From the NCBI GenBank assembly GCA_029194535.1, contig JARFXR010000003.1, forward strand, positions 62,001-126,000: a DNA stretch of 64,000 bases, written 5' to 3'. This DNA comes from Nitrospira sp. (GTDB lineage: Bacteria; Nitrospirota; Nitrospiria; Nitrospirales; Nitrospiraceae). This document shows, one piece after another, positions 1-64,000 of this stretch (positions within the stretch are counted from its first letter, which is position 1; every line of letters begins with the position of its first letter). The notes below the pieces were generated by a model. That model searched no databases. It saw only the letters and a list, made by a program, of their open reading frames with translations, and was not told the origin of the DNA. Made by a program: the position numbers and the translations under genes.

Positions 1-249
1 ACAGCTCTTTTTGCAGTGGTCACGTTTGCCTCATCCGCACTTGCCGGAGAAACCTCCGCCACGATGGAAAAGATGAAGGGCGAAGCCAAGGCCGCGACCG
101 AAGAGGTCAAGGGACAGGCCAAAGGGGCCGTCGAAGACGCCAAAGGCAACAAGATGAGCGCGGAGGCGGAGCGGGCCAAGGGAAATGCGAAAGGCAGCAT
201 GGAACGAGCCAAGGGTGAAGCCAACGCCGCAAAGGAAAAGATGAAATAG
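1..249 (+). CDS. CsbD/LEA-like exported repeat protein, 5' end outside window
   Basis: The reading frame is open from the first base, so the true start lies upstream of the window. The visible part begins with a hydrophobic stretch ending in an Ala-rich signal-peptidase-like site (SSALAG), so the product is probably exported. The rest is a highly charged, Lys/Glu/Ala-rich helical sequence built from repeats of the type KGEAK, KGQAK, KGNAK. This resembles CsbD-like and late-embryogenesis-abundant stress proteins, which are small, hydrophilic and often disordered. A stress or desiccation role is only by analogy. No operon partner is visible, because the next gene starts 77 bp later. Confidence 0.6.
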   Translation, partial: TALFAVVTFASSALAGETSATMEKMKGEAKAATEEVKGQAKGAVEDAKGNKMSAEAERAKGNAKGSMERAKGEANAAKEKMK

Positions 250-326
250 ACGACGAGGTCACGATGGCGGAGCCGCCTGGAACGCATCGCTGACGCCTCC
301 CGGCGGCCCTCCTCGTCGAGGTATGG

Positions 327-938
327 ATGGATCGTTCGCTTGTTCAGACACTGAGGAACGTAGCAGACCCATCGAGGGTCCGCTTCGGGCGATCGTTGGT
401 CAAGACGAGGTTCCTGTTCACGTTCCTGCTGTTGGGCGGATGGACAGTTTTGTCTCCCCTCCCCGCTCTCCCCGTTCCGATGGTGAACGACCCGAAAGGC
501 TTCGAAGGGATTCCCTGGGGAGCGGCCTTTTCCGAGACGCAGGAGTTTCTGCTCGTCGAAAACGGCGCGCGCATCAAAGGCTATGAACTCAAGCAGGGAC
601 CGCCGGGTCTCGGATCCGCGAAGGTCGACTCAATGCGCTTTGTGACCTTCGACGGACAGTTCGCGCGGGTCGTCGTCCGCTATCACGGGCATCAGACGCA
701 TGAGCAGATCGTGTCGTACCTTCAATCCCGCTATGGACCGCTGGATCGGACGCCAGGCCAGATTTCGAAAGGCGCAGTCCAGCAATTCAACTGGCAGGGA
801 GACGACAGCGAGATCGTTCTCACGTATGAAAGCATGAAAGACCGCGGCATCATCTTCTTCGAGCACCGCCCGTCCGCCTTGAAATTTTCCGAAGGGCAGA
901 TGGCTCCTGACCCGGACCTCGGCGGCGCGACCTACTGA
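327..938 (+). CDS. exported protein of unknown function
   Basis: 203 residues. A basic N-terminus is followed by a hydrophobic segment (about residues 28-50), consistent with a signal peptide or single anchor. The mature part, about 150 residues, is mixed alpha/beta with a segment starting at GIPWGAAF, a pattern common in small periplasmic proteins of unknown function that begin with F-x-G-I-P-W-G. I do not recognise a catalytic motif. Another ATG lies 4 bp upstream in a different frame, so the exact start is uncertain and may be internal, nearer the signal sequence. The RuBisCO-like gene follows 24 bp downstream on the same strand, so co-transcription is possible. Confidence 0.6.
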   Translation: MDRSLVQTLRNVADPSRVRFGRSLVKTRFLFTFLLLGGWTVLSPLPALPVPMVNDPKGFEGIPWGAAFSETQEFLLVENGARIKGYELKQGPPGLGSAKVDSMRFVTFDGQFARVVVRYHGHQTHEQIVSYLQSRYGPLDRTPGQISKGAVQQFNWQGDDSEIVLTYESMKDRGIIFFEHRPSALKFSEGQMAPDPDLGGATY

Positions 939-962
939 CGACGCAGCCGTCGCCAGGTCCTC

Positions 963-2123
963 ATGACTGTACGGCCCTCATCCGAATCCGATCCTCCGTC
1001 TCTTGATGCACGCATCACCGTCCTGTATCACGTCGCCGGCTCAGAGACCGAGGCTCGGGCAAAGGCCGAACTAATCTGCCTGGACCAGACCGTCGAAGCC
1101 GGCGACGAGATCCTGACGCCCCCACTTCGACATCGCATCGTGGGGCGGCTTGAAGAATTCCGACCTCGATCGCCCGGCAGCTACGAAGCCCGGATCAGCT
1201 ATGCCGTTGATCTGATCGGCCTCCATCTCGCCGATCTCTTAAACCTCTTGTTCGGCACCAGTAGCCTGCGCCCCGGCGTCCGGCTTGTCTCGTGGGAGCT
1301 TCCGGACTCGGTCCTGTCACAATGGCGTGGTCCCAGATTCGGTCTGGAAGGTCTCAGGAACCTGACTGGGATTCGAGACCGTCCGCTGGTCTGCGCCGTG
1401 CTGAAGCCGCTCGGTCGCTCACCGCAGGAGTTGGCGGACCTGGCCACGGCATTCGTGCTGGGCGGCGTGGACTTGATCAAAGACGACCAGGGCCTCGTCG
1501 ATCAGTCGTTCTGTCCGTTCAACGAACGCATCGCACGATGCGCCGACGCCGCGCTCACCGCTGCGGCGCAACGTGGCAGACCCTGTCCCTATCTGGGCCA
1601 TATCAGCGGCCCCCTCGACGTCATGAAGGAGCGCGCCTCGCTCGTCAAGAAATGCGGAGCGGGCGGCCTGCTCGTTGCGCCGGGGCTCACCGGATTCGAT
1701 GCGCTCCGTTCCTTGGCAGAGGATGAGTCGCTGGCACTGCCGATCGCAAGCCATCCCGCGCTGCTGGGCGGCTACACCGTAGATCCGGATCACGGAATCG
1801 CTCCTGCAGCTCTGTACGGCCAACTCCCCCGCCTCGCCGGCGCCGATCTGTCCATCTACCCCGGCTATCGCGCCGGCTATGCGATGATGAAAGACGACTG
1901 TGCGTTGCTGAAGCAGGCGTGCCGGGCCGCCTGGGGGCACATTCGTCCCATGGCTCCGACGGCAGCGGGACGTATCACTGCCTCGGATATCCCGGAGTTC
2001 GGATCCTTCTACGGCCGAGACGTCGTCTTCATCCTCGGCAGCCGCATTCAAACGGACCCTCTCGGCCTCGTAACCGCAACACAGCACTTCGTTCGAGTGC
2101 TCCATCGGTACGCCGACGCTTGA
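963..2123 (+). CDS. RuBisCO-like protein (form IV type)
   Basis: 386 residues, shorter than true RuBisCO large subunits (about 470). The RuBisCO fold is recognisable: an N-terminal alpha/beta domain, then a barrel with the GGVDLIKDDQ motif at residues 167-176, matching the carbamylation motif GGxDxxKDDE of RuBisCO. Lys173 and Asp174-Asp175 occupy the carbamate and metal-ligand region, but the conserved Glu of KDDE is Gln176. The substrate-lysine motif KPKxGL is degenerate (KPLGRS, 148-153), and loop 6 with its catalytic lysine is not recognisable. CO2 fixation is therefore unlikely. Family knowledge places such proteins in isomerase or enolase reactions of sulfur metabolism or unknown roles. 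No methionine-salvage genes lie nearby to fix the function. Confidence 0.85.
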   Translation: MTVRPSSESDPPSLDARITVLYHVAGSETEARAKAELICLDQTVEAGDEILTPPLRHRIVGRLEEFRPRSPGSYEARISYAVDLIGLHLADLLNLLFGTSSLRPGVRLVSWELPDSVLSQWRGPRFGLEGLRNLTGIRDRPLVCAVLKPLGRSPQELADLATAFVLGGVDLIKDDQGLVDQSFCPFNERIARCADAALTAAAQRGRPCPYLGHISGPLDVMKERASLVKKCGAGGLLVAPGLTGFDALRSLAEDESLALPIASHPALLGGYTVDPDHGIAPAALYGQLPRLAGADLSIYPGYRAGYAMMKDDCALLKQACRAAWGHIRPMAPTAAGRITASDIPEFGSFYGRDVVFILGSRIQTDPLGLVTATQHFVRVLHRYADA

Positions 2124-2203
2124 CCGGATCGACTCCGGTCGGCCCCGCCGCGTACATAACTGGCTCACCGCTCGGCTCTGGTACCGGTTACACTGGTTGT
2201 CTT

Positions 2204-2482
2204 CTATTTTCGATCCGGAAGCGGTCCGGTGACGGGCTTGTCTTTCGGGCCCGGTTTCGCCGCCTGTTCCAGCCTGCACTCGCCCTCTTCGCAGGACTTC
2301 GACTTGGCGTCATGTTTCTCGTGGCACGAGGCCTTGTCCTCCGCACTGATGGCGGCTTCCATGCACTGCTTGAATTCATGCTTGGCGGCCTCGTGGCATT
2401 GCGAGCACAGACTGTCTGCATAGGCGGCGGAGCCGCTCATCATCAGAAACGACGCCGATGCCAGTACCCCGAATCGTCTCAT
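2204..2482 (-). CDS. small exported cysteine-rich protein with one CxxCH
   Basis: 92 residues. A clear signal peptide (about 1-22, cleavage near AYADS) is followed by CSQCH at about 26-30 and then Cys40, Cys53, Cys64 and Cys69. One CxxCH could bind a single c-type haem, but the regular spacing of further cysteines in a charged, helical protein also fits a disulfide-bonded coiled-coil hairpin. There is no obvious distal Met in a class I cytochrome context. The gene is convergent with the RuBisCO-like gene and lies 75 bp downstream of the DedA gene on the same strand. Haem binding is undecided. Confidence 0.6.
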   Translation of the reverse strand: MRRFGVLASASFLMMSGSAAYADSLCSQCHEAAKHEFKQCMEAAISAEDKASCHEKHDAKSKSCEEGECRLEQAAKPGPKDKPVTGPLPDRK

Positions 2483-2557
2483 GACCGTTTCCTCCCGTAG
2501 TGAATCGAATTTCGACCCTACCCTTCATTTCCCCTGCACGGACCGCAGAGCGGCAGG

Positions 2558-3151
2558 CTAGAGCTTGGCCCGTCGTATCAGAAAGGCCGACAACGCGATC
2601 GACAGCGCGAGGAGCACCAGGAGGATGACGATCGTCAGCGTTCGATGAATCAGTGGGGAAAACCTGGTCCACTCCTCTCCGGCGACGTACCCGAGGCCGA
2701 TGAAACTGGCGGACCAGGCCAATGCCCCTGCGTAGGCGAACCTGGCGAACACTGCTGCCGGGAGCATCGAGGCGCCCAGCAGGAGCGCGGCCAGATGGCG
2801 GACGCCGGGAATGAAGTAGGCCACGAGGAGGGAGTACTTTCCCCAACGTTCTACCCATCGCCGTGACGAGGCCAGATGCTCCGGTCTCATGTGGACCACA
2901 TGGCCGAACTTCTCGAGAGCCGGGAGGCCGATGAGCCGCCCGATTGCATAGCTGAGGCTGATTCCGGTTACGCTTCCCAGAAAGGCGGCGACGAAGGCAC
3001 CCTCAATCCGGAGGGTGCCCTTGCTGCTGAGATAGCCCGCAAACACCAAGAGTGTCTCATCCGACACCGGAAGGCCCAGTACGCCCAGCATCAGCAGGAC
3101 GAACAAACCGCCGTATCCGTACTGCTCAATCCAATGAAGCCCGGTTTCCAT
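2558..3151 (-). CDS. DedA-family (VTT domain) membrane protein
   Basis: 197 residues with five or so hydrophobic segments and the DedA/SNARE-associated pattern: an N-terminal amphipathic segment, GLPVSDETLL near 27-36, a glycine-rich re-entrant segment with GSVTGISLSYAIGR, and the conserved F-x-P-G-V-R-H motif (FIPGVRHLA, about 113-121). The family acts in the inner membrane in lipid (undecaprenyl phosphate or phospholipid) translocation and membrane homeostasis. Length is typical. The DedA-related TVP38 family is represented separately at 13757-14500. A specific substrate cannot be assigned from the sequence. Confidence 0.9.
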   Translation of the reverse strand: METGLHWIEQYGYGGLFVLLMLGVLGLPVSDETLLVFAGYLSSKGTLRIEGAFVAAFLGSVTGISLSYAIGRLIGLPALEKFGHVVHMRPEHLASSRRWVERWGKYSLLVAYFIPGVRHLAALLLGASMLPAAVFARFAYAGALAWSASFIGLGYVAGEEWTRFSPLIHRTLTIVILLVLLALSIALSAFLIRRAKL

Positions 3152-3190
3152 GGCTCGGGTTTCTAGAGGGCATAGGAAATCCGAGATGTC

Positions 3191-3637
3191 TTACTTCCCG
3201 CTGTCGGACAAGGTCACCGGCGACCTGAGCGCCTCCCCTTCCTGCGCAAGAATGAATAGCAGAATTTTCGCCGACGCCTCTCGGCTGGCATTCCTCAGCA
3301 CCACGTGGGCCTGTCCCGGAGGCTCATACCAGCTCTGCCCCGCGCTGTAGGTCACCGCCTTCTCTCCCTCCAATTGACAGACCATAGTCCCTTCCAAGAC
3401 ATACCCGAACACCGAACCGGGATGTTGGTGCGCATCGGATGCCGTTCCCGGCCCGTACTGCACGGTCAACACCGTGGCGACTCTTCCCTGAATATCCGGG
3501 AGGCTTTGCGTGATGAGCACCGATGTGGGATCTCCTGCCAGCACGGTCGTCGGGGTCGCGAGAACCAGTGCGACAAGCACCCGGAGGATCGTCCCAGCTG
3601 CAGGGCGGTCTGCGGCTGGTGCAATAGTCGTCGTCAT
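3191..3637 (-). CDS. exported single-domain cupin protein
   Basis: 148 residues. A hydrophobic segment at about 17-35 ending in LAG indicates a signal peptide, so this cupin probably acts in the periplasm. The cupin core shows His70-x-His72, Glu82 and a C-terminal motif with His111 (PPGQAHVV), the usual metal-binding set. The two cupin motifs are separated by about 20 residues, as in small bicupin-half proteins. The substrate is unknown. It is divergent from the PilZ gene at 4004 and ends about 40 bp from the DedA start on the same strand, so the DedA gene could be read from the same promoter. Confidence 0.85.
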   Translation of the reverse strand: MTTTIAPAADRPAAGTILRVLVALVLATPTTVLAGDPTSVLITQSLPDIQGRVATVLTVQYGPGTASDAHQHPGSVFGYVLEGTMVCQLEGEKAVTYSAGQSWYEPPGQAHVVLRNASREASAKILLFILAQEGEALRSPVTLSDSGK

Positions 3638-4003
3638 ATGAAGTCCTCATGTGGTTGAAGGTTGATGTCACGGGAGTTGCCACGCAATCGACCGACAGGA
3701 TGAGCGCGCAGGCTACTTCGTGCAGCATCCTGTGTCAACAAGGAGCGGGAACAGTGGTCGGGCGATACCGCTCCGGCTGAGAAAGCTGTGGCCCATCCGT
3801 CACACCTGCGCAGTGCCTCGTCTGAGCCGCCGTTCTCGATGGCCTTCACCGGTGGCCACGAATGGACGGGACAACTTGGCCTAGGCAAACGGAGCGGTAG
3901 CAAAATCAACGAGGACAGCGTACCGCTTCGGGCATCGGCTCTGCATGCAGGAGTAGAGTGGAGTTGTGGTCCTCCCGGCGTCGATCAACAGAGAGGCATC
4001 AAT
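3638..4003. other. divergent intergenic region
   Basis: 366 bp between the divergently read cupin and PilZ genes. It must hold both promoters. I see no convincing -35/-10 pair, RNA gene or conserved repeat. The short open frames here have no recognisable protein features. GAGAGG at 3991-3996 serves as ribosome-binding site for the PilZ gene. Confidence 0.5.
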
Positions 4004-4360
4004 ATGGTCATCCGACAACAGCCCCGCTTCCAGGTATCCTTCTTCGGGACGCTGGGATATCAGAACCGCCTGCATCAGATTACCAAGTCCTTTGATCTCT
4101 CGCGGAACGGCTGCCGACTCGAAAGTCCTTTCGAAGCCTACGCCGGGATGAAAGTCAATCTCCTGCTCTCCCTCCCGGAAGGCGAGTCGCCGATCCTCAT
4201 CGAACAAGCGGTGGTCCGGTGGTGCGGCGTCCGAGATATGGGCCTCGAATTTCAATCTCTCTCCTCTCCTCACCGCGAGCGTTTGTACCGGACCCTCCGG
4301 CGCTTCGAAACCGCCCTCGACCATGAATATCCCTGCCCCCCTTCCACGAGCACCATGTGA
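4004..4360 (+). CDS. single-domain PilZ protein (copy 1)
   Basis: About 118 residues from ATG 4004, chosen because GAGAGG lies 8-13 bp upstream and the PilZ domain begins at once. The RQQPRF segment near the start corresponds to the RxxxR half of the c-di-GMP site, although the second Arg spacing is RQQPR. DLSRNGCRLES matches the D/NxSxxG half. The domain continues through VNLLLSLPEG and ends with VRWCGVRDMGLEFQ. PilZ domains bind c-di-GMP and change partner activity; with no fused output domain this is a stand-alone receptor. A close paralogue lies at 6659-7033. Confidence 0.85.
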   Translation: MVIRQQPRFQVSFFGTLGYQNRLHQITKSFDLSRNGCRLESPFEAYAGMKVNLLLSLPEGESPILIEQAVVRWCGVRDMGLEFQSLSSPHRERLYRTLRRFETALDHEYPCPPSTSTM

Positions 4361-4715
4361 CCCATTCGAGACTACCCCTACCGGCCGCCGGAGACCGGTC
4401 GGTCTGAAAACAGACCGATGGTCATACACGGGAGCAAGGGAACCTCCCAGGATCGCTTGCGCAAGTTGTTCCTGGTCGAACAAATTGTCCCGCCGCACAA
4501 CAGGGCACAAACAGGACGCTATTGCCGATTTGCCGCGCGGAATGTCGCCTTCCTGTGCCTCTCCTACGATTGAGTCAGCTGTAAATCACCTCAGCTAACT
4601 CCGCACTATCTCGGTCCATTTTGTCGTTCTCCCCGTTGGCAAAGGCCTTGCGGGGTGAATCATGAGGCGAGGGTGCGCGAGCGCGTTGCGGGTTGCATGG
4701 ACCGAGGAGGACAGC
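4361..4715. other. intergenic region between PilZ and FKBP genes
   Basis: 355 bp on the same strand as both neighbours. It contains the hairpin at 4399-4418 described separately. Beyond that I see no gene. An in-frame ATG at 4662 could extend the FKBP protein by 18 residues, but the added residues do not look like part of a signal peptide. Confidence 0.5.
4399..4418 (+). terminator. hairpin, candidate terminator of the PilZ gene
   Basis: TCGGTCTG and CAGACCGA form a perfect 8-bp stem around the loop AAAA, 39 bp after the PilZ stop codon. There is no downstream T-tract, so it may instead be an mRNA-stabilising stem or an operator. Confidence 0.45.
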
Positions 4716-5213
4716 ATGAACACATTCCACGATCTGATGATGTCAACCATCTCGGCGGCCATGCTCGGTCTGATCTGGTTGTCCCAGGCCGCGGCCGGCG
4801 AGTCCATTCCCATTAGAGAGGGATCGACCGTCACACTGCTGTATCAAATCACCGTACCGGGCAACGAGCAGTTTGAAATCCGAGACCTGAGTCAATTTGT
4901 CCAGGGGCGACATCAAATGTTGCCGGCGCTGGAACAGGTCATGGCAGGCATGAAGCGGGGTGACAAAGCGCAGATCGAACTGACTCCCGATCAGGGGTTT
5001 GGACCGTACGATCCCAGGAAGAAAACCATCGTTTCAGCCGGCGAACTGCCGGAAGGAACAAAACCCGGCGACATCCTGGAGGATCAGTCGGGGCGCCAGG
5101 CCACCGTGACTCAGCTGTCGGAGACGACGGCTGTCGTGGATTTCAATCACCCGCTGGCAGGCAAGCCGCTCATCGTCACATTGACAATCTTGGAGGTCGA
5201 TAATCCGACATGA
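4716..5213 (+). CDS. exported FKBP-type peptidyl-prolyl isomerase
   Basis: 165 residues from ATG 4716, selected because GGAGG stands 6-10 bp upstream and a signal peptide then starts immediately (MNTFHDLMMS...AAAGES, cleavage near 30). The mature protein has the SlyD-like FKBP arrangement: GSTVTLLYQI, then LPALEQVMAGMKRGDKAQIEL, then the DQGFGPYDPRK motif, an inserted-flap region rich in charged residues, and VDFNHPLAGKPLIVTLTI, all diagnostic of this subgroup. The presence of a signal peptide implies folding assistance in the periplasm rather than the cytosol. SlyD's metal-binding His-rich tail is absent. Confidence 0.9.
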   Translation: MNTFHDLMMSTISAAMLGLIWLSQAAAGESIPIREGSTVTLLYQITVPGNEQFEIRDLSQFVQGRHQMLPALEQVMAGMKRGDKAQIELTPDQGFGPYDPRKKTIVSAGELPEGTKPGDILEDQSGRQATVTQLSETTAVVDFNHPLAGKPLIVTLTILEVDNPT

Positions 5214-5256
5214 GGGGTTCCGCCGAGGGACCGAGGACTCCGGGATCCACCGGCAG

Positions 5257-5610
5257 TCATGCTGAGCGCGCCTTCCGATTGGCCAGCGTCGCCCCGAGCC
5301 GCGCCGCCAGGATGGATGGAATCGACAAAATCGCGAACATGACCAATCCGAGCGGCAGCAAGTTGCCGGCTCCCTGGCTGAGCAACATCCAGGATGCCTG
5401 GCCGATGAGCGGAACAATTCCCCATCGCCACGGCCGCTCCGGTTCGACATATCCAAGGATGCACGCCACCAGACAGACTGCAGGGATGCCGACCGAGAAA
5501 TACAATTCGGAATCCCACGCCTCGAGCCTCCCGGAAAACGAAACGACCAGCATCCAGACGATCATTCCGGCCGCAATGGCGACGCCGTAGAGACCCCATG
5601 GCTTGCTCAT
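5257..5610 (-). CDS. small integral membrane protein, four predicted helices
   Basis: About 117 residues from ATG 5610 (an in-frame start 36 bp further upstream is possible). Four hydrophobic segments cover most of the protein, with short charged loops and a basic C-terminus (NRKARSA). No motif that I recognise. It is convergent with the FKBP gene, 43 bp between stops. The gene looks real from length, hydrophobicity and base usage; function unknown. Confidence 0.65.
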   Translation of the reverse strand: MSKPWGLYGVAIAAGMIVWMLVVSFSGRLEAWDSELYFSVGIPAVCLVACILGYVEPERPWRWGIVPLIGQASWMLLSQGAGNLLPLGLVMFAILSIPSILAARLGATLANRKARSA

Positions 5611-5749
5611 GATGAAAACCCTACGCCCGTGATTGCCGGGCGTCAAGAAATGCTCGGCGGCAGGGCAGGTCGCTCATATCGCCACTCGCCACGCCGGCGT
5701 GCACCGTCCGGGAGAGAGACTGTCGGTGAGAGAGGCTGTCGGATGGACC

Positions 5750-6484
5750 TCAGGGAAGAATGATGGCTTGTTCGGCGTGACCGATCGCTTTTAGCACGAC
5801 TTCCAGGGCGTCGACCATCATGGGAGGACCGCAGAGAAACACGACCGTGCCGGGCCCCGGCGCCGGCAGTTGCCGTCGAAGTACCTCCTCGGTGATGCGG
5901 CCGACCCCCTGCGACCACCCCGAAGGCGGCTGCTCCAGCACGTGATAGCAGCGAAAGCTTGCGTGTTCACGCGCGTTCTCGTCCCACTCGTCCCGAAAGA
6001 TGATGTCGGCTTCGGTTTTGTTGGCGTAGACCAGCGACAATTCCACCTTCAGGCTCTTCGCAAGAATCCAACGAATGATCGAAATCATCGGCGTGATGCC
6101 GGTGCCACCGGCCACGAATCCGACCTGGGCGGCCATCCCGTCCACCCAGTGACCTCCGGAATAGGGCCCGCTCATGAGCACCCTGTCCCCGACCTTCCGG
6201 TCATGGAGGTACTTTGAGACCGTGCCGGTCTCGTATCGCTTCACCGTCAAATCGAAATATCCGGTGGTGCCGGGCGTGGACGACGGCGTATAGGGGCGCT
6301 TCACGGCCTTGCCGTTGATCGTCGCATGCACGTAGAGATGGTCACCCGGGAGGAGATCCAGCGTGGCCTCGTCCGGCAGAGCGAAGCAGAACGTCTTCGC
6401 GTCGTGCGTATCCTGATGGATGGCCGTCAATTCGTAAGGAGAAGGCGCGGTGGTTTTGATGCGCGCGATCTGGTTCGGATTCAT
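5750..6484 (-). CDS. cytochrome-b5-reductase-like FAD/NAD(P)H oxidoreductase module
   Basis: 244 residues, the size of a bare ferredoxin-NADP-reductase fold. The FAD-binding barrel has RPYTPSS at 63-69 (flavin phosphate and isoalloxazine site) and GPYSGG at 106-111. The nucleotide-binding half has GGTGITPM at 126-133 and CGPPMM at 218-223. These are the signatures of the cytochrome b5 reductase / nitrate reductase flavin module. No [2Fe-2S] or haem domain is fused, so electrons must go to or come from a separate partner; none is encoded adjacent. No signal peptide. The reductant (NADH or NADPH) is not decided by the sequence. Confidence 0.9.
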   Translation of the reverse strand: MNPNQIARIKTTAPSPYELTAIHQDTHDAKTFCFALPDEATLDLLPGDHLYVHATINGKAVKRPYTPSSTPGTTGYFDLTVKRYETGTVSKYLHDRKVGDRVLMSGPYSGGHWVDGMAAQVGFVAGGTGITPMISIIRWILAKSLKVELSLVYANKTEADIIFRDEWDENAREHASFRCYHVLEQPPSGWSQGVGRITEEVLRRQLPAPGPGTVVFLCGPPMMVDALEVVLKAIGHAEQAIILP

Positions 6485-6658
6485 AAGAGTATCTTACGGA
6501 TCCGTGATGAAGCCTGCAACCGTTCTCAATTCCCTTCACCCCTGTGGCGAGAATGACCCGGTCCTTGGGGCCTCCGAGACGACAACCCAAGAAATCACTA
6601 GGAAATTTACACTTCTCGTATCCACAGCCGGTGGCATCAGCTCTGCATTGGCGATAGC

Positions 6659-7033
6659 ATGCCCAGCACTCCATCATGCATATGCGGCTGCCGCTGCGGA
6701 AAGGATACGTGTACCACCTTGAGACAAGAACCTCGGTTTCCCGTCACATTTACAGGAACGGTTTCCTATCAGAACTATCCCCATCTCATCACCAAGTCGC
6801 TGGACCTTTCCCGAGCAGGCTGCCGTCTCGAAAGCCCTTTGCAACTCTCGGCGGGTATGAAGGTGAACTTGCTCCTGTGCTTCTCAGAGGGCAGCACGCT
6901 CATCCTGATCGAACAGGCCGTCGTCCGGTGGTGTCATGCGCGTCAAATCGGCGTTGAATTCCAGGCGGTCTCCGCAACCTATCAAACGCGGTTGAACCGG
7001 ACGCTGCAGGTGCTTACGACGAGATTCAGCTAG
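6659..7033 (+). CDS. single-domain PilZ protein (copy 2)
   Basis: Up to 124 residues. The PilZ domain (RQEPRF, then DLSRAGCRLES, KVNLLLCFSEG and VVRWCHARQIGVEFQ) aligns without gaps to the product of 4004-4360 over about 100 residues; the two are paralogues. The start is uncertain: from ATG 6659 the first 20 residues include five cysteines (CICGCRCGKDTC) that the paralogue lacks, while TTG 6719 would give almost the same N-terminus as copy 1, with GGAAAGGA about 12 bp upstream. The TTG start looks more likely, which would make the Cys-rich leader non-coding. The gene is convergent with the YqgE gene, 6 bp between stops. Confidence 0.8.
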   Translation: MPSTPSCICGCRCGKDTCTTLRQEPRFPVTFTGTVSYQNYPHLITKSLDLSRAGCRLESPLQLSAGMKVNLLLCFSEGSTLILIEQAVVRWCHARQIGVEFQAVSATYQTRLNRTLQVLTTRFS

Positions 7034-7039
7034 GGCTGC

Positions 7040-7708
7040 TCAGTAGGCGATCCCCCTGGGCGCCTGAAGCCGATCGATACAGTCTTGCCAAAAGGTGGAG
7101 GGATCCCGGTCGAAGAGACCGGCCGAATCAGGGGGTAGTGTCGCCCAGGCCCCTTGATTCATCTCGTAAGCCAATTGCCCCGGGGCCCACCCGGCGGACC
7201 CGGCAAAGGCCCTGAATGTCTCGGTCGGTTTGGGCTGCTTGATGACCCGTTCCAACATCGTCGGCGTACCCCCCACATACACCCCGTCGAACACCGATCG
7301 TGCCTCGGCCGAAGGCTCCTTCAGACGAAAGAGCACGAGCAGCTGAGTCGGCTGCACCGGTCCTCCGGCGAACAGCCGATAGGTCGTTCCCTTGAGCGCC
7401 GCGATGTCCGGAAGGACCTCAGTGAGCAGGACGCCGGTCGGACGATTCACAATGACCCCGAGCGTTCCCTCTTCGCCATGCTCGATGATGAGCACGACCG
7501 TCTCACGAAAGTTCGGATCGCCCAGGGTCGGACTGGCCACCAGGAGGACGCCCTTCTTGACGGACGAAGGGACAAAGTTCCCCTCCGCCCCGACCGGCGC
7601 AACGACCAGCAGCGCCCAGACCACCATCCCCGCGGCGATCAACCCATACCCCCCATACGCGACGCCGGGCGGAGCGGACAACCGAACTCTCGAAACGGCG
7701 AGGACCAT
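7040..7708 (-). CDS. YqgE/AlgH-family protein with N-terminal membrane segment
   Basis: 222 residues. From about residue 47 the protein follows the DUF179/AlgH pattern: KKGVLLVASPTLGDPNFRETVV, HGEEGTLGVIVNRP, FAGGPVQPTQLLVL, and a C-terminal FRAFAGSAGWAPGQLAYEM. Usual family members are cytosolic and about 185 residues. Here some 40 extra N-terminal residues include a hydrophobic stretch (about 20-41, ending VGAEG) that looks like a signal peptide or anchor. The biochemical role of the family is not settled; crystal structures show a unique fold. A downstream in-frame ATG (residue 28) would still leave most of the hydrophobic segment. Confidence 0.85.
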   Translation of the reverse strand: MVLAVSRVRLSAPPGVAYGGYGLIAAGMVVWALLVVAPVGAEGNFVPSSVKKGVLLVASPTLGDPNFRETVVLIIEHGEEGTLGVIVNRPTGVLLTEVLPDIAALKGTTYRLFAGGPVQPTQLLVLFRLKEPSAEARSVFDGVYVGGTPTMLERVIKQPKPTETFRAFAGSAGWAPGQLAYEMNQGAWATLPPDSAGLFDRDPSTFWQDCIDRLQAPRGIAY

Positions 7709-7910
7709 GATCGCGTGCTCCGGCTTGTTGATGATACGGTGATGGGACGGGTCGCAAGGCTACGACGCACCGATGCGGCTGTCAACTCGTGGGAGAACGT
7801 CCGGTCATGGCCGCTTCGCCGGCATGGACGCTCTCATGCGCGTGCAGTCTCGGAAATACCAACCCTCCGCCTCTGTGTTAAGCTGCTCAGGACGGCATGA
7901 GAGGAGCAGG

Positions 7911-9212
7911 ATGTTCGTTTGGACTGCCCGGCTCGGATTGCGGTTCTGGCTCTATCCCGTCATCGCGGCTCTTGCTGCCGCCCACGCTCCGGTGTCCGCT
8001 GTAACGACGATCTACACCTATACCGACGACTCCGGCACCCAGAACTTCACCACAGAGCTGAGCTCGATTCCCGAGAAGTACCGGAGCCGGGTCACCCAGC
8101 TCGATCTCGGCCCCGTCTCGAATCCGCCCCTCGTACCGGCTGCGCAACGGCCCCCATCCGAACAGGTACGAGTGGTGACGGCGAGCGGCGAATACCGCAT
8201 GGGAGATCACGACACAAAAAGTGATGCGACCCGCCTGGCCGTCGAAGCGGCGAAGCGCCAAGCTCTTGAACAGGTGGCCACGTATCTGGAAAGCATCACC
8301 GAGGTGACGGGGATGGAACTCACCAGGGACGAGATACGCACCTACACGGCCGGGATCGTCATGGTCGTCGATCAAAAGATCAGCACCCTCCTCGATGGGG
8401 GCACCGTCGTGATCCGAGCCGATTTGACCGCCCAGGTCGACCCCGCCGAGGTCGCGCAAGCCATCATGGCTCTTCGGGAAAACGAGAGCGCCAAGACCGA
8501 ACTCATGGCGCTGCGATTGGAGACGGATCAGCTGCGCCGGCAGCTGGAGGTCGCAAACCAGACTCTGGCCGCCGCCGTCTCACCCGAAGAAGTACAGGTG
8601 GCAAGCCGCCAACGAGAGGAACTTCTCAACCAACTCCAGGCCAACGCCCTCGTGTCGCAGGCCTGGACCGATTGGGTCTACGTGACGCCGGGCATCTATC
8701 CCGCTCCGTCGATCGGCCTGCAGCAGGTTCGTGGACTCTTGGTGCAGGCTCAACGGCTCCAACCGCACAATCGTCACCTGCCCACGGTCCAGCAAGTGAT
8801 TTCGGCACAATCGACCGGCTCGGCCTCCGCCCCGCTCGGCGTGCCTCCACCGGCTTCATCTTCCGGCTCATTGCTCGTTCCGCCTTCTCTCGCGCCGCCC
8901 GCTCCATCCCTGCCCTCAGCGGCGGCCGGCACGAACGCCATGCGGCCTCCGATCCCGACACAGGCGCTCCCTCCCGCCTCTTCCAATGCCGTGACCAACG
9001 CTCAAATGCGTCGAGGACCGTCGCTTGCTCCTTTGCCGCCGCTGCCGTCCCCGTTGCCTCCCACGCTGCAGCAGATTCACCCGCCGCATACCGCGCAACC
9101 CAATCCCCCGGTGCTCCGTGCTCCTTATACGATTCCCCATCACCTCCAGCAGCAGGGAGGGCGTGCCTTCGGACGGGCCGGTGGCGGCGGCCGCGCTGGA
9201 GGGCGGCGGTAG
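7911..9212 (+). CDS. exported DUF4124/FlgT-like protein with proline-rich tail
   Basis: 433 residues from ATG 7911, chosen because GAGGAGCAGG precedes it and a signal peptide follows (about 1-30). Next comes a DUF4124-like segment (IYTYTDDSGTQNFTTEL). Residues about 100-195 resemble the FlgT/LPP20 fold (EAAKRQALEQVATYLES...VVIRADLTAQVDP), a module of exported proteins. A predicted coiled coil with many Glu/Gln/Leu residues follows, then about 150 residues of Pro/Ser/Ala-rich low complexity, and a Gly/Arg tail (GRAGGGGRAGGRR). The order suggests a periplasmic or surface protein with a disordered end. Function unknown. No flagellar genes are close. Confidence 0.7.
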   Translation: MFVWTARLGLRFWLYPVIAALAAAHAPVSAVTTIYTYTDDSGTQNFTTELSSIPEKYRSRVTQLDLGPVSNPPLVPAAQRPPSEQVRVVTASGEYRMGDHDTKSDATRLAVEAAKRQALEQVATYLESITEVTGMELTRDEIRTYTAGIVMVVDQKISTLLDGGTVVIRADLTAQVDPAEVAQAIMALRENESAKTELMALRLETDQLRRQLEVANQTLAAAVSPEEVQVASRQREELLNQLQANALVSQAWTDWVYVTPGIYPAPSIGLQQVRGLLVQAQRLQPHNRHLPTVQQVISAQSTGSASAPLGVPPPASSSGSLLVPPSLAPPAPSLPSAAAGTNAMRPPIPTQALPPASSNAVTNAQMRRGPSLAPLPPLPSPLPPTLQQIHPPHTAQPNPPVLRAPYTIPHHLQQQGGRAFGRAGGGGRAGGRR

Positions 9213-9298
9213 CGCACACGCGGATGCCGCCTGTCGATCCGTGACAGTGCTTCGAGCCGGCAGTAGCAATCATAGGGCCACTCTGCTAAGAAGAGCGC

Positions 9299-9799
9299 GT
9301 GGGGTACATTGACAATAATCTCCTGCCAGGCGAGCGCGTTCACTACCGCGCGCACTTGCACTGGAAACTGTTCGTTGGTCCTGCCCTGCTGACCATCCTC
9401 AGCTTCGCGTTCGTTGGATTCGCCATCAGCCAAGGATTCGACCCCTACTGGTCGCTGATCATCCTCGTCATCCCTGCCGGCGCCGTGCTGTCTGCCTACC
9501 TGACGTGGCGTTGCTCAGAATTTGCGGTCAGCGACAAACGCGTCTTGATCAAGACCGGCATTGTCGGACGCCGCACTCTGGAAACGCTCCTGACCAAAGT
9601 CGAACACATCGGGGTCGACCAAACCCTCTGGGGCCGCCTCTTCAATTTCGGCACGATCTACGTCACCGGCACCGGATCCACGAGAGAAACCTTCGCGGGC
9701 ATTCATGCACCGCTGGAGTTCCGCAAAGCCATCGAAGCGGCAGCCGTCGCCTTCGAAGAACGGCGGCCCAGCGGACGAGCATCAACCGGCCTGACATAA
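9299..9799 (+). CDS. bacterial PH-domain (bPH2) membrane protein
   Basis: 166 residues from GTG 9299. The N-terminus carries LLPGERVHYRAHLHW, typical of YdbT/YdbS-type PH proteins, then two transmembrane helices (about 26-70) and a bPH2 domain with VSDKRVLIKTGIVGRRT, LTKVEHIGVDQTLWGRLFNFGTIYVTGTGST and a C-terminal amphipathic helix (LEFRKAIEAA). Such proteins sit in the inner membrane with the PH domain in the cytosol; their ligands are unknown. The gene stands alone, with an 86-bp gap upstream. Confidence 0.88.
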   Translation: MGYIDNNLLPGERVHYRAHLHWKLFVGPALLTILSFAFVGFAISQGFDPYWSLIILVIPAGAVLSAYLTWRCSEFAVSDKRVLIKTGIVGRRTLETLLTKVEHIGVDQTLWGRLFNFGTIYVTGTGSTRETFAGIHAPLEFRKAIEAAAVAFEERRPSGRASTGLT

Positions 9800-10216
9800 C
9801 CGGACCCGATGACCTCAGAGCCGTCTTGACCTGAGACCATTCCTCTCCTAATCACCTCCAGCAGCTATCCGATCGGAGCGAGCGTCGACATGAGACCGAT
9901 TGGAACACCTTTTCACTCCTCCAGGCGATTGGACCAAACTCGACAGGAACTGCTGGGTTTTCAGGTATACAGGTATAGTTGTGTCATGAGATCTCGCTCG
10001 CATCCCCGCGCGAGTCGAGCTGTGCCTCGACGAAGCACTGCGGCGGCCATGACGTCAAAGCCTATCTTGCGAAGATGAACGTGATGAAACGTCAGTTCGC
10101 CAGACCGGCAGCGGGGGGCTGACATCCTGCTCTTCGGTCTCTCGCGACCGGTTTCTGTTCCCCTTCTGACGCGTTGATGCTCTCAATTTCGGTTACCCGA
10201 GGCAGATACGTAAACT
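9800..10216. other. intergenic region between convergent genes
   Basis: 417 bp between the ends of the PH-domain gene and the M48 peptidase gene, so no promoter is required here. It contains a tandem 8-mer (CAGGTATA twice, from 9961) and a small hairpin (CGGTC 10135-10139 with GACCG 10146-10150) that could end transcription. Short open frames in the middle show no family features. I see no RNA gene. Confidence 0.45.
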
Positions 10217-12100
10217 TCAGAATACCTTGGTACCAACATCGATAATGAGTTGGGCAAGAGGCTTGGTGTTCCCTCTATTCGATACCGCAAACGTCTGACC
10301 AGGCAATTCCGCAGCTCGGCATAGACTGGTTAGTAGCTCCTTCTCGTTCATCAAGCGACTAGTAGGCTCAGCAGCCAAGAGGAATGCCCGCTGAGTTGGG
10401 GCGCTCCGCAATCTCCTCTCGCAGATCCACACGCCCATTGCTCCCTTGACATTTGCGAGCCGGCTGCACAGTCGAGCCATGGGTTCTTCCCCTAGTGCCG
10501 TAGGAATCAGATCTTGTCGGGTGGGCAGAGATTGGCATTCCCGCTGAATCGCTACCTGCAGATCCACCTGCTGTTCGCCGCGAAGACGCCATTTTTTCGC
10601 CAGTAGCGTGTCTCCGATGCGCAAGGCGTACGTATAGGCGACCTGACTGGCCAGAACGCCAAGGCCGGCGTCAGAGGCAATCTTATCGAGATACGTGAGT
10701 CCGCCGGGATCGTCACGCTGAAGCAAGAGACGTCCGATGGCCAGATCGGTCGCACGCTCTTGTGGGTAGACTTCATTAAACTTGCGATACAGCGGCAAGG
10801 GATCAGCCGTAGGATCGAATGCTTCCGTCCATGCCGCAAGGTTCCAACTTTCCTCCTTCGTCAGGAGGTCTTCTGGTTTTGCTCGTAGTCCTTCCAGCTG
10901 CTTCCGCATTTCAGCAACTTGCTCGTAGCGCTGTTTCCACCCAGCTGAGTTCTCCTTGAGCCACATCTGGTCAAAATCTCTAAGCACCTTCTGAAGATTG
11001 GCACCCAGCCATTCATGAGCCGCCGTCTTGCTGGATGATCGACTCATCGGCAGAGGATTTTCCGCAAGGGCTCTCAAACGATCACGTAGAGATGGATGAG
11101 TATCAGCGTAACCAGTCTCCTGTGCCATCACTTGACCAAACGCTTCAGCCCACGCGGAAGAGTTTGATCGATCACTCGTCTCAAATTGTTCCAAGCCGCT
11201 CATCGGATCTGTTGGGGCGATTGGTTCACGATCCATACGGGCTAACAAGGGTTTCCAATAATATCGATCGTTCACTATTGGTCGGACACCTGTATTCACC
11301 AACGCTGTAGCTATCGTGTGCCGTGTCGTCAGCTCAGCGGCAATCATGTCCGCTTGATACTCATTCGTACGTGCCAAGGCGAAGCTGTACGCATTGAAGT
11401 ACGGCGCATACCATTCAAAGAACCGAGCTAGGATTCGAGCTGCCCAATGCTGTGTTTGACTAAAAGCGCTCATGATTCGGTACCATGAGAGCCTCACCCG
11501 ATATATCCATCCGCTAAACCGACCGTGTCGTCCTGACAGGTGTCCCATCTCGTGGGCAAGGACGGCCCGCGCTTCTTCAGGCGGGAGACCGAGCAACAGC
11601 TGAAGCCCGACAATCAGCGTGTTTCGTGGCCAGCCGAATACTCCTAAGCGAGGGACCTGAGCGATTCCAGCGTTAAAATCATTCGTGAGGACGATGCGAT
11701 GAATCCTGGGTGCTTTCACCTGTTGTCGAAGTACATCCGCTTCCACAAACAGCCGAGGGTACTGGTGTGACGTCAGTTCATAGCCTATGGGATCACTCAT
11801 TTGTACCCATAGTGCCCGCGTAATGACATAGACGATCACCAACAGGACAAAGACAAGTTTGGTCTTCACCAGGACCCACCACACATGCCCAGCAATAGCT
11901 GCCCAAACGGCAACTGCAACGATTCCCAACAGTAGAAGCAGCATACCGAAGAGCACAGCGTATCCAAGGACCGCCAGAGCGGCCAATTTCACACGGTAGA
12001 GGCGCGGATTGGTCTCCATCAGACGTTCGGCCTGTCGGATAGAATCCTCGAAGCGGTGACGTTGCTCAGTGATAGTCATAGTGGTGACCGCTTGTGGCAT
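10217..12100 (-). CDS. membrane M48-family metallopeptidase with long C-terminal region
   Basis: 627 residues. Two transmembrane helices (about 40-70 and 78-96) precede the zinc-protease domain. HEMGH at 183-187 gives the two His ligands and the catalytic Glu; NEYQAD about 60 residues later supplies the third ligand, as in HtpX/Ste24 peptidases. The remaining 300 or so residues are helical with repeat-like stretches and may form a TPR-like scaffold. HtpX-type enzymes degrade misfolded membrane proteins. The base composition looks more A+T-rich than in the flanking genes, and both sides have roughly 400-bp gaps, which hints at separate acquisition. No partner gene adjoins it. Confidence 0.88.
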   Translation of the reverse strand: MPQAVTTMTITEQRHRFEDSIRQAERLMETNPRLYRVKLAALAVLGYAVLFGMLLLLLGIVAVAVWAAIAGHVWWVLVKTKLVFVLLVIVYVITRALWVQMSDPIGYELTSHQYPRLFVEADVLRQQVKAPRIHRIVLTNDFNAGIAQVPRLGVFGWPRNTLIVGLQLLLGLPPEEARAVLAHEMGHLSGRHGRFSGWIYRVRLSWYRIMSAFSQTQHWAARILARFFEWYAPYFNAYSFALARTNEYQADMIAAELTTRHTIATALVNTGVRPIVNDRYYWKPLLARMDREPIAPTDPMSGLEQFETSDRSNSSAWAEAFGQVMAQETGYADTHPSLRDRLRALAENPLPMSRSSSKTAAHEWLGANLQKVLRDFDQMWLKENSAGWKQRYEQVAEMRKQLEGLRAKPEDLLTKEESWNLAAWTEAFDPTADPLPLYRKFNEVYPQERATDLAIGRLLLQRDDPGGLTYLDKIASDAGLGVLASQVAYTYALRIGDTLLAKKWRLRGEQQVDLQVAIQRECQSLPTRQDLIPTALGEEPMARLCSRLANVKGAMGVWICERRLRSAPTQRAFLLAAEPTSRLMNEKELLTSLCRAAELPGQTFAVSNRGNTKPLAQLIIDVGTKVF

Positions 12101-12485
12101 GAAAAGAGTGTCGAAAACCGCTTTCCTTTCCTATGCCGGGCTGAATCTTCCACCCGCTTCACCGTGCTGCCAATCTAGAGGTGCAGCAAGCGATATACCA
12201 AGGGCTGGTCTCTTCGGTATCGGAAATTCTGTCTGAAGACAACCTCACAATTTTGCTGAAGATTAATGCAGAATCCTTCGACGAGCTTCAGGTTGTCGTG
12301 AAGAGAGAATTCGACCTTTTCCTGTCAGCTAATGCGATCCAATACTGAATCCATAGAGGTACGGCTCGGCATGCTTAAAGCAAGATTCTCCGTCTGCGGC
12401 AACCACCACGCTTTCCTCACATGTTTGTAGAAAGTCATGTACCAATTGAGGAAGGTCGGCGTCTCGCGGTGATACCGTAGGAAGC
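12101..12485. other. A+T-richer gap upstream of the M48 gene
   Basis: 385 bp between the M48 start and the pentahaem cytochrome stop. It holds the small open frame at 12181-12348 listed separately. On the minus strand, bases 12329-12480 can be read as an open frame with plausible protein character, but it has no credible start of its own and may be a decayed gene end. A promoter for the M48 gene must lie at the left edge. Confidence 0.4.
12181..12348 (+). CDS. possible small protein or gene remnant
   Basis: A 55-codon frame from GTG 12181 (open back to 12145) to TGA 12346. The predicted peptide is mixed and soluble, with an amphipathic pattern (VSSVSEILSEDN, then DELQVVVKREFDLFL), which looks more protein-like than chance frames in this window. 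GAG immediately before the start is a poor ribosome-binding site. It may be a free-standing small gene or the last part of a larger gene that has been lost. No family recognised. Confidence 0.25.
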   Translation: MQQAIYQGLVSSVSEILSEDNLTILLKINAESFDELQVVVKREFDLFLSANAIQY

Positions 12486-13760
12486 TTATCCGTTGGCCGG
12501 AGCCGCGCAGGCAAGTTGATGGGCTGACTTCGATTCTTCCTTGAAGGCCTCGGCGAGGTTGGCGGCGAGCGGAACCTCCCGCTCATAGACCGTGAAATAG
12601 TACGGATCGTCGGCCGTGAGTCCGAACTCTTCGACGAGCATGCGGTGCTGCCGCTCGCTTTGGATGTGGTAGCGCACCGTCGCCTTCAGCTTGAATCCGG
12701 CCGGCGCCTTCGGCACCCGGTATGCAAACGAATACTCACGGCTGGCCAGCGGCAGGAGACGATTGTCATAGAGTTCCACGATCGCCGGTTGCCACATGAT
12801 CCAGCGCCCCATCGTCTCGCGCTGTTCCTTGACCACCTTGCCCTGGAGATCCGTCACGGTGAACTGGACGGTGAAGTGCCGGTCCGGGTCGCCGGTCGGG
12901 AGCTTATGGCCGGCCCCGGCGTTGACCAACGTCAGCGTGACCCGCACGTCTTCCCCCGGTTTGGGTTGCAGCGGTTCAGCCGTGACCTGAACAGCCACGG
13001 CGCGTTTGACCATTGCAGGATCGTGCCCACCGCGCCAGAGATGCTGGCGTCCGTGTCTGAGGGGACTGTCGGCCGCCATCGGCCTGATGATCTCAGGCAT
13101 GTGGCAGCTTTGACAGATGAATCCCCGCTCTTTCATGAAATACCTGCCCTCGTACTCCGCATAAGTCCCGCAGGGCCCGACGTTGTAAAACTGCGCCGGA
13201 CCGGACTGCACGTTGTGACAGCGATAACAGAGCTGCGATGTCCTGAAGTTCGGATCAAACTTGGTCGGATGCGGTGCCGCGGAGTCTTCGTAGGGACCTA
13301 GAATCACCCCATCCCGGACGTGGCAGGCGGCGCACGTCACCCCTTCCTGCTGATATTCCGGGTCGTAGTTCCGGTTCAGTTCCTGAACGGCTTTTTCGAC
13401 CCGCTCGCGCGGAATCTCCTTGATCAAGGTCGGCTGCTGATTTTCCAGGGGTGAGTGGCAATTGAGACAGACCCACACATGCTTGTCCTTGGTCCAATAG
13501 GCCTGAAAGAAGGGGTCACGGTAGGCATACGAATGGATACTGGTTTTCCATTCATTGTAGATCTCGGTATGGCACGTCCCGCAGGACTCAGCCTTGAGGC
13601 TGGTCAGTCCTTTCGGAATCGTTTGGTATGGGATGGCATGCGCGTAGTCCGAGCGCAATCCGAAGATGACCGTCGGCTTCACCTCCGTGTAGTAGAGGTA
13701 GACGAGACCTGCCAGCATCCCCGCACCGAGCGTGAGCTTGACCGTGAGGGACTTCTTCAC
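12486..13760 (-). CDS. membrane-anchored pentahaem c-type cytochrome
   Basis: 424 residues from a GTG start that overlaps the end of the preceding gene by 4 bp. An N-terminal helix (about 8-26) acts as uncleaved anchor or signal. Five CxxCH sites occur at 60-64, 98-102, 143-147, 178-182 and 216-220, spaced in the irregular manner of the cytochrome c554/multihaem family. After residue 250 there are no further cysteines in CxxCH context; this part is beta-rich (VTLTLVNAGAGHKLPTGDPDRHF), as in the C-terminal domain of several cytochrome c554-like proteins with a GHxxPTG motif. The protein should sit on the periplasmic side and carry electrons. The redox partner is not encoded next to it. Confidence 0.9.
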   Translation of the reverse strand: MKKSLTVKLTLGAGMLAGLVYLYYTEVKPTVIFGLRSDYAHAIPYQTIPKGLTSLKAESCGTCHTEIYNEWKTSIHSYAYRDPFFQAYWTKDKHVWVCLNCHSPLENQQPTLIKEIPRERVEKAVQELNRNYDPEYQQEGVTCAACHVRDGVILGPYEDSAAPHPTKFDPNFRTSQLCYRCHNVQSGPAQFYNVGPCGTYAEYEGRYFMKERGFICQSCHMPEIIRPMAADSPLRHGRQHLWRGGHDPAMVKRAVAVQVTAEPLQPKPGEDVRVTLTLVNAGAGHKLPTGDPDRHFTVQFTVTDLQGKVVKEQRETMGRWIMWQPAIVELYDNRLLPLASREYSFAYRVPKAPAGFKLKATVRYHIQSERQHRMLVEEFGLTADDPYYFTVYEREVPLAANLAEAFKEESKSAHQLACAAPANG

Positions 13761-14500
13761 GTGTCCCGCCTCCGGCCGGGCGACGTCTGAATCAATTGCT
13801 TGTAGGCAATCGGCATCAGGAAGAGCAGCCCCAGCGCGGTGAACGCCAGCAGCAAGCGCGGGGACGCCAGCTCACCGAGCGAATTGATGGTGCCCAACTG
13901 CCGTCCGGCAAAGGTGTAGACCAGGCTGCCGGGAATGATGCCGAGAGCCGTCGCAGCGACATAGGTAAGAGCGCTGACCCGCGTGAGACCGGACAAGAGG
14001 TTCACCAGAAAGAACGGGAAGAGCGGAATCAGCCGTAGAGTCAGCAGATAGGTGAACGCATTCCGTGCAAACCCTTCCTGGAATGCTCCAAGCCGATGCC
14101 CGAACCGCCGCTCGACCCAATCGCGCAGCAGATAGCGCGCGGACAGAAAAGCCAGCGTCGCCCCGATCGTGGCTCCGATGTTGACATAGAGCGCCGCCGG
14201 CACACTGTCGAAGAGAAAACCTCCGGTGAGCGTCATGAGCGTCGCGCCGGGCAGCGAGAACGCCGTCTGTGCGATGTAGGTCAGGATGAACAGCACCACG
14301 GCCGTGACGTAGTGCTTCTCCGTGAACGCAAGCAGCCGGTCTCGATTGGCTTTGAGCAGGTCGAGCGAGAGATAGGTTTTCAGATCGAACAGGTAAAAGG
14401 CGCTGATCGCGACCAAGAAGAGCCCCGCAAGGAGGACCTTGCCCGTGATCGACGTCGATACGGGCGCGCTAGGACTCGTCACCTCTTTTTCGACAGGCAT
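13757..14500 (-). CDS. TVP38/TMEM64-family (VTT domain) membrane protein
   Basis: 247 residues from ATG 14500. An in-frame extension reaches 14785 but overlaps the GH15 gene and looks Arg-rich and non-protein-like. Six or so hydrophobic segments surround the conserved core: SLPGATLMTLTGGFLF, then GATIGATLAFLSARYLLRDW, and RLIPLFPFFLVNLLSGLT, followed by GIIPGSLVYTFAGRQLG. These are TVP38/DedA superfamily hallmarks. Members are inner-membrane transporters or scramblases; some neighbours of redox enzymes are thought to serve metal or selenite transport, but this cannot be told here. Gene end overlaps the pentahaem cytochrome start, so the two are translationally coupled. Confidence 0.9.
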   Translation of the reverse strand: MPVEKEVTSPSAPVSTSITGKVLLAGLFLVAISAFYLFDLKTYLSLDLLKANRDRLLAFTEKHYVTAVVLFILTYIAQTAFSLPGATLMTLTGGFLFDSVPAALYVNIGATIGATLAFLSARYLLRDWVERRFGHRLGAFQEGFARNAFTYLLTLRLIPLFPFFLVNLLSGLTRVSALTYVAATALGIIPGSLVYTFAGRQLGTINSLGELASPRLLLAFTALGLLFLMPIAYKQLIQTSPGRRRDT

Positions 14501-14541
14501 CGCGATGCTCTCCGGATCGTTGTCACAGGGCCTTCTACCCC

Positions 14542-16383
14542 TCAACCGTGGCGACCACCGTCCAAGGCCCGGTCCAGATTGAACGCGGCGCTGATCAACG
14601 CGATGTGCGTGAAGGCTTGCGGAAAGTTGCCGAGCGCCTCTCCGCTGTCGCCGATTTCTTCGGCATACAGACCGACATGGTTGGCATGCCCCAGCATCCG
14701 CTCGAACAGCTGCCGAGCCTCCGTCAGTTTCGAAGGGTCGAAGCGGCCGGCCCTGGTCAACGCTTCGACGAGCCAAAACGAGCACATCGTAAAGGTCCCT
14801 TCCCGTCCTTGGAGACCATCTGTTCCAGTCTCGCTGTCGTACCGATACACGAGACCGTCGGAGACCAACCCCCCGTCTTTCGGAGAACGATTGATCGCCT
14901 TCAGCGTACTCAGCATGCGGGGGTCGTTGGGGGCCATGAAAAACACCAGCGGCATGATGAGATTCGACGCGTCGAGGGCATCACCGCCGTAATATTGCAC
15001 GAAGGCCTGGCGTTCTCGACTCCACCCTTTCGACATGATCTCTTCGTAGATCTGGTCGCGCACCTGCAGCCAACGCTCCTGGTCGGCGGGAAACGAGCGC
15101 TTGCCCGCGAGCCGCAGCCCCCGATCCATCGCGACCCAGCACATCAGTTTTGAATAGACGAAATGCCGCCGGCCGCCGCGGACCTCCCAGATGCCCTCGT
15201 CGGGCTGCTGCCAGTTGTCGCACAGCCAATTGAGACGCCGGCGAATGCGCAACCAGGCGTCGAACCCGATGGGCATGACGTACTTGTTGTAGAGGTAGAG
15301 GCAGTCGAACAATTCGCCGTAGATATCCAGTTGTAGCTGCTGATACGCCCCGTTCCCGATCCGGACCGGCCTTGAGCCTCGGTACCCGTCGAGATGCCCC
15401 AGCACCTCTTCCTTGAGATCATGGCGTCCGTCGATGCCGTAGACGATTTGGAGCGACCCATCGGGCTCGATCTCCCCTACCCTGGCTTCCAGCCATCGCA
15501 TGAAGGCATGCGCCTCTTCGGTGAAGCCGATCCGGAGCAATCCATAGACGGTGAAAGCGGCGTCGCGAATCCACGTGTACCGATAGTCCCAGTTCCGTTC
15601 CCCGCCGAGCGTTTCGGGCAGGCTGCAGGTCGGCGCCGCCACGATGGCCCCGGTAGGCTCGTAGGTCATCAACTTCAGGGTCAGGGCCGAGCGGTAGACC
15701 ATTTCGCGCCAGCGCCCGGCATACGTGCACTTTGAGAGCCACCGATGCCAGTACTCCACCGTGTGATCGAAGACCTGCTGGATTTCGGCGGCGGAGGGAC
15801 CTCGCCGGCAGGCTTCGCCCGGCTGCAACCGATGCAGCACGAAGACCGTTTCCTGCCCTTCCTGGAGGACAAACGTCGCGGCGGCCGCGTCGTCGAGCGC
15901 CTGAAGGGGTACGCTGCTCGACAAGCCGAGACTCAACGGGCTTCCTTCGAAGACCGCGCCATGTTCGCCGATCACCGTTCGGTGTGCCGCACGCGCATAG
16001 TCCAGGGCCGGCCGGCATGCCACCCGGAACGCGAGCGCCCCGCGCGCCACCTTCACGCGACGGACCAGTTGATCGTGCCAGGGCGACTCCGGCGGCAAGC
16101 CGACCGGCATGAAATCCTCGATCTCCCCGATGCCGTTCGGCGAGAGAAAGCGGGTCACCAAGACATTGGTTTCCGGCCAGTAGAACTGCTTGGTCCGCAC
16201 GGCCGAATCGTTCGGAGTGATTTCGAACCGCCCGCCTTTTCCATCGTCCAAGATGGCGGCAAATACGCTCGGAGAATCGAACGACGGCATGCAGAGCCAA
16301 TCGATGGAACCGTTCGTGCTGATGAGGGCCGCCGTGTGCATGTTGCCGATGATGCCGTAGTGTTCGATCGGTTGATAGGCCAT
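14542..16383 (-). CDS. glycoside hydrolase family 15 protein (glucoamylase/trehalase type)
   Basis: 613 residues from ATG 16383, with AAGGAGT 10-16 bp upstream. The N-terminal super-beta-sandwich begins [17 protein letters not shown] and [18 protein letters not shown], typical of bacterial GH15. The (alpha/alpha)6 barrel contains [13 protein letters not shown], then [13 protein letters not shown], the catalytic-acid region [11 protein letters not shown] and the catalytic-base region near [17 protein letters not shown]. No signal peptide, so it acts in the cytosol, probably on glycogen-, maltodextrin- or trehalose-type sugars; the sequence alone does not separate glucoamylase from trehalase. 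It is 41 bp upstream of the TVP38 gene on the same strand. Confidence 0.92.
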
Positions 16384-16549
16384 GTGAGTGTTCAACTCCT
16401 TATGCGTTCGAACCGATTGGCTCGTTTCCGGGCCCATCCTGGACTGTCGGGGAACGCAATAGCAACCCCCGGTTTCGCGGAAGAGGCGACTCTGAACCGC
16501 CGGCGCCGGCATTCATTCTCTCTCCGACGATTCGGGGTATAGTGTGGCC

Positions 16550-17497
16550 ATGTCCGCCAGACCAAACCGGCGCTCCGCCACGAAGGCTTACGGGCGAGGA
16601 AGCGGTCATCGAAGGAAGCTGGCATGGGTCCGCCGCTTCGTGCGAGCACGATGGGACGAATTCCAGTTGATGAGGGCGGCCCTGGCCGCCTCCCCGTTCC
16701 CGTTCCGCCTGATCGTGGGGGGAGTCCTGCTCCTCTTGATCTGGTCCACCGTAAACTGGACCTATCACGCCATCCACAAACCGACTGAACTGTTCTTTCC
16801 GCTGGACGACTCGCTGGACAAGAATCCCGCCGACACCTGGCGGCAATACCAGCCGCTCTTCGTGGAACATTCGACGGCCGTCATCAGCCCGGAATTTCTC
16901 GCGGCGCTGGCGCAGCTGGAAAGCGGAGGCAACCCCGTGGCCCGCACATACTGGCGATGGCGTCTGACTTGGAATCCATTCGGTGTGTATCGTCCGGCGT
17001 CGAGCGCCGTCGGCCTCTATCAGATCACCGATGGAACCTTCCAGGAGGCGAAACGCTATTGCATCCACGAGCATCACGTCGCCGAAGAAGGGCCTTGGCA
17101 CGATCTCCGTTCGTGCTGGTTTAACGGTCTCTACATGCGCGTGTTGCCGAGTCACGCGATCGAGATGACCGCCGCGCTCCTGGACCGTCGCGTGGCCCAA
17201 AGCCTGGGACCCCGTCGCCTCGCCGCAGTATCGCTGCGAAAAAAACAGGAGCTCGCCGCCGTGATTCATCTCTGCGGAGCCGGCGCGGGTCGTGAATTCG
17301 TCACCCGTGGGTTCCGGTTGGCGTCCAGACAGCGGTGCGGCGACCATGAGGTCCGCCGTTACGTGGCACGCGTCACGATCTTGATGCGCGAATTCGCGAA
17401 GCTGGCGGCCGGCACGGCGGCGCGGAGCGCTCCGTCAGCTATGGCATCATCGGCATCGCGGAACCGAACGTCTCTCGTTCCGGAGCCGACCGCTTGA
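16550..17497 (+). CDS. membrane-anchored lytic transglycosylase (SLT fold)
   Basis: 315 residues from ATG 16550; a GTG two codons upstream is equally possible. A basic N-terminus and one transmembrane helix (about 52-72) place the rest in the periplasm. The lysozyme-like domain has LAQLESGGNP with the catalytic Glu at about residue 124, then a VGLYQITDGTFQEA segment in place of the usual GLMQI/GLFQ pattern, and a C-terminal helical part. This fits peptidoglycan-cleaving lytic transglycosylases of the SLT superfamily. The insertion RTYWRWRLTWNPFGVYRP between the two motifs is longer than in Slt70-type enzymes. The gene is divergent from the GH15 gene. Confidence 0.85.
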   Translation: MSARPNRRSATKAYGRGSGHRRKLAWVRRFVRARWDEFQLMRAALAASPFPFRLIVGGVLLLLIWSTVNWTYHAIHKPTELFFPLDDSLDKNPADTWRQYQPLFVEHSTAVISPEFLAALAQLESGGNPVARTYWRWRLTWNPFGVYRPASSAVGLYQITDGTFQEAKRYCIHEHHVAEEGPWHDLRSCWFNGLYMRVLPSHAIEMTAALLDRRVAQSLGPRRLAAVSLRKKQELAAVIHLCGAGAGREFVTRGFRLASRQRCGDHEVRRYVARVTILMREFAKLAAGTAARSAPSAMASSASRNRTSLVPEPTA

Positions 17498-17528
17498 CCT
17501 TCCAATCCTTGAAGCGCATGCTTTTCAC

Positions 17529-18566
17529 ATGCCTGTCGCCGGCTGGCCTCTCTTGGGGTTTCTCCTGTCGGCCGGACTTTCCGGATGGGAGCCGATTCAG
17601 TCCCCGCCCATTCAGCTTGTGTCCTCCGCCGGCCAGTTGACGGGGGACGAGCTGCTCCGAATTGGAGAAATCCACGACCACCAGCACCACTTCCGAGAAA
17701 CGCTGACCTATTACCAGCTGGCCTTGACGCAATTCCGGAAGGCCAAGCAGCCGCGCGGCGTCGCAGCCGCTCTGGTCAAAATCGCCCTGGTCCATGAGCG
17801 GCAAGGCAAGATGCAGGAGGCCTATATCGAGCTTCAGGAAGCCGTCTCGATCTATGCGCGATCGGTCGATCGGCTTGCCCATGCGAGGGCCTTGTTGGCC
17901 ATGGGGCGGATCGCCGCCGGTCTCGGACAGATCGACGTCGCGCGCGACTCGTTACGACAAGCGACCACGCTCTTCGACCGCGCGAAGGACCGTCGGGGCA
18001 TACAGGAGGCGGGGATTCAACTGGGGCTGCTGGAGGTCGCCGACGGCTCGGCCGAACCGGGCATGACGCTGCTACAGCAAGCATTGGAAAATGCCCGTGC
18101 GAGCCAGGATCCGGCCCAGCAACTTGCGGCGACCGTGGCGCTGGGCGACGCCCAGTGGCTTCTCGATCGGGAATCGGAAGCCCGGGCTTATTACGAAACG
18201 AGCCTCCGGTTGGCCCAGGCGGAACGCAATATGGCGATCGAGGCCTCCCTTCGCCTGCGGCTTGCCTATTTGGATAGTGCCGGAGGCCGGGTGAAGGAGG
18301 CCCTTGAGTCGAGCAAGCAGGCGATCTTACTTTCCCAGACTCTCCGCGATCCGCTCACGGAGGCAAAAGCTCTGTCGCTCCTGGCCGATCTCTACCGCCA
18401 AACGGAGGAAGCGGCAGAAGCGGAGGCCGCCGAGCAGCGCGCCATCTCGATCTATCGCCATCGTCAGATCGTCGTACACGGCATGGCAAGCGCGACTCGC
18501 CGCACGGAAGGAGTCGGTCATGCCGACGCTCAGGCGTCCGGTGGCTCACCGGATGCTTCCCGCTGA
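17529..18566 (+). CDS. exported tetratricopeptide-repeat protein
   Basis: 345 residues. A short hydrophobic N-terminus (about 5-19) suggests a signal peptide. Residues about 38-300 are made of six or more TPR-like units of 36-40 residues, with conserved Leu/Ala/Tyr positions (for example ALVKIALVHERQGKMQEAY and ALLAMGRIAAGLGQIDVA). TPR arrays bind partner proteins. It follows the transglycosylase gene by 31 bp and may be its partner in cell-wall work. Its last 37 bp overlap the convergent MFS gene. Confidence 0.8.
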   Translation: MPVAGWPLLGFLLSAGLSGWEPIQSPPIQLVSSAGQLTGDELLRIGEIHDHQHHFRETLTYYQLALTQFRKAKQPRGVAAALVKIALVHERQGKMQEAYIELQEAVSIYARSVDRLAHARALLAMGRIAAGLGQIDVARDSLRQATTLFDRAKDRRGIQEAGIQLGLLEVADGSAEPGMTLLQQALENARASQDPAQQLAATVALGDAQWLLDRESEARAYYETSLRLAQAERNMAIEASLRLRLAYLDSAGGRVKEALESSKQAILLSQTLRDPLTEAKALSLLADLYRQTEEAAEAEAAEQRAISIYRHRQIVVHGMASATRRTEGVGHADAQASGGSPDASR

Positions 18567-19783
18567 TTCGTCGCCGCCCAGGCAATCGTCATGGCAAGCA
18601 GCAGCAGGCATGAGGCAAGGAGGAACGGGGCTCCCGGAAGATGCCACTTCGCCGCCGGGCTGATGAAGTACGCGAACGTTTGCGTGAACAAGCCGGGTCC
18701 GACCAAACCGGCAATGCCGATCAAGCTCGCGATGGCCCCTTGCAACCGCCCCTGCTCCATGTGACCGACTCTCCTCGTCATCAAGGATTGGATAGCCGGG
18801 CCGGCCAACCCCCAGAAGGCCATGATCGGGATGCCGAGACAATACACCCAGCCGCGCGGCGCCAGGGCATAGATGGAAAATCCCAGCGCGCCGCAGACTA
18901 ATCCGGCTCGTACGGCCCGCGGCTCCCCATATGCCCGGGTGACCGGGCCCACGAGAACGCCTTGGACGACCATGGCGGAGGCGCCCACAGCGGCGAGGGT
19001 GAGTCCGACCGCGGTGCTGTCCCATCCGAACTTGTACCCCAAGTACAATACCGTGACGCTCGGCAGGACCACATGTGCGAGATTCATGAGAAAATTCGCC
19101 AAGGCGAGTCCAAAGAGTTCCCGGTGGGATCGGAGCAACGCCAGGGCGCCGATCGGATTCGCCCGCTTCCATGCAAAGGCGCGGCGCTGCTCCGGGTGAA
19201 GCGATTCCGGCAGGACGAAATATCCGTAGCAGGCGTTGACCGCGCTGGTCCCCGCCGCTCCCCAGAACGGCACCCGCGGATCGACAGCGCCGAGCAGTCC
19301 GCCGACCGCGGGGCCCAGCACGAACCCCAGACCGAACGCCACTCCCATCTGACCGAAGGCGGCCGCCCGCTGCCCGACCGCCGTGACGTCTGCGATGTAG
19401 GCCCCCGCGGTGCTGAAGCTGGACGACGCCATGCCCGACAGTACCCGGCCGAGGAACAGCCAGGTGATATCGGGAGCAAGGGCCATGAGGATGTAGTCCA
19501 TACCCAGTCCGACGTTCGACAGCAGCACCACTGGACGCCGCCCGAATCGGTCGGAGAGGGCTCCTTGAATCGGCGAGCAGACGAACTGCATGAGCGCCCA
19601 GGTCGTGCCCATCAAGCCATAGACTTCCGCCGCCCGAGCCGTGTCGCCGGATGTGAATCGCTCCACCAGCACGGGCAGGACGGGAATGACGATGCCGAAT
19701 GAGAGGACGTCCAACAGGACGGTGACGAGGATGAAGACCACTGCGGCTGGTCTGGGTCCTATCGGCATGGATGAGGGCGTCAT
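18530..19783 (-). CDS. MFS transporter, TetA/multidrug-efflux type
   Basis: 417 residues, twelve predicted helices. Between helices 2 and 3 lies GALSDRFGRRPV, the MFS loop signature, and the fifth helix has the antiporter-type GFVLGPAVGGLLG. These are hallmarks of drug:H+ antiporters related to TetA. The substrate cannot be predicted. The gene starts 38 bp after the MoaD-like gene on the same strand and is probably the last cistron of the operon starting at 23263. Its 3' end overlaps the TPR gene on the other strand. Confidence 0.9.
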   Translation of the reverse strand: MTPSSMPIGPRPAAVVFILVTVLLDVLSFGIVIPVLPVLVERFTSGDTARAAEVYGLMGTTWALMQFVCSPIQGALSDRFGRRPVVLLSNVGLGMDYILMALAPDITWLFLGRVLSGMASSSFSTAGAYIADVTAVGQRAAAFGQMGVAFGLGFVLGPAVGGLLGAVDPRVPFWGAAGTSAVNACYGYFVLPESLHPEQRRAFAWKRANPIGALALLRSHRELFGLALANFLMNLAHVVLPSVTVLYLGYKFGWDSTAVGLTLAAVGASAMVVQGVLVGPVTRAYGEPRAVRAGLVCGALGFSIYALAPRGWVYCLGIPIMAFWGLAGPAIQSLMTRRVGHMEQGRLQGAIASLIGIAGLVGPGLFTQTFAYFISPAAKWHLPGAPFLLASCLLLLAMTIAWAATNQREASGEPPDA

Positions 19784-19821
19784 GAACGCGGTCCGGCATC
19801 GAGAGGAGCGGCCGTACCGGA

Positions 19822-20100
19822 TCAGGTTGGGATATCTCGCGTGCCGTCGTACGACGCTCTGGATTGATAGGACAGTTTCACGACATCGCCGTCTCTAACC
19901 GCGCTTTCTTCCGTGCTCACCTTCTTGTTGACGGTGATCAACACCTCCCGGTTGGCCATGAACTGGGCCAGGGCGCCGAGCGTGCCCTGGTTGACCTCGA
20001 CGAGTTTCCTCACCGTGGTGGGGCCTGGACATTCGACTTCGATTTCATGCTCGCCGACGGCATCACGCAGCGTCAGCCCGAATACCAATACTTTCACCAT
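19822..20100 (-). CDS. MoaD/ThiS-like ubiquitin-fold protein without terminal Gly-Gly
   Basis: 92 residues. The beta-grasp pattern is clear: VKVLVFGLTLRDAVG, an acidic strand EIEVECPGPTTVRKLVE, then REVLITVNKKVSTEESAVRDGDVVKLSYQ, which matches MoaD/ThiS sulfur carriers in length and in the DGDVV signature. True carriers end in Gly-Gly; here the chain runs on for about a dozen polar residues and ends DGTRDIPT, with no Gly-Gly. Either it is processed or it works without thiocarboxylation, for instance as a regulatory or scaffold protein. It lies between the dihaem cytochrome and the MFS gene; no moaE or thiG is nearby. Confidence 0.75.
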   Translation of the reverse strand: MVKVLVFGLTLRDAVGEHEIEVECPGPTTVRKLVEVNQGTLGALAQFMANREVLITVNKKVSTEESAVRDGDVVKLSYQSRASYDGTRDIPT

Positions 20101-20195
20101 GTCGTTCGACCTCGTCTCGGCTCCATAGCCGCACTCTCGTTTCGCCTCGCGACCCGGCCATCAGGACCCGGCACTTCGCCCGCGGGGCCGCCGCA

Positions 20196-20435
20196 TCAGG
20201 CTCCGCGCGCATGACAACGCAGGCAGTCCTGTCGCTTGGGATGGCGGGCCGGAACCGGCCTGGCGCCGTCTGCCCGGTGACACCCCACACAATTCTTCTC
20301 GACCGTGACGGCTTGGTGTTCGGTATTCTCGGGAATTCGAGGGTTGCGGTCCCTCGGCGCCGGCAGCAGCGACACACCGGCGACAACCGCCAGAGCCGCA
20401 GCCGCGAAGATCCAATCCACCTTGCGCAGCCTCAT
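20196..20435 (-). CDS. membrane-anchored dihaem mini-cytochrome c
   Basis: 79 residues: a single N-terminal helix (about 9-27) and two haem sites, CVGCH at about 49-53 and CLRCH at about 71-75. Histidines between the sites (for example RHPKRQ) could act as distal ligands. The small size and the one-helix anchor fit an electron shuttle bound to the periplasmic side of the membrane. Its start overlaps the stop of the FAD/Fe-S oxidoreductase gene by 4 bp (ATGA), so the two are translationally coupled and likely form an electron-transfer pair. Confidence 0.85.
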   Translation of the reverse strand: MRLRKVDWIFAAAALAVVAGVSLLPAPRDRNPRIPENTEHQAVTVEKNCVGCHRADGARPVPARHPKRQDCLRCHARGA

Positions 20436-23263
20436 GCCCCGCTCTCCTGCGGCGAACGATCGGCGGCTTCATAGGCGTCCTGGAGCACCTGGGCCACGTG
20501 CTTGACCTCTGCCGCCCCGCGCAACCCGGTCCGCAGCTGAATCATGCAGGCTGGGCAGCTCGTCGCCACCAGCTCCACCCCGCTCTGCTCAACGGCGCGC
20601 TGCTTTCGCTCCACGATGCGCTGGGACGTTTCGAAGTCCTTCACCAGATACGTCCCGGCTCCGCCGGCGCACCGGTCGGCGTCGGGCATCTCGACGTAGT
20701 CGACGCCGGGCAGCGCCGCCAGCAGGGCACGAGGCTCTTTCGTCACGCCCGCCGCGCGCAAATGACAGGACGAGTGATACCCCACCCGTCGTCTGCCCGG
20801 GCTTGTCGGCGCAGCCTTCGGCTTGACCGGGGACTGTGCCACGAACTCCGAGATGTGCCGCACACGACGAGCCAAAGCCTCAGCCGCCGCTTGTTCCGCT
20901 TCGCCGGCGAACCATGTGGGGTAGTCCTTAAGCATCAACGTGCAGGACGCGCAGCCGGTCACGACCGTGTCGTACCCAGCCAAGGCACGCAGATTCACCC
21001 GCGCGCCTTCCTTGGCGAGATCGCGATGGCCGTAGGTCTCGATCGGGGTCCCCGAACAGCGCTGAGGCGGCAGGTCCGGGTTGACGCCGTGCCGCCGCAG
21101 CACGGCGATGACGGCATCCCCGACTCCATCATCGAAATAATTGGCGGCGCAGCCATGAAAGTAGGCAACGGTGGACCGGGTCCCCCCCGGCTTCGGAATA
21201 AGATCCGCATGGCGTTCGCGCAACTGCCGAGTGGCGAGCTTAGGCAGCGCCACGTCGGCCGAGAGTCTGGCCTTGTCGGCCAGCCGGCGCATGATCGGCC
21301 TGGTCGCGGCGTCCAGAATTCTCCGGACGATCGGCCGGTCCCACAGCGGCTGCAGCCTGGCCAGGATTCGCAGATACCGGGCAAACTTCTCCGGTCGGGC
21401 GTGCAACGCGAAGATGCGTCCAGCCGGCTTGTTCGGACGTTCGGCGCGCCGGTCGAGGATCAATTGCGAGACGTCCACCCCGGCCGGACAGGCGGTGCGG
21501 CAGGACTTGCAGTTGAGACAGGCCTCGACCACCCGCTTCGAGTCGTCGTAGGAATAATTTTTGTCCGTCAGGATCTCGAACCAGCCCCGCGAGCTCATGT
21601 CCTCGGAGCGGAACACATCGTACACCGGACAGACGGCGTTGCACTTGGCGCAGGTGGCGCAGGGCTTCGACAGTCTGGTGTAGTCGATGTGGTCGGTAAA
21701 GGGGCGATCGCTGATCTTGACGCCGGGATTGAGCGTTCCGGCCGGATCGAAGCTCCGTTTCACCCGCACGAAGAGATCGTAGAGTTCCGGCCCGAACATC
21801 GCGCGGACGAACTCGGCCCTCACCCGTCCGTCGCCATGCTCGCCGCAAATCGAGCCGTTGAACCGGTCGAGGACGGTCTGATGGATCTCATGATAGCCCC
21901 GCACCATCTTCTCGAAATCTCCCTCGTCGTTCACGTCCAGGAGGGGAACGATATGGGCGTTGCCGTTGCCGATGTGGCCGAAGATCGCCACCGGAACGCG
22001 CTGGCCGTGAAAGAACTCCTCAAGGTAGCGGATCAACTCGCTGATACGGTCCGCGCGCACCACGACATCGTCCACGAAATTGATCGGCTTCTTGTGCGGG
22101 TCAAACCGATAGAGCGTCGGATAGAGAGCCTTGCGCGCCTTCCACAGCTCGTCCCGGCGCTCTTGATCATAGGCGATGGCGATGGCGGAGGCCAGGGGAT
22201 ACCCGCGGCACACCGTCGCCATGCGCTCCGCGCCATCGCGCAGGTCGGCCGCACCATCCTGCGCATCGAATTCGGCCAACAACGTCGCAGCTGCATCGGC
22301 GGGAATGCCGTGTTTTGAGCGCCCGATCAAATCGAGTGTGTTGGCATCCATGACTTCCAACGCGCTGGGCGCGAGTTCAAGCAGCTTCGGCACCGCCTCC
22401 CCCACGTCCTCCAATCGTTTGAAATGGATCAGGGCCGTGAGGGTTGCGCGCGGCTTGTCGACCAGATCGATCGTGGCTTCGCTGAAGACGCCCAACGTCC
22501 CTTCGCTCCCGACGAAAAGCTTCGGCAGATCGCACCGCCCGCGGGCCAGCCCGTCGGCAACTCCGAAGAGGTTATAGCCGCAACTGTTCTTGCTGACGGC
22601 CGGACGCGCACGTACCAGCAGGTCGGCATGGCTCCGGATCAACGACCAGGTGTCGCCGACCGGGCGATGCGCGGCCAGCAGTCCGGACAGGGTCGGATCG
22701 TCGATCGCATAGTCGCGCGCATCGAGCCAGTCTCCGGATTGGAGACAGACGCGCAGCGCCCGTACATTGTCCTTGACCGACCCGTACCGGAGAGTATGAG
22801 GACCGGCCGAATTATTCGCGAGCATCCCGCCGAGCTTGCACATGTCTCCGCTCGATGGATCGGGGCCGAAGAGCAGTCCCTGACGGGCGAGTTGCTTGTT
22901 GAGTTCCGCCAGGACAATTCCCGGCTGCACCCTGGCCCAGCGCTCCTCGCGATTGATCTCGAGAATGCGGTGCATGCGCGAGACGTCGAGAATGATCCCC
23001 GACCCGATGGCGGAACCGGTGAGATTGGTCCCGGCCGCCCTCGCGGTCACCGGAATGCCCCGCGGTACGGCATAGCGAATGACGGACTGGATATGGGATT
23101 CGGTTTCCACCAGCGCAACGGCCTGTGGTATCATCCGGTACATGCTGGCATCCACGGCGTACGCCGTCTTGGTGGCTGCGTCGTCTTTGACGGCGGACGA
23201 TCCCAAAAGACGACGCAGATCATCGGCGACGGCTCGGGATTTTTCGGGCAGGATCAACGGCAT
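20432..23263 (-). CDS. FAD-linked oxidase fused to Fe-S/CCG subunit (D-2-hydroxyacid dehydrogenase type)
   Basis: 943 residues from ATG 23263; an open extension upstream reads through a hexanucleotide repeat and looks non-coding. The N-terminal half is a GlcD/Dld-like FAD domain: PVTARAAGTNLTGSAIG (about 71-87), GPDPSSGDMCKLGGMLAN (about 133-150) and VGSEGTLGVFSE (251-262), then the FAD-oxidase C-terminal domain with HIGNGNAH (430-437) and CGEHGDGR (473-480). The C-terminal half is GlcF-like: Cys535/538/541/545 and Cys582/585/588/592 for two [4Fe-4S] clusters, then two CCG domains. The layout equals that of E. coli YdiJ and similar lactate/2-hydroxyglutarate dehydrogenases. Coupling to the dihaem cytochrome suggests electrons pass to the periplasmic chain. 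Confidence 0.9.
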   Translation of the reverse strand: MPLILPEKSRAVADDLRRLLGSSAVKDDAATKTAYAVDASMYRMIPQAVALVETESHIQSVIRYAVPRGIPVTARAAGTNLTGSAIGSGIILDVSRMHRILEINREERWARVQPGIVLAELNKQLARQGLLFGPDPSSGDMCKLGGMLANNSAGPHTLRYGSVKDNVRALRVCLQSGDWLDARDYAIDDPTLSGLLAAHRPVGDTWSLIRSHADLLVRARPAVSKNSCGYNLFGVADGLARGRCDLPKLFVGSEGTLGVFSEATIDLVDKPRATLTALIHFKRLEDVGEAVPKLLELAPSALEVMDANTLDLIGRSKHGIPADAAATLLAEFDAQDGAADLRDGAERMATVCRGYPLASAIAIAYDQERRDELWKARKALYPTLYRFDPHKKPINFVDDVVVRADRISELIRYLEEFFHGQRVPVAIFGHIGNGNAHIVPLLDVNDEGDFEKMVRGYHEIHQTVLDRFNGSICGEHGDGRVRAEFVRAMFGPELYDLFVRVKRSFDPAGTLNPGVKISDRPFTDHIDYTRLSKPCATCAKCNAVCPVYDVFRSEDMSSRGWFEILTDKNYSYDDSKRVVEACLNCKSCRTACPAGVDVSQLILDRRAERPNKPAGRIFALHARPEKFARYLRILARLQPLWDRPIVRRILDAATRPIMRRLADKARLSADVALPKLATRQLRERHADLIPKPGGTRSTVAYFHGCAANYFDDGVGDAVIAVLRRHGVNPDLPPQRCSGTPIETYGHRDLAKEGARVNLRALAGYDTVVTGCASCTLMLKDYPTWFAGEAEQAAAEALARRVRHISEFVAQSPVKPKAAPTSPGRRRVGYHSSCHLRAAGVTKEPRALLAALPGVDYVEMPDADRCAGGAGTYLVKDFETSQRIVERKQRAVEQSGVELVATSCPACMIQLRTGLRGAAEVKHVAQVLQDAYEAADRSPQESGA

Positions 23264-23312
23264 GACCGCGCATTGTAACAGGATGTCGAAAATGACCGCC
23301 AGCAATTCAAGA

Positions 23313-23336
23313 AGGTTCAGGTTGAGGTTGAGGTTC
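23313..23336. repeat. four tandem hexamers AGGTT(C/G)
   Basis: Four consecutive copies of AGGTTC or AGGTTG lie between the divergently transcribed FAD/Fe-S gene and gspC, in the short promoter region of both. Such repeats are slippage-prone. Confidence 0.7.
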
Positions 23337-23365
23337 AGGCGCACATTCGGAGTGAGTTCATAACA

Positions 23366-24238
23366 ATGACGGTGCGCCGGACTGTGATCGGAGTCTATAT
23401 GATGGTGGCGGCCTTCCTGGTCGCTCACACCGTCAATGCGGTGGTAGCCGAGGCGCTGCTTGTGCCGGCCGGTGTGGCGATCCCTCGAACCGCCGACGCC
23501 GTCGACCCATCGACGAATCAGTCGGGCGCGTCCCTGGCGAACCACGTACGAACCAGCGGGCTGTTCCCGTTGCCGCCGGACCCGGTCAGCACTGCACCGG
23601 ATGGGACGCCGGGCGGCGGCGCAAGGGTGGTCCAGCAGCCGCTCAACTTGGCGTCGAAGATGAAGCTGCTGGGCGTCGTGATCGGTGATCAGGGCGGCAT
23701 TTCGGCCATTGTCGAGATGATCGCCAGCAGGCAACAACTGTTTTTCCGTTTGCATGATCAGGTACCGAATATCGGGGAAGTAGCGGAAATTCGTCGCGAC
23801 GGGATGTTGATCCGTGAAGGCGAGCAGCAGGAATTCCTTGGGCTCAGCATCGGCGAGGACCAGCCGCCGATGATGCCCAAGCCGCAGGCGGCATCGACAC
23901 CGGCAGTCCCGGGCGCCCCCATTAAGCAGACACTCGACCGGCGAGAGGTCGACCAGGCGATCGGCGATCTACCGAAATTGCTGTCGCAGGCCCGGGCGGT
24001 CCCCGTGATGGCCAACGGCGCCATGAGCGGATTCCGCATGGACTATATTGCACCGTCGAGCTTTTATGAGAAAATCGGCCTGCGCCACGGGGACGTGCTG
24101 AAGCAGGTCAACGGGGTGGAGATTCGAGATCCCTCCACCATGCTCACGCTCTTTCAGCAGCTGCGCAACGAGCGCACGGTCAAGCTGGACGTCCTGCGTA
24201 ACAATCAGCGCGCGACGTTGCTGTACGACATCCGCTGA
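23366..24238 (+). CDS. gspC: type II secretion system protein GspC
   Basis: 290 residues. One transmembrane helix (about 8-29) and a periplasmic remainder. The central part (KMKLLGVVIGDQGGISAIVEM, about 96-116, to 165) is the homology region that normally binds the secretin, and the C-terminus (from about 220) is a PDZ domain with GFRMDYIAPSSFYEKIGLRHGDVL. This is the classic GspC layout linking the inner-membrane platform to the outer-membrane secretin. It is first in the operon. gspD normally follows but is missing here; gspE starts 156 bp later. Confidence 0.9.
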   Translation: MTVRRTVIGVYMMVAAFLVAHTVNAVVAEALLVPAGVAIPRTADAVDPSTNQSGASLANHVRTSGLFPLPPDPVSTAPDGTPGGGARVVQQPLNLASKMKLLGVVIGDQGGISAIVEMIASRQQLFFRLHDQVPNIGEVAEIRRDGMLIREGEQQEFLGLSIGEDQPPMMPKPQAASTPAVPGAPIKQTLDRREVDQAIGDLPKLLSQARAVPVMANGAMSGFRMDYIAPSSFYEKIGLRHGDVLKQVNGVEIRDPSTMLTLFQQLRNERTVKLDVLRNNQRATLLYDIR

Positions 24239-24394
24239 CAGGACGGCGGTGACCCGCCCGTCCGACCTACCCGGCGCGCTGGGATGCCCCCTTGCATCGG
24301 CTCAGAAGTGTGTTCGATGGGCTTCGTTACTCGTGTTCACTGCTCATGTGCCCATGCGTCGATCTGTCGATCCAGCGCACAGTGTTGAGGAATT

Positions 24395-26125
24395 GTGACC
24401 TCTTCTGAATCAAACGGCCCTCCGCTGTTGGGGAGCATCCTGGAAGGCAAGTTCGGCGTCCCGGAGGCGAAGCTTCTGGAGGCGCTGAACCTGCAGCAAA
24501 CCAAGGGCGGCCGGCTCGGGGAACTGCTGATCCGCCTCCGCGCCATCGAGGAGGACCAGCTGCTCCAGGCGCTTGCGCTGCAATTCGGGCTGCCGTGGCT
24601 GCCCCATCTCGACACCGCTCAGATCGAGCACGACTGGATCAAGAAAGTCCCGATCCACTTTGCGCGGCGATACCGCGTGCTTCCGATCAAGGCCGAAGAG
24701 GGAGCCATTCTGGTCGCGACCATAGACCCGCTGGAAACCGCCGCCCTCGACGATCTGCGTCTCCTGCTGGGTCGGCCGGTCAAGCCGGTGCTGACGACCG
24801 CCATCGCCCTCATGGGATGTCTCAACCGAGTCTATGACGAAATCGCCAGTCCGACCGGCGCCGAGCAGGTCATGGAAGACATCGCAGCCAGCGAGAATCT
24901 GGATCAGCTGGCCCATGCAATCGACGAGCCGAAGGACCTCCTGGACGCCACCGACGAGGCACCGATCATTCGCCTCGTCAATTCCGTGTTGTTTCAGGCG
25001 GCGAGGCAGAGAGCCAGCGACATCCACTTCGAATCCTTCGAGCGCGGCCTGGTCGTCCGCTACCGGATCGACGGCGTGCTGTATCCCGTTCTGACGCCTC
25101 CGAAACATCTGCAGTCGAGCATCATCGCGCGGCTGAAGATCATGGCCGGACTGAACATCGCTGAAAAGCGCCTGCCGCAGGACGGACGCTTCGCCATCCG
25201 CACGGCCGGCAAAGATATCGATCTGCGCGTGTCGGTGCTCCCGACCTCGCACGGCGAGCGGGTCGTGCTGCGGTTGCTGGAAAAGGAGAATCGCCTTCTG
25301 AATCTCTCCGAAATGGGGTTCGCCCAGGATCGGCTCCGCACCATTCAACAACTCATTCAACTGACGCACGGCATCATCCTCGTCACGGGACCGACCGGCA
25401 GCGGCAAGACGACCACCCTGTATGCCGCCTTGAGCGAAATCAACGCGCCTGACAAGAACATCATCACGGTCGAAGATCCGGTGGAGTATCAGTTGGTCGG
25501 CATCGGACAGATGCAGGTCAATCCCAAGATCAATCTGACGTTCGCCGCCGGACTCCGGTCCATTTTGCGTCAGGATCCCGACGTCATCATGATCGGAGAA
25601 ATCCGGGATCGTGAGACGGCCGAGATTGCGATCCATGCGTCGTTGACGGGCCATCTCGTGTTCTCCACGCTGCATACCAACGACGCGGCCAGCGCCGCGA
25701 CGCGTCTGATCGACATGGGGATCGAGCCGTTTCTGGTCGCCTCATCGGTGGTGGCCGTGCTCGCCCAGCGGCTGATCCGCAAGATCTGCCCGGACTGCAA
25801 GAAGTCGTATGAACCCGACGACGAGGAGTTGATCCGCCTCGGCGTGGTCCCGGGCAAGAAGCGACCGACGTTCTTCCGAGGCGCCGGGTGTCCCGCCTGC
25901 TCCCAGACCGGCTACCGCGGACGAACCGGCATCCATGAACTGCTCGTGATGGACGACGACGTGCGACGCCTCATCGGCAGCAAGGCGGACGCAGCGGCGA
26001 TCCGACAAGCCGCTCTCGCCAAAGGCATGATCCTGCTCAAGGACGAAGCCGGGGACCGGATCTTTCAAGGCATTACGACCACCGAAGAAGTGTTGCGCAT
26101 GACCCAGCAGGAAGTGGAAGTGTAA
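24395..26125 (+). CDS. gspE: type II secretion ATPase GspE
   Basis: 576 residues from GTG 24395. The N-terminal MshEN-like domain (about 1-150) docks on GspL. The ATPase core shows the Walker A GPTGSGKT at 332-339, the Asp box near 360, Walker B DPDVIMIGEIRD about 395-405, and the His box STLHTND. A zinc-binding tetracysteine is present: Cys465, Cys468, Cys499 and Cys502. This enzyme drives pseudopilus assembly on the cytosolic side. The stop codon overlaps the gspF start by one base. Confidence 0.95.
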   Translation: MTSSESNGPPLLGSILEGKFGVPEAKLLEALNLQQTKGGRLGELLIRLRAIEEDQLLQALALQFGLPWLPHLDTAQIEHDWIKKVPIHFARRYRVLPIKAEEGAILVATIDPLETAALDDLRLLLGRPVKPVLTTAIALMGCLNRVYDEIASPTGAEQVMEDIAASENLDQLAHAIDEPKDLLDATDEAPIIRLVNSVLFQAARQRASDIHFESFERGLVVRYRIDGVLYPVLTPPKHLQSSIIARLKIMAGLNIAEKRLPQDGRFAIRTAGKDIDLRVSVLPTSHGERVVLRLLEKENRLLNLSEMGFAQDRLRTIQQLIQLTHGIILVTGPTGSGKTTTLYAALSEINAPDKNIITVEDPVEYQLVGIGQMQVNPKINLTFAAGLRSILRQDPDVIMIGEIRDRETAEIAIHASLTGHLVFSTLHTNDAASAATRLIDMGIEPFLVASSVVAVLAQRLIRKICPDCKKSYEPDDEELIRLGVVPGKKRPTFFRGAGCPACSQTGYRGRTGIHELLVMDDDVRRLIGSKADAAAIRQAALAKGMILLKDEAGDRIFQGITTTEEVLRMTQQEVEV

Positions 26126-27363
26126 TGCCCGTCTATCAATACCGGGGCTACAAGCAAGACGGGGGATCGGCCACCGGGATCATCGACGCCGAAAGCCCCA
26201 AGGTCGCCCGGCTCAAGCTGAGGAAGGACGGAGTTTTTCCCACGGAGATGTCGGAGCAGGGCGGCGTCGGCCAAACCCCGTCCGCCTCTCACGCATCGAC
26301 GAGGCCGTCGTCAGCAGGCGGCCGATCCGCGCTGGGTCCCGGCGACATCGCCATGATGACTCGGCAACTGGCCACGCTGCTCGTTGCGGGCCTGCCCCTC
26401 GTCGACGCCCTCGGCGTCCTCCTTGAGCAAACCGACAAGAAGTCCGTCAAGTCGATCCTGGCCGACATTCGCGAGGAAATTCGCGGCGGCAAATCCTACA
26501 GCGTCGCCCTCGAACGCTATCCGCGGGAGTTCTCCCAGATCTACGTCCACATGGTCCGAGCCGGCGAAGCCAGCGGCGCGCTGGATCAGATCCTGTTCCG
26601 GCTCGCGGAGTTTCTGGAGAAACAGCTCGCACTCAAACACAAGGTGACGAATGCCATCCTCTACCCCGCCCTGATGCTGTTGGTCGGCGTGGCCGTCCTG
26701 TTTTTCCTTATGACGTTCGTCGTGCCGAAAATCACGGCCGTCTTCGCAAACCTGAAACAGACGCTCCCCTGGCCGACGGTGGTCCTGATGACGCTCAGCC
26801 GCTGGTGCGCGGATTACTGGCCCGTTCTGGTCGGGAGCGCGGTCGTCCTGATGTGGACCGTGCGTCGTACCGTGAGGACGGAGACCGGCCGTATTCTGGC
26901 GGACCGCCTCATCCTCAAGCTGCCGCTGATCGGCGACGTGGCGCGGATGGTGTCGATTTCCCGATTGTCCAGCACGCTCGCCACGATGCTTGCAAGCGGC
27001 GTCCAGCTGCTGGAAGCCATGGATGTCTCCAGGAGGGTCATGAACAACCGCGTGCTCGAGCACGCGGTCGAAGAGGCGCGCCAGAACATCCGAGAGGGGG
27101 AGAGCATCGCCGAGCCGCTGAAGCGAAGCGGCGAATTTCCGTCGCTCGTCACCCACATGATCGCCGTCGGCGAACGGAGCGGCGAGATGGAGGAGATGCT
27201 GCGACGAATCGGACAGATCTACGACGGCGAGGTCGACCGGGTGATCACGCGCTTTACCTCGCTGCTTGAACCGGTCATGATCCTCATCATGGGCGTTCTC
27301 GTGTTTTTCATCGTCGTCGCCATCTTGCTTCCGATCTTCGAGATGGGCCAAATGGTACGGTGA
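26125..27363 (+). CDS. gspF: type II secretion inner-membrane platform protein GspF
   Basis: 412 residues, the usual GspF/PilC length. After an N-terminal cytosolic stretch (MPVYQYRGYKQDGGSATGII, family signature at the start), two T2SS-F domains occur: the first around ALGPGDIAMMTRQLATLL and GGKSYSVALERYP, the second around VARMVSISRLSSTLATML and EGESIAEPLKRSGEFP. Three transmembrane helices are predicted, the last near the C-terminus (VMILIMGVLVFFIVVAILLP). It forms the inner-membrane core contacting GspE and GspL. Confidence 0.95.
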   Translation: MPVYQYRGYKQDGGSATGIIDAESPKVARLKLRKDGVFPTEMSEQGGVGQTPSASHASTRPSSAGGRSALGPGDIAMMTRQLATLLVAGLPLVDALGVLLEQTDKKSVKSILADIREEIRGGKSYSVALERYPREFSQIYVHMVRAGEASGALDQILFRLAEFLEKQLALKHKVTNAILYPALMLLVGVAVLFFLMTFVVPKITAVFANLKQTLPWPTVVLMTLSRWCADYWPVLVGSAVVLMWTVRRTVRTETGRILADRLILKLPLIGDVARMVSISRLSSTLATMLASGVQLLEAMDVSRRVMNNRVLEHAVEEARQNIREGESIAEPLKRSGEFPSLVTHMIAVGERSGEMEEMLRRIGQIYDGEVDRVITRFTSLLEPVMILIMGVLVFFIVVAILLPIFEMGQMVR

Positions 27364-27409
27364 GCCGGACGAGAGCCGACAACAACGATCACGTCAACGG
27401 AGGTGTGCG

Positions 27410-27964
27410 GTGAGCGACAGGATGGAAGCGAACGACGGACAGACAACAGGGCGGACCGCCCGCGGCTTTCGACCTATGGAGAGGCGGCCGCTTCCCCACC
27501 GCGTGCTGCTGGGACAGAGCGGGTTCACGTTCATCGAGATCATGGTCGTGGTGGCGATCCTGGCCATTCTCGCCGCCTTGGTCGTCCCCCGCATCATGGG
27601 GAGGACGGACGATGCGAAACGCACTGCCGCCAAGGTGCAGATCCGCAATCTCGAGGGGGCACTGCAACTGTACAAGCTGGACAACGGCGTCTACCCGACG
27701 ACGGAGCAGGGCCTGAAGGCCTTGGTCGAGAAACCCTCGGTCGGGGTCATTCCCAAGAAATGGAAGCTGGGCGGGTACATTCCGAACGTCCCTGAAGATC
27801 CGTGGGGCAATCCATATAAGTATATGAGCCCGGCCCCGGTTCAACAGGGTCAATACGGCCAGATCAAGGGCGACTACCAAATTACGTCGTTCGGCACCGA
27901 CGGGGAAACCGGCGGAGAAGGCGTGAACGCCGACATCACCAACTGGAACCTCGACAAGGACTGA
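27410..27964 (+). CDS. gspG: major pseudopilin GspG
   Basis: 184 residues with an unusually long leader: the prepilin peptidase site G-FTFIEIM lies near residue 38, so the leader is about 38 residues long. The helix continues MVVVAILAILAALVVPRIMG. The globular part has the GspG signature (ALQLYKLDNGVYPTTEQGLKAL, DPWGNPYKY) and ends SFGTDGETGGEGVNADI, matching the calcium-binding loop of GspG proteins. The start could be internal, for example Met at residue 23, which would shorten the leader. Confidence 0.95.
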   Translation: MSDRMEANDGQTTGRTARGFRPMERRPLPHRVLLGQSGFTFIEIMVVVAILAILAALVVPRIMGRTDDAKRTAAKVQIRNLEGALQLYKLDNGVYPTTEQGLKALVEKPSVGVIPKKWKLGGYIPNVPEDPWGNPYKYMSPAPVQQGQYGQIKGDYQITSFGTDGETGGEGVNADITNWNLDKD

Positions 27965-28036
27965 GCGCCCGGCCGGGAATCCGGATCATCACGGAGGCCA
28001 CCCCGTAGACTGCGGTGATCAGCTCGGAGCATTTCC

Positions 28037-28690
28037 ATGACAGATCGCCTTTCTCGCGCCGCCAAGCCGGGCCTGCAGGACCGTCCCCCGGAGCGGCTCC
28101 GGAGGACGGGCGGCTTCACGATCCTCGAAATCATCATCGTGCTCTTCCTGTTGACCGGATTGCTGACCATCATCATCCCACGCATCGGGATCGGCGAAAC
28201 CCTTGCATCCAACGGACGCAAGTGGGTCAGCGCCCTTCGAACATTCCAAGAGATGGCCGTCGCCGCACAGAAGCCCGTGCGATTGCACATCGATCTCGAA
28301 CGAGGACAGTACTGGCCGATGATCCTCCAGGACGGTGAGGAGAGAGTGCCCCTCAATGAAGTCTGGCAGACGCCGGTCAACTTACCCGAATCGATTCACA
28401 TTACGGACGTCCAGGTCGGACAGAAGAAGAGCAGCGCCGGCCGGGCTGCGCTGCTGTTTTATCCCAACGGTAAAATCGACCCCGTCGTGATGCACCTCAC
28501 CGACGACAGCAACAATCTGCTCGGGATCCAAGTGGAGCCGGTGACGGCCACCATCCGCGTCAGCGATCAACGAATTGAGCCTCCCCGACCCTGGACGCTG
28601 CCGGAACGCATTCGACAGCTGCTGCAGATTCAACAGACCCCTCCTGGGGTCAAGCCCGCCGCGCCCGTGGCGCCGGGTGGGCAGTCATAA
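28037..28690 (+). CDS. gspH: minor pseudopilin GspH
   Basis: 217 residues. The prepilin site G-FTILEIIIV lies near residue 26, followed by a hydrophobic helix. Ala/Arg-rich loops and a beta-rich globular part follow (LLFYPNGKIDPVVMHL...). The C-terminal 40 residues are Pro-rich (PPGVKPAAPVAPGG), an extension not usual for GspH. The assignment rests on position between gspG and gspI and on the pilin signature. Confidence 0.8.
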   Translation: MTDRLSRAAKPGLQDRPPERLRRTGGFTILEIIIVLFLLTGLLTIIIPRIGIGETLASNGRKWVSALRTFQEMAVAAQKPVRLHIDLERGQYWPMILQDGEERVPLNEVWQTPVNLPESIHITDVQVGQKKSSAGRAALLFYPNGKIDPVVMHLTDDSNNLLGIQVEPVTATIRVSDQRIEPPRPWTLPERIRQLLQIQQTPPGVKPAAPVAPGGQS

Positions 28691-28691
28691 G

Positions 28692-29102
28692 ATGCACGAC
28701 GCTCGAGGTTTCACCCTGCTGGAGGTGCTGATCGCCCTGGCCATCCTGGCGATGGCCCTGCCGATTCTCCTCGGCTTGCGCAACTTCGATTTGGGGCTGT
28801 ACTCGCGGGCCGACGACATTGTGGCTGCCACCATGCTCGCGCAGGAGAAGCTGATGGAAACGGAGGCGGCCACCGCCTTTCCGCTGGGCGAAACCGGCGG
28901 CGATTTTCAGAACCCTCCTCCCGGAGCTCAATCGCCGGCCGGATTCCAGAATCGGGCGGAGAAATACCGCTGGAAACGCTTGGTCACGACCACCATGCTG
29001 CCGAACGTTCGCGAAGTGAAGATCCAAATCATCTGGCCGCAGGGGGCTGCGGATGAAATGGTCGAGGTCAGCACCTATGTCTTTTCGTCCGCCTCGCTCT
29101 GA
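28692..29102 (+). CDS. gspI: minor pseudopilin GspI
   Basis: 136 residues from ATG 28692, 1 bp after the gspH stop. The very short leader is followed by G-FTLLEVLIALAILAMALP, the pseudopilin helix. The protein has the GspI-like internal pattern (AATMLAQEKLMETE). It should form the tip complex with GspJ and GspK. An in-frame start far upstream overlaps gspH and is unlikely. Confidence 0.9.
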   Translation: MHDARGFTLLEVLIALAILAMALPILLGLRNFDLGLYSRADDIVAATMLAQEKLMETEAATAFPLGETGGDFQNPPPGAQSPAGFQNRAEKYRWKRLVTTTMLPNVREVKIQIIWPQGAADEMVEVSTYVFSSASL

Positions 29103-29694
29103 GCAGGGATTTACGTTGGTCGAGGTGCTGCTGGCGGTCGCCCTGGTGGCCGTGATCGCCACGATGGTCTTCAGCGCGCTCTATCTGACCGCCAGCGCGA
29201 TCGACCGGACCCGGGCCGCGGCGACGGAGGAGCAATTGCTGCGGAGCACGCTGCGCGTCATGGCCGACGAACTGGCCATGAGCCTCCAACACCCCGCAAG
29301 TCCCTGGATCGGCATCAATGGGCAACAGGGAGGGGAACCGGCCGATACGATCGCGTTCATGACGGTCGGACCGTTTCGCGCGATGAACGCCGCAACCGAT
29401 ACGGAAATGGTCCGCATCGTCTATACCAGGAACGAAACCGCCCTGATGCGGATCGTCCGGCGCAATATCTTCGGCATCAACGACGAATCGCTGGAGCAAA
29501 TGGAACTGGCGAAGAAGGTGCGGGGGTTCAATGTCCGTTACTACAACCGGACCGGCAATATCTGGTCAGATGAGTGGGACGGGCGGGCCAGGTCCGGGGT
29601 CCCGACGGCGATCTTGATCGAGTTGAGCCTCGAGCAGGACGCGCCGGAGCCGCGGATCATCCGCCAGTGGGTGTCCGTCGGAGCCCCGTCATGA
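29077..29694 (+). CDS. gspJ: minor pseudopilin GspJ
   Basis: 205 residues from ATG 29077, chosen because GAGG stands about 9 bp upstream; ATG 29053 is the alternative. Prepilin site G-FTLVEVLLAV, then a long hydrophobic helix, then a beta-rich domain (LRVMADELAMSLQHP) typical of GspJ/PulJ. Overlaps the gspI end by 26 bp and the gspN start by 4 bp. Forms the tip with GspI and GspK. Confidence 0.9.
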   Translation: MSFRPPRSEQGFTLVEVLLAVALVAVIATMVFSALYLTASAIDRTRAAATEEQLLRSTLRVMADELAMSLQHPASPWIGINGQQGGEPADTIAFMTVGPFRAMNAATDTEMVRIVYTRNETALMRIVRRNIFGINDESLEQMELAKKVRGFNVRYYNRTGNIWSDEWDGRARSGVPTAILIELSLEQDAPEPRIIRQWVSVGAPS

Positions 29695-30593
29695 CCCTGC
29701 GCTTGCCCTGGTCCGGCATGGCAACCTCCATGAAGGAGCCGCTCCTCTGGACCGCAGCGGGAGCGCTCAGCTTCGTCGGCTTCCTGTTTCTGACCTTTCC
29801 GTTCCAGGCGCTGCAGGCCCGTATCCTGTCCGAAATTACGCGGGCTACCGGATGGGATGTACGGGCGGCAGGGTGGTCCGTCGAATTGCCGCTCGGCGTG
29901 GCCTGGCATGACGTGATGGTCTCAAGACCCAACGCCGCTCCGTTTCCGATCGAATCGATGACCATGAAGGTCGGGCTGTGGGCCCAACTCACGGGACGCC
30001 ACGCGCTGGACGCTTTGGTGCATTTCCCCGGTTCGGGGCAGCCAGGCGCGGCCAGGGCCACGGGAACCATCACGGCCTCGTCCTGGTCCTTTCAAGGACC
30101 GACGGCCGTGAAAGTCCACCTCCAGCAGATCGATCTCTCGTTGTTCCTTAAGCCGCTCGTCACAAAAGGTCTCTTCCGAGCCGATGTGGACCAGGCCTGG
30201 ATCGGCAACGCGGACGGAACCGTCGCATTCAAAGGCAACGGCACCTGGAAGGCAGAAGCAGCGGACCTGACCCTGGAGCAGATCCCGGCGGGGTCCAGCC
30301 GGCTTCCCTCGCTGACATTCAACCGTGTCATGCTCACGCTCATGTGCCGCAACGACCAATGCGACGTGAAGGAATTCAACGGAGAGGGTCCTGACGGGAC
30401 AATTTCCGGACAGGGCCGATTCCGCCTGATGCAACCGATCCAACAAACCGAGCTGGAGTTGAGCGTCACCGTCCAAGCCGGAGCCGGTTGGGCTCAAAAA
30501 TCCGCCGGACTGGCGCTCCCCCCGTTCCCGCCCGGCACCTCCCTCACGTTTAAAGTGCTCGGGACTATCGCAAATCCCAGGGTGTCGGTGTAG
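29691..30593 (+). CDS. gspN: type II secretion protein GspN
   Basis: 300 residues from ATG 29691, which overlaps the gspJ stop (ATGA). One N-terminal transmembrane helix (about 18-40), then a periplasmic beta-rich region with repeated short motifs (VKVHLQQIDLSL, FNRVMLTLMC, QGRFRLMQPI), which matches the GspN/AsmA-like pattern of this auxiliary T2SS protein. GspN is optional in many systems; its exact role is unsettled. Assignment rests mainly on topology and on its place in the operon. Confidence 0.75.
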   Translation: MTLRLPWSGMATSMKEPLLWTAAGALSFVGFLFLTFPFQALQARILSEITRATGWDVRAAGWSVELPLGVAWHDVMVSRPNAAPFPIESMTMKVGLWAQLTGRHALDALVHFPGSGQPGAARATGTITASSWSFQGPTAVKVHLQQIDLSLFLKPLVTKGLFRADVDQAWIGNADGTVAFKGNGTWKAEAADLTLEQIPAGSSRLPSLTFNRVMLTLMCRNDQCDVKEFNGEGPDGTISGQGRFRLMQPIQQTELELSVTVQAGAGWAQKSAGLALPPFPPGTSLTFKVLGTIANPRVSV

Positions 30594-30650
30594 TATCAAA
30601 GGTTCTGGTGCCAGGAATCAGCCTGGTCCCCTTGGAACAGTGAAGTTCAG

Positions 30651-32225
30651 ATGGTCGCCGAATGTGTGGGCCTCGATATCGGGCTGACGGCATTTAAGGC
30701 TGTGCGATTTCGCCGCCGCCTGACCGGCCGGGAGTCCGTCGAGTACTTTCATCTTCCACTCCCTTTCGGTCGTCCGGAAACCGCCGAACCGGCCAAGCGC
30801 GCCGGTCAATTACGAAGCTTCCTCTGGCAGCACGGTCTCTACGGCGGCGGCGACATTGTCACCGCTCTGCCCTGTCAGGACCTGTTCATCCGCACCCTGT
30901 CCTTTCCGTTCCGCGACGCCGCAAAACTGGCGCAGGTCGTACCGTTCGAGGTGGAAAATCTCATCCCCATGTCCCTGGAGGACGTGGCCATGGGGAGCAT
31001 GGTCCTGCCTGCGAGAGAATCGCCGGACGCCCCGCAGAAACCCAAGACCGCCGAAGTCCTCGTGACGGCCGCACCCAAGGAGAAAGTCGCCGAGCATCTT
31101 CAATTCCTAGCTGCGGCGGATTTGAAGCCCTCCGCGATCGGCGTGGACGGCATGGCGCTCTATTCGGTCACTCAGTTCCTGCAAGAGGAAGGGGCCCGCG
31201 TGCCCGGCGAACTGGCGATCATTGATGTCGGAGCGACAAAGACCACGCTCTGCCTCATTCGAGAAGGGCGCCCGACCCTGCTCCGTACCCTCCTGTGGGG
31301 CGGCAATCACCTTACCCATGCCCTGGCCGTCCGTTACGCCTGCAGTTTTGCGGAGGCCGAGCGACGCAAGCGAACCATGGCCGCTCAGGACGTCAATGCC
31401 TGGTTGGAGCCTCTGTTGAAGGAACTGCGCGTAACGTTGCACGCCTATGAGGGAAACGGACGCCAGCGTCTCTCCCATTGCTGGGTCTCAGGCGGAGGGT
31501 CGAAACTGCGGGAGCTGGGCGGACACGTCGCCCAGGAGCTCGGGCTGATTCCCGTCGGACCGCGGCAGGGATTCGGTGCGTCGTGCCCCAGAGCCTTTTC
31601 GATCGCCTTCGGCCTGGCCATCCATCCCAAGATCGTCCGCCCACGCTGGAAAACCAAAGCCATCGGCTCCGACCTTGCCGTCGATCTCAACGCCGGGACT
31701 GCCGCCGCCGCCGCACAGGTGGCGGCGTTGCGTCAGGACCGCCGGCTGGCCCTGTGGGGCGCCGTGGTGCTCGGCATTCTGGCGTTGATCGACCTTTCCG
31801 TGCGGGTCTACGTCAAGGACCGGGCCTTTACCGACGTCAAGCAAGCGCTTCACGCCGACTTCGTCCGCAGCTTCGGCGAAGGAGCCGGGTCGGGCGAGGA
31901 GATCGACGTGGCACGATATCGCGTCGGACAGCTCGAGAAGGGTCTTGCCGTCATCGACGGCAGCCGTTCGAACATGCTGGCCCACCTGTCGAGCCTGGCG
32001 AAGCAACTGCCGTCCGGCGTTCCCTTGACCATCCGGGATCTGACGATCGACGGTTCGACCGTCCATCTCGAAGGCGAAACCGCGTCGTTCGACGCGGTGG
32101 AAAAAATCAAGCAAGCGTTCTCCGGGAGCGGCAAGTTCCAAGACGTCTCGGTATCGGACACCCGAGTCGGGTCGACCGCCAGCCAAGTCGTCTTTCGCCT
32201 GGCCTATGTGGTGCCGCAGCCATGA
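30651..32225 (+). CDS. gspL: GspL-type protein (PilM-like actin fold plus PilN-like half)
   Basis: 524 residues. The N-terminal 370 residues form an actin/PilM fold: VGLDIGLTAFKAV at the start, IDVGATKTTLCLI around 190-202, and WVSGGGSKLRELG about 278-290, the nucleotide-binding patterns of PilM. A transmembrane helix near 375-395 is followed by a periplasmic PilN-like ferredoxin-fold segment (LTIRDLTIDGSTVHLEGETASFDAVEKI...). Fusion of PilM and PilN halves is the definition of GspL. It contacts GspE in the cytosol and GspM in the membrane. Confidence 0.88.
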   Translation: MVAECVGLDIGLTAFKAVRFRRRLTGRESVEYFHLPLPFGRPETAEPAKRAGQLRSFLWQHGLYGGGDIVTALPCQDLFIRTLSFPFRDAAKLAQVVPFEVENLIPMSLEDVAMGSMVLPARESPDAPQKPKTAEVLVTAAPKEKVAEHLQFLAAADLKPSAIGVDGMALYSVTQFLQEEGARVPGELAIIDVGATKTTLCLIREGRPTLLRTLLWGGNHLTHALAVRYACSFAEAERRKRTMAAQDVNAWLEPLLKELRVTLHAYEGNGRQRLSHCWVSGGGSKLRELGGHVAQELGLIPVGPRQGFGASCPRAFSIAFGLAIHPKIVRPRWKTKAIGSDLAVDLNAGTAAAAAQVAALRQDRRLALWGAVVLGILALIDLSVRVYVKDRAFTDVKQALHADFVRSFGEGAGSGEEIDVARYRVGQLEKGLAVIDGSRSNMLAHLSSLAKQLPSGVPLTIRDLTIDGSTVHLEGETASFDAVEKIKQAFSGSGKFQDVSVSDTRVGSTASQVVFRLAYVVPQP

Positions 32226-32773
32226 TGATGCAGACCCTCAAAGAGCGATGGCGCCATCTCGCTCCTCGCGAACGGATGATCGTGAGCATCGGGGGAGCGG
32301 TGCTCCTGGCGTGCCTTCTGTTACTGGTGCTGATCGATCCGCTGCTCACCACGATGGACCAGCTGGAGAGGAAAACCGTCCGCAAGCAGAAAGAACGATC
32401 GGAGCTGACTCTGTTGGCCGCGGAATACGCCGCGAAGCAGGCCAGACTGGCTCAGCGCGAGCAACGGCTCCCACCGACCGAGAGCAATTTCTCCCTGTTG
32501 GCCTTCATGGAAGAGGCGGCCACGTCGGCTCAGCTCAGGGACCGTATCGTCGGCATGCAACCCCAGCAGCCGACCACGGTACAAGGCTATCAGGAAACCG
32601 CCGTCGATCTCCGCCTTGACGGCGTGGAACTCCCGCAGCTCCTGGCACTCCTGGTCGTGCTGGAGCAGGCACCCTACGATGTTCAAGTGCGACACATCCA
32701 GATCAAGCCGAAGTACGACAATCCGGTCAGTTTGGATGCCTCGCTGAGAATCGTCACCTATGTCAAGGTCTGA
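32222..32773 (+). CDS. gspM: type II secretion protein GspM
   Basis: 183 residues from ATG 32222, overlapping the gspL stop. The layout is a short cytosolic N-terminus (KERWRHLAPRERMIV), one transmembrane helix (about 20-43), a coiled-coil-like stretch (about 45-85), and a ferredoxin-like C-terminal domain. This matches GspM/PulM. It binds GspL in the inner-membrane platform. The family is weakly conserved, so the assignment leans on position. Confidence 0.85.
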   Translation: MMMQTLKERWRHLAPRERMIVSIGGAVLLACLLLLVLIDPLLTTMDQLERKTVRKQKERSELTLLAAEYAAKQARLAQREQRLPPTESNFSLLAFMEEAATSAQLRDRIVGMQPQQPTTVQGYQETAVDLRLDGVELPQLLALLVVLEQAPYDVQVRHIQIKPKYDNPVSLDASLRIVTYVKV

Positions 32774-33707
32774 CGAGCGCGGCGTCGCCCTCCTTCTCGC
32801 GCTGTTGATCCTCACCCTCCTCGTCGCCTTGATCTTGGAGTTTGACTCCGAGGCGCGGCGTGAATACCGGGACGCGGCAGCCTTCCGAGACAGCTTCAAG
32901 GCCACGGTGTTGACGCGCGCTGCGGTACAGGCGGCCAGGGCCGTCCTCCAACAGGATTTCCTCAAGGACCGGCAAGCCGGAAAATTCTACGACGCGCCGA
33001 CGGACCTCTGGGCCTTTCCGATTCAGCAATACCCCATTGGAGACGGTATGTTGAGCGCACAAATTGAGGACGAGCGCGGCAAGCTGAATCTCAACGACTT
33101 GGCGGCGGGAGGGGACCCCAACGCCAGAAAAAACAAGGTGCTCCGGGTGAAGCGCCTGTTCGAACTGATGCAGATCAGCCCCGAAATCGTCGATGCGATC
33201 GTCGACTGGATCGACCCCGACGATACCCCTGAGCCGGCCGGCGCCGAAACCCTCTACTACCAATCGCTGCATCCGCCGTATCGGGCCGCGAACGCCCCGC
33301 TGCAGACTGTGGAGGAACTCCGGCTCGTCAAGGGGATGACAGCGGACAGCTTCGACAAGATCTCCCGCTATATCACGGTGTATCCTCAGGAGGGCGAGGG
33401 CCGCATGAATCTCAATACCGCCGAGTTGATCGTACTGCAGACGTTGGATGCGCGCGTCAGCCAGGCCGTCGCAGGCGAGATCATTCAAGGCCGGCCCTAC
33501 AAGACCATTCAAGAACTGGATCGCGTCGGAAGCTTCGAGGCGGTGGGAAAGGAACTGCGCCTTCAGAATGCGTACGACATCAAGAGCGACGTGTTTTCCG
33601 CCCGCATGACGCTGACCGTCAACGACGTCGTCAGGCACGCCATCGTGACCCTCCGCCGGGACGCCAATACCGGCACCAGCACCGTCCTGTATTACCGCGT
33701 CCTCTAG
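32760..33707 (+). CDS. gspK: minor pseudopilin GspK
   Basis: 315 residues, overlapping the gspM end by 14 bp. The N-terminus has RG-VALLLALLILTLLVAL without the Glu at +5, as is usual for GspK. The large alpha-domain insertion contains SAQIEDERGKLNLNDL, AIVDWIDPDDTPEPAGAE and PLQTVEELRLVKGM, the conserved GspK core, and a helix-hairpin-helix-like end. GspK caps the pseudopilus with GspI and GspJ. It is the last gene in the operon; 167 bp follow before the PstS-like gene. Confidence 0.92.
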   Translation: MSRSDERGVALLLALLILTLLVALILEFDSEARREYRDAAAFRDSFKATVLTRAAVQAARAVLQQDFLKDRQAGKFYDAPTDLWAFPIQQYPIGDGMLSAQIEDERGKLNLNDLAAGGDPNARKNKVLRVKRLFELMQISPEIVDAIVDWIDPDDTPEPAGAETLYYQSLHPPYRAANAPLQTVEELRLVKGMTADSFDKISRYITVYPQEGEGRMNLNTAELIVLQTLDARVSQAVAGEIIQGRPYKTIQELDRVGSFEAVGKELRLQNAYDIKSDVFSARMTLTVNDVVRHAIVTLRRDANTGTSTVLYYRVL

Positions 33708-33763
33708 CCTCCGCTCTGCCTTCCCAAGCCGCAGACGCCGGCTCCCCGGTCGATCGCGGCGAG

Positions 33764-33796
33764 AGTTAACAATCTTGTAACATTCAGGTTACCGGC
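33764..33796 (+). promoter_or_regulatory. PhoB-box-like array upstream of the first PstS gene
   Basis: Three 11-bp units: TTAAC at 33766-33770, GTAAC at 33777-33781 and TTACC at 33788-33792, each exactly 11 bp apart and each followed by A/T- or mixed-rich spacer. Direct repeats at 11-bp period are the design of PhoB sites. TAAGAT at 33814-33819 could be the -10 element. The start codon of the gene is at 33875. Confidence 0.6.
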
Positions 33797-33874
33797 CGGA
33801 AACCCCTGCCCGGTTAAGATGTGACGACGGAACTCGGTTTGATTCGGGCGACTTTACGGAGAAAGGAACCAGGA

Positions 33875-34957
33875 ATGTTGCACACAATGCTCAAACGAGG
33901 TGTATGGCTCATCGGTGCCTGTGCGCTCGCCGCAACGGTCGATCCCGCCGCCGCCGAACAGGGAGGGCCATTCGCATCGCTGAGCCCGGACAACGAACTT
34001 GCGCGTTACACCCCTCAGAGCCAGGTGAAGGGCAGCCTCAAGATCCAGGGATCGGAAACCATGTACCCGCTGCTCTCCCGCTTGAGTCTCGAATTTCAGC
34101 GCCGCCAACCAAACGTCCGCATCGAAGTGCGCGGCGGGGGATCGTCCAAAGCGATCGAGGAATTTCTCCAACCCCCCTTAAGCAAGACCGGCAAAGTGAT
34201 GCTCAAGGAGGAGCGCTCGCAATATTTCTCCCTGGTCGCGACCTCACGCGAGCTGTTCGATTCGGAACTCAAGGAATTCGTCGCGCAGCATAATTACGAA
34301 CCGATGGCCGTACCGGTCGCGGTCGACGCCGTGGCCATCTACGTCCACAAGGAGAATCCCTTGACCGCGCTGACGCTCGAGCAGGTGGACGCGATGTTCT
34401 CCAGTACCCGCCTGCGCGGGCACAAAACTCCGATCACACAGTGGGGTCAACTCGGGCTTTCCGACGGCTGGACCGATGCCTCGATCCAGCTCTACGGCCG
34501 GGACAGGAAGTCCGGCACGCGGGCCTTTTTCCAGGAGCACTGTCTGGGAGGCGGTGAATTCATCCCGGCGGTGCATGAGAATCCGGGAGCGGCCTCGGTG
34601 ATTCTGAGTCTCAGCCGAGATCAGCTTGGCATCGGATACAGCGGCCTCGGTCTGGAATCCTCGATCGTACGCGCCGTTCCTCTGGCCGAAGCCGCCGGCA
34701 TGCCCTTCGTCAGTCCCTCGCCCGCCGCCGTCGCCGACCAGTCCTATCCGTTGCGACGCATCCTCTATCTCTACCTGGACAAGTCTCCCAAAACATCCCT
34801 CCCGCCTGCCGCCCAGGAGTTCCTGGTCTTCCTGATGAGCCAGGATGGTCAGCAGGCGGTGGTCAAGGCCGGCTTCTTCCCGTTGCCTGCGCAGCAGATC
34901 AACAAGAGCGCTGTCGCGTTGGATAGTGCGGCGGGATCGGCTCCGGTTCGGCGTTAG
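33875..34957 (+). CDS. PstS-family phosphate-binding protein (copy 1)
   Basis: 360 residues from ATG 33875, preceded by GGAGAAAGGAACCAGGA and followed by a signal peptide (cleavage near AAAEQ, about 27). The mature part has the phosphate-binding fold: KIQGSETMYPLLSRLSLEFQRRQPNVRIEVRGGGSSKAIEEF, then GRDRKSGTRAFFQEHCLGG with the Arg/Ser/Gly phosphate-loop motif, and a tail SQDGQQAVVKAGFFPLP typical of PstS-type SBPs. It is separate from the pstSCAB operon but has the same type of promoter array. Whether it binds phosphate or a related oxyanion is not settled by the sequence. Confidence 0.85.
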   Translation: MLHTMLKRGVWLIGACALAATVDPAAAEQGGPFASLSPDNELARYTPQSQVKGSLKIQGSETMYPLLSRLSLEFQRRQPNVRIEVRGGGSSKAIEEFLQPPLSKTGKVMLKEERSQYFSLVATSRELFDSELKEFVAQHNYEPMAVPVAVDAVAIYVHKENPLTALTLEQVDAMFSSTRLRGHKTPITQWGQLGLSDGWTDASIQLYGRDRKSGTRAFFQEHCLGGGEFIPAVHENPGAASVILSLSRDQLGIGYSGLGLESSIVRAVPLAEAAGMPFVSPSPAAVADQSYPLRRILYLYLDKSPKTSLPPAAQEFLVFLMSQDGQQAVVKAGFFPLPAQQINKSAVALDSAAGSAPVRR

Positions 34958-34968
34958 CGCGACAACCC

Positions 34969-35898
34969 TCACGGGGTGGAGCTCTTGCGGGGAGGCGCCT
35001 TGGACGGTTTGGCCTGGTCCATCTCAAGTCGAAGACGATTCATCTCCTCGGTCAACGCCTTCATTTGGTTGGCCTGATCGTCCAGCCGGCCGCGTAGTTC
35101 GAGGTTGGAGTTCGTGAGCTCGCGGACTTGGTTCTGCAGATCCTGCCTCGACGGCCCGCCGTCCCCACCGGCCGGAGTCGGCATGGCGGACTCCCGGCCG
35201 ATCTGGACCGGGGGTTTCGCCGAGCGAAGCGCGATGGCTTCCTTCATATCCAGCGAGACGTGAACCGTCTCGAACGGCGCCCACTTGGGCTCTTCGGCAT
35301 CGGGAACGACGGCTGCGCGGGCCGGGCTTGCCACCCACAGCTTCATACCTTTGGTATCCCGCGGATCCTTCAGGTCATCGCCGCCGGTGTCGGCACGGGT
35401 CAACGACGCATGATCGGTGAGCACGACGTGCAGATACTTGTCCCGGACGAACAGAGAGCCGATCGTTCTGTTGTCGCTGTACTTCACGCCGGGCTTGGGG
35501 AACGAAAACGTCACGCGCTCCGCCGCCCCGGCCTGCCGAAGGGCGTCTGACAGGGGACCCGAGTATGCATCAAGCTGTTCATCGGGCAACAACGGCACAG
35601 GTCTGGGATTCTCGAAGATTCCGACGATCGTCCCCGTCCAGCCGCTCACTTCGACCGCGCCCAGCAGCGTTCGCACTTCGGCCGCGGCCAAGTTGGCGGG
35701 ATGAGCATTGTGAACCTCGGTCTTCGCGCGCGCGATCGACGGATCACGCTCAAGACCGACCTTCGCGCCCCCCTGATTGTAGGTCGTCCGCTCACCGGTC
35801 AATGCCGCGCAGGCGGACATTCCCGCGACCGTGACGACAAGGCATGCCACGATGACCCATCGCGTGCTCACAAACGGCGCCGTGATTACTGTCCACAT
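34969..35898 (-). CDS. lipoprotein with C-terminal coiled coil
   Basis: 309 residues from ATG 35898. A transmembrane/signal segment (about 13-27) ends in GMSAC, a plausible lipobox with Cys28 as lipidation site. The central region has no known motif. The last 60 residues are a predicted coiled coil rich in Leu, Asn and Glu (QVRELTNSNLELRGRL, QMKALTEEMNRLRLEM) followed by a basic Pro/Ser tail. The protein probably sits in the periplasm, anchored to a membrane. It is convergent with the PstS copy 1 gene (11 bp between stops) and overlaps the next gene by 13 bp. Confidence 0.7.
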   Translation of the reverse strand: MWTVITAPFVSTRWVIVACLVVTVAGMSACAALTGERTTYNQGGAKVGLERDPSIARAKTEVHNAHPANLAAAEVRTLLGAVEVSGWTGTIVGIFENPRPVPLLPDEQLDAYSGPLSDALRQAGAAERVTFSFPKPGVKYSDNRTIGSLFVRDKYLHVVLTDHASLTRADTGGDDLKDPRDTKGMKLWVASPARAAVVPDAEEPKWAPFETVHVSLDMKEAIALRSAKPPVQIGRESAMPTPAGGDGGPSRQDLQNQVRELTNSNLELRGRLDDQANQMKALTEEMNRLRLEMDQAKPSKAPPRKSSTP

Positions 35899-36221
35899 GT
35901 GAATTGAATCCCCCAGATCCGTTCGGTCCCCATTTGCCCGCGCCAGTTGCGATCGGCGGTCTTGCTGATCTTGGGAATTTCCCCTTCCTTGACGATGCGC
36001 GAGCCGTTCGGACACTTGCCGGCGATCACACGAAGCGCATCCCGTCGGCCCGCGGATGACAACACATCTCCCTCGTTCTGGATCGGAAACGTGACGACTC
36101 CGCCCGTCTCGGTCTCACGGATGAGAGAGGCCCCATGACCGCAACCGGCCGCTGCAGCGCCGGCCATCAACAACAGGAGAAGCGGACAGCCTCTGTGATA
36201 CCATGGCCGCATCTGCCACAT
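35886..36221 (-). CDS. small lipoprotein of unknown function
   Basis: 111 residues from ATG 36221; a TTG 24 bp upstream is an alternative start. The N-terminus is a lipoprotein signal (LLLLMAGAAAAGC) with the lipid-bearing Cys about residue 27. The mature part has two further cysteines (one in GKCPNGSRIV, the other in QFTCGQ at the end), which could form a disulfide, and is otherwise beta-like. No family recognised. The 3' end overlaps the next gene's start by 13 bp, so the two are likely one operon. Confidence 0.65.
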   Translation of the reverse strand: MWQMRPWYHRGCPLLLLLMAGAAAAGCGHGASLIRETETGGVVTFPIQNEGDVLSSAGRRDALRVIAGKCPNGSRIVKEGEIPKISKTADRNWRGQMGTERIWGIQFTCGQ

Positions 36222-36291
36222 CCTGGCCCGACGATCTCTATTCAATCAATTCCCACCCTCTCCCACCCTCGCCGCGGTCTCTGCGACGTTT

Positions 36292-36825
36292 CTATCGGGA
36301 GACGCACCACGTCTGGTTTTCGAGCGTTTCGTATCCTGCTCCGAACGAGGGGAAATCGGCAATTTCACGCCCCCCTGTATTCCAAATGTGAAGGCATTTG
36401 ACCTCCAGGTTCGGAAGGCTGCGCGGAATGTCGTCCACGACGACGACCTTTGCCAATCTGGTTGTTCCAACCACGATCACTCTGTTTCCTCGTTGGAGAA
36501 ACTTCGGTTCGAGGGTTCCTGAAAAGGTGGCAGCGAACTCGCCGCTCCGTTTTCCGGTATCTTTCGGCCCGTAGGCGGGATGCCTGACGATCGGAAGTTG
36601 CCTCAGCACCAGCGTGATCGCGTCGCCTTTCACGTCAGATTGCAGGATGGCGCCGCCAAGTTCCGCTTTCTTGCCCTCATCCTGGTTCGGCAGCGCCCGC
36701 CATCGAGAAAAGTCGAACTCCTGATCCACCCCCTCCATGACCTCCGGAGCGAACACTTGAGAGGGCGAGCAGGCACCCCATATCAGAGAGGCCAACAACA
36801 TCGCAGTCGCTGAGACACGTTTCAT
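36292..36825 (-). CDS. Slp-family outer-membrane lipoprotein
   Basis: 177 residues. The signal ends in LIWGAC with Cys at about 19, a lipobox. The mature part follows the Slp (starvation lipoprotein) family: GAILQSDVKGDAITLVLRQLPI, and GTLEPKFLQRGNRVIVVGT near 105-123. Slp proteins are outer-membrane lipoproteins raised in stationary phase or stress. The gene lies between the small lipoprotein and the porin, all on the minus strand; the gap to the porin gene is 74 bp. An extra Cys pair lies in the C-terminal segment. Confidence 0.85.
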   Translation of the reverse strand: MKRVSATAMLLASLIWGACSPSQVFAPEVMEGVDQEFDFSRWRALPNQDEGKKAELGGAILQSDVKGDAITLVLRQLPIVRHPAYGPKDTGKRSGEFAATFSGTLEPKFLQRGNRVIVVGTTRLAKVVVVDDIPRSLPNLEVKCLHIWNTGGREIADFPSFGAGYETLENQTWCVSR

Positions 36826-36899
36826 ATCATTCCTCCTTACTCCCTAGCCGCTTTCCGATGCAATGAGAAACTTTTCACGGACGGCTTCGGCTTCCAGGG

Positions 36900-38465
36900 T
36901 TACATGAACCGGACTTGAAACTGCACGAAGAACGCATTGTTGGCGAAAGGATCCGTGGCCGAATTATAGGGCGGTGTGTCGGGCCCGGTGCCCAGACCTT
37001 GGTGATGCCGGAATTCGTAATTGAGCTGGATTTTCGATTGAACCTTGGGTGGAAAATTTTCGAAATAGTAGGTGAGTCCGACGATGGTTCGTTCATACAA
37101 ATCATTCCCCATGTTGGTATTGGGATCGAACTGCTCCCACATGACGGTCGGCTCGAAATTCTCCAATGGTCCCTCAGTGAAGAGATACTTGCCCAGCACA
37201 TAATAGGTTCTTCTCATCATGCCGGGCGCTCCCGAACCTCCGCAAACCGCCGTGACTTGACAGTTCCCGTTCGCGCCGATTCCCACCGTGGTGGCGTTGG
37301 CGCCGTCGTGCCCTTGCCAGTACTCGCCTTGCACCATGAAGCCCGGCAGGATCTTCGAGGTATAACGGAAATCGACCGCGTAACGATCGAATATCCCCTT
37401 TCCTCGTCCGTTGATCAACGTCCCCGCGTTGTTGGATTCGCCTTGGATGGTGGTGAAGCTGACGAAGGACACGTCGTTTCCGAACAGCCGCACACGAGCG
37501 TACCAGGCCTTCGGCGAGTTAGCTCCCCCGAGTCCGGAGGTCGTATTCACCAAGGCATTGGCCTGGAAGTTATTGTTGTTCATGACACCGGTCACATACT
37601 CGATCCGGTTGGCGATTTTGCCCCGCACGTCGATGAAATAGTCGCGCTCCTGCACGAACTCGATCGATCCGCCTGTTCCATTCTGGTTCTGCGGCGGCCC
37701 GCCGCCGCCGCCGACTTGCGTCAAATACGGCGAGCTGATCACGTCCCGCAACCCACCCGACTGTTCGGTGAAGATACCGAACGGCATCCGGAAGATACCG
37801 AGCCGGATGAGGTTCAAATTTGGAGCCCAGGCCTGAATCGGCCTCACGTCGATGTAGCTTTCGCGGAAGAACGTCGAAGCCGTCGGGGTCCCGAGCTGGT
37901 TGGCTGCGGCCGGCGTATTACTCGTCAGGTTGATGCTCTGGAACTCCATGAGAATGTGCCAGCGTGGGATCGTTTCGCTGATCTTGCCCCAAAACAGCAC
38001 TTCCGATCGCCGAATGGAAAAGCTGTCCTGGCTGCGTCCTTCCGGAACCTGCGTGTCCAGATGACCGTAGAGAAACTGCAACGCGTTGAGTCCGAAATTG
38101 ATCTTGTCTCTGAGGATCGGCAGCAGTTCCGTCTTGTTCTTCCACTCTTCCAGTGAATCGATGCGCCGCGATTGATCCGCCACGCGATACTCCTGTTCCG
38201 CGCGGATCTGAATCCATTCGTCCATCGTAATCGCGCCCTTTTGCAGCAGCAGATCTTCAATCGCCGTACCGCCCGGCGGCAGGTCTTTCGCCGGAGCCGG
38301 CCCCTGAGTCGGCGTCGGCTCGTCGGCCTTCTGCGCCACGATCACCGGCGGCGTGGCGGACGGCGCGCTCTTCGCCGTGCCCGCCAGTGACGGCGGCGCC
38401 TGCAGGCCCAGCATCAGCGCCAGCACTCCCAACGTTGAGCTTACCTGTAATCGAACCCTCGTCAT
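36900..38465 (-). CDS. outer-membrane porin, phosphate-selective (OprO/OprP) type
   Basis: 521 residues from ATG 38465, with GGGGGGAA about 6-13 bp upstream and a signal peptide following (about 1-28). The next part is Pro/Ala-rich, then a segment DLLLQKGAITMDEWIQIRAE, found at the start of OprO/OprP-like porins, then a coiled coil (QSRRIDSLEEWKNKTE) and a long beta-rich domain with many aromatic/Gly alternations (YFIDVRGKIANRIEYV, FMVQGEYWQGHD, IQLNYEFRHHQGLG). The chain ends VQFQVRFM, with the aromatic near the C-terminus usual for beta-barrels. Its promoter region shares the PhoB-like array with the divergent pstS. Phosphate selectivity is inferred from context. Confidence 0.85.
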   Translation of the reverse strand: MTRVRLQVSSTLGVLALMLGLQAPPSLAGTAKSAPSATPPVIVAQKADEPTPTQGPAPAKDLPPGGTAIEDLLLQKGAITMDEWIQIRAEQEYRVADQSRRIDSLEEWKNKTELLPILRDKINFGLNALQFLYGHLDTQVPEGRSQDSFSIRRSEVLFWGKISETIPRWHILMEFQSINLTSNTPAAANQLGTPTASTFFRESYIDVRPIQAWAPNLNLIRLGIFRMPFGIFTEQSGGLRDVISSPYLTQVGGGGGPPQNQNGTGGSIEFVQERDYFIDVRGKIANRIEYVTGVMNNNNFQANALVNTTSGLGGANSPKAWYARVRLFGNDVSFVSFTTIQGESNNAGTLINGRGKGIFDRYAVDFRYTSKILPGFMVQGEYWQGHDGANATTVGIGANGNCQVTAVCGGSGAPGMMRRTYYVLGKYLFTEGPLENFEPTVMWEQFDPNTNMGNDLYERTIVGLTYYFENFPPKVQSKIQLNYEFRHHQGLGTGPDTPPYNSATDPFANNAFFVQFQVRFM

Positions 38466-38550
38466 GTCGATTCCCCCCTGGTTGGTATGGGACTGGATCT
38501 CGGTCACAGTACGGGTGTAGCCGAGATGGATCACGGCGCAATTGCCGCGC

Positions 38551-38583
38551 GGTTACAGGATTGTTAACAAATGCTTGTCACGA
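38551..38583. promoter_or_regulatory. PhoB-box-like array on the porin side of the pst/porin intergenic region
   Basis: Three 11-bp units: GGTTACAGGAT at 38551-38561, TGTTAACAAAT at 38562-38572, GCTTGTCACGA at 38573-38583. Positions 3-8 of the units line up (TTACA, TTAACA, TTGTCA). Read on the minus strand the units are TGACAAGC, TGTTAACA and CTGTAACC, which fits a site serving the porin gene at 38465. GTTAAC is palindromic, so the orientation is not certain. Confidence 0.6.
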
Positions 38584-38624
38584 GGATTCGGAATCGCGGC
38601 GGTTCTGCCGACTCAGGGCGAAGA

Positions 38625-38657
38625 AATTAACGCGGTGTTAACAGAGACGTCATCGAG
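38625..38657 (+). promoter_or_regulatory. PhoB-box-like array upstream of pstS
   Basis: TTAAC at 38627-38631, TTAAC at 38638-38642 and GTCAT at 38649-38653 are 11 bp apart. The pstS start is at 38739. The third unit GTCAT is close to the E. coli Pho-box core. The gap to the start codon is right for a promoter with its -10 in the 38660s; AAAGATT there is a weak candidate. Confidence 0.6.
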
Positions 38658-38738
38658 CCGAAAGATTCCTCGCACATGCTGAGCGTTGCAGGAGGCGAAC
38701 GTGCCGTCTCGAAGGAGTCATAGGAAAGGAGCCCGTCC

Positions 38739-39752
38739 ATGAAGAGGATGCAGCAAGCCGGAAGCGCCCTCACAGGCCTTGGCCTGATCGGAATGCTCCT
38801 GTGGTTCAGCAGCCCGACCTTGTCCCAGCCCACGGCGCTGGTCAAGGTGGACGGATCGAGCACCGTCTTTCCGATCACCGAAGCCGTAGCGGAGGAATTT
38901 CAGAAAAGCGCGCGCGGATCGGTTCGCGTCACGGTGGGCATTTCCGGCACAGGCGGGGGCTTCAAGAAATTCTGCCGAGGCGAAACGGATCTGCAGGACG
39001 CCTCCAGGCCCATCCAGTCCGGTGAAATGGAGGCCTGTCGAGCCAACGGGGTGTCATACATCGAACTGCCTGTCGCCTTCGACGCGCTGACGATTGCCGT
39101 GAGTCCGCAGGCGACGTGGGTCGACCACCTCACTCTGGATGAACTCAAGCGGATCTGGGAACCCTCCGCGCAAGGCCGCATCATGAAATGGAGCCAGATT
39201 CGTCCCACCTGGCCCAACGTTCCGCTCAAGCTGTTCGGGGCCGGGTCCGACTCCGGGACATTCGATTACTTCACGGAAGCCGTGGTCGGCAAAGCCAAAG
39301 CCAGCCGCGGCGACTATACGGCCAGCGAAGACGACAACACGTTGGTCCAAGGAATTTCTCACGACAAACAAGCGCTTGGATACATCCCCTACGCGTATTT
39401 CGAGCCCAACCAGCAACGCCTTAAAGCGGTCGCGATCGATGGAGGCAAGGGGCCCGTGCTGCCCTCCCGCGTGACCGTCGAGAACGGCATGTACCAGCCG
39501 CTCTCACGCCCGCTGTTCATCTATGCCAACGCCAAAGCGGCCGAACGCACAGAGGTCAAGCGGTTCGTCGAGTTCTATTTGGCTCAGGCGGCGACGTTGG
39601 CGCCGCAGGTCAAGTACGTTCCGCTTCCCGCGCAGGCCTACTATCTGGCACTGACGCACTTTCGGAACGGAAAGGTCGGCACCGCCTTTCAGGGCGCTTC
39701 CTCAATCGGCATCAAGATCGAGGAATTACTGCGTCGGGAAGCGACACCGTAG
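38739..39752 (+). CDS. pstS: phosphate ABC transporter substrate-binding protein PstS
   Basis: 337 residues. Signal peptide about 1-30. The mature sequence begins with ALVKVDGSSTVFPITEAVAEEF, the standard PstS phosphate-site opening; SGTGGGFKKFCRGETDLQDASRPI follows, and LFGAGSDSGTFDYFTEAV is the second phosphate-contacting loop. The gene opens the pst operon (24 bp before pstC) and is preceded by PhoB-like repeats. This is the canonical Pst binding protein; 33875-34957 encodes a second one. Confidence 0.95.
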   Translation: MKRMQQAGSALTGLGLIGMLLWFSSPTLSQPTALVKVDGSSTVFPITEAVAEEFQKSARGSVRVTVGISGTGGGFKKFCRGETDLQDASRPIQSGEMEACRANGVSYIELPVAFDALTIAVSPQATWVDHLTLDELKRIWEPSAQGRIMKWSQIRPTWPNVPLKLFGAGSDSGTFDYFTEAVVGKAKASRGDYTASEDDNTLVQGISHDKQALGYIPYAYFEPNQQRLKAVAIDGGKGPVLPSRVTVENGMYQPLSRPLFIYANAKAAERTEVKRFVEFYLAQAATLAPQVKYVPLPAQAYYLALTHFRNGKVGTAFQGASSIGIKIEELLRREATP

Positions 39753-39775
39753 GCCACACTGAAGGAAGGGTCATC

Positions 39776-40720
39776 ATGGACGCCGAAGCCACCAAGCCCG
39801 ATCTACTGAAGCACGCGCAAGCCATTCACGTCCCGCCTGTTTTTCCCCCACGATTCAAAGAGAAGGTCGTCGAATGGCTCTTGATGATCACCGCCCTGGC
39901 GTCGGTGGCCGTCACTGTCGGGATCGTCGGCGTCCTTTCTTATGAGTCCTTTCTGTTCTTTCGACAAGTTTCGGTCCTTGATTTCTTGACGGACAGCCAA
40001 TGGACGCCTCTGTTCTCGGAGCCGCACTACGGCATTCTTCCCCTCGTGTCCGGCACCGTCGTGACCACCGCCGTGGCACTGCTCGTGGCCATTCCGGCCG
40101 GCACCGTGGTTGCCGTCTATCTGAGCGAATACGCGTCTCCCGCGCTACGCGAAGCCGTCAAGCCTGCCTTGGAACTGCTGAGCGCCGTGCCGACCGTCGT
40201 GTATGGCTACTTCGCGCTGCTCTTCGTCACGCCCGCGTTGCAGTGGATCTGGCCGGACCTGCCCGGCTTCAACATGCTCAGCGCCGGATTCGTCATCGGT
40301 ATCATGATCGTGCCCTACGTCAGCTCGGTGAGCGAGGATGCCATGCGGGCCGTTCCGCTCGCCCTCCGCGAGGGCGCCTATGCCCTGGGCGCCACACGCA
40401 TGCAGACGTCGCTCCGCGTGGTGTTTCCCTCCGCCCTGTCCGGCATCGCCGCCGCGTACGTGCTCGGTGTGTCTCGGGCCATCGGAGAAACCATGGTGGT
40501 CGCCATCGCCGCCGGTATGCAGCCGACTCTGACCTGGAACCCGCTGGAGCCGGCCGCCACGATGACCGCCTATATCGTTCAAGTCAGCCTGGGAGACCTC
40601 CCGCACGGCAGCATCGGGTACCGGACCATTTTTGCGACGGGTCTGACACTGTTGCTCATGACATTCATCTTCAACCTGGCCGGCCATGTCCTTAGAAAAC
40701 GCTACCGCCAAGTCTATTAG
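39776..40720 (+). CDS. pstC: phosphate ABC transporter permease PstC
   Basis: 314 residues. Six predicted helices follow a cytosolic N-terminus of about 30 residues. The permease signature is seen in EGAYALGATRMQTSLRVVFPSALSGI (the EAA-type loop) and in SRAIGETMVVAIAAG. The second gene of the operon pstS-pstC-pstA-pstB-phoU. Its end overlaps the pstA start by 35 bp. Confidence 0.95.
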   Translation: MDAEATKPDLLKHAQAIHVPPVFPPRFKEKVVEWLLMITALASVAVTVGIVGVLSYESFLFFRQVSVLDFLTDSQWTPLFSEPHYGILPLVSGTVVTTAVALLVAIPAGTVVAVYLSEYASPALREAVKPALELLSAVPTVVYGYFALLFVTPALQWIWPDLPGFNMLSAGFVIGIMIVPYVSSVSEDAMRAVPLALREGAYALGATRMQTSLRVVFPSALSGIAAAYVLGVSRAIGETMVVAIAAGMQPTLTWNPLEPAATMTAYIVQVSLGDLPHGSIGYRTIFATGLTLLLMTFIFNLAGHVLRKRYRQVY

Positions 40721-41630
40721 TTCCGGTCCCGATCGCAGGCGCCTGGCCCGCCGCAAGCGAGTCGATGTGCTGGTTGCACGGACTGGATTTGTTGTTACGC
40801 TGACAGTCCTCAGTGTGCTGCTCGCGCTGATCGGCCAATTGGCGGTGGAAGGCGTCGGTCGCCTGTCCTGGCAGTTTCTGACTTCCTATCCGTCACGGCT
40901 CGCGGCACAGGCGGGCATTTTGAGCGCCTGGGTCGGGACGATCCTCGTCATGCTACTGACCGCGCTCGTGGCGGTTCCCTTGGGACTCGGAACGGCCGTC
41001 TACCTGGAAGAGTATGCGCCGAAAAACCGGCTGACCACCCTGATCGACATTAATATTGCCAATCTGGCCGGCGTGCCGTCGATCGTCTACGGCCTGACGG
41101 CGCTCGCGCTGTTCGTTTATGAGTTCCGCCTCGGGCAAAGCTTCCTGACTGCCGGCTTGACTCTGACTCTTCTGGTGCTGCCGATGATCATCATCGCCGC
41201 CCGCGAAGCCCTCCGGGCCGTACCGCCGCAGATCCGAGAGGCCGCCTCTGCGCTCGGCGCCACCAAGTGGCAGACGGTCAAGCACCATGTCCTGCCCTGC
41301 TCCATGGGAGGCATCATGACCGGGTTGATTCTGGCGCTGTCCCGCGCGGTGGGGGAAACGGCCCCGCTGATGACCGTCGGCGCCCTGTCCTTCATCGCAT
41401 TTCTGCCGCAGCCTCCCTGGCTATCCGACGTACCGTTCATCTCATTCCAGTGGATGCTCGATCCCTTTACCGTCATGCCGATTCAGATGTTCAACTGGGT
41501 CTCGAGGCCGCAAGAGGACTTCCACGTGAACGCCGCGGCGGCAGGGCTGATTCTGCTGTTGATGACGTTGGCGATGAACGGGTTGGGGATCGCGGTGCGT
41601 GCGCGTTTTAGGAAACGAATCCGTTGGTAG
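40686..41630 (+). CDS. pstA: phosphate ABC transporter permease PstA
   Basis: 314 residues. The N-terminal 30 residues are basic and cytosolic, then six helices. The EAA-loop region [20 protein letters not shown] and [14 protein letters not shown] match PstA. The 5' end overlaps pstC by 35 bp in a different frame; that overlap is longer than usual but the start codon gives a coherent protein. Works with PstC as the membrane channel. Confidence 0.93.
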
Positions 41631-41635
41631 AGGAC

Positions 41636-42421
41636 ATGTCCGTAACAGCACCACCGAACAGCGGATTGAAGGCGGAATCTAGAGGCCTGAGCTTCTTCTA
41701 CGGCAACGTCCAAGCGCTGAAGGGGATTTCACTCGGTTTGCCCGATCGTCATGCTACGGCGCTGATCGGACCGTCCGGATGCGGCAAGACGACCTATCTC
41801 CGGTGTCTCAATCGGATGCATGATTTGTATCCGGGCAACCGGTACGAAGGCGAGCTGCTGCTCTATCCGGAGCGGATCAACTTGGTGGCCTCCAACATCG
41901 ATCCCGTCGAAATCCGCATGCGCGTCGGGATGGTCTTCCAGCGGCCGAACCCGTTTCCCAAGTCCATTTATGAAAACGTGGCCTATGGCTTGAAGATCCG
42001 CGGGGGCATGAAGCGAGCCGACCTGGATCAGGCCGTCGAGCGGGCCCTCCGCGATGCAGCCCTCTGGCCCGAGGTCAGAGACCGCCTCCACGATCAGGCG
42101 TTCAACCTCTCGGGAGGACAGCAGCAGCGCCTGTGCATCGCCCGGGCGCTGGCCACGAGACCGGAAATCCTCCTGTTCGACGAACCCACGTCGGCCCTGG
42201 ACCCCACAGCGACCGCGCGCATCGAGGAACTGGTCAACGATATCAAGCAGAAGGTGACGATCGTGATCGTCACCCATAACATGCAGCAAGCGGCTCGCGT
42301 GTCCGACTACACGGCCTTTATGTACGAAGGCCGCTTGATCGAGTGCGATCGAACGGACAAGATCTTCACCAACCCATCGAACATACTGACCGAAGCGTAC
42401 GTGACCGGCCGGTTCGGCTAG
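41636..42421 (+). CDS. pstB: phosphate ABC transporter ATPase PstB
   Basis: 261 residues from ATG 41636; a TTG four codons upstream is an alternative. Walker [10 protein letters not shown] near residue 42, signature [15 protein letters not shown] near 159-173, Walker [14 protein letters not shown], and the switch His in [21 protein letters not shown]. Supplies energy for PstCA. The start codon is 6 bp past the pstA stop. Length and motifs are typical. Confidence 0.96.
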
Positions 42422-42440
42422 TCATCGGAGAGGGGATACG

Positions 42441-43121
42441 ATGCAACGGCACTTCGATCAAGAACTGGCGGAACTGAGGACGCAGATCCTCCGCATGGGT
42501 GCGCTGGTCGAACGGCAGATCGAGGGTTCGATCCAGGCGCTGGTGAATCGAGACGTGCACCTGGCCTCCCGCATCATCGAACGCGATGCCCTCGTGAACG
42601 GCCTCGACGTGGAGATCGACGAGACCTGCATCCGCCTACTCGCGTTGCAAGCGCCGGCCGCCAGCGACCTTCGATTCATCACGACGGCGATGAAAATCTC
42701 AACCGAACTGGAACGCATGAGCGACCTGGCCGAGAACATCAGCGAACGCGTCATCGAGTTGAACGGAGAGCCGCAGCTCAAACCCTATATCGACATTCCC
42801 AGCATGTCGAGCTGGACGATGCGGATGGTAGGCGAATGCCTGGAAGCGTTCGTCCGCTCGGACGCTGCGTTGGCCAGAAAAGTCTGTGCGGACGACGATG
42901 TTATCGACGACCTCACGCACCAACTGTTCCGAGAACTCCTGTCTTTCATGCTCGAAAAGCCCGGCACGATCACCCGCGCCATCCGCCTTACGTTCATCGG
43001 CAAGTACCTCGAGCGTATCGCCGACCACGCCACCAACGTCGCAGAATTGGTGATCTACATGGTAGAAGGCAAGATCATCCGCCACACGAGTGAACACGCG
43101 CGTGCGGACAACGGCGCCTGA
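42441..43121 (+). CDS. phoU: phosphate signalling regulator PhoU
   Basis: 226 residues, all-helical, made of two PhoU repeats. Each contains the metal-binding and conserved pattern: TAMKISTELERMSDLAENI in the first and FIGKYLERIADHATNVAEL in the second (Glu/Asp ligands). PhoU links Pst transport state to the PhoR/PhoB two-component system and limits phosphate uptake. It is 19 bp after pstB; the operon probably ends here at the hairpin at 43151. No phoR or phoB is in the window. Confidence 0.95.
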   Translation: MQRHFDQELAELRTQILRMGALVERQIEGSIQALVNRDVHLASRIIERDALVNGLDVEIDETCIRLLALQAPAASDLRFITTAMKISTELERMSDLAENISERVIELNGEPQLKPYIDIPSMSSWTMRMVGECLEAFVRSDAALARKVCADDDVIDDLTHQLFRELLSFMLEKPGTITRAIRLTFIGKYLERIADHATNVAELVIYMVEGKIIRHTSEHARADNGA

Positions 43122-43150
43122 AGCATCCAGGCTCGAAGGGGTTGCGATTC

Positions 43151-43180
43151 AAACGGACCCACTACCTAGTGAGTCCGTTT
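43151..43180. terminator. long hairpin after phoU
   Basis: A 14-bp inverted repeat (AAACGGACCCACTA and TAGTGAGTCCGTTT, one mismatch) around a 2-nt loop, 29 bp after phoU. The arm ends in TTT and the mirror in AAA, so it can act as terminator in either direction, most likely for the pst operon. No long T-tract follows. Confidence 0.6.
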
Positions 43181-43202
43181 GCCATCAGAAGCAGTGGGGT
43201 TC

Positions 43203-43295
43203 GTCATTCCGACGGGAACGGGAATCCAGTCACGGCCTGCTCCTCTGCATTGAGTCGTATTCGAGGAGCGGATGCCCGCCTTCGTGGGCATCACG
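43203..43295. repeat. degenerate two-hairpin intergenic repeat
   Basis: The segment starts GTCATTCCGACGGGAACG and ends GGGCATCACG. It has two hairpins: CATTCC 43205-43210 with GGAAT 43221-43225, and GATGCCC 43271-43277 with GGGCATC 43286-43292 (7-bp stem). The pattern GTCATTCC...GGGAATCCAG with a second GCCC...GGGC stem is that of REP-like elements widespread in bacterial genomes. It lies in the gap between phoU and the SGNH hydrolase gene. Confidence 0.5.
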
Positions 43296-43510
43296 CAGGA
43301 GGAAGCTGACTTACGACCACCCACTACGGTCACTTGCACTCAGTTCACAACCTTCCTACAATGCAACGTGACCTGTCCTACAACTGTAACAATGTGTCGG
43401 TTCGCCTCTGCGTCGAGGCGACGGAGATTCAACACCTCAATCCGTTAGGCGCTGCTCTGCCCGGGCGATGGAATGGCCGTGCGGATATCTGCCTCGTTAC
43501 CCTGGCAAGC

Positions 43511-44284
43511 ATGAGTGTCGTCACCGCGGCCAATCCATTTCTGATGCTCCTCATGGGATGGCTCATCTTTGCCGGCTGCGACGACCGTAGCCCCAGCACC
43601 GAAGGCCACCCTGCTCCCCCGTATTCAGTCACGAAACCGTCGACCCGGACCGCCTTGGGTTATGGAAACGGCGCCTGGCAGCTTCGACGACATGCCGAAC
43701 TCAACGAAATCGCTCGACGCGGCAACATCGACCTCGTGTTTCTGGGCGACTCCATTACACAGCGATGGAATGAAGCCGGCAGAGAGGTTTGGCACTCATA
43801 TTACGGGAGGCGCAAGGCCGCCAATTTTGGGATGGATGCCGACCGCACTCAGCATGTGCTCTGGCGAATCGAACATGGAAACTTTGACCGAATCCATCCC
43901 AAGGCCATTGTCCTGTTGATCGGCGACAACAATTCCATCGACGGCAACAGCCCGCAAGACATCGCCGATGGGGTCGTGGCTGTCGTCCAGAAACTCCGTG
44001 AAAAGATTCCCGAGAGCAAGATTCTCCTGTTGGCCATCTTCCCGTCCGGCGAGCGACCCGACAACCCACAGCGAGCGAGAGCCATGGCTGCCAATGCGAT
44101 TTTCCGAACCATCGCCGATGGGAAGATGATTCACTATCTAGACATCGGTAACCGATTCACGAATCCGGACGGTACGATTTCCCCAGTCATCATGCCCGAT
44201 TTTGACCACCTCAGCGCGAACGGATATATGCTGTGGGCCGAAGCCATCGAGCCGGTGGTGAAAGACCTTCTAGGGGAGCGGTGA
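43511..44284 (+). CDS. SGNH/GDSL-family lipoprotein hydrolase
   Basis: 257 residues from ATG 43511; an in-frame start 177 bp further upstream gives an unconvincing leader. The N-terminus ends LIFAGC, a lipobox, so the product is an anchored lipoprotein. SGNH blocks are present: VFLGDSITQRW (block I, catalytic Ser), GMDADRTQHVLWRIEHG (block II region), LLIGDNNS (block III, Asn), and DFDHLSANGY near the C-terminus with the catalytic Asp-x-x-His pair. This is nearest to the platelet-activating-factor acetylhydrolase-like subgroup. It may hydrolyse an ester on cell-wall or extracellular sugars, as an inference. Confidence 0.82.
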   Translation: MSVVTAANPFLMLLMGWLIFAGCDDRSPSTEGHPAPPYSVTKPSTRTALGYGNGAWQLRRHAELNEIARRGNIDLVFLGDSITQRWNEAGREVWHSYYGRRKAANFGMDADRTQHVLWRIEHGNFDRIHPKAIVLLIGDNNSIDGNSPQDIADGVVAVVQKLREKIPESKILLLAIFPSGERPDNPQRARAMAANAIFRTIADGKMIHYLDIGNRFTNPDGTISPVIMPDFDHLSANGYMLWAEAIEPVVKDLLGER

Positions 44285-44452
44285 CGGCTATGAATGAGCC
44301 GCCCGTCGCGGGTCAAACGGTCGCCCGTGATCAGAATCTAATTCCAGCTGTAGGGGGAAGCGACATCCTCAGGGAATCCAGACAGACGACCGACTCATTC
44401 TCGACTCGATCCAGGATTTCCCTGGCAGGAGATGGGAAGCTGCGTCGAATCC

Positions 44453-44683
44453 TCAGCGCTCGATGAGGCGCCACCCTTCTTTCTGCATGCAACGTTCGGT
44501 GGCATTCATCATGAGAAGCTTGCTGCCCTGCTGCAGCTTGGGATCGCTCAGCACGGCGTTCTGGCATTTGTTGTAATCGTTGGTGTATTCCTCTGGCGGC
44601 TTGTTGGGATGAACCCATTCCGTCGTACTGCATGCGGCCAGGGAAAATCCCATTATGGCAACCGTCAAATACCAGCGTCCCAT
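44453..44683 (-). CDS. small lipoprotein of unknown function
   Basis: 76 residues from ATG 44683 with GGAGG 6-10 bp upstream. The signal segment ends FSLAACSTTEW, a lipobox with Cys at about 18. The mature 58 residues contain two cysteines (one in YNKCQNAV and one in TERCMQKEGW), likely a disulfide. Such small CxxxxC lipoproteins are common and of unknown function. The rest of the large open frame upstream runs into the tRNA gene and is not coding. Confidence 0.7.
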   Translation of the reverse strand: MGRWYLTVAIMGFSLAACSTTEWVHPNKPPEEYTNDYNKCQNAVLSDPKLQQGSKLLMMNATERCMQKEGWRLIER

Positions 44684-44767
44684 AGCGCCTCCCCGTTGGA
44701 GTGAAAACGCCGGAAAGATAAACCGTCTGCGCCGAGAGGTCAAGAACCGGCCCACAGACAACCTTGC

Positions 44768-44796
44768 TTGACAGGGTGGCATGCAGTTGTTACGTT
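44768..44796 (+). promoter_or_regulatory. sigma-70-type promoter of the tRNA-Thr gene
   Basis: TTGACA at 44768-44773, a 17-bp spacer, then TACGTT at 44791-44796. The -35 hexamer matches the consensus exactly; the -10 is moderate. The tRNA starts 25 bp after the -10, which leaves room for a short leader. Confidence 0.65.
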
Positions 44797-44821
44797 TTCC
44801 GCTACCTTCACCCCATCGGTG

Positions 44822-44896
44822 GCTGGCGTAGCTCAATGGCAGAGCAGCGGTTTTGTAAACCGCCGGTTGGAGGTTCAATTCCTCTCGCCAGCTCCA
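44822..44896 (+). tRNA. tRNA-Thr (anticodon UGU)
   Basis: A 7-bp acceptor stem GCTGGCG (44822-44828) pairs with CGCCAGC (44886-44892), discriminator T and encoded CCA at 44894-44896. D-arm, anticodon arm GCGGT-TTTGTAA-ACCGC with anticodon TGT, and a T-arm with GGTTCAATTCC. The gene reads through normally and is complete. Its 3' part is duplicated at 45902-46002. Confidence 0.9.
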
Positions 44897-44957
44897 ACCC
44901 CTGCTGGCCCCGACCATGAGCGCTTCAGATTATTCTTGGCGACCGGATAAGCATCAC
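44857..44957 (+). repeat. direct repeat, left copy (3' part of tRNA-Thr plus flank)
   Basis: 101 bp starting in the anticodon stem region at AAACCGCC and running 61 bp past the end of the tRNA to GCATCAC. Identical to 45902-46002 except for C44876 against G45921. This is the pattern of an attachment-site duplication at a tRNA 3' end. Confidence 0.85.
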
Positions 44958-45126
44958 CAGTCAACTCTTCTGAAACTTCGACCCCGAGTTCAGCTCTACT
45001 CCGGCGCATCGGTTGGCCGTTGGCCTTGGTTACATCCTGCTAGAGATTGAGACCTTTGGCTGGACACTCTATGCCTCCTCGCTCTACACTCAGAACTCGA
45101 TGGTAACTGTGGCAAACAGGTGACCG
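44958..45126. other. segment between left repeat and toxin-antitoxin genes
   Basis: 169 bp with a short open frame that continues from the repeat but has no family features. It should hold the toxin-antitoxin promoter. GTGACCGATGG around 45120 leads into the antitoxin start. Confidence 0.4.
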
Positions 45127-45348
45127 ATGGACGATAGAATCATTGTTGATCGCCATATCTGCAGCGGAAAACCAATCATTCGCGGCACCCGGATCATGGT
45201 GACGAATATTCTTGGCCTGGTTGCAGGCGGGTATACTCGCCAACAGATCATCGAAGCCTATCCTGAAATCACCGTTGAGGACGTGACCGCCGCTCTTGAA
45301 TATGCGAGTCACGTAGTGGATGAAGAGAGAGTCATCCCACGTGCCTGA
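45127..45348 (+). CDS. DUF433-family antitoxin
   Basis: 73 residues, a complete DUF433 domain: DDRIIVDRHICSGKPIIRGTRIMV at the start, then GLVAGGYTRQQIIEAYPEIT and VEDVTAALEYASHVV. DUF433 proteins carry a helix-turn-helix-like fold and are typical partners of DUF5615/PIN-like toxins, binding the operator and neutralising the toxin. The downstream gene overlaps by about 28 bp. The pair lies between the two copies of the 101-bp repeat. Confidence 0.88.
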   Translation: MDDRIIVDRHICSGKPIIRGTRIMVTNILGLVAGGYTRQQIIEAYPEITVEDVTAALEYASHVVDEERVIPRA

Positions 45349-45739
45349 CCGGCTAACCGTTCTCCTCGACCAGAACATTCCCCGCGCAATCGCTTCTTGG
45401 CTCCGCCATATCAAGCCGACTTGGTTCATCCACCATACGAACGATGTAGGCCTCTCGGGACGGACGGACGAAGCCGTTTTCACCTGGGCTGTGCGGAATA
45501 AGGCGCTCATCATTTCGTTCGATGAAGATTTTGCTGATGACCGTTCTTTTCCCTCCAGAGAGCATTACGGTATCGTTCGACTTCGCGTCTGGCCAACGAC
45601 GGTTGAAGAAACGCAAGACGCTCTTACGCGCCTCATCCAAGAAACCGGTGCGGACGAATTAACAGGCTCGCTGGTCATCGTCGATCGCACACGAATTCGT
45701 GTGCGCCTCCGCAGAAGTGACCAAGAAAATACACCGTAG
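45320..45739 (+). CDS. DUF5615 (PIN-like) toxin
   Basis: 139 residues from ATG 45320; GTG 45341 is another possible start that would shorten the overlap with the antitoxin. The PIN-like core shows TVLLDQNIPRAIASWL (first acidic residue), ALIISFDEDFADDRSF (Asp-rich second site), and a C-terminal helical part. This is the Mut7-C/PIN-like DUF5615 family, presumed ribonucleases. The antitoxin-toxin order is usual. The codon usage looks more A+T-rich than in neighbouring core genes. Confidence 0.85.
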   Translation: MKRESSHVPDRLTVLLDQNIPRAIASWLRHIKPTWFIHHTNDVGLSGRTDEAVFTWAVRNKALIISFDEDFADDRSFPSREHYGIVRLRVWPTTVEETQDALTRLIQETGADELTGSLVIVDRTRIRVRLRRSDQENTP

Positions 45740-46261
45740 ATAAGTGTCATCGTAAGGGTAACCGTCGCAACCATTTTTCCTGCCAAATCGCGATACGCGA
45801 CGCAACCTGGCTGGGTCATCTAACCTGCTAATGCTTCATGTGATTGTATTGCTTCTAGTGCGGTGAATGGTGGGTCTGAAATTGGCTCAGATGTCGTTGG
45901 CAAACCGCCGGTTGGAGGTTGAATTCCTCTCGCCAGCTCCAACCCCTGCTGGCCCCGACCATGAGCGCTTCAGATTATTCTTGGCGACCGGATAAGCATC
46001 ACACGCCCGTCTCAGGTTTGTCGCGGCACAATGCCCGAGGTCGTGAAAGCGACGGCGAGGCACTAACCGGTCATTCTCGCCAGACTTCCTTCATAGATTT
46101 CTTGTCTGAACCCGCCAGGACAAGGGATGGAAGTTCTATCGCACCGCGACGTTGTCTTGGATATTGATGCTTGTGGGTTTGACTCAGGGTTGAGGTATGT
46201 GCAGAATTGAGACTCTGCCGATCTGCTCAGATGAATGGGGAAAAGGAGGCGCGAGAATAGC
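45740..46261. other. gap after the toxin gene, containing the right repeat
   Basis: 522 bp. It contains the right direct-repeat copy (45902-46002). I see no integrase, no transposase and no tRNA with a complete 5' half. An open frame starting in the repeat at 45919 has no protein features. Around 46240, AAGGAGG serves the following methyltransferase gene. Confidence 0.5.
45902..46002 (+). repeat. direct repeat, right copy (truncated tRNA-Thr 3' part)
   Basis: 101 bp identical to 44857-44957 apart from G45921. The change falls on the conserved TΨC cytidine, so the T-loop would not be functional, and the 5' half of the tRNA is missing. It is therefore a displaced fragment and not a second gene. 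Confidence 0.85.
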
Positions 46262-47413
46262 GTGGCACCAAAAACAGCCTATGAACCGTCACTTGCCAGA
46301 TTTAGCTCCCTTCAGGCTATTCTCTGCTGTCCACGTACGAAAACCGACCTCCGCTTGGTGCCGCTCGAGGATCTTCTTTCATGCTTACCTGAAGATGAGC
46401 GTCAGCGTCTGCCGGATGAGACCATCGGCGCGTTCATTTCCGACGCTGATCGGAGAGCGTACCCGCTGACGGAGACAATCGCGTATTTCCTTGAACACAC
46501 TTCGCTTCGAATCAGCAGCCGGTTCTCAGAAACCGGTTCCACGAGCGAGCTGCAGATTTCAGTCGATGACATCACCGAGAGTGTTAGAGATTGGTACGAC
46601 CGGTTCGGATGGAAAAAAAATACGCAGAGCGTTTATAACGACTCTGCGCTTTTCTCCCAGAACAGGCTTGTCGGACATGGGACATATGAGTTGATGTCCC
46701 ATCTCTCGATTCTCGATCGTTTACCAGGTGGCGACTTCATCCTCGATGCCGCAAGCGGCGCCATCCCGCACGCGGAGTACTTGGCATTTTCATGGTTTTT
46801 GAAGAGCCGGGTCTGCGTGGACATGTCGATCACCGCTTTACAGGAAGCCGGCATGAAACTACGACAAACGGATATCTGCTGCCTGGCAGATATATGCAAG
46901 CTGCCTTTTCGAGACAATTGCTTCGACGGCGCGGTCTCCGGTTACACCATCCAACATATCCCGGAATCTCTTCAGCTCGGAGCCGTTCAGGAGCTCTTCC
47001 GTGTTATTCGACCGAACGCTCATCTGTGCATTTTCACAGAGGTACGATACTCGATATGGCACACAGGTCTTTTCTTTGTCTTGAGGATCTTTCGAAAACT
47101 GTGGAAGGTCCTGCATCTAGGTAGCGCGCACACTCACATGCCCCCAAATGCCCCTGGTCGTGAACCGGCACCCCACCAGCTTTACTACTTCTTTCGAAAT
47201 CGCGCATGGTGGAAACAGGTGGCCGGAGAACTGACAAACGAACACTCGGTTGAGTCGCTTCGAATCTTGAACAAGTCTGAGTTCGAGTGGCTGTTTGGAC
47301 AATCGAATCGAGCAGCCAAAGCCCTACGATTGGTGGAAACCGCTTTTCCGCGTCTCACCTCCATCATGAGCGCGTACTGCCTCATTGATCTGCGCAAACC
47401 GGACCGGAGCTAA
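46262..47413 (+). CDS. SAM-dependent methyltransferase with Trm112-like N-terminus
   Basis: 383 residues from GTG 46262, chosen because AAGGAGG stands upstream; ATG 46235 is another possibility. Residues 15-25 (LQAILCCPRTKT) resemble the start of a Trm112-like domain. The middle has FILDAASGAIPHAEYL, the SAM-binding motif I with the loop GxIP, and DGAVSGYTIQHIPE near 232, which resembles motif IV/post-I of Methyltransf_11. The C-terminal part is less clear. Substrate unknown; bacterial relatives methylate small molecules, lipids or sugars. Base composition is lower in G+C than the average, consistent with transfer; the gene is convergent with the next one. Confidence 0.75.
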   Translation: MAPKTAYEPSLARFSSLQAILCCPRTKTDLRLVPLEDLLSCLPEDERQRLPDETIGAFISDADRRAYPLTETIAYFLEHTSLRISSRFSETGSTSELQISVDDITESVRDWYDRFGWKKNTQSVYNDSALFSQNRLVGHGTYELMSHLSILDRLPGGDFILDAASGAIPHAEYLAFSWFLKSRVCVDMSITALQEAGMKLRQTDICCLADICKLPFRDNCFDGAVSGYTIQHIPESLQLGAVQELFRVIRPNAHLCIFTEVRYSIWHTGLFFVLRIFRKLWKVLHLGSAHTHMPPNAPGREPAPHQLYYFFRNRAWWKQVAGELTNEHSVESLRILNKSEFEWLFGQSNRAAKALRLVETAFPRLTSIMSAYCLIDLRKPDRS

Positions 47414-47436
47414 GTGGAGTCGGCCTACATCACCTG

Positions 47437-47452
47437 AGGTCCTTTGACCTCC
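47437..47452. terminator. small hairpin between convergent genes
   Basis: GAGGTC and GACCTC form a 6-bp stem with loop CTTT just after the methyltransferase gene and before the end of the gene on the other strand. It could end transcription from either side. No T-tract. Confidence 0.35.
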
Positions 47453-47453
47453 A

Positions 47454-48029
47454 TCAAGACTGCAATTCCGGGATGTCCCGCACGAACAGATCGAACATCG
47501 GGCCGTCTGGGGATTGACGGGCTTCGCATTTCGCGACGAAATCGATCGGGATCTCTAGCAATGATGGAGCTTTGCCCGTGGCCTGATTGTAGGTCAGGAT
47601 GTGAAAATTCTTGAGCCTCGCGAAGTATTTTCCGATGTCCTCATCCGACGCATAGCCGACATAGTAGGCAATCCCGTCACGGCGCTTTTGCACCTCTAAC
47701 GACGGCCTCCCATCCCGTTTCGGTTCAAGCGACTCGCTGCACTCGGAAAACCCGAATATTCCCATCGGTAGATTCTGAATCCTCGAACCTCGCTCTTGAT
47801 CGCTGAGCGGTCGGAGATGATGCATTCGCCGCAACTCCTCCAACAGGACGTCCTGAAGAACGGTCTTTGCCTCCGCGGTCTTTTCGGTTGCGCCGCGTGT
47901 TTCCGCCGGACGGCCGTCTTGATTCCATAGACGAGACAGCTTGAACGAGGGACTCCATGCGGCGGTCAGATACGCCGTCAACACGAGCCCCAACAATACT
48001 GCAACGAGCGTTGGGTACAACCATTTCAT
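47454..48029 (-). CDS. single-helix membrane-anchored protein of unknown function
   Basis: 191 residues from ATG 48029. The N-terminal helix (about 5-27) anchors it; the rest is polar with no known domain. A pair of cysteines (FSECSES, FVAKCEAR) are about 70 residues apart. The gene is divergent from the TolB-like lipoprotein gene at 48244. No motif recognised; an in-frame extension upstream lies in the divergent promoter region and looks unlikely. Confidence 0.6.
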   Translation of the reverse strand: MKWLYPTLVAVLLGLVLTAYLTAAWSPSFKLSRLWNQDGRPAETRGATEKTAEAKTVLQDVLLEELRRMHHLRPLSDQERGSRIQNLPMGIFGFSECSESLEPKRDGRPSLEVQKRRDGIAYYVGYASDEDIGKYFARLKNFHILTYNQATGKAPSLLEIPIDFVAKCEARQSPDGPMFDLFVRDIPELQS

Positions 48030-48243
48030 GTCCGCAAGAATACCCTCCTTCCTTTCTCGAAGCAAAAGGACCAGGGCCACCTGGCTCTATTCGTCAGAGA
48101 AAGTGTCCATTCTATCCTTCACCCATTTATATTCTTGCCCCTGGAATCGCCAATTTCCTAAAATGCCCTCAGATGACCACACATCGGCCTGCCGGGAGCA
48201 TCAGTGGGCCGACGGACGCCACCATGCGCTGAGGAGGTCAGTC

Positions 48244-49695
48244 ATGTGGGTACTCATTGTTGCGTTTCTCGTGATGCTCGGCGGTTGCAGCAGCGGTGGC
48301 GGCGGAGCCGCGTCGGATCCAGCGCCGACCGCTTCGTCTACCCCTTCGCCTGCCGGGGTGATCTGGGGACGGTCAACCGGCTCCCAAGAATCCATCTTTC
48401 GCAGTCAAACCGACGGAAGCGGCCAGGTCACGTTAGTCGACGAATCGGGAGTCCGTGCCTCCTTCTCCAAACTTACCGGGTCGCTCATCGTGTATCAAAC
48501 CCAGACTGTCCCCTTTTCGGGTGCTGACCAGCGTGACATCTGGAAAGTATCTGTCTCAGGCACAGGCCGACAAGCCCTGGCCAATGCGGCGGACGACGAG
48601 GTGGTTCGGGATGTGGTCGGATCCCGCGTCGTCTACGATCAGCTCTTCGCCTTGCCGAGCGGCGTTCATCTAAGCGATTTGACCAGCGTGGTGACGGACG
48701 GCAGCGCCCGACAGACCATTGGTCCGGCCGAGAGAACACCGGGAAGCGAATCAATCGCGTTCTACGAAGGAAGCGTGGCGGGACGAGTCGTGTACCGCCG
48801 GAACAACGAGCTTCATAGCATTCTGCCGGACGGCAGCGACTCTCGCCCGCTCGTAAATGCGACCGGCAGCCCCAGCGGCCAAATCACCCTCATCGGCACA
48901 CAGGGAGCGGTCGCCACATCCGTGATCTATTCCGCTCTGCCCTCGTCTCAATCTGTCCCGGATCTCTATGCCGTACCGGTGAACGGGGGGGCGGTCGTAC
49001 CCTTGTCCTCCGATCCGGACAATGACTTTCTCGGCGGGGTGAGCGGCAATCGTGTCGTGTACCACCGTTGCAGCGGCCCTTGCGATCTCTACAGCGTCAA
49101 CGGCGATGGGACCGGCACCGTTCCCCTTTCCACCGATCCCGGCAATGAGTTCGTGGGTGAGATCGTCGGCGGCCGGATCGTATATACCCGGTTTGTCAAC
49201 GGCCAGACGGACATCTACAGCGTGAATGCGGATGGAACGCATACGGTTCCCCTCGCGACATCGCCGTCGAACGAAGAAGTGGTGGGAGCTGTGGGCTCGC
49301 GCGTCATCTTCCGTCGCACCGTGGGAGGACTGGACAATCTCTACGGCATTCAGGCCGACGGCTCCGGCGGCGAAATCCCGCTGGCGACGTTTACCGAGGA
49401 TGATTCCTACGGCGGGGTGGTCGGTTCCAGAGTGATCTTCGAACGGGTCATGGGGTCGAGCGTCATGACCAGTCCGCGCGCGCTCTATAGCGTCCAAGCG
49501 GACGGCACGGGTCTAGTGCAACTGACGCCCGGCACCTCGCTGGATGAATTTGCGGGAGCGGCGGGAGGATTCGCCTGCTTCGAACGTACCCAGTCAGGAC
49601 AACGTGACCTTCTGTGCGTACTGGCCGACGGCAGCGCGCCGGCTGCACCCCTCGCGGCGACCTCGGCGGACGAGTACTTCATCGCCGGCTTGTAG
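48244..49695 (+). CDS. TolB-like beta-propeller lipoprotein
   Basis: 483 residues from ATG 48244, preceded by GAGGAGGT 6-13 bp upstream. Lipobox VMLGGC with Cys at 15, then a Ser/Gly-rich linker. The rest consists of repeated blades of about 40-50 residues, each with patterns like DLYSVNGDGTGTVPL, DIYSVNADGTHTVPL, NLYGIQADGSGGEIPL and ALYSVQADGTGLVQL, and a VVYxR/VIFxR strand. These are TolB-type WD40-like repeats, at least six blades. Such propellers are periplasmic or surface-bound and often bind proteins or sugars. No enzyme motif. Confidence 0.85.
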   Translation: MWVLIVAFLVMLGGCSSGGGGAASDPAPTASSTPSPAGVIWGRSTGSQESIFRSQTDGSGQVTLVDESGVRASFSKLTGSLIVYQTQTVPFSGADQRDIWKVSVSGTGRQALANAADDEVVRDVVGSRVVYDQLFALPSGVHLSDLTSVVTDGSARQTIGPAERTPGSESIAFYEGSVAGRVVYRRNNELHSILPDGSDSRPLVNATGSPSGQITLIGTQGAVATSVIYSALPSSQSVPDLYAVPVNGGAVVPLSSDPDNDFLGGVSGNRVVYHRCSGPCDLYSVNGDGTGTVPLSTDPGNEFVGEIVGGRIVYTRFVNGQTDIYSVNADGTHTVPLATSPSNEEVVGAVGSRVIFRRTVGGLDNLYGIQADGSGGEIPLATFTEDDSYGGVVGSRVIFERVMGSSVMTSPRALYSVQADGTGLVQLTPGTSLDEFAGAAGGFACFERTQSGQRDLLCVLADGSAPAAPLAATSADEYFIAGL

Positions 49696-49760
49696 GATAA
49701 TGCGACGGCGCGTGGTGTCCGGTGCGACCGCCGGGTTGCAGCCGTGTGAGAATCTGGAGG

Positions 49761-51179
49761 TTAGCGTTCGGCCTCGGTGAGGTCACTCTCCTCGTCCAAT
49801 TCCTCGACTTCCGCAGCCGCCTTACCTTTCGTCATCGACGGGTGGAGCCCATATTTCTTGAGCATCTTGTAGAAATCCGCGCGGTAACGACCGGCGAACT
49901 GTGCGGCCCGCGAGATATTCCCTCCCGTCAACTGCAGCACGTTCTTGAGATAGGTCTTTTCAAACTCCTCTTTGGCTTCGGTCAGCGGCTTCAATTGAGC
50001 ATCCGGCGCGCTGCCTGTTGAAGGCAGCAGGTCCGGCGTAATCATGTCCTGTCGTGCCATGACGACGGCCTTTTCGATCGCGTTCTCCAGTTCACGCACG
50101 TTCCCGGGCCAGAGATTGGTGACCAAGCGATGCAGGGCGGCCGGCGTAAATCCCCGCATGTCCTTATTGGCGCGTTTGGTGCTTACGGCGAGAAACTGCT
50201 GGGCCATGATGGGAATATCTTCCCGCCGATCCCGAAGCGGCGGAATGAACAAGGGAACCACGGAAATTCGGTAGTAGAGATCGTTGCGAAACGTCCCGTT
50301 CTTGACGGCTTCGTCCAGATCCTTGTTCGTGGCGGCGATGATCCGCACGTCCACCTTGGTGGCGTGCTCGGCGCCGACTTCTCGCACCTCCCGCTCCTGA
50401 ACGGCGCGCAGCAGCTTGACCTGCATCGAGAGCGGCATCTCCGCGATTTCATCCAGGAACAGGGTGCCGCCGTGCGCGCTCTGGAAGAGGCCCTTCTTGG
50501 AACCATGCGCGCTCGTGAACGCGCCCTTGACGTGCCCGAACAGCTCGGATTCGAACAGCGTCTCGGGAATCGCCGCGCAGTTCAGCGCGACGAACGGCCC
50601 CTTGCTCCGCCGGCTATTGGCATGCGTCACACGTGCGAACACTTCCTTGCCCGTGCCGGTTTCGCCGAACAGGAGCATCGTCGCGTCGGAATCCGCAACC
50701 TGGACGACCTGCTGCAGCAGCCGTTGCATGGCCGGGCTGCGGGCCACGACGTTCTCCATCCCATAGAGTTCGTTGACGAGCGATTTCAACCGCTGGATTT
50801 CACGGCTCATGCGCTGTGGCGACAGCCCTTCTTCGATCTTGACCTTCAGCTCCTTGTCGTCAAAGGGCTTGGTCAGATACCCGAAGGCGCCGCGCTGGAC
50901 GGCTTCAACCGCGTTGGGAATGCTGCCGTGCGCAGTCAGAATGATGACGGGAAGCCCCGGATGAATGCGCAGGAGTTCTTCGGTGACGTCCAGGCCGTCT
51001 TCCCCACCCAATCGGAGGTCGGTGATTGCCAGGTCGAATCGATTGATTTTAGCCGCCGAGACGGCTTCGCGTCCGGTTGTGCAGGCCGTCACGGCGAATC
51101 CCATCGCCTGCAGTCGCATTTTGACTAGCTGCAGCAGGCCTTCTTCATCATCCACTACGAGAATGTGTTCCTGTTCCAT
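49761..51179 (-). CDS. glrR: sigma-54-dependent response regulator, GlrR-like
   Basis: 472 residues. Receiver domain with Asp54 as phosphorylation site (AITDLRL) and Lys104. AAA+ domain: Walker A GETGTGKE at 172-179, the sigma-54-contact loop GAFTSA at 219-224, Walker B GGTLFLDEI, sensor motifs and an arginine finger in RNDLYYRISV. The C-terminus has a Fis-like helix-turn-helix (NISRAAQFAGRYRADFYKML). The sigma-54 loop is GAFTSA rather than the canonical GAFTGA. Gene order kinase-lipoprotein-regulator matches E. coli glrK-qseG-glrR. It starts 8 bp after the lipoprotein gene. Confidence 0.88.
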   Translation of the reverse strand: MEQEHILVVDDEEGLLQLVKMRLQAMGFAVTACTTGREAVSAAKINRFDLAITDLRLGGEDGLDVTEELLRIHPGLPVIILTAHGSIPNAVEAVQRGAFGYLTKPFDDKELKVKIEEGLSPQRMSREIQRLKSLVNELYGMENVVARSPAMQRLLQQVVQVADSDATMLLFGETGTGKEVFARVTHANSRRSKGPFVALNCAAIPETLFESELFGHVKGAFTSAHGSKKGLFQSAHGGTLFLDEIAEMPLSMQVKLLRAVQEREVREVGAEHATKVDVRIIAATNKDLDEAVKNGTFRNDLYYRISVVPLFIPPLRDRREDIPIMAQQFLAVSTKRANKDMRGFTPAALHRLVTNLWPGNVRELENAIEKAVVMARQDMITPDLLPSTGSAPDAQLKPLTEAKEEFEKTYLKNVLQLTGGNISRAAQFAGRYRADFYKMLKKYGLHPSMTKGKAAAEVEELDEESDLTEAER

Positions 51180-51187
51180 GGTGTCCT

Positions 51188-51961
51188 TTACTGGGGTGTC
51201 GTCGGTTCAGGGGTCGGCAGCGGCGCCACCGTTGAGGGTGGACGAATCGGCCGAATTTTCTCTCGCGTTTCCTGATCGATGCGTTTGAGAGCCTCGAGTT
51301 GATTGTACAGTTCGTCGATCTTCTTCTCCCGCTCGGCCAATTGCTTCTGCAATGATTGGATCGTTCCACTCTCGACCGGCGCTTTTTGCGATTCCTTCTT
51401 GTTACCGATCAGCGCATCGGCTTTCCGGTCACGATCGGCCAGGTCCCGCTGCAATTGTTCCAGCACCTGCGCGTCGGCATCCCGGGTCGCCCGCAATTGC
51501 TGAATGACCAGTTCTCGATCAAGCAAGTCCCGCACCAGCCGATCGGATGCCTGGCCCAGGACAACTTGTCCCTCGGACACCGCAGGGGCCCCCACGACGG
51601 ACGAGAACCAAGAGCGATCGTTGGGCGTGGGATATTGCTGCAACAACTGCAACCATAGCCGGCTCGACGAGGCCAATTGACTGCGAGGGGCGGCTGCAAT
51701 CACTTTCTCGAAGTTTTTCACCGCCGCGTCGTGACTCTCGTACAGGCTCATCAGCGCGCGGGCGAAATAGGCATGGTCACACGTATTATGTTCAGCGCAC
51801 CTTGTGATCACCGCGTCCTGCTTCTTGGCCAAGGCATGGATGGTTTTCGCATCCGCCGGATCGACCGTAAAGTAGGGTTGCGTCCGTGACGGCTCCGGAG
51901 CCCAGGAGGCGCAGCCGGACAGAATCAGGCAGCCGATCGCCCCGAGCTTCAGGGTCCTCAT
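51188..51961 (-). CDS. QseG-like outer-membrane lipoprotein
   Basis: 257 residues from ATG 51961, which overlaps the kinase stop (ATGA). The lipobox LILSGC puts Cys at about 16. The mature part has an N-terminal helical repeat-like portion (DHAYFARALMSLYESHDAAVKNFEKV) and a C-terminal coiled coil (SLQKQLAEREKKIDELYNQLEAL) before a Pro-rich end. In enterobacteria the lipoprotein QseG links outer-membrane state to the kinase GlrK/QseE; this gene occupies the same position. Sequence similarity itself is not something I can measure here. Confidence 0.72.
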   Translation of the reverse strand: MRTLKLGAIGCLILSGCASWAPEPSRTQPYFTVDPADAKTIHALAKKQDAVITRCAEHNTCDHAYFARALMSLYESHDAAVKNFEKVIAAAPRSQLASSSRLWLQLLQQYPTPNDRSWFSSVVGAPAVSEGQVVLGQASDRLVRDLLDRELVIQQLRATRDADAQVLEQLQRDLADRDRKADALIGNKKESQKAPVESGTIQSLQKQLAEREKKIDELYNQLEALKRIDQETREKIRPIRPPSTVAPLPTPEPTTPQ

Positions 51962-53430
51962 GCGACCCCTGCGCGCTTGGTCAGACGTAGGATAAACCGT
52001 ACAGTCGTTCCCTTCTTCAACTCGCTTTCGATCCAAATCCGTCCTCCGTGCGCCTCAACCACCTTCTTGGCGAGGGCCAGGCCCAGGCCGCTCCCGGGAA
52101 GCACTTGCCTGCCTTTTTGACGTCCCTGGTAGAATCGCTCGAAGATGTGCGGCAATTCGTCGGGAGGGACGCCGGGACCCACGTCGGATACTGAAACCTC
52201 CAGGACCCCGGCCTTCATGTCCGGTCGCATGTGAATCTTAACAATGCCTCCTTCCGGACTGAACTTCAAGGCATTTGATAGCAGATTGTCGAGGACCTGC
52301 TCAATACGAATGGCGTCCGCCTTCACCCAGACCCGCTGTGCGGGGGACTCCACGACCAGCTGAACGTGCTTGGCATCAGCAAGCAATCGAATCTTGTTCA
52401 CGGAGATGTCGGCGATCCGCCGCAGATCCGAAGAGACGATGCGGTATTCCATCATGCCGGCGTCCATCTTGGAGAGATCGAGAATGGTCGAAATCAAGTG
52501 GATCAGCCGACGGCTGCTGTCGGCCATGATCCGTAAGGTTGTGCGCTGTTCCGGTTGGAGCGGTCCGGGAATCTCGTCCAGGAGCAGATGCGTGCCTTCC
52601 TGGATCGAGGCCATAGGCGTCCTGAGCTCGTGGGACACGTGGGCGAGAAACTCCCCCTTCATATCGTCGAGTTCTTGAAGCTTGCCTCCCATCCAATTCA
52701 CCGTGTCCACCAAGCTGCGGAGTTCGCTGGGGGCGCGAATGTTCAACGACTCCCGAAAATTCCCCCGCCCGATCTGCTTGATGTGACTTTGGAGTTGGCG
52801 CAACGGCCGTAGAATCGTATAGCTGGCGATGCCGGCGAGCCCGATGCCGAACAATAGGGCCAGCAAGACCAATTGTTCCGTGACGGCCTCCGCCTGCGCC
52901 GAACTTTCGCGGGAGCGCCGGACCCCCGCGCTGATACCGGATTCGTGAAAATCAACGTAATGTTGGAGGGTCGTCGTCATCTGGTCCATCACCAGATCTC
53001 GACGGCTTTCATAGTCGGGAGACGCACCTCCCTTGCCCTTCACGGGCTGTTCCAGTTCGACGTTCAACATGCCCAAGCGTTCCTGCTGAAGCCGTTGGAC
53101 ATGCTCCAAGAGTTGCAGCCCTTCCAGAGAAAGTTCCTGGGCAGCTAGGGCCGTCATGCCTCGACGAAACTCTTCGACCTCCTCGTCTAGATGTTTGAGA
53201 AATGTATCGTCACGCACGGCGAGGTACTTTTTCTCGCTGTTGACTTGGACATAGGCCAGCGTCAGCAAGCGCTTTGCGGCCTCGATCGCCGGGTAATGGT
53301 GGCCGGCCATCCTGGTACTCAGGGCAGAGAGCTGGCGGAGCTGGAACAGGGCGTAGAGATTCACCCCTCCCATCACTACGATGATGAGCAGGGAGGTCAG
53401 CACAATCCGCCAGAAGATCGATAGATGCAC
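51958..53430 (-). CDS. glrK: GlrK-like membrane sensor histidine kinase
   Basis: 490 residues. A first transmembrane helix (about 9-30), a periplasmic helical sensor of about 160 residues, a second helix (about 186-207), then HAMP (about 208-258). Phosphoacceptor His267 in HVSHELRTP. The catalytic ATPase domain has N-box DNLLSNALKFSP, G1 DVGPGVPP, F-box HIFERFYQG and G2 GSGLGLALAKKVVEAHGG. Layout equals that of GlrK/QseE. First gene of the operon; the lipoprotein and regulator follow. Signal unknown. Confidence 0.88.
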   Translation of the reverse strand: MHLSIFWRIVLTSLLIIVVMGGVNLYALFQLRQLSALSTRMAGHHYPAIEAAKRLLTLAYVQVNSEKKYLAVRDDTFLKHLDEEVEEFRRGMTALAAQELSLEGLQLLEHVQRLQQERLGMLNVELEQPVKGKGGASPDYESRRDLVMDQMTTTLQHYVDFHESGISAGVRRSRESSAQAEAVTEQLVLLALLFGIGLAGIASYTILRPLRQLQSHIKQIGRGNFRESLNIRAPSELRSLVDTVNWMGGKLQELDDMKGEFLAHVSHELRTPMASIQEGTHLLLDEIPGPLQPEQRTTLRIMADSSRRLIHLISTILDLSKMDAGMMEYRIVSSDLRRIADISVNKIRLLADAKHVQLVVESPAQRVWVKADAIRIEQVLDNLLSNALKFSPEGGIVKIHMRPDMKAGVLEVSVSDVGPGVPPDELPHIFERFYQGRQKGRQVLPGSGLGLALAKKVVEAHGGRIWIESELKKGTTVRFILRLTKRAGVA

Positions 53431-53622
53431 GAGGGTTGTCCTTACGTACCAGCGAGAGAGAAGGAAAATGAATCAGGTGTAGGCAATTCCATACACTATC
53501 TAGTCGTGCATCTCAAGGCAAAATAGAAAAACTCGGCCCTTGCCGGGAGCGGCTGGAGGAAGCCCGATCACCGGAGAGCAAGGCGGCTCCTCGTCGTGAG
53601 GCCGTCCCGATGCCGGTGAAAC

Positions 53623-54453
53623 TTACTCGCCCCGGTAATGCTGGGAAGCGAAACGCCGTTGACGACGGGAGGAGCCGGATAATAAAGCAAAAAGGTGGCC
53701 ACGAAAGAGCAACATACCGACCGCCGCAGGGGGCGTCAGTAGCAACATCAGATACCAACTCATCGCCGAGGGCATCCCGAGATAGTCGAGCCATCCGCCC
53801 AGGATCATGAACGGAAGCACGAGAAGCTGAAAAAAATCCAACCCCGCTCCCCTCCCCGCACGACTCGACAGGGAAAAGACCTCCCGAACGCCGGCGGGCG
53901 ACAGCACGATCGGCAGCAGGAGCACGGCAATGGGCAGGAACCATTCCATCCAATTCTCCAGGACGAACTCATATGAAGTCTTCATGACATCGAGTGGAGA
54001 ATCATGATGAACTTGATAGATCACCTCGGGAGCGGGATTCAGCAGAAGGAACAGCAGCAGCAGTACCGCATAGGAAAAAAACGGGCCGTACGGATTGGTT
54101 TGGGTTCCCATCTCCAGCGCCAATAGGGGCAGCCACAGGACAAATCCAACCCCGATGACATCCCAGAAGTACCGGCCGAAACTGTCGAGTACATCCTGCA
54201 GCGTCAAAGTGCGACCGTAGGAGATGGATTGCTCGATCAAACTGAGAACGGCGCCCACGAGCAGGGCATTGACCGCTCCAAGGAGAAACCCGCCGGCCAC
54301 TCCCAGCGGTCCCGCCAGCTGTGTGGTCACCGCCAAGATCACCATGAACCCGATCAAAGCCACCATGATGATCCACCCTCGGACGAGCGATTGCCAGGTC
54401 CTTCGGAGAGCCTGCCGGTAGAGATCGACGGTCACGGTCACCAGTTCAGCCAT
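53623..54453 (-). CDS. multi-pass membrane protein of unknown function
   Basis: 276 residues with six hydrophobic segments (around 25-45, 55-80, 105-150, 170-195, 205-230 and 235-260). The N-terminus is amphipathic (TVDLYRQALRRTWQSL). The C-terminus ends in an Arg/Ser-rich tail. Architecture resembles DUF4013-type membrane proteins, but I cannot assign it. A 192-bp gap separates it from the kinase gene, and it is divergent from clpB. Confidence 0.65.
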   Translation of the reverse strand: MAELVTVTVDLYRQALRRTWQSLVRGWIIMVALIGFMVILAVTTQLAGPLGVAGGFLLGAVNALLVGAVLSLIEQSISYGRTLTLQDVLDSFGRYFWDVIGVGFVLWLPLLALEMGTQTNPYGPFFSYAVLLLLFLLLNPAPEVIYQVHHDSPLDVMKTSYEFVLENWMEWFLPIAVLLLPIVLSPAGVREVFSLSSRAGRGAGLDFFQLLVLPFMILGGWLDYLGMPSAMSWYLMLLLTPPAAVGMLLFRGHLFALLSGSSRRQRRFASQHYRGE

Positions 54454-54576
54454 GAAGGTGACAATAGCGAGGCCGAGGTCGACGGGTCAAGCGGAGGCGC
54501 CGTCTCAAGGCATTGACTTGGATGACCGCATGATTATGTGATCTACGAAGACAGTTGCACACCGGAGACCACCTGT

Positions 54577-57192
54577 ATGGATATGAATCGCTCCACGATC
54601 AAGCTCCAGGAAGCTCTGCAATCTGCATCCTCCCAGGCCATGAGGCGGAATCACCAGGGAATGGACGTCGAGCACCTGTTGCTGGCCTTGCTGGACCAAG
54701 ACGGCGGCATCGTCCCCACCCTGTGCGAACAGGCCGGCGTCTCCGTGCAAGCCGTGAAGCAGGCAGGCGAGCAGGCGCTCTTGAAGACGCCTCAGGTTCA
54801 GGGAGCGAGCGGCGGCCCAGGGCAGTTGCACATCACGCCTCGGCTCAATCAGGTCTTGACCAAGGCCGAAGACGAGCAACGGGCGCTGAAGGACGATTAC
54901 CTCAGCGTCGAGCATGTGCTGTTGGCCATGGTGCAGGAGGGCGGCGTCCTCAAGAAACTGGGCCTCTCGCGAGAACGATTGCTGAGCGCGCTCCAGCAGG
55001 TGCGGGGCAACCAACGTGTCACGAGCCAGGATCCCGAAGGCACCTATCAGTCACTTGAAAAGTATGGCCGAGACCTGACCAAGCTGGCTGCGCAGGGCAA
55101 ATTGGACCCCGTCATCGGACGAGACGAAGAAATCCGCCGGGTCATCCAGATCCTCTCTCGTCGTACCAAGAACAATCCGGTATTGATCGGGGAACCCGGC
55201 GTCGGCAAAACCGCCATCGTCGAAGGGTTGGCCATCCGCATCGTGAAAGGCGACGTCCCCGAGGGACTCAAGCACAAACGGGTCGTCGTCCTCGATATGG
55301 GCGCCCTCGTAGCCGGCGCCAAGTTCCGCGGCGAATTTGAAGAGCGCCTCAAAGCGGTCCTCAAGGAGATTCAGGCGTCGCAGGGACAAGTGCTGCTGTT
55401 CATCGACGAACTCCACACGGTCGTCGGCGCGGGAGCGGCGGAAGGCGCGATGGACGCCGCCAACCTGCTGAAACCGATGTTGGCCCGCGGCGAGCTTCAT
55501 TTGATCGGCGCCACGACATTGGATGAGTACCGCAAGCACATCGAGAAAGACGCCGCGTTGGAGCGCCGTTTTCAGACCGTGCTCGTCGATCAGCCTACCG
55601 TTGAGGACACCATCTCCATTCTTCGCGGATTGAAAGAGCGGTACGAAGTGCACCACGGCGTCCGGATCAAGGACGCCGCGCTGGTCGCGGCGTCCAAGCT
55701 CTCGCATCGCTATATCGCGGATCGTTTCCTTCCCGACAAGGCTATCGATCTCGTCGATGAGGCGGCCGCCCGTCTACGGACGGAAATCGACAGTCTACCG
55801 GCCGAACTGGATGAAGTGTCCCGGAAGGTTCTTCAGTTGGAGATCGAACGGGAGGCATTGCGAAGGGAAAAGGATCAGGCCAGTCAGGCCCGCCTGGCGA
55901 CGCTGGAACAGGAACTCCAGGAGAAACAACGAGACCTTCAGGCCTTGAAAACCAGATGGGATTCGGAAAAGGCCTCGGTCTCGCGTCTGCGAAAAACCAG
56001 AGAAGCCATCGAAGCGGTCAAGCTCGCCATCGAAAAGGCCGAGCGGGCCTACGATCTCAATCGAGTCGCCGAATTGCGCTATGGTGAACTGCCGCGGCTC
56101 GAACGAGAGCTGGCCATCGAACAGCAACAGCTCGGTAAGAAGCAGGGCGAAAGTCGCCTACTGAAGGAAGAAGTCGACGAGGACGACATTGCGGCGATCG
56201 TCAGCCGTTGGACCGGCATTCCAGTATCCAGGCTCATCGAAGGCGAGATGGAAAAGCTGTTGAAGCTCGAAGAGCTGCTCCATCAGCGCGTCGTCGGACA
56301 GGATGAGGCGGTCCGGGCCGTAGCCGACGCCGTGCTGCGCGCGCGCTCCGGCATCAAGGATCCGAATCGGCCCATCGGCTCATTCTTATTCCTCGGTCCG
56401 ACCGGGGTCGGCAAGACGGAGCTCGCTCGGGCCCTGGCCGCGACTCTGTTCGACGACGAGGCGAATCTGATCCGTATCGACATGTCGGAATACATGGAAA
56501 AGCACACGGTCGCCAGGTTGATCGGCGCTCCGCCAGGTTATGTCGGATACGAAGAGGGGGGTCAGCTTACGGAAGCCGTTCGCCGGCGTCCGTTCTCGGT
56601 GATTCTCTTCGACGAGATCGAGAAAGCCCACCACGACGTCTTCAACGTGCTCCTTCAGGTCTTAGACGACGGGCGGCTCACCGACTCGCAAGGTCGGACA
56701 GTCGACTTCAAGAATACGGTGCTCATCATGACCTCCAACATCGGGAGTCCGCAGATCCTGGAGGCTCAGCGGAACCGATCGACCTACGAGGAAGTGCGCG
56801 ACATGGTCATGGACGAGCTGCGGCGGCATTTCCGGCCGGAGTTCCTTAACCGCGTGGACGAAACCGTGGTCTTTCACCCACTGGAGACCGATCAGCTCAC
56901 GAAGATCGTGGACATTCAACTGGAGCGCCTACGGCTGAGGTTGGCCGAGCGACGCATCGCGCTGACGATCACGCCGGAGGCTCTGAAACAGTTGGGCACA
57001 CGAGGCTATGACCCAGTCTACGGAGCCCGCCCTCTCAAACGGCTGATTCAGCAGGAAATCGAAACGCCGATCGCGCGGCATCTGGTCAAAGGGGAATTGC
57101 GGGACGGCGATACCGCGGCGGTGGATCTCAAAGACAACCGGATCGTGATCGTGTCGTTGGCGGGACAGGAAGGGTCGGCTAACCGATCTTGA
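54577..57192 (+). CDS. clpB: ClpB disaggregase
   Basis: 871 residues from ATG 54577; GGAG stands about 9 bp upstream, and the alternative ATG 54583 is close by. The N-domain (two Clp_N repeats), first AAA+ domain with Walker A GEPGVGKT near 200, the coiled-coil middle domain (about 410-520, many Glu/Lys/Arg/Gln), second AAA+ domain with Walker A GPTGVGKT near 605 and the C-terminal D2-small domain. The middle domain separates ClpB from ClpA/ClpC. It resolubilises aggregated proteins with DnaK. No sigma-32 promoter or CIRCE element is recognised. Its 3' end overlaps the next gene on the minus strand by 14 bp. Confidence 0.96.
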
Positions 57193-57607
57193 CGGAGCCG
57201 CCGTTCACGTCCTCTGTGGCTCCGCTGCTCTTCTGTCGGTCGATCTTCCATTCTTTCGAGGACACCTCCAAGAGGTGTCCCTTGATCGAATGGAACCCCG
57301 CCTTGCTGAACACGATCTGATCCGGGGATTTCATATCGATCTGCAGTACGACGTTCTTCGATTCCGAATGAGTCAGGGTCAAACGCGTCGCTGTCCTGTC
57401 GAGTTCATACGCGCGCCGCTCGTTGAACGTCAGCGTGCTGTCCACCAATTTGGCGATCATCTTGCCGTTGGAATCGAACAGCGCAAAACTGACCGATATG
57501 GCTTTGGACGGTTCCTTCAGTTCGATTTGAATCTGCGGAATTCCCTCAATCTCAATCGTGCCGTTCGTGTTGCGGTACACATTCGAACCGATTTCCATAT
57601 CCATCAT
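57179..57607 (-). CDS. small soluble protein of unknown function
   Basis: 142 residues from ATG 57607 (a second ATG follows one codon later). It is beta-rich and looks like a small sandwich: [20 protein letters not shown] near the N-terminus and [14 protein letters not shown] in the middle. No signal peptide, no known motif. It overlaps the clpB end. A perfect 9-bp inverted repeat with a 3-nt loop (57260-57280) lies inside the gene. Confidence 0.55.
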
Positions 57608-58001
57608 AGTATCCTCATCCCCTCGCATGCCCTCGTCTTGACCGATGAATGTCCGATGACTCTATTCGCTTGTGTTGTGTCCGGTAAGGTCCGGTAATCA
57701 TCCGTTCGCCCTGAGCCGGTCGAAGGGTGCCCACATTCAAGGATTTCCGTTCATGGTCCGACAGGCTCACCACGAACGACCTGCCGGAACGCAACAATAG
57801 CAGGCTGTTGAAAAACCATTTTGGAGACCCGAAAACGCCGACCCGCACGTGATCTCAGATGAAATTGGAATAGCCCGCAGGATGTTCAAAAAGTCCTTCC
57901 AGCAAGGCCGCAGCGAGCGACGAGGCGACGCGTACTCTGGGCCGTACGTTGAGCCTCTGAGCGACGCGAGAACGCAACTGGAGGACTTTTTCAACATCCT
58001 G
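57608..58001. other. repeat-rich intergenic region
   Basis: 394 bp between the small soluble protein and the two-helix membrane protein. It holds two inverted-repeat elements: 57703-57778 and 57877-58002 (listed separately). Between them a further copy of the sequence CAGGCTGTTGAAAAA (57801-57815) resembles the end of the second element. No gene seen. Confidence 0.6.
57703..57778. repeat. imperfect inverted repeat with GAGCC/GGCTC arms
   Basis: The left arm at 57703-57722 and the right arm at 57759-57778 are reverse complements at 16 of 20 positions, separated by 36 bp. The arm core CTGAGCCGGTCGAAGG is of the type TGAGCCtGTCGAAGG, a repeat found in many bacterial genomes. It may be a mobile palindromic repeat or a terminator. 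Confidence 0.6.
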
Positions 58002-58002
58002 C
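57877..58002. mobile_element. MITE-like element with 25-bp terminal inverted repeats
   Basis: About 126 bp with ends 57877-57902 (starts GCAGGATGTTCAAAAAG) and 57978-58002 (ends CTTTTTCAACATCCTGC). The two ends are reverse complements with one mismatch and one extra base. The interior is GC-rich and contains GAGGCGACGCG and GAGCCTCTGAGCGACGCG, which can also fold. No open frame. The right end touches the stop codon of the next gene (TAG at 58002-58004). Element size and ends fit a non-autonomous miniature inverted-repeat element. Confidence 0.65.
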
Positions 58003-58217
58003 TAGGACTTCTTGATCCGATCGAGAATCAGGGCGATGCAGCCTCCGAGGAGCCCGCCGCCCATGATCGTTGTCAGCAATTCGACCAGTTTCAGTTCCCA
58101 GACGGAACCTTGGGCTTGCATGACCTCGCGAATGCCCCCTTGCAGCATAATGACCGCCAAGGCCATCGTCGCGCCAATCAGGAACCACCACAGAAAGACT
58201 TTGAGCGCCGATACCAT
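58002..58217 (-). CDS. small two-helix membrane protein
   Basis: 71 residues: an N-terminal helix (about 5-25), a charged linker, and a second helix (about 48-66) before a basic tail (DRIKKS). No signal peptide in the usual sense. It follows the comM-like gene by 9 bp on the same strand. The stop codon falls on the right end of the MITE-like element, so the 3' end may have been altered by its insertion. Function unknown. Confidence 0.6.
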   Translation of the reverse strand: MVSALKVFLWWFLIGATMALAVIMLQGGIREVMQAQGSVWELKLVELLTTIMGGGLLGGCIALILDRIKKS

Positions 58218-58226
58218 GACTGTCGA

Positions 58227-59756
58227 TCAAAGCTCCACGCGACGATCCAGGCTTCGATACTGAACCGCTTCCGCCACGTGCACGGAGTCGATCCGCTCAC
58301 AACCGGCCAGATCCGCAATCGTCCGGGCAACACGGAGAATCCGGCCATGCGCCCTCGCCGACAAGCCGAGCCTGACCATGGCCCGCTCCAGCAGCTCCCG
58401 TCCCGAATGATCCAGGCCACAATACCGCTTCACCAGCCTCGGCTTCAACTGGGCATTGGTATGGATGCCGTCGTCACGATATCGCGCGGATTGCCGGGAC
58501 CTCGCCTCGAGCACCCTGGTGCGGATGGCGGAGGAGGATTCGGGTTCTGCCCCCCGGTCGTGAAATTCACGAACCGGAACCGGGGGAACCTCGATGTGAA
58601 TGTCGATCCGATCCTGTAGCGGCCCGGAGAGTCTGGTCCGGTATCGCCGGATCTGCTGGGGAGTGCACAGACAATCTTTCGATCGGTCGCCATAGTAGCC
58701 GCAAGGGCAGGGATTCATGGCCGCGACCAGCATGAACCGGGCGGGGTACCGCAACGACCCGCTGACCCTGGTCAGGGTCACGTGCCCGTCCTCCAACGGC
58801 TGACGCAAGGCGTCCAGCACGGGCCGGCGGAATTCCGGTGATTCGTCCAGGAACAGGATGCCGTTGTGGGCCAGCGATACTTCGCCCGGACGTGGGATCA
58901 CCCCTCCGCCGATCAACCCTGCGTCCGAAATACTGTGATGGGGCGATCTGAACGGTCGAACGGTCAGCAGTGGGCTTCCAGCCGGCAGTTGGGCAGCGAC
59001 GCTGTGAATGCGGGTGGTTTCAATCGCTTCATCCGCCTCCATCAGAGGCAGGATCGTCGGCAGCCGCTTCGCCAGCATCGTCTTGCCTGAGCCGGGCGGC
59101 CCGACCATCAGCACATTATGTTCCCCGGCTGCCGCAATTTCCAACGCCCGTTTCGCATGGGCCTGCCCTTTGACATCACCGTAATCCTCGTCATCCACCG
59201 GTCGAGCCGCGCTACACCCGACCCGATCCGCCACGACCGGCTCGATCGACTGAGTCCCGCGCAGAAATCCGACCGCTTCGGGAAGCGTATGAACCGGATA
59301 GACGACGACGCCTTCCACCATCGCAGCTTCATCGCCGTTGCGCGCCGGCAGAAGCAGACTGTACTCACGGCCGCAGGCGATCCCGATGGAGAGTGCGCCG
59401 GGAACCGGCTTGATGTGCCCATCCAGCGACAGCTCTCCGACCAGTACACGGTGGAGGACACGGTCAGCGGGTACGAGTTCCTCGGCCACGAGGATCCCGA
59501 TGGCGATGGCCAGATCCAAACCGGCTCCCTCCTTCTTTACGTCAGCCGGCGCCAGATTGACGGTGATCTTCTTGGCCGGAAAGTGAAAACCGGTGTTCTT
59601 GAGGGCGGATCGCACCCGGTCTCGGCTCTCGCGAACCGTCGCGTCAGGGAGACCGACGACCGAAAATTGCGGGAGCCCGCCGGCAATATCCACCTCCACC
59701 TCGATCAGATGCGCGTCGAGTCCGACAAGGGCCACGCTCAGGACTTTCGCCAACAT
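58227..59756 (-). CDS. comM: YifB/ComM-family Mg-chelatase-like AAA+ ATPase
   Basis: 509 residues, the usual family length. The N-terminal ChlI-like region has VGLDAHLIEVEVDIAGGLPQFSVVGLPDATVRESRDRVRSALKN; the AAA+ core has Walker A GPPGSGKT near 219, Walker B HNGILFLDESPEF, and PFRSPHHSISDAGLIGGG. A C-terminal Mg_chelatase_C domain and a Cys pattern (CPCGYYGDRSKDCLC, zinc-finger-like) complete it. ComM is a branch-migration helicase that helps in natural transformation. The gene is on the minus strand and alone apart from the small membrane protein. Confidence 0.93.
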   Translation of the reverse strand: MLAKVLSVALVGLDAHLIEVEVDIAGGLPQFSVVGLPDATVRESRDRVRSALKNTGFHFPAKKITVNLAPADVKKEGAGLDLAIAIGILVAEELVPADRVLHRVLVGELSLDGHIKPVPGALSIGIACGREYSLLLPARNGDEAAMVEGVVVYPVHTLPEAVGFLRGTQSIEPVVADRVGCSAARPVDDEDYGDVKGQAHAKRALEIAAAGEHNVLMVGPPGSGKTMLAKRLPTILPLMEADEAIETTRIHSVAAQLPAGSPLLTVRPFRSPHHSISDAGLIGGGVIPRPGEVSLAHNGILFLDESPEFRRPVLDALRQPLEDGHVTLTRVSGSLRYPARFMLVAAMNPCPCGYYGDRSKDCLCTPQQIRRYRTRLSGPLQDRIDIHIEVPPVPVREFHDRGAEPESSSAIRTRVLEARSRQSARYRDDGIHTNAQLKPRLVKRYCGLDHSGRELLERAMVRLGLSARAHGRILRVARTIADLAGCERIDSVHVAEAVQYRSLDRRVEL

Positions 59757-60002
59757 GACCAGGTCTACCCTCTCCTCGGACCGCGCCCGATACTGAGAGG
59801 ATTATAGAAATCAGGGCTACACTGTGCAACCATAACATCTTGTAACTACAGGGAAATACTTCCATTTCCCGGCACCGTCTCGACAGCATGATGGACAGAC
59901 TCATGAATTACGTTGAAGTTTTCATGCAGGCGAGCCGGACACCGAGCAACTCGCCGGCACACCACTGGTTCCAGAAGTCATCGACTTCTGTATAATCCGC
60001 CC

Positions 60003-60557
60003 ATGGTGATCCGAACAGGACTCCTGCTTTCAGGAATCGCCGGCACCGCGATGGTCCTCTCCGTTGCGTCCGCCTCAGCGCAGCGTCCGGCCTCTTCGCA
60101 ACATGTCGGAGCCGCCATGGCTCTGCTCGCCACGCTGGAGGACGCTCGGGTCCTGCCCCCCGAGGACACGCCGGAAGCTAACCACGTCATCAGGGTCGTC
60201 ATCCAATTCCAATCGGTCTTCATGAAAAGTACCGATCCGACCGTGCGCGAATTCTTTCATCGGGCGTTGGTCATGCAATTCGGAGAGGTGCAAGCGGCAA
60301 ACGCGGAGGCTGCCTTTGTCAAGGCCGGATGGACTGCGGCGGTGCTCGCCGCGCTCGCGGCACGGCGGCACTTGGCCGATCCGGCCGATCTGGAGAAGCT
60401 GACCGCCGGCTTCGCCGCCTTCAACCTCACATTACAGGATTTCGAATTTTTGACGGGACTGTTCGATCAGGCTCGTCGCGAATATCAAAATCGAGGACGG
60501 GATATCGAGGAGGTGTTCGCCGAACGCCGGCGGGACATGCCGGGAGGAAGATCATGA
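60003..60557 (+). CDS. exported helical protein of unknown function
   Basis: 184 residues from ATG 60003. Signal peptide about 1-26 (cleavage near ASAQ). The mature part is all-helical with Ala-rich segments (AANAEAAFVKAGWTAAVLAALAARRHL). No motif recognised. The Lrp-type domain gene starts 22 bp downstream, so the two form a unit. An in-frame extension upstream looks non-coding. Confidence 0.65.
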   Translation: MVIRTGLLLSGIAGTAMVLSVASASAQRPASSQHVGAAMALLATLEDARVLPPEDTPEANHVIRVVIQFQSVFMKSTDPTVREFFHRALVMQFGEVQAANAEAAFVKAGWTAAVLAALAARRHLADPADLEKLTAGFAAFNLTLQDFEFLTGLFDQARREYQNRGRDIEEVFAERRRDMPGGRS

Positions 60558-60579
60558 CGACGACACAAGGAGGGGGATC

Positions 60580-60816
60580 ATGGCGACCAAGGCCTATATC
60601 TTGATCAAGGTGAAAGCCGGGAGAACCAAGGACGTGCTCCTATCTCTCAAACGGTTGACCGGCGTGGAACAGGCCCATTCCTGTTTCGGACAACCGGATA
60701 TCTTCGTGTTCATCAGCGTCAACGACGAACGTGCCTTGTCCGATGTCGTCATCACGAAAATTCACCAGATCGAGGGTGTCGAAGAAACGGACACCCACAT
60801 CGTGGCCGATACGTAA
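60580..60816 (+). CDS. stand-alone Lrp/AsnC ligand-binding (RAM) domain protein
   Basis: 78 residues that correspond to the RAM domain of Lrp/AsnC proteins: KAYILIKVKAGRTKDVLLSLKRLTGVEQAHSCFGQPDIFVFISV with the effector-binding pattern around GQPDI, and VVITKIHQIEGVEETDTHIV. There is no DNA-binding domain; such free RAM proteins bind amino acids and act in other complexes. AGGAGG stands upstream of the start. Confidence 0.88.
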   Translation: MATKAYILIKVKAGRTKDVLLSLKRLTGVEQAHSCFGQPDIFVFISVNDERALSDVVITKIHQIEGVEETDTHIVADT

Positions 60817-60845
60817 CCGCGTCCCGCGCCGACGGCGCAACGGCG

Positions 60846-61835
60846 TCAGGGCGACTCCTCCAACGAAACAGCAGCCCCACCGAGCGCGGCTGATCGATAG
60901 CAGGCGTCCGCCAATTCGACCGCGCGACAACCGTCCAATCCAGTCACCGGCGGCGTCGTATTCGTCCTGATCGCGTGGATGAAGGCGCGCAGGACGCCGA
61001 CGATGGTCGGCGACGCCTCGACCGTCCACCGGCGCTGAGGCTCCTTTCCGATCCGGCAGGTCACAGTCCGTTGAACCCAATCCGCAGTTACGGTTCCTTC
61101 CGTTCCCTCCCATCGCATGGTCCCGACCCGTCTCGTATCGACGCGGGCGGCATCGATGGAACAGACCACTCCAGCGGAGGTTCGCAACACCGCCTGCGCG
61201 GCCGCTTCCGCCGTGCCATCCGGCCGATCCAGCCGACACTGTACTTCGGCCACTTCCTCCCCGGTGAAAAATCGAACGAGATCCAGCAAGTGCACGCCGA
61301 TCTCGAGCAGCGCTCCGGGAGCAGGGGCACCAGAGGAGCGGGACGCAAGGCTCGCCGCCGAATCCACATGATTGACCAGATCGACCAACCGAAGAGGGCC
61401 GATCGCCTGCAACTGCCCCTTCGCCGAGAGCACCGTGGGATCGAACCGCATGGTGTGAGCAGTCATCAGTAGGACGCCGGCCCGCTCCACCGCTCGCACC
61501 ATCGCCCGAGCTTCCGCACCGGAGGTCGCCAGGGGCTTCTCAATGAGCAATGGTTTGCCGGCCGCCGCCGCCGCCAGGCAAATCTCGGGACACAGCGAAG
61601 GCGGCGTAACGACCACCAGCGCCTGCACCAGCGGGTCTGCGATCAATTCGTGATAATCGGCATAGATGGAAAGGCCGGCCAATGGCCCGGTCGCCGGCAT
61701 ATCCGTCCGTTTCCGACAGACCGCTACGACACAGGCGTCCGGCACGTCGCTCCCCAGATGATCCAAGTATCGGCGTCCGTGCCGTCCCACGCCAATCAAG
61801 CCGATTCCGATCTGTTGGCTCGACCCCGCGCTCAT
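60846..61835 (-). CDS. Gfo/Idh/MocA-family oxidoreductase
   Basis: 329 residues. The N-terminal Rossmann fold has IGLIGVGRHGRRYLDHLG (NAD(P)-binding G-x-G-x-x-G). EKP at 99-101 (LLIEKPLATSG) is the catalytic-lysine motif of the family. The C-terminal alpha/beta domain includes ALLEIGVHLLDLVRFFTG, matching the GxHxxD pattern. Function: probably oxidation/reduction of a sugar or nucleotide sugar; substrate not predictable. The gene is convergent with the RAM gene. Confidence 0.88.
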   Translation of the reverse strand: MSAGSSQQIGIGLIGVGRHGRRYLDHLGSDVPDACVVAVCRKRTDMPATGPLAGLSIYADYHELIADPLVQALVVVTPPSLCPEICLAAAAAGKPLLIEKPLATSGAEARAMVRAVERAGVLLMTAHTMRFDPTVLSAKGQLQAIGPLRLVDLVNHVDSAASLASRSSGAPAPGALLEIGVHLLDLVRFFTGEEVAEVQCRLDRPDGTAEAAAQAVLRTSAGVVCSIDAARVDTRRVGTMRWEGTEGTVTADWVQRTVTCRIGKEPQRRWTVEASPTIVGVLRAFIHAIRTNTTPPVTGLDGCRAVELADACYRSAALGGAAVSLEESP

Positions 61836-62085
61836 GGATCAGACTCTACGCGCGCCGCATAGCAAGATCAATTGCAGGAGATTCCAACGTTGTCGGCTCA
61901 AACCATACGCACTCCGACCCGGCCTGATGCCTCAGGCCGATGCCCGCCGCCGCGCTCCGGCGGGTCGTGAGTCAGTTTGCTCCGGCGAGGCCGATTGACA
62001 AGCCGGCAGAATGATCCCTATAGTACATTTTTGGCTCCACGACGGTCTCCGGAACCACCAGTTTGAACAAGAAGGGCGCGCCGTG

Positions 62086-62883
62086 ATGACATCAGTTTCA
62101 GCCCCGTTCACCTTGCAGCAGATCGGAACCGGTACCTCTCGGTTTCCCAGCGGAGTGGCCATTCCCACCAGCACCGATGCATCGGTCGACCCATACATCC
62201 GCACCAGGACGACCAAGGATGTTCATGTCGAATGCATCCAGTTTTGGCCTCAGGAGAAGGGGCTCTACCCTGGGATTGTCTTGCTCCACGAATGGTGGGG
62301 TTTGAACTCTCAAATCAAGGACCTGGGTGCCAGGCTTGCCTGCGAAGGATACGGCGTCATCATTCCGAACCTCTACGGCCGCCTGGGAGGGACAGTCACC
62401 GCCAACGCAGACGTCGCCGATGCTCTTATGGGTAAATTGAATGATTCGTTGATCCTGCAGGACATCAACTCTTGTTGCGAATACCTGAACACGCGGGACT
62501 ATATCAAGCGGAACATCCACGGCGTCGTGGGATTCGGCATGGGCGGAACCTTCGCGCTACGGTTCGCGTGCCAGAGAAAGCGACTCAGAGCGGCAGTGTC
62601 CTACTACGGGAGGATCCCGCAGTCCGATTCGGCACTAAAAGATTTGTATTGTCCGGTCTTGTATCATCAGGGCGAGAGGGATGCGTGGGTGTCGCAACTG
62701 GACGTCGAACGCCTCAGCGCCGCCGCCCGAGAGCATCGGAAACGCGTGGAGATCCGTACCTATCCCGGTGCCGCTCATGCCTTCAGCAATGAGACACGTC
62801 CCGAGACGTATCACGCCGAAGCAACCGCTGATGCCTGGAATGCCACCGCCGCATTTCTCAAGACCTGTTTTCAAGGAACATAG
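62086..62883 (+). CDS. dienelactone-hydrolase-like protein lacking the nucleophilic Cys
   Basis: 265 residues from ATG 62086; an in-frame ATG at 62011 gives 25 extra residues of unclear character. The alpha/beta hydrolase fold is clear: YPGIVLLHEWWGLN near 61-74, DLGARLACEGYGVIIPNLYG near 79-98, and the nucleophile elbow GVVGFGMGGTFAL near 146-158. In dienelactone hydrolases the elbow reads G-x-C-x-G-G; here Gly151 (GGC at 62536-62538) replaces Cys. Asp199 (GERDAWV) and His231 (GAAHAF) of the triad are kept. One base change (TGC to GGC) is enough. Catalysis by the usual mechanism is thus not expected. Confidence 0.8.
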   Translation: MTSVSAPFTLQQIGTGTSRFPSGVAIPTSTDASVDPYIRTRTTKDVHVECIQFWPQEKGLYPGIVLLHEWWGLNSQIKDLGARLACEGYGVIIPNLYGRLGGTVTANADVADALMGKLNDSLILQDINSCCEYLNTRDYIKRNIHGVVGFGMGGTFALRFACQRKRLRAAVSYYGRIPQSDSALKDLYCPVLYHQGERDAWVSQLDVERLSAAAREHRKRVEIRTYPGAAHAFSNETRPETYHAEATADAWNATAAFLKTCFQGT

Positions 62884-62987
62884 GACCGGTTCCGTTCCGC
62901 TCTGTGACAGCCGGATTTCTCTTGGATCTGTCGTGTAACACATTGAGCCAGCCCTATTGCACCGGACGGCTGGTCGTCCGTGCGGTG

Positions 62988-63905
62988 ATGATTTTCATCT
63001 GCTCGGCCTTTGGTTTGCTCGGCGCGATCGGAAGCACCGGCGCGGGCGCGACCGACTCTCGGCCGTCCGGCTTTCCGGACTGGTCACGAATCATCGACAC
63101 GCATGGCGACAAGCTGGCGGCGGTGGATTCGGACCAGTCGGCGAAGGAGATCTTCGTCACGACCATCGGCGCCGCCCTTAGTCTGTCAGAGACCGCCGCC
63201 ACCATCGGCGCCAAAGCCCTCCCGGCCAAAATGTCCAAAGAATTGCTGGTCGGAGAAATCACTCAATCTGCGCAGCGACTCGTGGCCGCGCTGGCCGTCT
63301 GGCACCTAGCCGAGCACGTCACCAAGTCCATGCAGCAAGCCGGCGATTCGATTCCCGCTCTACCGGACCCGTCGTCTCAACGGGTCGAATGGTTGAAGGC
63401 CAACGGCCCGTTCCCGTCCTTGGCGCGGATGTGGTCGGCCGTCCCGAGCCCTGGCCAGAACCCATCACCGGCTGCCTCCCCGCTCTTCGATCGGACGGAG
63501 TTGGCATTGGCCGCAGGCCAGACCGCCTTGGAGGCCAGCCAGCAAGCCCTATCCGAATGGTGGCGGTTGAAATCCTGGAGGGAACGGGTCCGCACGCTCC
63601 GCGGCCAGACTCGCCTCTGCGGAACGTGGCAGTGGGTGATTCACAATCATCAGCAACATCACCAGGAGCAGAAGCACTCGCTCTTGTTTCCTCCGCCAGG
63701 AAAGGACGGAACAGGCATCGCCGGTCTTGCGGAAACGATCGTGCTCGGGGATACCGTCTATCTTCGGTGGGAAATCGACGGACGAATCCAGGAGGACAGC
63801 CTCCTGTTTACCAAAGAAGCCCAGCGTCTGGAGGGTACCTTCGTGAATTCCCAAGGGGGTTGGGGCTCGATCAGCGGGAAGCGGACCGCCGGCTGTTCAC
63901 CCTGA
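62988..63905 (+). CDS. exported protein of unknown function
   Basis: 305 residues from ATG 62988 (GTG 62904 would add 28 residues). Signal peptide about 1-22 (cleavage near GAGATD). The central part is Ala/Leu-rich and helical (QTALEASQQALSEWWRLKSW), and the last 90 residues are beta-like with Trp/Gly residues and a cysteine near the end. No family recognised. The start follows the DLH-like gene by 104 bp on the same strand. Confidence 0.6.
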   Translation: MIFICSAFGLLGAIGSTGAGATDSRPSGFPDWSRIIDTHGDKLAAVDSDQSAKEIFVTTIGAALSLSETAATIGAKALPAKMSKELLVGEITQSAQRLVAALAVWHLAEHVTKSMQQAGDSIPALPDPSSQRVEWLKANGPFPSLARMWSAVPSPGQNPSPAASPLFDRTELALAAGQTALEASQQALSEWWRLKSWRERVRTLRGQTRLCGTWQWVIHNHQQHHQEQKHSLLFPPPGKDGTGIAGLAETIVLGDTVYLRWEIDGRIQEDSLLFTKEAQRLEGTFVNSQGGWGSISGKRTAGCSP

Positions 63906-63916
63906 CCCTCGCCGAC

Positions 63917-64000
63917 CTACTCTCCTCCGGAGGGCCGCATGATCTCTTGCCACGCATGCCGGACCAGCAAGCTCCACCCGACGAGAAAAGCCGTCCCTCC
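63917..64000 (-). CDS. 3' end of a minus-strand gene cut by the window edge
   Basis: Read on the minus strand, an open frame of 27 codons enters at the window edge and stops at TAG 63917-63919. The peptide is partly hydrophobic (TAFLVGWSLLVRHAWQEIM) and ends PSGGE. It could be the C-terminal end of a membrane protein. Too short to identify. Confidence 0.4.
   Translation of the reverse strand, partial: GGTAFLVGWSLLVRHAWQEIMRPSGGE

Follow-up and report, generated by a model that had tools for sequence, protein, structure and literature searches.

Putative PhoB operators with TTAAC-type half-sites upstream of phosphate-uptake genes in a Nitrospira genome

Three arrays of short direct repeats lie upstream of phosphate-uptake genes in a 64-kb stretch of Nitrospira DNA (the window; 60.5% G+C), which raises the question of whether they are operators of a PhoB-type regulator and how their half-sites relate to the Escherichia coli unit, CTGTCAT. 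A sequence-only reading of the window had described three PhoB-box-like arrays, each of three units at 11-bp spacing, in front of a PstS-like gene, a porin gene and the pst operon. Genes were identified using Pfam and NCBIfam profiles, and the flanking genes were confirmed as encoding a PstS-family protein, an outer-membrane porin and PstSCAB-PhoU.

Repeat arrays and genes of the phosphate-uptake cluster

PhoB-dependent promoters are expected to have at least two direct repeats with an 11-bp period, and all three predicted promoters were found to carry four units in exact 11-bp register. The predicted pstS2 promoter (array 1; 33764..33819, plus strand) comprises TTAAC (33766-33770), GTAAC (33777-33781), GTTAC (33788-33792) and GAAAC (33799-33803), followed after a 10-bp gap by TTAAGA (33814-33819) as a potential -10 box or, one base farther and as the best match, by TAAGAT (33815-33820). 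The predicted pstSCAB-phoU promoter (array 3; 38625..38680, plus strand) comprises TTAAC (38627-38631), TTAAC (38638-38642), GTCAT (38649-38653) and GAAAG (38660-38664), with CATGCT (38675-38680) in the -10 position after a 10-bp gap. These two arrays, starting from 33766 and 38627, had been described correctly in strand and spacing. Array 2 is also present, although its strand and units had been misread: the predicted promoter of the porin operon (38514..38569) faces the porin on the minus strand, with the units TTAAC (38563-38567), GTAAC (38552-38556), GCAAT (38541-38545) and GTGAT (38530-38534), a 10-bp gap and TACACC (38514-38519) as the -10 box. The plus-strand reading was dropped because its cores leave the register and its third unit, GTCAC at 38577, is 14 bp away and unconserved, whereas the minus-strand reading is the conserved one. 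In all three arrays, a fourth unit 11 bp beyond the third had been overlooked.

The pstS2 gene (33875..34957, plus strand; PF12849, 1e-31; TIGR02136, 1e-51, under its cut-off) encodes a PstS-family phosphate-binding protein and starts with ATG, while a longer GTG open reading frame would open right after the -10 box. The pst operon on the plus strand consists of pstS (38739..39752; TIGR02136, 288 bits), pstC (39776..40720; TIGR02138), pstA (40686..41630; TIGR00974), pstB (41624..42421; TIGR00972) and phoU (42441..43121; TIGR02135), all of which score over the respective cut-offs. The outer-membrane porin (36900..38465, minus strand) has no Pfam match, but 16 strands and an N-terminal helix were predicted in a low-confidence structure model (pLDDT 49), for which the best Foldseek matches include OprO (first) and OprP (fourth); given the poor model, the OprO/OprP likeness is supportive only. 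Downstream of the porin and in the same orientation is a gene for a Slp-family lipoprotein (36292..36825, minus strand; PF03843), a possible member of the porin operon. In total, three minus-strand genes follow the porin (34969-36825), encoding this lipoprotein and two unknown proteins, and these may be part of a phosphate-regulated outer-membrane operon. On the other side of the cluster, type II secretion pseudopilin-like genes (28037-33875), with gspK last, abut the pstS2 promoter, and in several relatives the gspK end has kept its place upstream of pstS2. Hxc in Pseudomonas is a secretion system tied to phosphate supply.

The arrays were picked by eye, and TTAAC is frequent in some genomes, so they could be chance AT-rich words in a GC-rich genome. 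The 64-kb window contains three copies of the strict pair [GT]TAAC-N6-[GT]TAAC, at 33766 (plus), 38627 (plus) and 38552 (minus), all in the intergenic regions pointed out in the sequence-only reading, and the pair was absent from the window at every other spacing between 7 and 15 bp. A rough post hoc estimate gives about 7e-4 pairs expected by chance in the roughly 440 bp of intergenic DNA, compared with the three seen. Against the chance explanation, only six matches to the pair were found in the whole genome (3,979,322 bases), three of them in this cluster, while a reversed control pattern gave 15. Of the others, two overlapping matches at C1:380053 form a single site close to the gene of an NtrC-family regulator, which was rejected as it has neither a fourth unit nor a -10 box, and the remaining match (C1:1871324) was set aside as it is inside a coding frame. 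Eight other three-unit KTNAY matches were also rejected, being mostly in or across open frames with low matrix scores, except for the C1:380053 site. This site, TTAACGGGGTGTTAACGGTTAGTTAA (L019:8052-8078), is the genome's only further strict-pair site in non-coding DNA and is located between the NtrC-family regulator gene, beyond which lies a nitrite-oxidoreductase-like gene, and a flavoprotein gene.

Units 2 and 3 of the pstS2 array could alternatively be taken as an inverted repeat (GTAAC-N6-GTTAC) to which an unrelated repressor binds as a symmetric dimer, as the arms of GTAACATTCAGGTTAC in this genome are perfectly symmetric. This reading was dropped because the symmetry is broken in orthologues, where unit 3 is GTCAT, GTCAC, GTGAT or TTTAC and the KTNAY pattern is kept; the pstS and porin arrays are likewise asymmetric, and we consider a symmetric operator extremely improbable.

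Conservation of the operator and its -10 box in relatives

In other Nitrospirota, pstS orthologues are preceded by the array at a distance of roughly 75-350 bp, and related genomes likewise have it in front of their orthologues of pstS2 and the porin gene; the motif is conserved across the Nitrospiraceae, while some of the pstS and pstS2 relatives examined lack a clear array. A matrix from pstS arrays alone found most pstS2 arrays, and vice versa, with most cross-recognised arrays outscoring every one, or almost every one, of 356 control segments. Our first model, R1, gave 29 matches with E ≤ 0.1 in the relatives; 28 of these are located upstream of pstS, pstS2, porin or phoB genes at distances of up to a few hundred bp, one of the 28 pointing away from its porin, and the same genes account for about 11 of the 12 matches outside the training set (both manual tallies). 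The more distant porins under the motif are Porin_O_P proteins, a phosphate-selective porin family (OprP-type), and weaker matches were obtained at psiE and at a PhoB-like regulator adjoining a CHAD-domain gene. By position, the genes behind predicted Pho promoters are pstSCAB-phoU and those for a PstS-family protein and an OprO/OprP-like porin, with psiE and phoB paralogs added in relatives. The idea of Pho-box operators in front of phosphate-uptake genes, as put forward in the sequence-only reading, gains support from this family-wide conservation and from the matrix matches at phosphate genes of relatives.

Two further observations were made in these genomes. One relative (G004; L236:8000-8240, C1 about 1,895,000) has a second porin copy with a porin-facing array plus another array that closely resembles that of pstS; the latter faces away from the porin, and the next 870 bp or so downstream of it contain no called gene. 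This locus is probably what is left of a duplicated pst cluster. In two relatives, a similar yet distinct element, TTAACAAttnGTTAACACAAaCTTGA (L240:8595 and 19748; L242:4483), lies in front of genes for a glycosyltransferase (L240) and for polysaccharide synthesis (L242), and is perhaps the site of another regulator.

In total, 31 orthologous arrays, picked on units 1-3 only, were aligned and extended. Conservation of units 1-3 is partly circular, since the arrays were chosen by those units, whereas unit 4 and the -10 box played no part in the selection. At the next 11-bp step, a fourth unit, GNAAY, was apparent (G in 29/31, A in 26/31 and A in 29/31 arrays), with the word GNAA at +11 in 25 of the 31. 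Exactly 10 bp past this unit is a -10 element, TANNNT (T in 25/31, A in 28/31 and T in 23/31); the full word occurs at this offset in 19 of the 31 arrays and in at most two at every other offset. As the relatives share common ancestry, these counts represent non-independent events. The promoters of psiE and of the phoB paralogs, which were not used to define the pattern, share the layout of four units and a -10 box. This conservation across many species, in register and with a fixed -10 box, already refutes the chance explanation because unit 4 and the -10 box are conserved despite lying outside the selection, and its remaining probability is negligible.

The E. coli pstS promoter, which has two pho boxes in tandem and was retrieved for comparison, features GTCAT, GTCAT, TACAT and GTCAC, a 10-bp gap and TATTTT, while phoA features GTCAT and GTCAC, a 10-bp gap and TATAGT. 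With the same 11-bp direct repeats, four units at pstS and 10 bp to a TANNNT-type -10 box, the spacing is identical to that observed here, and the architecture thus corresponds to the canonical PhoB promoter design.

Regulon size and the candidate regulator

Searching the genome with a three-unit model found only the pstS2 and pstS arrays. R2, a 58-column model of the operator and -10 box whose training set includes the porin promoter (which was outside the training of R1), gave exactly three matches at E ≤ 10 among the best 150 candidates scored, and these are the three promoters of this cluster: pstS2 (1.6e-7), pstSCAB-phoU (2.7e-6) and porin (2.1e-5). As all three are R2 training members, the informative part is that nothing else in the genome comes close. 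The E-values of these custom models are rough, and because only the 150 best first-look candidates were scored, weaker or differently built sites may escape. The sequence-only reading had proposed a matrix scan of the genome as a check for enrichment upstream of other phosphate genes; such genes were found with the matrix in relatives, but the matrix search of this genome gave no further site, no other match at E ≤ 10 and no Pho box upstream of phoB-pnpS. The regulon of strong boxes in this genome would therefore be this one cluster.

The best PhoB match in the genome, and its one PhoB, is encoded at C2:663255 and is followed by a PnpS-family histidine kinase, with a PiT transporter gene and a DUF47-type gene converging on the pair. 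This PhoB scores 246 bits, below the NCBIfam PhoB equivalog cut-off of 296, and no other NCBIfam family fits this regulator better than the PhoB model. The kinase scores 407.5 bits against a PnpS cut-off of 400.

Eleven-bp repeats are also recognised by other OmpR-family regulators, such as WalR/YycF, and the link to phosphate could then be incidental. The WalR/VicR box is an 11-bp direct repeat, TGTWAH-N5-TGTWAH (PMC4168254), and TGTAAC in single units here fits this half-site; the kinase beside phoB also scores well against WalK, and three more OmpR-type regulators of the genome match the PhoB model over its full length. However, the WalR/VicR box has two half-sites only and its known targets are other than the phosphate genes found here, whereas the matches in relatives are at pst, Porin_O_P, psiE and phoB rather than cell-wall genes. 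The best family of the regulator is PhoB, and the kinase is over the PnpS cut-off but under that for WalK. Target genes and four-unit layout both favour PhoB, and we regard a WalR-like regulator as improbable.

A second phoB (71-77% identical) with a Pho box about 90-130 bp upstream was identified in four congeneric genomes (L259, G003; L260, G002; L261, G001; L262, G004), and has no match in the genome of the window at E ≤ 1e-80. At this second type of phoB the matrix score is 17-28, compared with below zero at the first type, which, independently of pst, connects the motif with PhoB. In G003 and G002, the second phoB lies downstream of a gene for an ABC transporter; the genes that follow this phoB in G003 are similar to those for ornithine-lipid acyltransferases.

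Half-site sequence and the proposed promoter model

The sequence-only reading had suggested that the half-site of this organism may be shifted from the E. coli form, and TTAAC/GTAAC is indeed favoured over GTCAT, which appears only as unit 3 of array 3; CTGTCAT is absent as a general form. At pstS, units 1-2 of the 12 three-unit Nitrospirota loci have A as their middle base in 21 of 24 cases and C in none, whereas the middle base is mostly C (9/16) in the eight proteobacterial loci with units. Both groups share T at the second position and A at the fourth, bases that are found in nearly every E. coli unit. These counts indicate that the shift is mainly a one-position change, from C to A at the centre of the unit, and the preference for TTAAC was already known from cyanobacteria. 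The cyanobacterial SphR Pho box consists of three copies of CTTAACCT with 3-bp linkers, giving a TTAAC core and an 11-bp period (PMC1906773); it is found upstream of pstS and sphX and, like the arrays described here, has at least three units, but the units here are graded from TTAAC at the start of the array to GNAAY at its end, and AAC is followed by A or G instead of C. The Pho-box consensus differs between species (PMC4415409), so CTGTCAT is no defining feature of the wider family. No description of a Pho box in Nitrospira-like bacteria was found in a literature text search. In Bacillus subtilis, the PhoP box consists of several TTAACA repeats per promoter, about 11 bp apart with less rigid spacing, and its half-sites are similar to those of this genome's arrays.

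The recognition helix, RTVDVHIRR, is identical in this PhoB and E. coli PhoB, and the residues of this helix in E. coli are said, in a 2002 report by Blanco et al., to contact DNA. The two proteins differ in the wing of the DNA-binding domain (SVKSLGY here, TVRGTGY in E. coli).

Collectively, the repeats, their spacing, the -10 box, conservation, gene context and the identical recognition helix indicate that each array is very probably an operator for a PhoB-type (OmpR-family) regulator in a phosphate-starvation promoter of conventional design; from these sequence features we infer PhoB binding, phosphorylation and induction at low phosphate. In the proposed model, low phosphate would lead the PnpS/PhoR-type kinase encoded beside phoB to phosphorylate PhoB, two dimers of which would bind head to tail on four 11-bp direct repeats (TTAAC, KTAAC, KTNAY, GNAAY), with GCAAT and GTGAT as units 3 and 4 in the variant at the porin promoter. 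The final unit, 10 bp upstream of the TANNNT box, would stand in for a -35 element, and phosphorylated PhoB would recruit sigma-70 polymerase and thereby turn on pstSCAB-phoU, the extra binding protein gene pstS2 and the OprP-like porin.

More tentatively, and with slightly less than an even chance in our estimation, these operators could represent a lineage-typical Nitrospirota dialect of the PhoB operator, with four graded units read by a regulator that has the E. coli recognition helix, so that the change in base preference would be set outside this helix. In this genome the regulon of strong boxes would have shrunk to one uptake cluster with the loss of phoB autoregulation, as phoB has no visible autoregulatory box, a difference from E. 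coli, while relatives would keep a second, autoregulated phoB. The combined operator and -10 box provide a promoter model for phosphate-starvation control in Nitrospira-like bacteria, which predicts genes responsive to low phosphate. In addition, an altered half-site paired with an unaltered PhoB helix would be a clean case that could help to locate the residues that set the central base of the unit.
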